IMG/VR virus record: IMGVR_UViG_3300034375_000425 | Coordinates: 1 to 23,390 of that record | Length of the DNA stretch: 23,390 bases | Reading direction: 5' to 3' (one strand) | From: a virus | Shown here: positions 1 through 23,390 of the stretch, piece after piece | Layout of the letters: the number at the start of each line of letters is the position of its first letter | Numbering within the stretch: the first letter of the stretch is position 1 | Notes under the pieces: model-generated | Seen by the model: only the letters and a program-made list of their open reading frames with translations | Database searches by the model: none | Told to the model about the DNA's origin: nothing | Program-made: the position numbers and the translations under genes

Positions 1-96
1 CGCCAGCTCCGGGGACGAAGCCATAATACCGCCCTGTTGACGGAGCTTCTCCCGTGCATCACGAGATTGGAAAAGTTTGCGAGACAACGGATCCAT
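1..96 (-). CDS. Large internal virion protein, N-terminal fragment (partial)
   Basis: Only the first 32 codons are present; the gene runs off the left edge. The start at position 96 is supported by an AAGGAG ribosome binding site seven bases upstream, which overlaps the stop codon of the preceding gene. The visible protein begins MDPLSRKLF and contains GGIMASSPELA. I recall this opening from large proteins that follow the internal virion genes in uncultured marine phages, but no search was run. Its place after three hydrophobic or Ala/Gln-rich virion-type genes suggests a DNA-ejection or internal-core protein. That function is inference, since no catalytic domain can be seen in so short a piece. 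Confidence 0.7.
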   Translation of the reverse strand, partial: MDPLSRKLFQSRDAREKLRQQGGIMASSPELA

Positions 97-106
97 CTGA
101 AACTCC

Positions 107-1384
107 TTAACCGCCGGACATACTTTGGAAGCCTTGGTAGATAGCTGGAACAGCCATCGCCAAGCCTAGCATTTGAGAACCTGTGCTTGGCCCAGGCATC
201 GTAGTCGTAGACATCTGACCGGACGGTGTGCCGCCAAGAATATCCGAGTAGTAAGCCAGCTGCTGATACGGCTGCATCGCTTCCTGGAATTGGTTCTGGT
301 AAGCCACGTCCATAGCCGCTTGGTCTTGACGCTGCTGCGTCTGACCGATACCCAACATGGTGTTGATGTCCTGTAGCTGCATCTGCTGCTTTGCTTGACC
401 CATACCAAGATACTGACCGCCAAGTTGTGCGATACCCTGGTTGATACCTGCAGCCTGTTGTTGCGCACCAAGACCAGCCTGAATGCCAGCAAGACCAAGG
501 TTCGAGGACTGAAGACCAAGATCCCCTGCAGCCTGCGCACCTTGTTGCGCCAGCTGTTCTGCGCTCAAGCCAAGGCGACCGCCTGCTTCTGCAGCCTGCG
601 CTGCTGCACCAGAACCATACTGGCCAAGCTGACCTGTTGTTTGTGCCGCTTGAATTGCACGGTTCGCAGCCGATTCGTAACCGGCGGCACGCATTTGTGC
701 CGCAGTGCGAGCTTGCTGTTCGAGGATGTTGCGGTTCAGTTCTTGTTCGGCAACAGCTTGCCGGGAACCGCCAAATGCACCAGCCTCTACAGCGCGAGCA
801 CCGAGCTCTTGTTGCTGCAACTGGCCCTGACGAGCAATATCCTGAAGCGCCTGCTGAACCGCTGCTTCCTCGTAGGGGCTCATGTACTCAAGGGCAGCAC
901 CAGGTGCGAGGCCCGCGATACCAGCGCGAGCTGTATCCAAACCAAAGGCCGACGCTTCTTGCAATGCACGCTGAGCTTCGGCTGTCGAAGCACGGGCACG
1001 CTCTGATGCGACGTCAACCTTACCAGCCGCTCTGGCGAGAGCCTCTTGACCAGGGGTTATTTGACCAGGAATCTGACCAGCAAGAATATTTGTTTGCCCA
1101 AGGACATCCTTCAAACCAGAAGTCGCATAGTCCGTTAGTTCTGCAGCTGACTGCAAATAGGGCTCGTACGCACCGATGCCTTCGCGAGCCATCTGAAACG
1201 CAGCAAGTTGATCAGCCGTAAACCCAGCCAGCTGTTGTTGCGGAGTGTTCACAGGTTGGGTAATCAACCCACGAGCAAGGTCCGCCAGACCCGTGATGTC
1301 GTCTTTTGCTCCGGGGGTCAGATACGTCCTGCCGCCGATAATCCCGGTTTCAGTAAATCCTGGGTTTACAAAAGTATTTGCCAT
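107..1384 (-). CDS. Ala/Gln-rich helical virion protein, probable ejection protein
   Basis: This 425-residue protein is dominated by Ala, Gln, Gly and Leu. A mostly helical middle (about residues 100-250) contains YMSPYEEAAVQQALQDIARQ and GAFGGSRQAVAEQELNRN, motifs I recall from a widespread family in marine phages. Residues about 270-350 form amphipathic stretches rich in LGLxxxQL-type patterns and glutamine, and the last 70 residues are less regular (QPYQQLAYYSDILGGTPSG). There is no enzyme motif or signal peptide. The start follows the upstream stop codon by one base. Composition and position after the tail hub gene resemble the internal, membrane-penetrating proteins that podoviruses eject. 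A structural or ejection role is inferred, not shown. Confidence 0.85.
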   Translation of the reverse strand: MANTFVNPGFTETGIIGGRTYLTPGAKDDITGLADLARGLITQPVNTPQQQLAGFTADQLAAFQMAREGIGAYEPYLQSAAELTDYATSGLKDVLGQTNILAGQIPGQITPGQEALARAAGKVDVASERARASTAEAQRALQEASAFGLDTARAGIAGLAPGAALEYMSPYEEAAVQQALQDIARQGQLQQQELGARAVEAGAFGGSRQAVAEQELNRNILEQQARTAAQMRAAGYESAANRAIQAAQTTGQLGQYGSGAAAQAAEAGGRLGLSAEQLAQQGAQAAGDLGLQSSNLGLAGIQAGLGAQQQAAGINQGIAQLGGQYLGMGQAKQQMQLQDINTMLGIGQTQQRQDQAAMDVAYQNQFQEAMQPYQQLAYYSDILGGTPSGQMSTTTMPGPSTGSQMLGLAMAVPAIYQGFQSMSGG

Positions 1385-1385
1385 G

Positions 1386-1919
1386 TTATGCCATGCCCCC
1401 GCGCTCGAACTTGCGCATCATCTCATACATCCGAGCAGCCCCTGCTTTAGGGTCACCGTTACCAGCGCCGCGCACAGCGTTTTCAGTCATAACAAACTCA
1501 CCGTCCGAGAGCCGAGCTTCTTGGACCGGGATACCGTCTTGGTAAATTTTGGCGGGAATTGAATCGCTGCGCCCGGTCCCCGGACCTTGGATGTAGCCAC
1601 CCTGCGCATACCCTTGGATAGCCCGATCGATCGTTTGACTGGCCATTGGGTTTGCACCCAGTTGACCGTACCGGATCTCAGGAGAACGAACAGTCGAAGA
1701 CAGAGCCGCTGCCATCATCGGGTCTGACAGAAGGTTTGCGAGACCGCCACCCATCATAGGAGCTTGTGGCGGATTTATGGAAGTAATCCCACCAACAGGG
1801 CCACCACTTGCAAACCCACCTCGTGGGTTTTCTATTGTGCCACCATAATAATGCCGTAGAAGACCGGGCTGTAGCTCGGTCTTCTGTGTAATTACTTGTT
1901 CTTTAGGTGCGCCACACAT
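1386..1919 (-). CDS. Conserved phage virion protein with SDSIPA / LSDGEFVMT motif
   Basis: This 177-residue protein has a Gly/Pro/Met-rich N-terminal half. Its conserved C-terminal part contains GYIQGPGTGRSDSIPAKIY (about residues 107-125), then EARLSDGEFVMTENAVRGAG and a closing helix. The pattern of GPGTGxSDSIPA followed by LSDGEFV recurs, to my knowledge, at the ends of tail tape-measure and internal virion proteins in many phages. The start overlaps the upstream stop as TAATG, so translation is probably coupled. It sits between two putative ejection proteins, suggesting it belongs to the same internal assembly. Two strong hairpins lie within its early coding region (1812-1830 and 1860-1883). 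Its biochemical function is unknown. Confidence 0.85.
   Translation of the reverse strand: MCGAPKEQVITQKTELQPGLLRHYYGGTIENPRGGFASGGPVGGITSINPPQAPMMGGGLANLLSDPMMAAALSSTVRSPEIRYGQLGANPMASQTIDRAIQGYAQGGYIQGPGTGRSDSIPAKIYQDGIPVQEARLSDGEFVMTENAVRGAGNGDPKAGAARMYEMMRKFERGGMA
1812..1830. repeat. Perfect 8-bp inverted repeat with 3-base loop inside a gene
   Basis: The arms AAACCCAC and GTGGGTTT are separated by three bases. The repeat lies inside the coding sequence of the SDSIPA-motif virion protein, with no minus-strand T-tract, so it is not an obvious terminator in the direction of transcription. It may only be a consequence of the codons used. Confidence 0.5.
1860..1883. repeat. Hairpin with 10-position stem (one mismatch) inside a gene
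   Basis: On the minus strand AAGACCGAGC faces GCCCGGTCTT across a TACA loop, with one mismatched pair. It lies near the start of the SDSIPA-motif gene, about 12 codons in. No T-tract follows. A role in mRNA stability or translation is possible but only inferred. Confidence 0.5.
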
Positions 1920-2920
1920 TACACAAATCCCACCATGCCTTGGCTGCGAAGATAATCATTCACAGCACCTTGTTGATTAGGACCCAGACCCGCCGTCATC
2001 ATACGGGAGTCCATAGGTTGTCCCATGACTGGAATGGTTCCGATCCCAACCGAAGCAGGCATCATAGATGACCCGCCAACAGAAGGAATCATGGAGTCCA
2101 TTGCATCCATGCCCACAGATCTCATCTGATCTGGGGCAGATGAAAGAATCTCGCTGCTTTGCGCACTGCGCTGACGCTGGGGTCGATGCGCGGCAGGAGC
2201 TGCCGGAGGGGCAGCGCCAGGGCCACCGCCCATCAAACCTTGGATCTTCTGTATGTTCCCCATCATCTTGGAAACCTGCTGCATGCGCTGCATATAGTTC
2301 GGTGCCGGAGTGCCGCCAGGGGTTGCAAGGTTGGGGGCGGCGCCAGCAGATGCTTGCCGAGCGGCTTGAGCTATGGTGTTTGGTGCCATGCTTGGAGCGG
2401 CGGCAGCAGGGCCAGCCATCGCAGTTTGCGTGCCAGCTGTCATTGCTGACTTCGCAGCGGCGGGCATCGCGGCGCCCATCCCGGCAGGAGCTGCGCCAGC
2501 TAGTGCGGCTTGTGTTCCTGCGGCCATAGATGCTTTTGCTGCAGCAGGAATAGCGGCGCCCATCCCAGCAGTTGCGGCGGGCGCTGCAGCGGCGGCTGCG
2601 GGAGCAGCGGCTGCGCCAAGACCTGCGGCTGCGGGAGCAGCAGCCATCCCTGCGGCGGCTGCGCCAGCTCCGGCACCTGCGGCACCAGCTCCAGCAGTAA
2701 GACCCATGGCTAATGCTTCTGCTGCAGTGCCACCTGCCATGAGCGTGCCGATGCCCGCCCCAATGGCCGAAGGTGCAGCTGCGGCAATTGCCCCACCCGC
2801 TGCAGTTCCAGCAAGACCAAGACCACTAGCGACGGCGCCGCCAAGTGCTGCTGTCGATGCTGCTGGCAGCAAACTAGCTGCCATGCTTCCGATCAGGGGT
2901 GCGAGCAAAGGTACTACCAT
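1919..2920 (-). CDS. Ala/Gly-rich hydrophobic virion protein with internal tandem duplication
   Basis: The 333-residue product starts at 2920, where ATG overlaps the upstream stop as TAATG and GGAGA lies just upstream. A 28-codon extension is open in the same frame but would run through the zinc-ribbon gene, so I rejected it. Residues 1-75 are hydrophobic and look able to insert into membranes. Residues 75-200 are extremely rich in Ala and Gly, and include two consecutive 28-residue copies (119-146 and 147-174) beginning GMGAAIPAAAKASM and GMGAAMPAAAKSAM. The C-terminal third is richer in Met, Ser and Gln. Composition and location suggest an internal or ejected virion protein. No enzymatic motif is present. 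Confidence 0.85.
   Translation of the reverse strand: MVVPLLAPLIGSMAASLLPAASTAALGGAVASGLGLAGTAAGGAIAAAAPSAIGAGIGTLMAGGTAAEALAMGLTAGAGAAGAGAGAAAAGMAAAPAAAGLGAAAAPAAAAAAPAATAGMGAAIPAAAKASMAAGTQAALAGAAPAGMGAAMPAAAKSAMTAGTQTAMAGPAAAAPSMAPNTIAQAARQASAGAAPNLATPGGTPAPNYMQRMQQVSKMMGNIQKIQGLMGGGPGAAPPAAPAAHRPQRQRSAQSSEILSSAPDQMRSVGMDAMDSMIPSVGGSSMMPASVGIGTIPVMGQPMDSRMMTAGLGPNQQGAVNDYLRSQGMVGFV
2399..2566 (-). repeat. Two 84-bp tandem repeats in the Ala/Gly-rich gene
   Basis: Units at 2483-2566 and 2399-2482 encode two similar 28-residue blocks. The 14-base word gcggcgcccatccc recurs exactly 84 bases apart (2469-2482 and 2553-2566). Elsewhere the units have diverged at the DNA level, so the duplication is not recent. 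Confidence 0.8.
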
Positions 2921-3126
2921 TAGGCTTCTCCGCGCACCGCTTCCGGTGCTGTGACAATAATTGATGTGCTGCGCCGCTCTGAGCCTGTCCAGTTCTCCCC
3001 ACAATCAGGGCAGCTTCCAGACGGGTAGCTCAGAATTTCTTCTGGCGTGTCCACGGCATTGCCGCAGTTCTCACAGTGCACTTTATCAGAACTTGTTGAT
3101 GGTTTCCAGCCAATGATCTCAGCCAT
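2920..3126 (-). CDS. Small zinc-ribbon protein
   Basis: This 68-residue protein has two CxxC knuckles, C18-C21 (HCENCGN) and C39-C42 (SCPDCGENW), spaced as in a classical four-cysteine zinc ribbon. A short Ser/Arg-rich tail follows. The start has an AAGGATATACAA ribosome binding site. It ends in a TAATG overlap with the next virion gene. Small zinc ribbons of this form, with CPxCGENWTGSER after the second knuckle, occur in marine phage structural operons as far as I recall. It may be a minor virion component or a nucleic-acid-binding accessory; the sequence does not decide which. Zinc binding itself is a strong inference from the spacing. Confidence 0.8.
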   Translation of the reverse strand: MAEIIGWKPSTSSDKVHCENCGNAVDTPEEILSYPSGSCPDCGENWTGSERRSTSIIVTAPEAVRGEA

Positions 3127-3136
3127 TTGTATATCC

Positions 3137-3433
3137 TTATGTTGTCGTCACAGTGACCGACCCAACAGATCCAAGGGCCGAGGACCCACGTACGTGTGGC
3201 GTGTTCAACTCAGACACCTTCAAGTACCCGCCGTGATTAAACACGGTTCCTGGTTCTACGTTATAGTCGTCAGTTTGTAGGTTCGTAAACACCGTAAACG
3301 TATTACGCCCCTCACCAGGGTTCCGCTCGTTCTGCATGTAAACAGAAATTGCTCGAATAACCTCGGCAAAATACCCTTGCTGATACTCCTGCGGAGGGAC
3401 CGGAAGAAATGGAAGCGTTAGATTTCGTGACAT
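3137..3433 (-). CDS. Conserved small tail-region protein with VTVTTT tail
   Basis: This 98-residue protein of unknown function begins MSRNLTLPFLPVPPQEY. The start overlaps the stop of the upstream hub gene (TAATG) and is preceded by a strong GGGAGG. The middle, about residues 40-75, looks beta-rich (NTFTVFTNLQTDDYNVEPG). The last residues, LGSVGSVTVTTT, resemble both the 22-residue repeats of the 13034-14029 protein and the end of the 15432-15734 protein. Being immediately downstream of the P22 gp10-like gene suggests a tail accessory role. I recognise the family as recurrent in marine phages but know no function. Confidence 0.8.
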   Translation of the reverse strand: MSRNLTLPFLPVPPQEYQQGYFAEVIRAISVYMQNERNPGEGRNTFTVFTNLQTDDYNVEPGTVFNHGGYLKVSELNTPHVRGSSALGSVGSVTVTTT

Positions 3434-5337
3434 TAACGCCTCCCGTCGGGCCGTATATCAACCCTAGGTGACCCAAGTCTCCATGTTACTCCAGTGTCTG
3501 CGTTGGAAACCTTGAAACTAAACTGTCGCCCACGCAGCCTGAAATCGAGCTGCTGCCTGTCGTTGTCGTAGAACACTCCCGTGGAAGAACGAAGATACGA
3601 TCCGCCAGAGATGTTGCGAACATTCATTGTGATATCAACAGAGGGGTTTTCCGCAGTCGAGTTTTCGAAAGCCACATCTGGGAATACCCGACGAATGAAA
3701 CTGAACTGTTCACCGTCACCGATGTCCAAGGGACTAGACTGGATGTACGAGTCGATTGCCGATGCGGGCGATGTGCTGCCATCATCAAAACCAACCTCAT
3801 GCTCATACAAGTAGCCGTCCAAGCCAGCTGCGATCGGGTTTTCAAATGCCCCGCGATCGACCCAAGAAGAACGAGCAAGTGTGCCGTAATACCAGACATT
3901 TTCTTGGTAGTTGTAAACAACATACCTATCCACAAGAGCAGAACTAGACGAGGGGTAGAACCACCACACCTCAGAATGAGCCGAGTTCAAACCCGCAAAG
4001 ACCTTGTCGCCTTGCCCGAAGTTGAAATCGTCAAACACGTAGCTACGCACGCTGCATGGTATGCGCTGCACCGAACCGTTGTACATGTAGAACTCAGACT
4101 GACCCATCCAGAACACCATGTCGTCTACGGCGACACCGGCCATCGGACCTTGGATGCTGGTGTTTTCCGAGATCAGGTTGATCCCGAAGGTAAACGGCGG
4201 GCCTAAATACTGCATCGCATGAAGCGACGTGTCGGTGAAAACCAGAACCTGTTGTCGGGTTTCAAATACCGTAATGATTTCAGATCCCGCACTAATACGA
4301 AGATCGCCCGCCGTGTTGGTAACAGTGGGCGTCCAGTCTGCTGCGTTTTCTTGGTCCGAGAAACGAATGAGCAGAGGATCTTGCGTGCCGATGTTATCAA
4401 CAGGATCACAGCCAAAAGCAATCACATGGCGGTCCCGGTTAGAAACAAGAACAGCACGAGCAAGAGTTGGGGCGCCTAATGCACCGGACAGGTCCGTCAG
4501 AGGAACTGCGCGCTGAAACGTTGTGTATGATGCGCTACGATCCCAGTAGTAAATCCCACCATTCCGTGGATTGAAGATCAAATCCTCGCCAAAGTTATCT
4601 TGAGACCATGTGCGAAGGTTTCCTGTAGCTGTGTTGATGTTTGTGGCAGAACCCCATGTCCCGCGGCTCCAATAACCGGCACCCCACCCGTTCCCGTACA
4701 GAGCGGTGTCTAGACCAGTGTTGATCTGGTACGATCCGACAGTATTTGAACCACCGTTGCCACTATCCGAAGCATTGGCAGCAACCGGAGTGTATACCAG
4801 CTGACCATCAACTGTGATGCTGGTAATAGAGGTGTTCGCTGTTCGGGCCTGGATTGTGTACGTGTCGGTGTCTACGACCGAAAGGATCTGATACTCTTGG
4901 TTCAACACATCTGCGGTGATGTCCCCGCCCAAGCTTACAGCCCCGCTAAATGTAACGAAGTCGTTGGCGGTTGCGCCGTGGCCCGTGTCGCTTACCGTAA
5001 TAATCGAAGACCCATCAACGGCAGCAAACGTAACATCGCCAGCTGCCGTTGTTTCTCGAATTGGGGTGATGTCATTATAGCCACCACCCTCTTCCGCATA
5101 GAACTTCAAGTCTGTTCCAACACCGATCAAACGAGTGCCAAGAAGATCCCGCCAGGGGTGCAACGAACGAGCATACCCCAAGAAAGATAGGATACCCTTC
5201 CGAGTCCAGCCCCCAATCTTCTCAGGAAACCCTTTGGTAAATCGTACCTTATCACAATCGTGCCAACCGCCCTCGTTGGTGTAGTTGGTTACTTCACGAT
5301 TGATCCCTGGACGGAACTGGAACTTTTGAAGCGGCAT
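3433..5337 (-). CDS. Tail hub / DNA-stabilisation protein, P22 gp10-like
   Basis: This 634-residue protein opens with FRPGINREVTNYTNEGGW, then DKVRFTKGFPEKIGGW, a signature I associate with the P22 gp10 packaged-DNA stabilisation family that forms the tail hub or nozzle below the portal. Residues about 94-180 look like an inserted beta domain (DTGHGATANDFVTFSG, then VVDTDTYTIQA). Residues 215-230 carry a Trp-rich WSRGTWGS motif also found in the repeat protein at 13034-14029. The rest shows repeated aromatic beta-strand patterns compatible with a propeller-like fold, e.g. MVFWMGQSEFYMYNG and YVVYNYQENVWYYG. The start has only a weak ribosome binding site, seven bases past the upstream stop. 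The hub role is inferred from family and position. Confidence 0.8.
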   Translation of the reverse strand: MPLQKFQFRPGINREVTNYTNEGGWHDCDKVRFTKGFPEKIGGWTRKGILSFLGYARSLHPWRDLLGTRLIGVGTDLKFYAEEGGGYNDITPIRETTAAGDVTFAAVDGSSIITVSDTGHGATANDFVTFSGAVSLGGDITADVLNQEYQILSVVDTDTYTIQARTANTSITSITVDGQLVYTPVAANASDSGNGGSNTVGSYQINTGLDTALYGNGWGAGYWSRGTWGSATNINTATGNLRTWSQDNFGEDLIFNPRNGGIYYWDRSASYTTFQRAVPLTDLSGALGAPTLARAVLVSNRDRHVIAFGCDPVDNIGTQDPLLIRFSDQENAADWTPTVTNTAGDLRISAGSEIITVFETRQQVLVFTDTSLHAMQYLGPPFTFGINLISENTSIQGPMAGVAVDDMVFWMGQSEFYMYNGSVQRIPCSVRSYVFDDFNFGQGDKVFAGLNSAHSEVWWFYPSSSSALVDRYVVYNYQENVWYYGTLARSSWVDRGAFENPIAAGLDGYLYEHEVGFDDGSTSPASAIDSYIQSSPLDIGDGEQFSFIRRVFPDVAFENSTAENPSVDITMNVRNISGGSYLRSSTGVFYDNDRQQLDFRLRGRQFSFKVSNADTGVTWRLGSPRVDIRPDGRR

Positions 5338-5343
5338 GTTTCA

Positions 5344-5679
5344 TCACGCCGCGTTCAAGGCATCGAGACGATCCCAGACCCAGGTCGCAGCTGCTACCGG
5401 ATCGAATGGGACTGTTTCCATTGGGTTGTTCGGGTCGGTCTGTGTCCATTCCGCGCCGACGTTTGCAAGGTAGGTTTGTAACCACTCCTTGCTGTCAACA
5501 ATCTCAAAGTCGCCGCTGGCCTCGTCTTTTGCGATCCCAATCATAATGTTGTCACGAGGGGAAGGCGTGTTGGGGTCGGTCACAACATACACACCGCCTA
5601 CGCCATCTTCGCCCAAGTAAAGAAAGTCAGGGATAGTTCCCTCTGCAGTCAGGCGATATTTAATGCATTGATACGCCAT
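5344..5679 (-). CDS. Conserved small tail-region protein of unknown function
   Basis: The start at 5679 (MAYQCIKYRL) is chosen over an upstream in-frame ATG because AAGGAGA sits five bases before it. It lies 20 bases inside the end of the glycosyltransferase gene, so the two are probably translationally coupled. The 111-residue product has a mixed alpha/beta pattern and ends in WVWDRLDALNAA. No catalytic or metal-binding motif, signal peptide or membrane segment is visible. Its position between the glycosyltransferase and the tail hub gene suggests a role in tail assembly or as a minor virion protein, but nothing in the sequence specifies which. Confidence 0.8.
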   Translation of the reverse strand: MAYQCIKYRLTAEGTIPDFLYLGEDGVGGVYVVTDPNTPSPRDNIMIGIAKDEASGDFEIVDSKEWLQTYLANVGAEWTQTDPNNPMETVPFDPVAAATWVWDRLDALNAA

Positions 5680-6397
5680 TTGCGTCTCCTTCAGAGTATT
5701 GGCCGCTGAAACAATACGACCCAAAATGTCCTAGCTCACACCACGGAGCGGCCCAGACGCTGCCCCCAAGCTCACGATACTTATGACAGAAAAAGTAGTC
5801 TTCGGAAAGCAACTCATGCTCGACGTTGCCAACTTGGAAGAAGTCATAAATTCTTTCGCCAGGGCGGATGGTGGAACCCCCATTGGTATAGTAGCCAACT
5901 TCTGGTTCCAGTGTATCAAAAACATCGCGCCGGATCAGCATAAATCCTGTGCCGCCATGCTTGATTTGGAAAGGTTCGTCCGAAGCCATCATAGTGTGCC
6001 CCTCAAGTTCATTGAGAGCAAAGACACCCGACAATCGGCTAAGGTCTTTATGCATGCGAAGTGCACCCCTGCGGATGCGTTCCCAATTAAACCCCTTCAT
6101 CGGTACAGGTCCGATGATGATACCCTTGTCAGCCTTGATCATTTTAGCAACGTCGTTGGGGCGGAACCGAATGTCAGCATCACAGAACAGAAGATGGGAG
6201 GCGTCCGTCTGCAAGAAATGATGAGCTATCGTATTCCGCCCCCTCTGGATCAACGACTCGTTGCCCAGAAAGATAGTGGTCAGTTTGTGACCGTGTTCCG
6301 TAAGTGCTTCTTTAAGGCCAAGTAGCGACTGACAATACTCAGTCGTCATCATGCCACCATAGCAGGGTGTGCCGACCACAAGGTGGAAACCGTCCAT
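5660..6397 (-). CDS. GT-A type glycosyltransferase
   Basis: The start at 6397 (MDGFHLVVGTPCYGG) has AAGGAGG seven bases upstream and overlaps the preceding stop as TAATG; a longer in-frame reading would run deep into the coiled-coil gene. The 245-residue protein has the layout of a GT-A glycosyltransferase: an N-terminal strand and loop (VVGTPCYGG), LIQRGRNTIAHHFL, then LLFCDADIRF with the D73-A74-D75 metal and nucleotide-sugar motif. HGGTGFMLIRRDVFD (147-161) and LSEDYFFCHKYRELGG (197-212) follow, the latter with an ED pair typical of the acceptor or base position, and then HFGSYCFSG. It could glycosylate virion proteins, host surface sugars or DNA. The substrate cannot be read from the sequence. 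Confidence 0.85.
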   Translation of the reverse strand: MDGFHLVVGTPCYGGMMTTEYCQSLLGLKEALTEHGHKLTTIFLGNESLIQRGRNTIAHHFLQTDASHLLFCDADIRFRPNDVAKMIKADKGIIIGPVPMKGFNWERIRRGALRMHKDLSRLSGVFALNELEGHTMMASDEPFQIKHGGTGFMLIRRDVFDTLEPEVGYYTNGGSTIRPGERIYDFFQVGNVEHELLSEDYFFCHKYRELGGSVWAAPWCELGHFGSYCFSGQYSEGDANGVSMH

Positions 6398-7245
6398 TAC
6401 TCGTCCTCCTTGCTGTGATCTTCCAGAGCCACATTCGTCAGAGATGTCTTGTCGAGGATTTGGAAGCCACGGCTGTTCGCAAATTCGGCGGGGCAGTGCG
6501 CCCACTTGTCCGCGCACTTCTCCAGCCACGCCACAGTGTCGGAGTGCTGCGGGGCCTTGCCCTGCGCCATCATTTCGTTTTCCCACGAGAGGTAAGCATA
6601 CACCTCCATCTGCGCTTCAGCAGCGGGCAGGCCAAGATCAAAAATGTAGATCATATTGCCTTCGTCGATACTGCCGCCGCGAGAGCGGGCCGCAGTCAAC
6701 GCCTGCTTCATGCAGGTCATAATGTGATACTTGACCTCTTCAATCTCGTAGTCTTCCTCAGTCAACTCTTCTTTGCCGAGCTTCTTCATCAGGTTGTCGT
6801 ATTGGTTTGTGAAGAAGTTCAACTTGCGGATCGCACCTTGGACATGGTTCTGCGTGCTGATGAGATGCGCCTTAGCCTCGACGATTTTGATTTCCAGAAG
6901 CTCGCGCTCCAGATCGTCATCCTCTTCGTCAAGCTTGCGCTCCAGCTTCTTCAGCTTGTTCTCTTTCTTCCGCATACCGATGTAGGCTTCTTGCAGCGCG
7001 GACCTGGTTCGGTCAATCTCGGCCAGCGTGTGCTTGATTGAGCGCACGGGCGTGATAGCCGTCACATCAAGCGTGACGCCCATGAACTGCGAGTGCGACT
7101 TGTGGAAGTTGGAGGTCGCCTGCGCCACAGCCGGAGCCTTCTCATCGATGTTTTGCAGCATCGACTTATACTCAGGCTTGGCGCTTGGCAGATGAATAGA
7201 AAGTTCAGCAACGACGAGCGCGTTGCTTTCGTTTTGATCAGTCAT
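6397..7245 (-). CDS. Long coiled-coil phage protein of unknown function
   Basis: This 282-residue protein has a strongly charged helical stretch at about residues 75-180 (RKKENKLKKLERKLDEEDD and neighbours) with heptad-like spacing, so a coiled coil is likely. The C-terminal third is more globular, with two or three cysteines and tryptophans (YLSWENEMM, WLEKCADKWAHC). The start has GGGAG six bases upstream, and that ribosome binding site lies within an inverted repeat (7250-7279). It ends in TAATG overlap with the glycosyltransferase. I do not recognise a function. A tail assembly or scaffold-like role would fit its place between fibre genes and the tail hub, but a cytoplasmic role is equally possible. 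Confidence 0.8.
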   Translation of the reverse strand: MTDQNESNALVVAELSIHLPSAKPEYKSMLQNIDEKAPAVAQATSNFHKSHSQFMGVTLDVTAITPVRSIKHTLAEIDRTRSALQEAYIGMRKKENKLKKLERKLDEEDDDLERELLEIKIVEAKAHLISTQNHVQGAIRKLNFFTNQYDNLMKKLGKEELTEEDYEIEEVKYHIMTCMKQALTAARSRGGSIDEGNMIYIFDLGLPAAEAQMEVYAYLSWENEMMAQGKAPQHSDTVAWLEKCADKWAHCPAEFANSRGFQILDKTSLTNVALEDHSKEDE

Positions 7246-7249
7246 AGCT

Positions 7250-7279
7250 TACTCCCATATAAGCGTGTGTTCGGGAGTA
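7250..7279 (-). promoter_or_regulatory. Inverted repeat covering a ribosome binding site
   Basis: TACTCCC and GGGAGTA form 7-bp perfect arms separated by 16 bases. On the minus strand the downstream arm contains the GGGAG ribosome binding site of the coiled-coil gene starting at 7245. If the hairpin forms in mRNA it would mask that site, a possible translational control. It sits in a 41-base gap, the second longest in the window. Function is inferred only. Confidence 0.45.
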
Positions 7280-7286
7280 TATAGTT

Positions 7287-7808
7287 TTATGGTTTTGACG
7301 GCCAGTCTTCTTCTGAAAGATGTGGGAAATTGGCATGATTGGTGATGTCACGCAAAGCTTGACGGTAGAGTTCTACCATGGCGGGGATGTTCGTCCCTTT
7401 TTCCGTATGCATGATCACGATCCAGTCAGTCTCTGCAAGCAGCTGATTGCGTTGGTTGCGAACACTTGCAGCCGCGCTAGCATCAACACGGGCGCGATAA
7501 GCTTCTGTTTGAGCAGCAACAGTTTGCACTACGTTGTTTTCATCTGTGTATTCTGAAAACACTGGCCCAACAGAATAAACTGTAAACCATTTTCCATCAG
7601 CATCCTGCGTAACGCCAGATTTGTAGCTGAACTCATAGGGAGGCGTTGTCGTCGCCTGCGGGCCCTCAAACACGGGATCAGCACCGAGTTCATTAAGGCG
7701 CTCTTCAGTGATGGGATTTCCCAACACCGGGCGCGTCTTTTTGTGCATCTTCCGAAAAGAGATCTCAGTGACCACTTCCCCGGTTTCTCGAATGCGAATC
7801 AAGCCCAT
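7287..7808 (-). CDS. Tail assembly chaperone-like protein (APC type)
   Basis: This 173-residue protein has a charged N-terminal part (residues 1-95, beginning MGLIRIRETGEVV). Its C-terminal domain, about residues 112-171, shows RNQLLAETDWIVI, then YRQALRDITNHANFP and a closing WP. That R-x-LLxxTDW ... YRqaLRdi ... FP ... WP pattern is characteristic of the phage tail assembly chaperone family (APC) and of fibre-assembly proteins. It follows the 683-residue fibre gene directly, with a GAGGAG ribosome binding site, which matches the usual fibre-then-chaperone order. A role in folding or attaching the fibre is therefore likely. Whether it stays in the mature virion cannot be told. Confidence 0.8.
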   Translation of the reverse strand: MGLIRIRETGEVVTEISFRKMHKKTRPVLGNPITEERLNELGADPVFEGPQATTTPPYEFSYKSGVTQDADGKWFTVYSVGPVFSEYTDENNVVQTVAAQTEAYRARVDASAAASVRNQRNQLLAETDWIVIMHTEKGTNIPAMVELYRQALRDITNHANFPHLSEEDWPSKP

Positions 7809-7819
7809 GTCATTCTCCT

Positions 7820-9871
7820 CTATGCAATCGCCAAGAAAATATACTCGGCACTGCTTACATTTACATTTGTAGCAGCATCTTGGTTTACGATAAAGCCTGT
7901 GCTTTCCGCGTCCACGCTATCATCGCCAGTGACCTCAGCCGCATCCGTATTCAGCGACAGATGCGGATCGTTACCAGCAACAATACCACGGGCGCTATCC
8001 CAAACATACCAGTCGCCCGTGCTGTCGGTGCGCTTGATGAGGATGAACCTTGCGCCAGTTGTAAAGCCGCAGTCAATCGTTTGGCTGGTGCCGTTGCCTG
8101 TGTAGCTGCCGACCTTGCTCACGCCGGGGAGGGTGGCGAAGAGGTAGGCGATGTATTTTGTTGGATGACCAACTTGACCATTAAAATATGTCCCAACCGT
8201 AAAATCTGTTTCCGTTGGGCTAGTATTGTTAAAATAGTCTACACTAGTAAGAGGCCCGCCAATGCTGTTTAGCCTCAATATAGCTGTGTTTCCAACATCC
8301 TTATGATAAACACCCCACGCAGCTGTAGTGTCTCTTACTTTTACTATAAACATCTCAGGTGTGACGGTAAGGTTGTGAGAGATGGTTTGGCTTGTTGTGT
8401 TGTCGGAACCATACGCCACCACATCGAAGAAGCCGGGCGCACGGCGGAAGGCATGGGATATAAAAGTATTACCGTTACTGTTTAGCCCGCCAGAACCACC
8501 TAGTATAAAGCCCGTGTTGCTATCAAGGCCGTCAACGTAATAGTTGTCAGACATAGTTGACTCAGCGGCGGTTGATTGAGTAACTAATCTTTGCTTTGCC
8601 CCCCGCATACGGTCAAACACGTTTCCGTCATTGCTTGAAAGCGCCCTGCTTGTTGCAAAAAGGTAGTCCACAGGAAAACCCGTGGTTATCACTCTGTTGT
8701 CAACAGCATCACCCGTGTAAGCAACAGGCGCAAACACCTCCGTCCCACTCGTAGGCGCACGCATCGGGCCACGGCGGATGGCGATGTAGATGTAGTTGTA
8801 GCCATTTCCATTTAGAGCAAATCCACTTGTCTTTAAAGTAAATCCAGTTGGATTTGGCTGCATTGCAAATAGAGAACCAGATGCTTCAGCCTGAGAATTG
8901 TTTGGGTTTAGACGTGCTGAGCTGGAATCAGTCATACCACGCATAGTATCTATCAGCGTCCAATCTTGCCCAAGGTCATACCCTTTAACCAGCACCCACT
9001 GAGGCTCCCATCCAAGATCAATCTCAGGGCCAGTAGTAGAACCATTCCCCGTATAACTCCCACACGCAATCAACCCATCAGAGCCATCACCAGACGGGCC
9101 GAGGGGATCGTGGGCGAAGAGGTAGATAACATAAGTCCTGCCACTAACATTTAAGCCAGTGCCAATAGTAAAATGAGTGTCTGTCGGCTCTGTGTCACCC
9201 CAGATATTACTGTTTGTTTGGGCTGCACCAGTGCTGTTTATGTTTACATATTTTGTTGCCCCAAGAGATCGGTGATACGAAAACCAGTTGTCAGCAATGG
9301 CTGTTGTTTTAGCCGTGTAAAATCCCGGAACCACACCTAAGTTGTGCGGCACTGATTTATTACCAGTCCCATCCCCCGTAAACGTCACCACATCGAAGAA
9401 CCGAGGTGCCTTGCGGAAGGTCCATGAGACAATGTTTTGCCCCGTAGGAGATAAACCTGAGGGCAAAGTGTATCCGTCTGAATTAAAGACAACTGGACTA
9501 CCACCAACATTAGAAATCTGTGCGGCAGTTGTGTTAGAGCGTATGCTGTATTGACCAGTTCTTTCTGTATCATGTAAAAAATGGTCATAACCAGCAGCTC
9601 TAACTTTATCCCATGTCATTCCACCCTCACCAGCGAGGTCAATCCCGTTGGTGATCGTCAGTGCCGAGCCAGTGCCAGTGTAGAGGTATGTGCTGAACAC
9701 GTCTTCGATCAGCGGCTTTTGGTTCCCGGCAGTAGGCCACAGTCCGGCCTTCACGTAGGTAAACGCTTCCTGCAAGGACCACGTACCGCTGGCCGAGGAG
9801 TCCTCAAACGAGCCAGTGGGCTCGACCGCAGTCGAGGAGATGATGTTCGCGGGGAAGCGTTTGTCGGACAT
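7820..9871 (-). CDS. Large tail fibre / receptor-binding protein, DUF7483-like
   Basis: This 683-residue protein carries near its N-terminus the anchor-like motif SGTWSLQEAFTYVKAGLW (residues 28-45), comparable with WSLSEVYQAVGQNNW in the next gene upstream. Two long homologous blocks follow, residues about 149-366 and 471-683. They share FRKAPRFFDVV / FRRAPGFFDVV, PTDTHFTIG / PTETDFTVG, VIYLFA / IAYLFA and GSYTGNGS / GSYTGNGT, and end in YIYIAI / YIFLAI. A shorter related segment lies between them. I recall the family from marine phage fibres as DUF7483 (from memory). GGAGGG lies eight bases before the start. The protein probably binds the host surface. Base composition is visibly more AT-rich in parts of the repeats, suggesting recombination. 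Confidence 0.85.
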   Translation of the reverse strand: MSDKRFPANIISSTAVEPTGSFEDSSASGTWSLQEAFTYVKAGLWPTAGNQKPLIEDVFSTYLYTGTGSALTITNGIDLAGEGGMTWDKVRAAGYDHFLHDTERTGQYSIRSNTTAAQISNVGGSPVVFNSDGYTLPSGLSPTGQNIVSWTFRKAPRFFDVVTFTGDGTGNKSVPHNLGVVPGFYTAKTTAIADNWFSYHRSLGATKYVNINSTGAAQTNSNIWGDTEPTDTHFTIGTGLNVSGRTYVIYLFAHDPLGPSGDGSDGLIACGSYTGNGSTTGPEIDLGWEPQWVLVKGYDLGQDWTLIDTMRGMTDSSSARLNPNNSQAEASGSLFAMQPNPTGFTLKTSGFALNGNGYNYIYIAIRRGPMRAPTSGTEVFAPVAYTGDAVDNRVITTGFPVDYLFATSRALSSNDGNVFDRMRGAKQRLVTQSTAAESTMSDNYYVDGLDSNTGFILGGSGGLNSNGNTFISHAFRRAPGFFDVVAYGSDNTTSQTISHNLTVTPEMFIVKVRDTTAAWGVYHKDVGNTAILRLNSIGGPLTSVDYFNNTSPTETDFTVGTYFNGQVGHPTKYIAYLFATLPGVSKVGSYTGNGTSQTIDCGFTTGARFILIKRTDSTGDWYVWDSARGIVAGNDPHLSLNTDAAEVTGDDSVDAESTGFIVNQDAATNVNVSSAEYIFLAIA
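7823..9427 (-). repeat. Internal duplication in the large fibre gene
   Basis: Two coding blocks of about 640-655 bases, 8774-9427 and 7823-8461, encode homologous protein segments in the same order. They are separated by about 310 bases encoding a partially related segment. The similarity is clear in protein and weak in DNA, so the duplication is old. Confidence 0.7.
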
Positions 9872-9873
9872 GG

Positions 9874-10818
9874 TTAGAGCCCTCCGTGACCGTTAGAGCA
9901 AGAGCCCATAAAGTTTTTAGGCGAAGACAAATCACCAAAGTCTAATGCGTTTCCGGCTGATGCTATGGTAACAAAGTCAAGCACATTGTATGTTACACCC
10001 GCGTCATAGCCCCCACCAAACACAGCATAGCTGTCTCCAGAAACCGCGCTAAGATATTGTCTTGCAACTGTAAGGTCACCGAAGTCAACAGCGTTACCTG
10101 TTGAAGCAATCGTGACATATTCAATCGTGTCTGTGTATGATGTCGCCGTGCTGTTGCCGCCACCAAACAACGCTCGCGTCTGACTAGACGCTGCTGAAAG
10201 CGCATAAAATGTTTGGGACAAGTCACCAAAATCCGTGGCGTTTCCTGCCGAAGCTGTTGTCACATAATCAATGATATCCGTTTGCGGCTGCCCGCCAGCA
10301 TTAAGTGTTCTTGTCGGGCTAGAGCATCCGGCGTGAGAGTATCTGGAAACAGTCATGTCCCCAAAATCCGTGGCGTTGCCAGTTGTCGCAATAGTAACAT
10401 ACTGGATCGTGTCAACAGTTTGACCACCGCTAAACAACGCCCTAGTGTCCGATCCTCCAGACGCCATAAAGACCGCGCCACTAGAAAACAGAAGGTCACC
10501 AAAATCTGAAGCATTACCAGTGGTGTTGATGGTGACATATTGAATAGTATTGACCGCGCTACCGGAAACCTCGCCGCCAGCAAAAAGACCTCGCGTCTTT
10601 GACGCGGCGCCTACCAGTCTATCTCGTGCGGTAATCAACGAGCCAAAAGTTGCGGAGTTACCCGCAGTGGCGATAGTAATGTAGTCAATGGTTGCTATAA
10701 CAGTGCCAGTAGTTCCACCGGCAAACAAACCCCGCGCTGGCGGCGGGTTAGTCCAGTTGTTTTGACCAACAGCCTGATACACCTCGGACAGGGACCACAC
10801 ACCTTGATAATTGGGCAT
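9874..10818 (-). CDS. Propeller-like repeat protein with fibre anchor (six repeats)
   Basis: The start at 10818 overlaps the upstream stop (TAATG) and has GGAGG nine bases before it; a seven-residue upstream extension is open but less likely. The 314-residue product begins with an anchor-like segment containing VWSLSEVYQAVGQNNW (residues 7-22). It then carries six repeats of about 42-50 residues, each with a core like IxYVTIxxTGNAxDFGDL followed by R-ALFxGG. The chain starts inside a repeat (RGLFAGG) and ends before completing one (CSNGHGGL), as expected when first and last strands close a beta-propeller ring. This looks like a virion adhesin or galactose-oxidase/Kelch-like propeller. Ligand unknown. 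Confidence 0.85.
   Translation of the reverse strand: MPNYQGVWSLSEVYQAVGQNNWTNPPPARGLFAGGTTGTVIATIDYITIATAGNSATFGSLITARDRLVGAASKTRGLFAGGEVSGSAVNTIQYVTINTTGNASDFGDLLFSSGAVFMASGGSDTRALFSGGQTVDTIQYVTIATTGNATDFGDMTVSRYSHAGCSSPTRTLNAGGQPQTDIIDYVTTASAGNATDFGDLSQTFYALSAASSQTRALFGGGNSTATSYTDTIEYVTIASTGNAVDFGDLTVARQYLSAVSGDSYAVFGGGYDAGVTYNVLDFVTIASAGNALDFGDLSSPKNFMGSCSNGHGGL
9877..10689 (-). repeat. Six propeller-type coding repeats (second gene)
   Basis: Six units of roughly 125-150 bases each encode the core YVTIASTGNAxDFGDL or a variant. They are paralogous to the six repeats in the gene immediately upstream. Confidence 0.8.
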
Positions 10819-11990
10819 TATGCAAGTCCTCCGTGGCAATCAGAAGCACCAGCTCTTTGTGAGCCTACAGCTAGTAAATCACCAAAATCTGTAGAATTTC
10901 CTGTGCTTGCCATAGTGACGTAACTCATCACGTTGGTAAAACTAGAGCCGTTAAACCCATGAGCGCAAACTGCCCTTGTTTTATTCGAACACGCACCGTT
11001 TTCAAAAGCCCCTGTATAAAGATCGCCAAAGTCAGTTGCATTTCCTGTGGTTGCTGTTGTCACATAATCAATCGTCGTGTATGGACTAACACTGCCACCC
11101 ATCCAAACAATTCTAGTAGTGCTACAGCCAGCTTCCATTTGATTTCTAGTTTCAGATAGGTTGCCAAAGCTAGTTGCGTTTCCAGTGGATGCTATAGTGA
11201 CATACTCAATACCAGCGGCATCACCACCAAAAACCGCTCTCGTTCCGTTTGATCCCGCTCCACCATTTGAGCGACTTGTTGTGGCAAAATCACCGAAGTC
11301 AACAGCGTTACCTGTTGAAGCAATAGTGACATAAGATATTTGATTGTTGTTTTGCCCGCCCATAAAAAGGCCTCTAGTATCATTGGCGGTTCCTGCCATT
11401 CCTATATTCCTAGAATCACCACTTGCTATAAGTAAATCACCAAAGTCTTGTGCGTTACCAGTAGTGGCAAAGGTTATGTATTCAATGAAATTGCTTCCGA
11501 AAGTAGTTCCTGTTCCACCAAAAGCTAAAGCTCTGATAGAGTTGCCAAACGCACCCAGTTGCTTTTGGGCTATGGACAAGTCGCCCCAGTCAGTCGCATT
11601 TCCTGTTGATGAAATGGAGATATATTGTATGACACTACTGTTTGGATCTCCTGCGCCAAAGAAAACACCTGTGTCTGGAATAGATGGCGTAACACTCCCG
11701 CTCGCATCACTCGGCGCAGACCACCCAAACGCATTAAGTGCCCAGACACGGAAAGTGTAGGCGGTGTCGTTGGTCAAGCCAGTGACCGTAATTGGCGAAG
11801 ACGATCCCGTAGCGCCGATACCGTCATTGGACGTGGCAACGTAGCCCGTGACAGCAGAGCCACCCACATCAGACGGCGCGGTGAAGCTTACGGTAGCTTC
11901 CTCGTCACCTGCCGATGCGCTTACACCAGTCGGTTCATCAGGAGCATTCAGGCCATCTTGGTTGATGAACCCGCCTTTACGATTCGCCAT
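10818..11990 (-). CDS. Fibronectin III plus six-repeat propeller-like protein
   Basis: This 390-residue protein has AAGGAGA upstream of its start. Residues about 16-102 match a fibronectin type III domain: PTGVSASAGDEEATVSFTAP, then ITVTGLTNDTAYTFRVWALN and a final Gly/Ser-rich SAPSDASGSV segment. From residue 121 there are six repeats with cores such as IEYVTIASTGNATSFGNL and MSYVTMASTGNSTDFGDL. The chain opens with half a repeat (GVFFGAGD) and closes with CHGGLA, consistent with a closed ring. Its repeats are clearly paralogous to those of the next gene, which lacks the fibronectin domain. Fibronectin domains are common on phage virions, where they bind surface sugars. Adhesin function is inferred. 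Confidence 0.85.
   Translation of the reverse strand: MANRKGGFINQDGLNAPDEPTGVSASAGDEEATVSFTAPSDVGGSAVTGYVATSNDGIGATGSSSPITVTGLTNDTAYTFRVWALNAFGWSAPSDASGSVTPSIPDTGVFFGAGDPNSSVIQYISISSTGNATDWGDLSIAQKQLGAFGNSIRALAFGGTGTTFGSNFIEYITFATTGNAQDFGDLLIASGDSRNIGMAGTANDTRGLFMGGQNNNQISYVTIASTGNAVDFGDFATTSRSNGGAGSNGTRAVFGGDAAGIEYVTIASTGNATSFGNLSETRNQMEAGCSTTRIVWMGGSVSPYTTIDYVTTATTGNATDFGDLYTGAFENGACSNKTRAVCAHGFNGSSFTNVMSYVTMASTGNSTDFGDLLAVGSQRAGASDCHGGLA
10821..11630 (-). repeat. Six propeller-type coding repeats (first gene)
   Basis: Six units of roughly 130-150 bases encode the core YVTIASTGNAxDFGDL with variations. The DNA words differ between units, so protein-level conservation exceeds nucleotide conservation. 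Confidence 0.8.
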
Positions 11991-12002
11991 AGTAGGCTCT
12001 CC

Positions 12003-12377
12003 TTATGAGATTTCCTCATAGGAAACAATTACTTCTAGGTCGCCGCCAGTCCCTGCTGTTGCAGTGATCGACTTGTCCTCTTCAAGATACAAAGCAGTGC
12101 TCTTGTCCACGACAACAAGCGACGCGTCCGCAGGAACAGAAATGGTGCTGACTAGCGAGTACGCTGTGCCGCCACCTGCTGCTGCACTGTGAACGTCTAC
12201 GGTAACGTCAGCGGCATTTGTGCCGTCGACGTTTGCAACTTGGATCATGTTGATCTTGAACACCTTGCCGCTTGCCGCAGCGTTGCTGACCAAAGTGGTC
12301 TGCGAGGTGGTGGAAAGTGCAACTGTCGCGGATTTACCCGTGATTGTTGTTACGTTTACAATATTTGGTGCGGCCAT
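12003..12377 (-). CDS. Small beta-rich structural protein
   Basis: This 124-residue protein has a strong AAGGAG ribosome binding site. The sequence alternates polar and hydrophobic residues (TLVSNAAASGKVFKINMIQV, SLVVVDKSTALYLEE, LEVIVSYEEIS), indicating an all-beta domain. It has no cysteine, signal peptide or enzymatic motif. Proteins with this general pattern, beta sandwich with a KVFKINxIxVxNxDG segment, recur in marine phage structural operons as I recall. It sits between the fibre-like gene and the fibronectin/propeller gene, so it may be a minor virion component such as a fibre adaptor or decoration. The function is not established. Confidence 0.8.
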   Translation of the reverse strand: MAAPNIVNVTTITGKSATVALSTTSQTTLVSNAAASGKVFKINMIQVANVDGTNAADVTVDVHSAAAGGGTAYSLVSTISVPADASLVVVDKSTALYLEEDKSITATAGTGGDLEVIVSYEEIS

Positions 12378-12389
12378 CTATTTTTCTCC

Positions 12390-13013
12390 TTAGCCAAACA
12401 CGATTGCCATGGCAATTGCCTTGCCAGTTGAGATACCAGCGTCCGCAAACGAAAGTGTCCCGGACCCATTGGTGGTCAGTGCCTGACCGCTAGACCCATC
12501 CGATCCCGGAAGGGTAAATGCTGTGACGAATGTCTGCAAGTTGGAATCATAAGCAAGAACAGTGGTTCCAATGTCGCTTGTGGTAAGAACACCAGTGAGG
12601 TCCGTCGCTAAACTAACTACGTTTGCACCAGCGCCGCCGCCGTCACAGTAAACAATGTCTTTCGCACCGTCAGCAACAGTTACAGTGGTGCCTGACCCCT
12701 GGGAGATAATAACGCTCTCGCCCGAGTTGTTTACAATGTAGTAGACTTTGTCCTGGTCGTTTGGGCTAACGGTGACCGTGTTCGTCCCGGAAGGAGAACC
12801 ACCAAAAACCAGAACTTTATAATGACCATCCGACAACGTACCGTCTGTCGTCGTCAGAGTATGGGTTGTACCAGAAAGTGTGATCGCACCTACACCGTTG
12901 GTGAGGCGGTCAATGATTTCAAGGTTTGTGTTCGTGGTATCGCCCCACGTACCGGACTGCTCACCGTTGGCGATAAGCTCGATGCCCGTGTTGACTGTGT
13001 ATGTACTAGCCAT
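12390..13013 (-). CDS. Fibre-like tail protein (SGTWGDTTNTNL family)
   Basis: This 207-residue protein begins MASTYTVNTGIELIANGEQ, followed by SGTWGDTTNTNLEIIDRL. That opening is, to my knowledge, very common in fibre or neck-fibre proteins of marine phages. The middle is beta-rich with Thr/Ser/Gly. Near the end it has FTLPGSDGSSGQALTTNGSG, a linker seen before fibre tips, and a C-terminal GKAIAMAIVFG. The start has AGAGG seven bases upstream. It is shorter than most fibres and has no visible enzymatic domain, so it may act as an adaptor or a base onto which other adhesins assemble. Exact position in the virion is inferred. Confidence 0.85.
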   Translation of the reverse strand: MASTYTVNTGIELIANGEQSGTWGDTTNTNLEIIDRLTNGVGAITLSGTTHTLTTTDGTLSDGHYKVLVFGGSPSGTNTVTVSPNDQDKVYYIVNNSGESVIISQGSGTTVTVADGAKDIVYCDGGGAGANVVSLATDLTGVLTTSDIGTTVLAYDSNLQTFVTAFTLPGSDGSSGQALTTNGSGTLSFADAGISTGKAIAMAIVFG

Positions 13014-13033
13014 GAATTACCTCTAGACCCCCG

Positions 13034-14029
13034 TCACGGTTGGATTTCAGTATAGCTTGTTGTGGTGCTTGGCACAATGGCTGTCCAACTCGTGCTTGGA
13101 TTTGGAACAATGCGCCCCCAAACAAGAACACCCCACGGAGCAATTAGCCCGTCTGCAGAGACGCCCGTGACGTTCACGTCGATCCCTGTACCTGTGGTGA
13201 CAGTAACAGAACCAGTACTACTTGTCAGCTCAAAACCAGTGACAGGTATTCTCTGATTTACCTGAGTGGTAACGGAGCCAACTTGCCCGGTTCCTTCCAG
13301 CGGAAGCGTTACAGGCTGACTCCATGCACCAGAGCCCCAAGTGCTGCGGCTCCAGCCCTCAAAGAAAACCAATGCGTCCTGGCGGATTGAGTTAGATATA
13401 CCTGTGGCTGATACGCCTGTCGGAGAGACAACAGCAATACCAGTAGCGGTTATAGTGCCAACTCCGCCAGTGGCTTCAAGGCCCGTCGCCGCTGGAGACG
13501 TAGAACCGGTGGCAACCGCAGTCCCAACAGCAGAGGTGCCGCCAACACCAGTAGTGTTTACGTTAACGCCAGAACCTTCTCCGATCGTGACGTCACCGAC
13601 GGCCGACGTAGACTCAACACCTGTAACAACAGCTGCAACCAAGGCCCTGAATGTAACATCACCAACAGCCGTCGTGGAGGCTAGTCCGGTAACAGATACT
13701 TCTGCGCTTGCCGTTGCGGTAACAGAACCAACACTGCCTGTGGCCTCCACACCTGTGGTCGGAACATCAGCAGTACCTGACGTCGTAACAGTTCCGACAA
13801 CCCCAGAGGCTGCACTGCCAGTAATCGTAGGCGAGACGTTGATTTGAACCGTTGTCGAATCAACAGCACCAGTGGCGCCGAGACCAGTGACTGAGGCTAT
13901 TGCATCAGCGGAAACAGAAACAGTTCCCACGCTCCCAGTGGCAGACAGCCCGGTCACCACTACAGGTGCGGGCTGACTCCACGGGCCCTCAGACCATGTG
14001 CCTCGGCTCCAGCCGGTGATGCTCGCCAT
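13034..14029 (-). CDS. 22-residue beta-repeat virion protein with Trp-rich motifs
   Basis: This 331-residue protein starts with GWSRGTWSEGPWSQP (residues 6-20). Nine repeats follow, built on xTGhxATGxVGxVTh, with the invariant TG at residues 26, 48, 70, 92, 114, 136, 160, 182 and 204, almost exactly 22 apart. The Trp-rich motif then recurs (GWSRSTWGSGAWSQP, 225-239), with two looser repeats after it and an aromatic C-terminus (WTAIVPSTTTSYTEIQP). Composition is dominated by Val, Thr, Ser, Gly and Ala, so an extended all-beta solenoid or fibre is likely. The Trp motif is also found in the tail hub protein (3433-5337). It is probably a virion fibre or collar component. No established function. 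Confidence 0.85.
   Translation of the reverse strand: MASITGWSRGTWSEGPWSQPAPVVVTGLSATGSVGTVSVSADAIASVTGLGATGAVDSTTVQINVSPTITGSAASGVVGTVTTSGTADVPTTGVEATGSVGSVTATASAEVSVTGLASTTAVGDVTFRALVAAVVTGVESTSAVGDVTIGEGSGVNVNTTGVGGTSAVGTAVATGSTSPAATGLEATGGVGTITATGIAVVSPTGVSATGISNSIRQDALVFFEGWSRSTWGSGAWSQPVTLPLEGTGQVGSVTTQVNQRIPVTGFELTSSTGSVTVTTGTGIDVNVTGVSADGLIAPWGVLVWGRIVPNPSTSWTAIVPSTTTSYTEIQP
13364..13969 (-). repeat. Nine 66-bp coding repeats (22 residues each)
   Basis: Codon-level repeats encode hTGhxATGxVGxVT units with a 66-base period (one unit is 72 bases). DNA identity between units is modest, while the TG and VG positions are nearly constant. Confidence 0.8.
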
Positions 14030-14049
14030 GACTGGTCACCCCGCCTAGA

Positions 14050-14487
14050 TTAGGCGATGCGGATAATAGCGTTAGAAGCATCCGCAGTCGGGAAAACAAT
14101 CTGGAAGTCACCAGCGGTCGAGGTTTTGTCTGCGCCAAAGTCTAGAACAACTACAGACGGGTCGCCTGCTGCCGTGTCGTTGTAGATCAACGCGCCACGA
14201 GCAGTGATCGTTGCCGAAGTGAACGTGATGTCGTCAAAATCGGTAAACGCCGTAGTGCCCGACGTGGTGGGTGTAACATTGGTCAATGCTCCACCACCTG
14301 CAGAATACGAACCGGAGTCACCAACCTCGTTTGAGGCGGTGTATGCCGTAGTTGCAGCAGTGAACGAAGCGTTGTTGTCATACAACGCCAGCTTGAATGT
14401 GTCACCAGTGGTATTGGTGAAGTTGTGTGTGCCCGTCATCAGCTCCGATTTGAAGCTCGTGCACATAAAGTTGCCAGTGAACGCCAT
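14050..14487 (-). CDS. Conserved beta-rich virion protein
   Basis: This 145-residue protein begins MAFTGNFMCTSFKSELMTG and has a perfect AAGGAG ribosome binding site. Conserved-looking segments include FKLALYDNNASF, GGGALTNVTPTTSGTTAF, ITARGALIYNDTAAG, VVVLDFGADKTSTAGDF and a C-terminal NAIIRIA. I recognise this as a recurrent marine phage structural protein, all-beta with no enzymatic residues. Its location between adaptor genes and the adhesin module fits a tail or collar component. No precise role is known to me. Confidence 0.85.
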   Translation of the reverse strand: MAFTGNFMCTSFKSELMTGTHNFTNTTGDTFKLALYDNNASFTAATTAYTASNEVGDSGSYSAGGGALTNVTPTTSGTTAFTDFDDITFTSATITARGALIYNDTAAGDPSVVVLDFGADKTSTAGDFQIVFPTADASNAIIRIA

Positions 14488-14488
14488 C

Positions 14489-14785
14489 TTACAGTCTCCT
14501 TATGAGTTCAGCCAGTTCGGGGTGACCCGCATCATTCAGAGCATTATACACTGTTGTGCGGTCGCTGCGAATAGCTTGTCGCAAATAGTATGCAACCAGC
14601 TTTTCGATGTGCTTTTGGAAAGCACGAGCTTGGTCTCTAATCCCCGGATGGGCTTTGTCGGAGACCGAAATAATTTTCTGCGCGCACTGATCCGCCAACT
14701 CGTCTGGAGTAAAGCCACGGTTCTCCGTGGTCCTCACACTCACAATCGGCTGATCTTTGGGAACATCCAGCTTAAACTCAAACAT
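14489..14785 (-). CDS. Conserved small helical phage protein
   Basis: This 98-residue protein begins with a short beta-like segment (MFEFKLDVPKDQPIVSV). It continues as probable helices (DELADQCAQKIISVSD, FQKHIEKLVAYYLRQAIRSD, TVYNALNDAGHPELAELIRRL). The start overlaps the upstream stop as TAATG, so it is probably translationally coupled to the adaptor gene. It has one cysteine and no membrane segment. I recall close relatives at the same place in uncultured marine phages. A structural or assembly role around the head-tail joint is suggested by context only. Confidence 0.8.
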   Translation of the reverse strand: MFEFKLDVPKDQPIVSVRTTENRGFTPDELADQCAQKIISVSDKAHPGIRDQARAFQKHIEKLVAYYLRQAIRSDRTTVYNALNDAGHPELAELIRRL

Positions 14786-15435
14786 TAGCTTTTGGGCCTT
14801 ATGACTAAGCCAGTACGATACTGGTCAGTTGTTTCCTTAGCTTCGCCAAGAGCTTTGATCCCAACGATAGACTCCTGAAGGCGTTGAGCATACATCTGCA
14901 TGACATCAGTTTCGCCCTTCATAAAGATGTACGCTTCAATCAAGCTCCCGTAAAGCAAAGCCATTTCAGCGTTTGTGCTAAGCCAGGTCGTACCAGAGTC
15001 CGATAGTTCTGTAATGCTTTGCGGACGGTAGAGGTAGTGAAGCTCCATCGTATAGATCGCATCCGGTGTTGGACCAAGCAAAAAATAGTCCACGTCGAAC
15101 TGCGAGTAATACAAGGGGGCACCCTTTGTGGTGGTGTCCGGATTGTACTGCTGGACGAATGATACATCCTTAAACTCAAGGAAGTGACGGTCTCCGTCGT
15201 CGCCTCGATAGCTTAACGAGTCAGGCGCCAAGAAGTCAGACGGAACAGCTAGGTACGGATTCCCATCGTCCGAAAACGCTGTTGCGTTTTTACGGAACAA
15301 GCTTAGTTGAACCTGCTTTAGGATTCGCTCTTCAGCCTGCCGAATAAACAACGGAATGTTGTTAACGAAGGTGGTCTCTTCGTTTTCCGTGTAATCCTTA
15401 ACAGCTTGTTTCAACTCGCCATATGTAAGTGTCAT
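14785..15435 (-). CDS. Head-tail adaptor protein, SU10 adaptor-like
   Basis: This 216-residue protein has an N-terminal helical segment (TYGELKQAVKDYTENEETTF, then NNIPLFIRQAEERILKQVQL). A beta-rich middle contains YLAVPSDFLAPDSLSY, FLEFKDVSFVQQYNP and MELHYLYRPQSITEL, and a C-terminal helical part contains ALLYGSLIEAYIFMKGE. The pattern resembles the adaptor or connector proteins that attach the tail to the portal in podoviruses such as SU10 (family name from memory). The start shares ATGA with the upstream stop. A second protein of similar design lies at 15734-16399, so the two may form successive rings or contact different partners. Confidence 0.8.
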   Translation of the reverse strand: MTLTYGELKQAVKDYTENEETTFVNNIPLFIRQAEERILKQVQLSLFRKNATAFSDDGNPYLAVPSDFLAPDSLSYRGDDGDRHFLEFKDVSFVQQYNPDTTTKGAPLYYSQFDVDYFLLGPTPDAIYTMELHYLYRPQSITELSDSGTTWLSTNAEMALLYGSLIEAYIFMKGETDVMQMYAQRLQESIVGIKALGEAKETTDQYRTGLVIRPKS

Positions 15436-15734
15436 GTCGTCACCACCGTAACTTGTCCCACCTTACCTAACATACGAGGACGCTCAAGGCGAGGATTCTC
15501 CACTGTCGGAACACCAACATATACCTGTAGAGCCTCTGGTTGGTCCGGGCGAGGATCCCGTAGAGCCTGTGGGTCAGGGCCTGGGCGAGGAGGAAATAAC
15601 TGAGGATGTTTTGGTTCATACTCGTCCCTACCGACAAGCGCGCCAGTCCACTCCTTCTTCATATCCCGAAGACGGTAACGGAAACCCGACCGGTCAGAAA
15701 TGCCGTATGCGTTCTTGCCAGATGCGAATGCCAT
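15432..15734 (-). CDS. Conserved small virion-associated protein
   Basis: This 100-residue protein begins MAFASGKNAYGISDRSGF, then RYRLRDMKKEW and GALVGRDEYEPKHPQL. A proline-rich middle follows (PPRPGPDPQALRDPRPDQP). The end, LGKVGQVTVVTT, resembles the C-terminus of the protein at 3137-3433. The start shares a TGATG junction with the upstream adaptor gene. I recall this family, including SGFRYRLRDMKKEW, from many marine phages. The proline-rich centre suggests an extended peptide that wraps or links other virion parts. It shows no enzymatic motif. Function unknown. Confidence 0.8.
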   Translation of the reverse strand: MAFASGKNAYGISDRSGFRYRLRDMKKEWTGALVGRDEYEPKHPQLFPPRPGPDPQALRDPRPDQPEALQVYVGVPTVENPRLERPRMLGKVGQVTVVTT

Positions 15735-16399
15735 CAGACCCTCAGATAACGAATGCTCGGCGTCAGAGTCAGCGGCACCTTGGCCTCGTCCTCATTCGCC
15801 GCGCGTTGGAACTCTTCCTCGTAAATGGATTTCATCATCTGCACACGTTCAGGCGCACGCTTAACCGCAAGGTAATACGCCAAGCCCGCAACCATGCAGG
15901 GATAAAAACGGAAGGGAATGCCAGTGGTGTTCGTCAGAGTATCCACATCCTCGATACGGCGTACGTAGTAATACACCAGCTGGTCAGTGGAGTTTTCTGG
16001 CGTCTGCCACAGGTTAATGACAGGAGCAATCTGACGATCAAAGTAAAACTGAGAGGGACGACCCTGGTCGGTCTTGTTCGGAAAGTTCAAATAATCCGAT
16101 CGGCTGATCCGATCCATCTCGTAGTCAGTCCCGCTGCGGCGCAGAACCATGTCCAGGATATCTACGACATCCTCTGCCAAAGTATACTGCGCGGTGCCTT
16201 GCGTCACGGTCGTCGTACCTTGGGCCACGGTCCACAGGTTCAAGCCACGGTTAGCCCATTCGGCAAACATCAGGTTCATCGAGCGACGAGCCGTCTTGGC
16301 GTCGTAGCCCGTCCGCATCTCTTGACCGATGCGCTCGTAGGCCTCTTCAATCGCTTCCGCGACGTCGAGGTTAAAGTCTCGTGAACCAGATGTTGTCAT
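15734..16399 (-). CDS. Probable head-tail connector / tail accessory protein
   Basis: This 221-residue protein begins with helices (FNLDVAEAIEEAYERIGQEM, then AKTARRSMNLMFAEWANRG). A beta-rich part follows (TTVTQGTAQYTLAEDVVDIL, QLVYYYVRRIEDV). The C-terminus is helical (PCMVAGLAYYLAVKRAPERV, then MMKSIYEEEFQRAANEDE). The AARRSLNLMLxEWxNRGxNLW-type N-terminus is, as far as I recall, typical of head-to-tail connector proteins that follow capsid genes in podovirus-like phages, comparable in design to P22 gp4. The start overlaps the stop of the tiny basic gene upstream as ATGA. A connector role is inferred from fold pattern and location. Confidence 0.8.
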   Translation of the reverse strand: MTTSGSRDFNLDVAEAIEEAYERIGQEMRTGYDAKTARRSMNLMFAEWANRGLNLWTVAQGTTTVTQGTAQYTLAEDVVDILDMVLRRSGTDYEMDRISRSDYLNFPNKTDQGRPSQFYFDRQIAPVINLWQTPENSTDQLVYYYVRRIEDVDTLTNTTGIPFRFYPCMVAGLAYYLAVKRAPERVQMMKSIYEEEFQRAANEDEAKVPLTLTPSIRYLRV

Positions 16400-16548
16400 T
16401 TCTTTTTAGCCGTCTTGGCCGATTGCTTGAACGCCTTAGCAGTAGGCGCCCCTTTCGAACCGGGCTTTCTCATTTTCTCACCAGAACCAGCGGCGATGCG
16501 CTTACGTTTGGCGTGAATGTTGGCGTAAAGTCCTGGCTTCTTGGCCAT
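16396..16548 (-). CDS. Tiny lysine-rich phage protein (MAKKPGLYANIHAKRKRI family)
   Basis: This 50-residue open reading frame starts at 16548, where ATG overlaps the upstream stop as TAATG, and ends in ATGA overlap with the connector gene. The product begins MAKKPGLYANIHAKRKRIAA, then contains GSGEKMRKPGSKGAPTAKAF and ends in KTAKKK. It is very basic, with about one third Lys or Arg. I recognise the opening as a recurrent small protein of marine phages. It could bind nucleic acid or the acidic surface of other virion proteins; no function is known to me. Overlap on both sides strongly supports that it is translated. Confidence 0.85.
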   Translation of the reverse strand: MAKKPGLYANIHAKRKRIAAGSGEKMRKPGSKGAPTAKAFKQSAKTAKKK

Positions 16549-16685
16549 TACTTCATCTTCCCCATAGCCATTTGTTTGCGGGGGCTACACATCGACTGAT
16601 CCGTCGTCTTAACCTTGCCGCCCTTTTTGTAGCCAGCTTTAACTTTGCCGCCCATCTTCATGCCTTTGGATTTGCAACCAGCCAT
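16548..16685 (-). CDS. Tiny Lys/Met/Gly-rich basic protein
   Basis: The start at 16685 (MAGCKSKGMKMGGKVKAGYK) is preferred because GGAGG lies five bases upstream, giving 45 residues. The same frame is open further upstream, with ATG at 16733 and GTG at 16745, but neither has a comparable ribosome binding site; 16733 would give 61 residues. The protein contains two KGGKVK-like segments and ends in KQMAMGKMK, with two cysteines. It ends in TAATG overlap with the next tiny basic gene. Similar Lys/Gly/Met-rich small proteins occur in marine phage structural operons in my recollection. Function unknown; nucleic-acid or virion binding is a guess from charge. Confidence 0.6.
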   Translation of the reverse strand: MAGCKSKGMKMGGKVKAGYKKGGKVKTTDQSMCSPRKQMAMGKMK

Positions 16686-16738
16686 CGGAACCTCCGTTAT
16701 TTGCTTAGCCATATTACCACGCATCATTGCCATTGTCT

Positions 16739-16978
16739 TCACCACAAAGCTTTGGTTGCGAAGAAGGCCGTGATCGCGAGAAGCGTAATCGCGATCTGCC
16801 CGTAGAAGGCCATCGTGCCATGATACACTCGATTGTCCAACTTCTCGATAGCGTTGGCCAGTCTCAGCATGTCCTTCTCCATATGAGAAAGATGATTGTT
16901 TTCAAGACGATCCAGTACGGCCTCAATCCTTACGAGGCGTTTGTCGATGTCATGTACATCTTTCTCAACAGTATCCAT
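16739..16978 (-). CDS. Coiled-coil protein with C-terminal membrane anchor, holin candidate
   Basis: The start at 16978 (MDTVEKDVHDIDKRL) lies four bases after the upstream stop; a 26-codon in-frame extension would overlap the upstream basic gene and was rejected. The 79-residue protein has a coiled-coil region at about residues 5-50 (RLVRIEAVLDRLENN, then MLRLANAIEKLDNRV). One C-terminal hydrophobic segment follows at about 57-75 (AFYGQIAITLLAITAFFATK). That layout matches small XhlA-like haemolysin/holin-associated proteins and tail-anchored phage membrane proteins. No endolysin or other lysis gene is adjacent, so a lysis role is uncertain. It might instead anchor virion assembly at the membrane. 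Confidence 0.75.
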   Translation of the reverse strand: MDTVEKDVHDIDKRLVRIEAVLDRLENNHLSHMEKDMLRLANAIEKLDNRVYHGTMAFYGQIAITLLAITAFFATKALW

Positions 16979-16982
16979 TCCG

Positions 16983-17228
16983 TCACCACATCTTGCACGA
17001 CCAATACTTGGCCGATAGTTTATCCAACTTGCCCTTGTCACAACCATGACGCGCACGGAATGACTTCCGGCGTTCTGGGTTGGATTTCTTGATCGTCATA
17101 TTGGCATCGCCAAAACGAACGATCTTCTCCTTGCCATTGGCACAGGCTTTTACAACGGACTTCTTGCCGCCCGAAACTTGGCGCTTGGGTTTGTTGCAGG
17201 CCATCTTGGACTTATCGATCTTAGGCAT
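16983..17228 (-). CDS. Small basic Cys/Trp protein, DUF5872-like
   Basis: This 81-residue, strongly basic protein has VVKACANGKEKIVRFGDANM (about residues 25-44), KSFRARHGCD (55-64) and a closing YWSCKMW. The combination of a FGD turn, RKSFRARHxC and a terminal WSCKxW is distinctive. I recall it as a family (DUF5872, from memory) found in marine phages and possibly some large algal viruses. Four cysteines (C11, C29, C63, C78) and a conserved histidine could bind a metal. The start overlaps the upstream stop as TAATG. Function is unknown. It is one of several small basic proteins encoded side by side here. Confidence 0.8.
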   Translation of the reverse strand: MPKIDKSKMACNKPKRQVSGGKKSVVKACANGKEKIVRFGDANMTIKKSNPERRKSFRARHGCDKGKLDKLSAKYWSCKMW

Positions 17229-18028
17229 TAGAGTGGCCCCGTACTTTGAATGTAAACAAATTCCATTGACGCCGAAACATTAAAGCTAACAGATCCAGAG
17301 GAAGAAAACGCCCTCATTTCTAAGTCTGTTTTTTCTGCGAACCTTAATGGAAAAGTATAAAATTGCTCGTGTGCGCCATCTGTAAGAGTAAATCTTTCTT
17401 TTATTTGAAACACTTCCCCATAGGGTCTAGCAACAAGACTAGCATTCAGAATAGAAGGTGTCTGAGTTGATGTGCCTGTGGACAAGGACATCTTTGTAAG
17501 AAAGGCTGTATATCCTGCGGGAACTGTCCAAAGACCCATTAATGTTTGGTTGTCGCCAACCCCATTTATGGTCAGGTAAATATTAGCTGGAACCCCAGAT
17601 GTAACCGTACCTGTTCCTGCGTAAAGTGTGCCAGCGTTTGCGCCACCACTACCTGCACTGCGAACAATGCCGCGATTTATACGCAGATAAGATTTTGTGG
17701 TACTAACAGCCGTTTGTCCATTTAAGGTGACAACTTCGTTTATTTCGTTGTAATCACCATCTAGGCCAAAAATTTCAACCGTTCTTGCACCAGTTCCTGC
17801 GGCAGTGTCGTCAACCGAACTGCTTGATATAGTCATTACTGTGGCTGATGCAGGGTAGGAATACAAACCACCTTGTTCCCAGATGGTTTCTCTTGTGGCT
17901 CCAACATCGCTGTTGTAGCCAAATTTAAACACAGTTTTATGGCCAGGGATTTGACCCCTGGCCACTTGAAGTTCAAACGGCTCAGAAGTACCGACCTGCG
18001 TAATCGATCTGATGTCGTAGGTCGGCAT
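17228..18028 (-). CDS. Beta-rich virion structural protein
   Basis: This 266-residue protein begins MPTYDIRSITQVGTSEPFEL. It contains HKTVFKFGYNSDVGATRETI, then WEQGGLYSYPASATVM (to about residue 65), followed by alternating beta strands (TYGEV-type and FNVSASMEFVYIQS near the end). The FGYNxD...ETIWxQGGxYxYP pattern is, to my knowledge, shared by a structural protein family of marine phages. The start has GAGG seven bases upstream. The coding sequence is visibly richer in A and T than the capsid gene, which may reflect separate recent history. It probably forms part of the virion surface or neck. No enzymatic motif is seen. Confidence 0.8.
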   Translation of the reverse strand: MPTYDIRSITQVGTSEPFELQVARGQIPGHKTVFKFGYNSDVGATRETIWEQGGLYSYPASATVMTISSSSVDDTAAGTGARTVEIFGLDGDYNEINEVVTLNGQTAVSTTKSYLRINRGIVRSAGSGGANAGTLYAGTGTVTSGVPANIYLTINGVGDNQTLMGLWTVPAGYTAFLTKMSLSTGTSTQTPSILNASLVARPYGEVFQIKERFTLTDGAHEQFYTFPLRFAEKTDLEMRAFSSSGSVSFNVSASMEFVYIQSTGPL

Positions 18029-18036
18029 TCTTTACC

Positions 18037-18663
18037 TCAGTTGTACATAGCGGTGAAGCTGGAGAACACAGTGGTCCCAGCTGTGTATGGAAGGTAAATA
18101 CCACCATCATACATGATCCCCTCGTCAGGGATGATGATGTCTCGGTCGCTACCCGCCGAAGCAACAGTTGCCAGCTGCAAATGAGCTGTGCCTGTTGCGC
18201 TACCGTCCGTGAACGACAATACACCTGCTGTACCTGAGTGGATCAGGTAGATTCCTCGCAAACGTGCACGACCAGCATAGATAACATCGATAGAGTTGTT
18301 AGCCATGCCGACAGTGATAGCCGCCGCAGTGTTATCATCAACCGTAACCTGAGTCACTGTGCGGAAGTACAGCGTCCCAGTTGAAGTATCAGTATCCGCG
18401 CCAGCGATAGTCTCCGTTTGAGCATTACCATTCACATCAGTACCGGTGACAGTGAACGTACGTCCATCATCCGCACCCGCACAAGTGATTGTGATCAAGC
18501 GTGCCGCCGTAAACGTAGCCACACCACCAGAAGCTAACGCACCGTTGATAGTGAGATTTTGCTCACCACCTGCGGCTGGAGTTTGCGATTGGCAGACCCC
18601 ATCGGCGTCGGCAGCTGTAGTGTCAGCTGCGATGTACTTGGCCTTTACGTCAGAGCCAGCCAT
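18037..18663 (-). CDS. Beta-rich structural protein
   Basis: The start at 18663 (MAGSDVKAKYIAADTTAADA) is fixed by AAGGAG seven bases upstream. The frame stays open for 76 more codons, but that stretch runs through the neighbouring small gene in another frame and gives an improbable Cys/Trp/Arg-rich sequence. The 208-residue product is all-beta in pattern (TFTVTGTDVNGNAQTETIAG, LYFRTVTQVTVDD, AGRARLRGIYLIHSG), with Thr/Ala/Gly/Asp dominance and no enzymatic motif. It lies among small structural proteins following the capsid gene, so decoration or neck roles are the best guesses. A tail tube role is less likely because the phage appears short-tailed. Confidence 0.8.
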   Translation of the reverse strand: MAGSDVKAKYIAADTTAADADGVCQSQTPAAGGEQNLTINGALASGGVATFTAARLITITCAGADDGRTFTVTGTDVNGNAQTETIAGADTDTSTGTLYFRTVTQVTVDDNTAAAITVGMANNSIDVIYAGRARLRGIYLIHSGTAGVLSFTDGSATGTAHLQLATVASAGSDRDIIIPDEGIMYDGGIYLPYTAGTTVFSSFTAMYN

Positions 18664-18674
18664 TTCAAATCTCC

Positions 18675-18872
18675 TTAACCAGCGGAGATCGAAAGAGTCA
18701 CACCATCCAACCAGATAGCGCCAGCAACGCCGGGATCCGAAGTGGGGATCACGATCACGTTTGCGGTCGAAGTAGCAGTTAGAGCGCCAGTTGCAGTGAC
18801 CGTAGTTGCGGTCACAGCACCAACAAAACCGTTGGTCGAGGTAACGGGACCAGAGAAAGTAGTCGAAGCCAT
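18675..18872 (-). CDS. Small Thr/Val/Ala-rich structural protein
   Basis: This 65-residue protein begins MASTTFSGPVTSTNGFVGAV. It continues with TATTVTATGALTATSTANVI and ends AIWLDGVTLSISAG. It is probably all-beta and resembles short virion proteins I recall from marine phages (the SGPVxSxNGF opening). It is the first gene after the terminator and the 177-base gap, with an AAAGGG ribosome binding site whose first bases lie in an inverted repeat. Its stop codon forms part of the next gene's ribosome binding site. It may decorate the capsid or initiate the downstream structural operon. Function unknown. Confidence 0.8.
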   Translation of the reverse strand: MASTTFSGPVTSTNGFVGAVTATTVTATGALTATSTANVIVIPTSDPGVAGAIWLDGVTLSISAG

Positions 18873-18883
18873 GTTCGTACCCT

Positions 18884-18915
18884 TTGCACAAGGTTTAGCC
18901 TCGTAGTCTGTGCAA
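18884..18915 (-). promoter_or_regulatory. Inverted repeat touching the ribosome binding site of the small gene
   Basis: TTGCACA and TGTGCAA form perfect 7-bp arms around 18 bases. On the minus strand the second arm ends within AAAGGG, the ribosome binding site for the start at 18872. It could be an operator, or an mRNA hairpin that stabilises or gates translation. No experiment supports either. Confidence 0.5.
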
Positions 18916-18986
18916 CGTCAGGAGGGCGGATACCTGTCTACGAAGCTGAGTTTTTGCCCTGCTCGCAGTTTATAACAAGGTTGCAG

Positions 18987-19017
18987 AAAAAGAAAGGGGC
19001 GATCCGAAGACCGCCCC
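18987..19017 (-). terminator. Rho-independent terminator after the capsid gene
   Basis: On the minus strand GGGGCGGTC and GATCGCCCC form a 9-bp stem (one G-T pair) closed by the very stable TTCG loop, directly followed by TTTCTTTTT. It lies 32 bases beyond the stop of the major capsid gene. It should end or reduce transcripts from the head module and so separate capsid expression from the downstream genes. Confidence 0.9.
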
Positions 19018-19049
19018 AGTCGATAAGTCCACAGGGAGGGTGGTAGGAC

Positions 19050-19964
19050 TTATGCTGCGCCAGGCGAACCGAACACCGCACGGGGGTCCGAGAAGCCGAA
19101 GCTGTAACGCTCACGAGCCTTGAAGCGCATGTTGCCGGTGTCGAAGTCGGCTTCCATGCCGGTCGACAGCGGGGTGCGCTCAAAGTGGATGAAGCCACGG
19201 GGCGCGTCAGTCTTCACAAACCAAGCATCGGGGTCGGTCAGGAAGTCGTTGACGGTGTAGCCCTCAGGCAGCATGCCCATCGAACGGATCGCGTTGACGT
19301 CGTTGTCTGCAGTGCCGACACGCAGGTTCGAAACCATCAGACGCTCAGCAACGAACTGCAGCTGGCGAGGGATGATGAGTTTCATGCCGCGCAGGGCAAC
19401 TTTCAGACCACGCTCGTCGACGAAGCCCGCGATGTTGATCAGAGCATCTTCCAACGAGGTTTCGTTCAGGTCAGCAGCAACCGCCGGCTCGTTTGCAAAA
19501 GTGCCACCGCTGGTCAGCGGGTGGTCAGTTGCACACAGAGCTTTGCCGTCGCCACCTGCCGAAGCGCCTGCAGTGAAGGCGTTGTTCAGCACGGCAGCAG
19601 CTTTAACCTGCTTGGTGTGAGCCATCGAACGAGCCAGCGCACGGGTGTAACGCGAACCCAAGCGGTCATAGAGGTTGTCCTCAATGGCCTCTTCAGTCAG
19701 CGAGAACGCCAGCGCAATCGTTTCGTGATTGTAGCGGGCGGTGTACGCTTCGTTGGCATCGTCAAAGTTGATCGCAGAACCTTCGGATTTGGTCGGTGCC
19801 GCGCCGAAGCCCGACAGCATAACCTCTTCCTCAAATGCACGATCCGACGACTCGGTGGTGTAGATTTCGGAGTGCTGGTTTTCGTACCGACCATACTCCA
19901 TGCCGAAGAGGGCGTTAAGACCCGGCTCCAGCTCTTTCGCGAGTTGTGCGCGCGAGATAGCCAT
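19050..19964 (-). CDS. Major capsid protein, HK97-fold, Mu gpT-like
   Basis: The 304-residue protein has a strong AAGGAGGG ribosome binding site. Key segments are an N-terminal helix (SRAQLAKELEPGLNALFGM), a spine-helix-like region (about 90-130, LTEEAIEDNLYDRLGSRYTR), ALCATDHPLTSGG (142-154) and LKVALRGMKLIIPRQLQF (187-204). FIHFERTPLSTGM and a C-terminal YSFGFSDPRAVFGS follow. I associate the xLxxxDHP loop followed by a mid-protein LIIPRQLQ strand with Mu gpT-like capsid proteins of the HK97 fold. No propeptide or protease gene is visible nearby; the separate scaffolding gene upstream agrees with protease-free assembly. Terminator follows directly. Capsid identity is well supported by context. 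Confidence 0.9.
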   Translation of the reverse strand: MAISRAQLAKELEPGLNALFGMEYGRYENQHSEIYTTESSDRAFEEEVMLSGFGAAPTKSEGSAINFDDANEAYTARYNHETIALAFSLTEEAIEDNLYDRLGSRYTRALARSMAHTKQVKAAAVLNNAFTAGASAGGDGKALCATDHPLTSGGTFANEPAVAADLNETSLEDALINIAGFVDERGLKVALRGMKLIIPRQLQFVAERLMVSNLRVGTADNDVNAIRSMGMLPEGYTVNDFLTDPDAWFVKTDAPRGFIHFERTPLSTGMEADFDTGNMRFKARERYSFGFSDPRAVFGSPGAA

Positions 19965-19977
19965 ATTTCAGCCCTCC

Positions 19978-20622
19978 TTAGACGCCGGTCGTCGAAACAG
20001 TACCACCAGCAATCGCGCCGTTGGGCGAGTTGAAGTGGTTGTTCAAACGAACGATTACGGGGATACCAGCAACGGTGAAATCCGAGTTTTCCGGATCTTC
20101 CTGAATGCCCATGATGCGCAGGTTCAGGGTGTTGGTGGTGGCGATGGTATTGGTGTCCAGGTAAGCGGACGAAATACCGGTGGTGGTCGAACCAGAAGTG
20201 CCGGTGCCGAAGTTTGCGTTCGAGAAGATCGCAGCACGCAGCTCAGCTTCAGTATCCCACGAGGTGGTCACGTTGCCAGTGGCAATCACGAACAGCTGTG
20301 CGGGATCGTCATAGACGAATGCCTTGACGGGGAAGTTCGAGTCAGCACCCGAACCGGGCCAGTAGTTGGACCAGACGGTTTTACCGGTGGTCGAGGAAAC
20401 GTATTCACAACCAGCGAACACACCTAGCAGGCCTACAGTGCCGCCCGCAGCTGCGCCAACGATGTCAATGACACCTGCGGCCAGCGGGATGACAGGAGAG
20501 CCCTGATAGATCGCGTTCGTATTGTTGTAAGCAATACGATACTCGGTAGCACCGGTGCTGTTGGTGTTCTGACCCATCTTGCCGATGGGACGAAGACCGA
20601 ATGCGCCATTTGTATTGGCCAT
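19978..20622 (-). CDS. Probable capsid decoration or head structural protein
   Basis: This 214-residue protein begins MANTNGAFGLRPIGKMGQNT and continues YRIAYNNTNAIYQGSPVIPL. It has beta-rich segments including VGLLGVFAGCEYV, KAFVYDDPAQLFVIATG and NTLNLRIMGIQEDPEN, and ends in RLNNHFNSPNGAIAGGT. The opening (NGAFGLRPxGKxGQN) recurs beside major capsid genes in marine phages to my knowledge. It sits directly upstream of the capsid gene, with an AAAGGAG ribosome binding site and 13 bases between the genes. A head decoration or capsid-stabilising role is therefore likely, but not proven. No enzymatic motif is visible. Confidence 0.8.
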   Translation of the reverse strand: MANTNGAFGLRPIGKMGQNTNSTGATEYRIAYNNTNAIYQGSPVIPLAAGVIDIVGAAAGGTVGLLGVFAGCEYVSSTTGKTVWSNYWPGSGADSNFPVKAFVYDDPAQLFVIATGNVTTSWDTEAELRAAIFSNANFGTGTSGSTTTGISSAYLDTNTIATTNTLNLRIMGIQEDPENSDFTVAGIPVIVRLNNHFNSPNGAIAGGTVSTTGV

Positions 20623-20646
20623 TTTTCAGCTCCTTTAGCTTTCAGT

Positions 20647-21108
20647 TTACTCGGAGGAACCACGTCCACCGAATGAGACACGACTCTGCCGACTTTGATG
20701 AATCGGCATTGAAGGATGTTGTTCCTTCATCAGGTCCTGATCGACAGCCTGCATTTGTTCGCGGGTCCGGAGCCCGTAATACTCGGATCGTTCGTCAGCA
20801 GTTTCGACAGGTATACGGCACAGCATCAAGCCACCATTGCCGATCACCCCAGCATACTTGCCATCATCGATGACAGGCGCTTGGTAATCAGGATACTCGT
20901 CAGCACGGACAGGTTCCCATCCTTCACGTAGCTTGGTAAAGACGTTCGTCTTATCTTCCTCGCCACGCATTGCTACTCGAATCCAACGATGCACATACCC
21001 ATCAGGTGCGGGAGGAGCATCTAGGCGGCTGGGCGGTGCCCAAGGTTTACGGCGCGATTCTTTCTCGCGAGTTTGCGTTGCCCGTGGTGCGCGTGTGTTC
21101 TCAGTCAT
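20647..21108 (-). CDS. Conserved head-module protein (PPSRLDAPPAPDGYVHRWIR family)
   Basis: This 153-residue protein has a basic N-terminal region (TREKESRRKPWAPPSRLDAP), then PDGYVHRWIRVAMRG and NVFTKLREGWEPVRADEYPD. GVIGNGGLMLCRIPVETADE follows, with a C-terminal SRVSFGGRG. The family is one I recall as extremely widespread beside the capsid and scaffold genes of marine phages, always between them. It has no known enzymatic motif. The context suggests an assembly or minor capsid role. The ribosome binding site AAGGA lies nine bases upstream, and only four bases separate it from the scaffold stop. Confidence 0.85.
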   Translation of the reverse strand: MTENTRAPRATQTREKESRRKPWAPPSRLDAPPAPDGYVHRWIRVAMRGEEDKTNVFTKLREGWEPVRADEYPDYQAPVIDDGKYAGVIGNGGLMLCRIPVETADERSEYYGLRTREQMQAVDQDLMKEQHPSMPIHQSRQSRVSFGGRGSSE

Positions 21109-21112
21109 CTGA

Positions 21113-22012
21113 TCAATCCTTTACGTACTTGGCGTATTCTTCCAGCGGAACATTCAGCCGTTTCGCAATAGCGATCTGCGAAGGAGAGAGCTTCACGGTC
21201 CTGCGCCCCTGTTTTGTGCTGCGGGATGCGGAAGAGCCAGCGGGTGCGACCTGACTTTTCCCCGATGATTTCGACGCCTGAAACTTGTGCGGAAACTCCG
21301 AACGCATTCGACGATCGATTTCACTATAATACTCATCGCTCTGCGGGTCAAAGCCTTCTTCCTCAACCAGCTTGCGATGAACACCAAACGCGGCATAAGT
21401 CATAACCTCGTCCTGACCAAACCACGTATTCTTTTCAGCCCATGTCTGAGCTTTCGGATCAACCTGGGCGGGCTGTGGCGCCTGCTGGGGTTGAGCATAC
21501 TGTTGCTGGTAACGGGCCGGATCTTCTTGCGGCTGTGTTTGAACACGAGCTTCGGCGCGAGCCTTTGCAAGTTTGTACCGATCCTGATCCGACGTCGCAC
21601 GGGCCAAAGCTTCTTGTGCTTCGATCATGCGATCCGTGTCACCAGCCTCGTAAGCTTCTTTGTAAACACGACGGGCTGTAGCAATCTGCGCCTCAATACG
21701 AGCGCCATACTCATTGAGGTATCCGCTGTCCAGCTGCTTCAACCGGCCTTCAAGCTGCTGCTTTTCAGCCAGAAGCTGCTGAGCCAAGCGCACAGCTTCG
21801 TTGCGGTCACGCTCCTCCTTGCGATACTTCTCCGTCAGGCGAGCGATACGCTTCTGGACGCCTTTGCTATAGCTTTCGAGCTCTTCGTCGCCAGACTCTT
21901 CGGACTCAACAGAAGCCTTAGCTTCTTTCTCTTGGTCATCGGATCCATCGTCTTGCTCGATAATGATTTCGGTCTCGTCGTCTTCGACGGACATCTTGGC
22001 TTCTTCTGCCAT
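21113..22012 (-). CDS. Capsid scaffolding protein
   Basis: The 299-residue protein has an acidic N-terminus (about 8-48, with DDETEIIIEQDDGSDDQEKE). A coiled-coil core follows at about 50-155 (RIARLTEKYRKEERDR, LLAEKQQLEGRLKQLD), then a Pro/Gln-rich linker (158-188). WAEKNTWFGQDEVMTYAAFG and EEEGFDPQSDEYYSEIDRRM come next, and the C-terminal end is basic and helical (VKLSPSQIAIAKRLNVPLEEYA). An elongated helical protein with a basic C-terminal helical hook is the known design of P22-like scaffolds, which bind the capsid through that hook. The AAGGAG ribosome binding site and the position upstream of the capsid gene support this. No protease domain is present. Confidence 0.85.
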   Translation of the reverse strand: MAEEAKMSVEDDETEIIIEQDDGSDDQEKEAKASVESEESGDEELESYSKGVQKRIARLTEKYRKEERDRNEAVRLAQQLLAEKQQLEGRLKQLDSGYLNEYGARIEAQIATARRVYKEAYEAGDTDRMIEAQEALARATSDQDRYKLAKARAEARVQTQPQEDPARYQQQYAQPQQAPQPAQVDPKAQTWAEKNTWFGQDEVMTYAAFGVHRKLVEEEGFDPQSDEYYSEIDRRMRSEFPHKFQASKSSGKSQVAPAGSSASRSTKQGRRTVKLSPSQIAIAKRLNVPLEEYAKYVKD

Positions 22013-22023
22013 AGTGCTTCTCC

Positions 22024-22530
22024 TTAGACAGATTTAATGTCGGTTGGCTCAAGAACCGTGGCAATCACTTCGTCATCGTTGATGATGCGAACCTCCCCAC
22101 CGTCAATCTTGAACCTCGAACCGGAATACCGGCCAATGCAAACCCAATCACCCTGCTTGCACCACGGCTCTGAGTCCGGGCCAAACTTATCAGGATCCTT
22201 GTATGCCAAAGGTCCAACACGAAGAACGTAAGCCACAACCGTGGCCACCGATTCTCGGTCCCGAACTTCTTCAGGTATATACAAACCGCCTTTTGTTTGT
22301 TGCGCCGTTTGGTACGGCATAACAAGAACCCGCCAACCAGTAGGCTGCGGGAGACGATCGAGTAGTGGCGTTTCAAGGAGAGATGGGTCTAGTACGCGAT
22401 CGGATTGATCGACGTACGCTTTGTCGAGAGAAGTCTCGGCGCTGTCCTCTTTCGAAGCCGCTGCCTTGGCAGCTTTATCAGCGTTGATTTTCTGCGCGAC
22501 GTGGTCAGGAAGATAAAGTGTCTTCGTCAT
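22024..22530 (-). CDS. GroES-like co-chaperonin with N-terminal extension
   Basis: The 168-residue protein has a GroES (Cpn10)-like domain at about residues 60-163: PQPTGWRVLVMPYQTAQQT, KGGLYIPEEVRDRE (mobile-loop region), VATVVAYVLRVGPLAY, WCKQGDWVCIGRYSGSRF and VRIINDDEVIATVLEP. The first 59 residues are charged, Ala/Lys-rich, and not part of the classic 97-residue GroES. The start lies 26 bases inside the end of the upstream gene. No GroEL is encoded in the window, so it presumably works with the host chaperonin, as T4 gp31 does for capsid folding. Its place just before scaffold and capsid genes fits that role. GroEL binding is inferred. Confidence 0.85.
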   Translation of the reverse strand: MTKTLYLPDHVAQKINADKAAKAAASKEDSAETSLDKAYVDQSDRVLDPSLLETPLLDRLPQPTGWRVLVMPYQTAQQTKGGLYIPEEVRDRESVATVVAYVLRVGPLAYKDPDKFGPDSEPWCKQGDWVCIGRYSGSRFKIDGGEVRIINDDEVIATVLEPTDIKSV

Positions 22531-22717
22531 AGTCCGCGTGGTTCTCCAGCAGGGCTTTCATCTCGTCGGCTGCATAGGAGAGGCCCCGTAGCTCCCCAAC
22601 CAACTTTTTGTACTCTTCCCAGTTGGGAAGGCCATCAGCGGCAAGAACTTCTTTAATATCTTCCTGCCGCTGACGCAACAACTTATACATGTATGATGCG
22701 AAGTCTACAACATCCAT
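22505..22717 (-). CDS. Small helical protein of unknown function
   Basis: This 70-residue protein reads as an almost continuous helix: VDFASYMYKLLRQRQEDIKE, then WEEYKKLVGELRGLSYAADE and MKALLENHADYDED. Heptad-like hydrophobic spacing suggests a helical hairpin or coiled coil. The start overlaps the upstream stop as TAATG with no independent ribosome binding site, so it depends on translational coupling. It overlaps the co-chaperonin start by 26 bases. I recall similar small helical proteins in marine phage head operons but know no function. An assembly-factor role is speculative. Confidence 0.75.
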   Translation of the reverse strand: MDVVDFASYMYKLLRQRQEDIKEVLAADGLPNWEEYKKLVGELRGLSYAADEMKALLENHADYDEDTLSS

Positions 22718-23091
22718 TACAGGTATTCACCATAATCGTTGTCTATGTCAGATGTGATTGGACCACCCTCTGCCCACTTGTCACATGTGTGATCGGCAGA
22801 GCAAACAAATTTCAACAGCTGGCAGTAACCCAAATCACCGGACTCGTCGCCAATGCATTCCAGCATATCTTCCGTTTGGTTGTACGCTGCGCAATTACCG
22901 CAAACGTCCGTCAAACGGAAAGCGCCACTGTCTGCCGGGTCACGATAATCTGCAGTCTCAATCGCCTTTTCTTTGTTCGTGGCGTTGAGATCTGGATCCT
23001 GAGTTGGAAGCGGGCAGCTCTTGCCGCTTTCGTTTTCTTCCATCTTATCAACGGGGGTCATCTCCCCGAACACAATTGTAATAGCTGGCAT
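22717..23091 (-). CDS. HiPIP-like iron-sulfur protein
   Basis: This 124-residue acidic protein has no signal peptide. Its C-terminal half contains VCGNCAAYN (C64, C67), then GYC (C90) and TCDKW (C103). The C-x2-C-x22-C-x12-C spacing with a GYCQLLxxxxC...CDKW end closely resembles high-potential iron-sulfur proteins (classic spacing C-x2-C-x16-C-x13-C, with CQL and CxSW-type surroundings). Extra cysteines at 26, 79 and 97 differ from the textbook protein. The N-terminal 60 residues are acidic and unusual. Bacterial HiPIPs are exported electron carriers, while this one has no export signal. A redox or Fe-S-dependent sensing or assembly role is inferred. Confidence 0.7.
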   Translation of the reverse strand: MPAITIVFGEMTPVDKMEENESGKSCPLPTQDPDLNATNKEKAIETADYRDPADSGAFRLTDVCGNCAAYNQTEDMLECIGDESGDLGYCQLLKFVCSADHTCDKWAEGGPITSDIDNDYGEYL

Positions 23092-23294
23092 CAGAATACT
23101 CCGCGGAAAGTTTGAGGGCGGGCGATCGGGCTGAAGGATTCAATCACCCCACCGTCCGCTTTCTTTTGTTTCTTAGATTTACCAGCTTTAGACAAGGCAA
23201 TCGCAATCGCCTGCTTCTGCGGGTAACCTTCGTCACGCAAGGTGCCGATGTTTGCCGAAATAGCTTTTTGCGATTTACCTTTCTTTAGTGGCAT
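23091..23294 (-). CDS. Small basic phage protein ([13 protein letters not shown] family)
   Basis: The start at 23294 ([20 protein letters not shown]) is preferred over an upstream in-frame start because GAGGG lies eight bases before it and the longer frame overlaps the preceding gene. The 67-residue product has a Lys-rich segment ([20 protein letters not shown]), followed by [20 protein letters not shown]. It ends in TGATG overlap with the HiPIP-like gene. I recall the KGKSxKAxSxNIxxLxxxGxPQKQAxAIALSxAGxxKK pattern from many phages. Function unknown; nucleic-acid binding is plausible from charge. Confidence 0.8.
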
Positions 23295-23295
23295 C

Positions 23296-23390
23296 TTATG
23301 GACCCTCGTATTGTGCGTATTTAATACGACCATCTGGACCATAGCGATACGTTATATCTCTTTGCGCACGCCCAGCCTTGCCGTCAAAAT
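23296..23390 (-). CDS. C-terminal end of a truncated gene (partial)
   Basis: An open frame enters from the right edge and stops at 23296-23298, one base beyond the next start codon. The visible last 30 residues begin [20 protein letters not shown] and end in KYAQYEGP. Nothing in this fragment identifies the protein. Because capsid, scaffold and co-chaperonin genes follow, the missing gene could belong to the packaging or portal region. That is context only, and the frame itself is the sole evidence. Confidence 0.6.

What the first reader, a model, noticed from the sequence alone, without database searches (positions are those of the whole stretch)
5660..6397. Glycosyltransferase embedded among tail genes next to Ser/Thr-rich adhesins
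A GT-A enzyme with an intact DAD motif lies between a coiled-coil gene and the tail hub, in the same operon as extremely Ser/Thr-rich virion proteins. Besides modifying host surface sugars, it could glycosylate the phage's own fibres, giving a self-decoration system. Presence of the enzyme is well supported; the target is inference.
Basis: inference. Interest (0 to 1): 0.52.

Follow-up and report, generated by a model that had tools for sequence, protein, structure and literature searches.

The report
Phage sugar-transferase in a tail-fibre cassette
A water-dwelling phage carries an intact sugar-attaching enzyme inside its tail-fibre gene block; its relatives keep the enzyme tied to one particular tail cassette, which hints that the phage may decorate its own tail, but the sugar's target is not known.

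Summary
The enzyme is real: minus strand 5660-6397, 245 aa, phrog_1574. AlphaFold gives a confident GT-A fold (pLDDT 94.9) closest to STIV A197, then LH3, Mnn9, mimivirus R699 and COLGALT1. DxD, Lys101, Glu199-Asp200 and His224 are kept in 173 of 173 homologues aligned. The window is an HTVC023P-type podovirus by its capsid.

In the window's clade the GT follows the coiled-coil gene in 86 of 88 rows (83 of 85 contigs). Yet 65 of 69 nearest coiled-coil cassettes lack the GT, and their repeat/fibre proteins are as Ser/Thr-rich as GT+ ones (0.226 vs 0.229). So Ser/Thr-richness is no sign of glycosylation, but the GT is an optional passenger that is seldom found outside this tail cassette.

Sister clades sit in recombination/replication operons, in phages Cr30 and DLP6 near a Tet_JBP oxygenase, so DNA is a plausible target elsewhere in the family. 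Tail decoration is my favoured but unproven reading (0.45). New variant of a known kind.

The parts
5660..6397 (-). GT-A glycosyltransferase, 245 aa, phrog_1574; DxD = D73/D75, K101, E199-D200, H224
6397..7245 (-). coiled-coil gene (CC), 282 aa, phrog_1409 (unknown function); constant upstream partner of this GT clade
5344..5679 (-). small 111-aa ORF (sm) that follows the GT here and follows CC directly in GT-less relatives
3433..5337 (-). stabilization-protein homologue, 634 aa (phrog_3287; 43% to DSL-LC04 'stabilization protein')
7287..7808 (-). tail-fibre assembly chaperone (PF16778)
7820..9871 (-). fibre-like protein, 683 aa, DUF7483, S+T 0.21
9874..10818 (-). repeat protein with motif ..YVTIASTGNATDFGDL.., S+T 0.23
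10818..11990 (-). fn3 plus the same repeats, 390 aa, S+T 0.23
12390..14029 (-). two further Ser/Thr-rich genes (207 aa, S+T 0.26; 331 aa, S+T 0.30) with counterparts in DSL-LC04
19050..19964 (-). major capsid protein, 72% to Pelagibacter phage HTVC023P and 71% to Phage DSL-LC04

Best explanation
A soluble, metal-dependent GT-A glycosyltransferase made late with the tail proteins. Most likely it puts a sugar from a host nucleotide-sugar pool on a protein of the adjacent tail-fibre cassette (the repeat/fibre proteins, or the coiled-coil protein as carrier or acceptor) during assembly, changing how the fibre binds or is recognised. It is an optional module that one lineage of the family brought into the cassette. 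Shown: fold, conserved catalytic residues, purifying selection, strand, cassette linkage, optional presence. Inferred: activity, sugar, acceptor, timing, effect.
For: GT next to CC in 86 of 88 rows (83 of 85 distinct contigs), commonly with a 3-nt gap between tblastn match ends (55 of 86), with repeat proteins found in the rows with enough upstream sequence. Downstream backbones differ: of the 58 loci with at least 3 kb downstream, 43 show a stabilization-protein homologue and 15 do not. Structural genes and GT share one strand; polymerase, helicase and primase lie beyond on the other strand. No hydrophobic segment (best 19-residue Kyte-Doolittle mean 0.58). Best folds: STIV A197 Z 19.0, LH3 17.4, Mnn9 16.7, R699 16.0, COLGALT1 15.9, GalNAc-Ts in Foldseek. 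A review passage says A197 is essential and possibly glycosylates the STIV coat protein (PMC10551542). A second, distant branch of the same family sits in the tail region of HTVC023P and HTVC027P, in the same podovirus lineage.
Against: 65 of 69 nearest CC cassettes do without the GT. Ser/Thr content, loop composition and N-x-S/T frequency give no GT-linked signal. Fold lists also hold enzymes with non-protein acceptors (Mnn9, TarP, GlfT2, cellulose and hyaluronan synthases, SpsA). Sister clades are in recombination/replication operons. One tail-clade member, L314, lies without CC among what look like early genes (annotation by eye). Linkage alone can be hitchhiking of a swapped module.
Confidence: 0.45

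Rival explanations
1. Host-envelope modifier: the GT alters the surface glycan that the linked fibre binds, so that infected cells or debris no longer trap progeny. Linkage to the fibre cassette then reflects receptor specificity.
For: The enzyme travels with the receptor-binding module; lower-ranked folds include wall-teichoic-acid TarP/TarS and GtrB; GTs of pelagimyophages are described as lipopolysaccharide-modifying (PMC9599517 passage). That P22 keeps its gtr genes near the tailspike is recalled, from no call.
Against: No membrane segment; no GtrA-type flippase or lipid-carrier partner among the ten proteins of this region scanned with Pfam; placed with late structural genes, when changing the cell surface gains little for a lytic phage (inference).
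Confidence: 0.25
2. DNA glycosyltransferase: the family glycosylates an oxidised or hydroxymethylated base; the window's copy is a relocated member.
For: Sister clades lie beside RecE-like exonuclease, RecT-like, SSB-like and RusA genes. T4-like Cr30, DLP6, OC and phiM12 carry it close to the sliding clamp genes. In DLP6 a Tet_JBP gene is about 1.2 kb upstream, and in Cr30 about 5 kb downstream in the same direction.
Against: No Tet_JBP and no thymidylate synthase/hydroxymethylase family match in the 20 tail-clade records of about 30 kb or more (fragments, so not conclusive). Tet_JBP was near the GT in only 2 of 172 loci. In the window the gene is away from replication genes, which lie on the other strand.
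Confidence: 0.12
3. Passenger: an accessory gene carried by module swapping, acting on an unrelated target (lipid, small molecule, other host protein) with no tie to the tail.
For: Optional in the cassette; present in very different contexts across the family, bacterial chromosomes included; L314 has it without the cassette.
Against: Almost never found apart from CC within the clade, and presence on the CC tree needs only two changes against about 39 in shuffles.
Confidence: 0.18

Closest known systems
STIV A197 (PDB 2c0n), archaeal-virus GT-A enzyme
   Same: Small soluble viral GT-A domain; best sequence-profile (E 0.0017) and best fold match (Z 19.0, 166 residues, 2.5 A); proposed to decorate its own coat protein
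   Different: 13-18% identity; unrelated virus type; A197's acceptor is itself undetermined
phrog_1574 family (unknown function)
   Same: E 1.4e-36 over residues 4-231
   Different: Most relatives examined sit in recombination/replication operons or bacterial genomes; the tail clade has V98 in 17 of 17 where the rest has Tyr in 150 of 156
Virion glycosylation in mycobacteriophages Che8 and Rita
   Same: Phage-encoded GTs that decorate virion proteins (as reported in PMC11256854, passages)
   Different: Capsid rather than tail; no sequence comparison made here; the primary paper (Freeman 2023) is not held
HTVC023P gp78 / HTVC027P gp81
   Same: Same podovirus lineage, same GT family, in the tail region beside another GT and 2OG-Fe(II) oxygenases
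   Different: 27-29% identity; on another branch of the tree, hence probably a separate acquisition; no CC or TGNATDFGDL-repeat match in the stretches compared
Collagen glycosyltransferases LH3 and COLGALT1; mimivirus R699
   Same: GT-A domains with Z 15.9-17.4
   Different: 8-14% identity; multi-domain; LH3 and COLGALT1 work on hydroxylysine of collagen (recalled), for which nothing was seen here

Membership tests
GT-A glycosyltransferase fold | Rossmann-like GT-A core | tested here: met
   AlphaFold2 pLDDT 94.9, pTM 0.92; 80 PDB chains at E<=0.001
GT-A glycosyltransferase fold | DxD metal/nucleotide motif with downstream acidic pair and C-terminal His | tested here: met
   D73, D75, E199, D200, H224 in 173 of 173; the scan patterns themselves asked for parts of the DxD region, so only K101, E199, D200 and H224 are unselected
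phrog_1574 | profile match over full length | tested here: met
   E 1.4e-36, residues 4-231
Pfam Anp1 / Glycos_transf_2 | score above the curated cut-off | tested here: not met
   18.5 vs 28.8 and 17.6 vs 23.3 bits; 56 of 96 relatives match Anp1 at E<=0.01
virion-glycosylating phage enzyme | sugar covalently on a virion protein | not testable with these tools
   needs mass spectrometry
virion-glycosylating phage enzyme | genomic tie to the protein it would modify | tested here: met
   86 of 88 rows next to CC; the tie is one-way: 65 of 69 nearest CC cassettes lack the GT
gtr-type LPS seroconversion cassette | membrane-bound GT with flippase/lipid-carrier partner genes | tested here: not met
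   no hydrophobic segment; no such partner among the ten proteins scanned. The definition is recalled
phage DNA glycosyltransferase | enzyme that makes hydroxymethylated/oxidised bases in the same genome | tested here: inconclusive
   none in the window's twin contig or the other tail-clade records, but these are fragments; Tet_JBP present in Cr30 and DLP6

The most novel reading that the evidence does not exclude
A glycosyltransferase lineage whose relatives work with DNA replication (with a Tet_JBP partner in some T4-like phages) was re-purposed as an optional self-decoration module of a widespread, uncultivated tail-fibre cassette. The coiled-coil protein serves as its acceptor or docking partner and the fibre repeats get a phage-controlled sugar coat, which can be switched on or off by gain or loss of one gene.
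Probability: 0.2. Interest if true: 0.72.

Novelty: new variant of a known kind. Interest (0 to 1): 0.42.

Why it matters
Sugar coats on phage tails are hardly documented. Here is a natural experiment: related tail cassettes with and without one glycosyltransferase, found in the same samples, which makes the role of phage tail glycosylation directly testable. The same family's closeness to Tet_JBP oxygenases in two T4-like phages also gives a candidate DNA-modifying enzyme to assay.

Tried and rejected
Ser/Thr-richness as evidence of glycosylation: rejected. Repeat/fibre proteins in GT+ cassettes (20 rows, 17 distinct contigs) and GT- cassettes (65) have S+T 0.229 and 0.226; loop S+T 0.286 vs 0.292, p 0.69. 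N-x-S/T sequon in the repeat (GNAT): rejected as GT-linked, 0.69 in GT+ and 0.78 in GT- (related sequences, so the p value is only a guide).

Another enzyme in the same slot of GT- cassettes: none seen; among 76 loci the usual next gene is sm, overlapping CC by 11 nt, in a few a short unrelated ORF.

Structure of the repeat protein: AlphaFold pLDDT 44.4, pTM 0.42 with only 9 sequences; not interpreted and not searched. That the repeats are kelch-like is my reading of the sequence, not a result. PDB search with the single sequence found nothing useful; NCBIfam nothing. Coiled-coil gene: no match in isolate phage records; the repeat protein only weakly in Synechococcus phage S-SKS1. Promoter/terminator scan around the cassette: promoter-like sites not above shuffles (7 vs 10.0), terminator-like 16 vs 10.5 (sd 3.2), two of them on the minus strand within the GT (5940, 6292) and one within sm (5642); a break in the transcript is not excluded. 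Structure-library absences were not used as evidence.

The CC and GT trees are quick trees. In one search the 149 CC sequences of 240 aa or more were cut to 116 distinct ones; near-identical, short and very long GT rows were left out (96 rows kept). Gene calls are from a simple script. Papers: passages only of PMC9599517, PMC10551542, PMC11256854, PMC11404850; listings only for the rest. Those eight searches listed no paper on this GT family in a tail cassette; two search slots were left unused.

Full report
WHAT IS THERE. The window is a 23,390-base virus record. Its main genes run on the minus strand. The GT ORF is 5660-6397 minus; its ATG overlaps the stop of the coiled-coil gene (CC, 6397-7245) as TAATG, and its 3' end overlaps by 20 nt a 111-aa ORF (sm, 5344-5679). 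Then comes 3433-5337, homologous to the stabilization protein of Phage DSL-LC04 (43%) and to genes of HTVC023P/HTVC027P (33%). Upstream are a tail-fibre assembly chaperone (PF16778) and Ser/Thr-rich proteins, S+T 0.21-0.30. The capsid protein is 72% identical to Pelagibacter phage HTVC023P and 71% to DSL-LC04, so this is an HTVC023P-type podovirus; the host is unknown. A twin contig (G001, no mismatch over 3583 compared bases) shows polymerase, helicase and primase genes beyond the window on the opposite strand.

THE ENZYME. phrog_1574, E 1.4e-36; Pfam only sub-threshold. In an alignment of 173 loci, D73, D75, K101, E199, D200 and H224 are invariant (the DxD region was partly a search pattern). 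The model is excellent (pLDDT 94.9). Best matches: STIV A197 Z 19.0, LH3 17.4, Mnn9 16.7, R699 16.0, COLGALT1 15.9, then cellulose synthase 14.7 and others. The fold supports a GT-A enzyme and leans to protein-glycan enzymes but does not fix the acceptor. dN/dS against the 83% relative is about 0.05 with saturated dS.

THE CO-OCCURRENCE TEST. With the clade's own profile 230 relatives were found in IMG/VR. Of the 88 rows examined (80 of the 230, plus 8 from earlier calls; three contigs are in twice), 86 have CC directly upstream, one has the order CC-sm-GT (L021), one lacks CC (L314, which looks like a T4-type early region by eye). In the opposite direction CC has 481 relatives; of the 80 kept, 69 have at least 900 nt downstream, and only 4 of these have the GT: two contigs with GT and CC identical to the window's, and two at 83% GT identity. 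65 lack it. There CC usually runs into sm with an 11-nt overlap, an empty site; in the window the GT's last codons take over that overlap. GT+ and GT- cassettes occur in the same two samples: 3300025853 holds L174 and L205, 3300034374 holds L175 and L194. On the CC tree the state changes at least twice; the window's CC is nested among GT- ones.

SER/THR CONTENT. No difference between GT+ and GT- cassettes in overall S+T or loop S+T, and fewer N-x-S/T in GT+.

THE FAMILY ELSEWHERE. On the GT tree (96 rows) the tail clade is one group (100% SH-aLRT) with a long stem, inside a phage clade whose other members mostly lie in recombination/replication operons with RecE-like, RecT-like, SSB-like, RusA or primase genes. 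T4-like Cr30, DLP6, OC and phiM12 carry it close to the sliding clamp genes. Cr30 and DLP6 have a Tet_JBP domain in the gene annotated 'SNF2 DNA repair protein', about 1 to 5 kb from the GT; phage TET enzymes are linked to 5mC to 5hmC oxidation (PMC11404850 passage; the cited Burke 2021 is not held). Tet_JBP was found near the GT in 2 of 172 loci, so it is the exception. HTVC023P and HTVC027P have a far branch of the family in their tail region beside another GT and 2OG-Fe(II) oxygenases, probably a separate acquisition.

HOW IT MOST LIKELY WORKS. Shown: an intact, selected, soluble GT-A enzyme, optional in but tied to a tail-fibre cassette. Inferred: it is made late and modifies a cassette protein. 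The clade-specific Tyr98-to-Val change next to the conserved P99 and K101 (17 of 17 vs 150 of 156) fits a change of substrate, but that is a guess. Rivals are host-envelope modification (0.25), an unrelated target (0.18) and DNA (0.12).

NOVELTY. Phage virion glycosylation is known and viral GT-A enzymes are known. New here, as far as eight paper searches show, is the one-way tie of one GT clade to an uncultivated tail cassette and the empty sites beside it.

Noticed in passing
L009 11997-12753 and L010 3398-4744 (Cr30, DLP6): Genes annotated 'SNF2 DNA repair protein' carry a Tet_JBP oxygenase domain (PF12851) near the phrog_1574 GT: a candidate TET plus GT DNA hypermodification pair.
   Followed up: partly
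window 6397-7245; 481 IMG/VR relatives: A highly conserved coiled-coil tail gene with hundreds of relatives in environmental contigs and no match in 50,697 isolate phage records.
   Followed up: partly
L253 23-4973, L255 15605-16225: 2OG-Fe(II) oxygenases in the tail-fibre region of related podoviruses HTVC023P and DSL-LC04; possible protein-modifying partners of tail GTs.
   Followed up: no
window 9874-11990: Repeats of about 47 residues with TIASTGNATDFGDL, looking kelch-like; the structure could not be predicted with 9 sequences.
   Followed up: partly
L052, L074, L076, L080, L082, L083, L085, L086, L090: Two phrog_1574 GT genes side by side or one gene apart in several phage contigs.
   Followed up: no
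L035, L037, L038: GT genes of about 460 codons, that is with roughly 200 extra residues of unknown nature.
   Followed up: no
L119-L157 (Rhizobium and relatives): Chromosomal GT homologues lie near what look like thiamine-synthesis genes (by eye).
   Followed up: no
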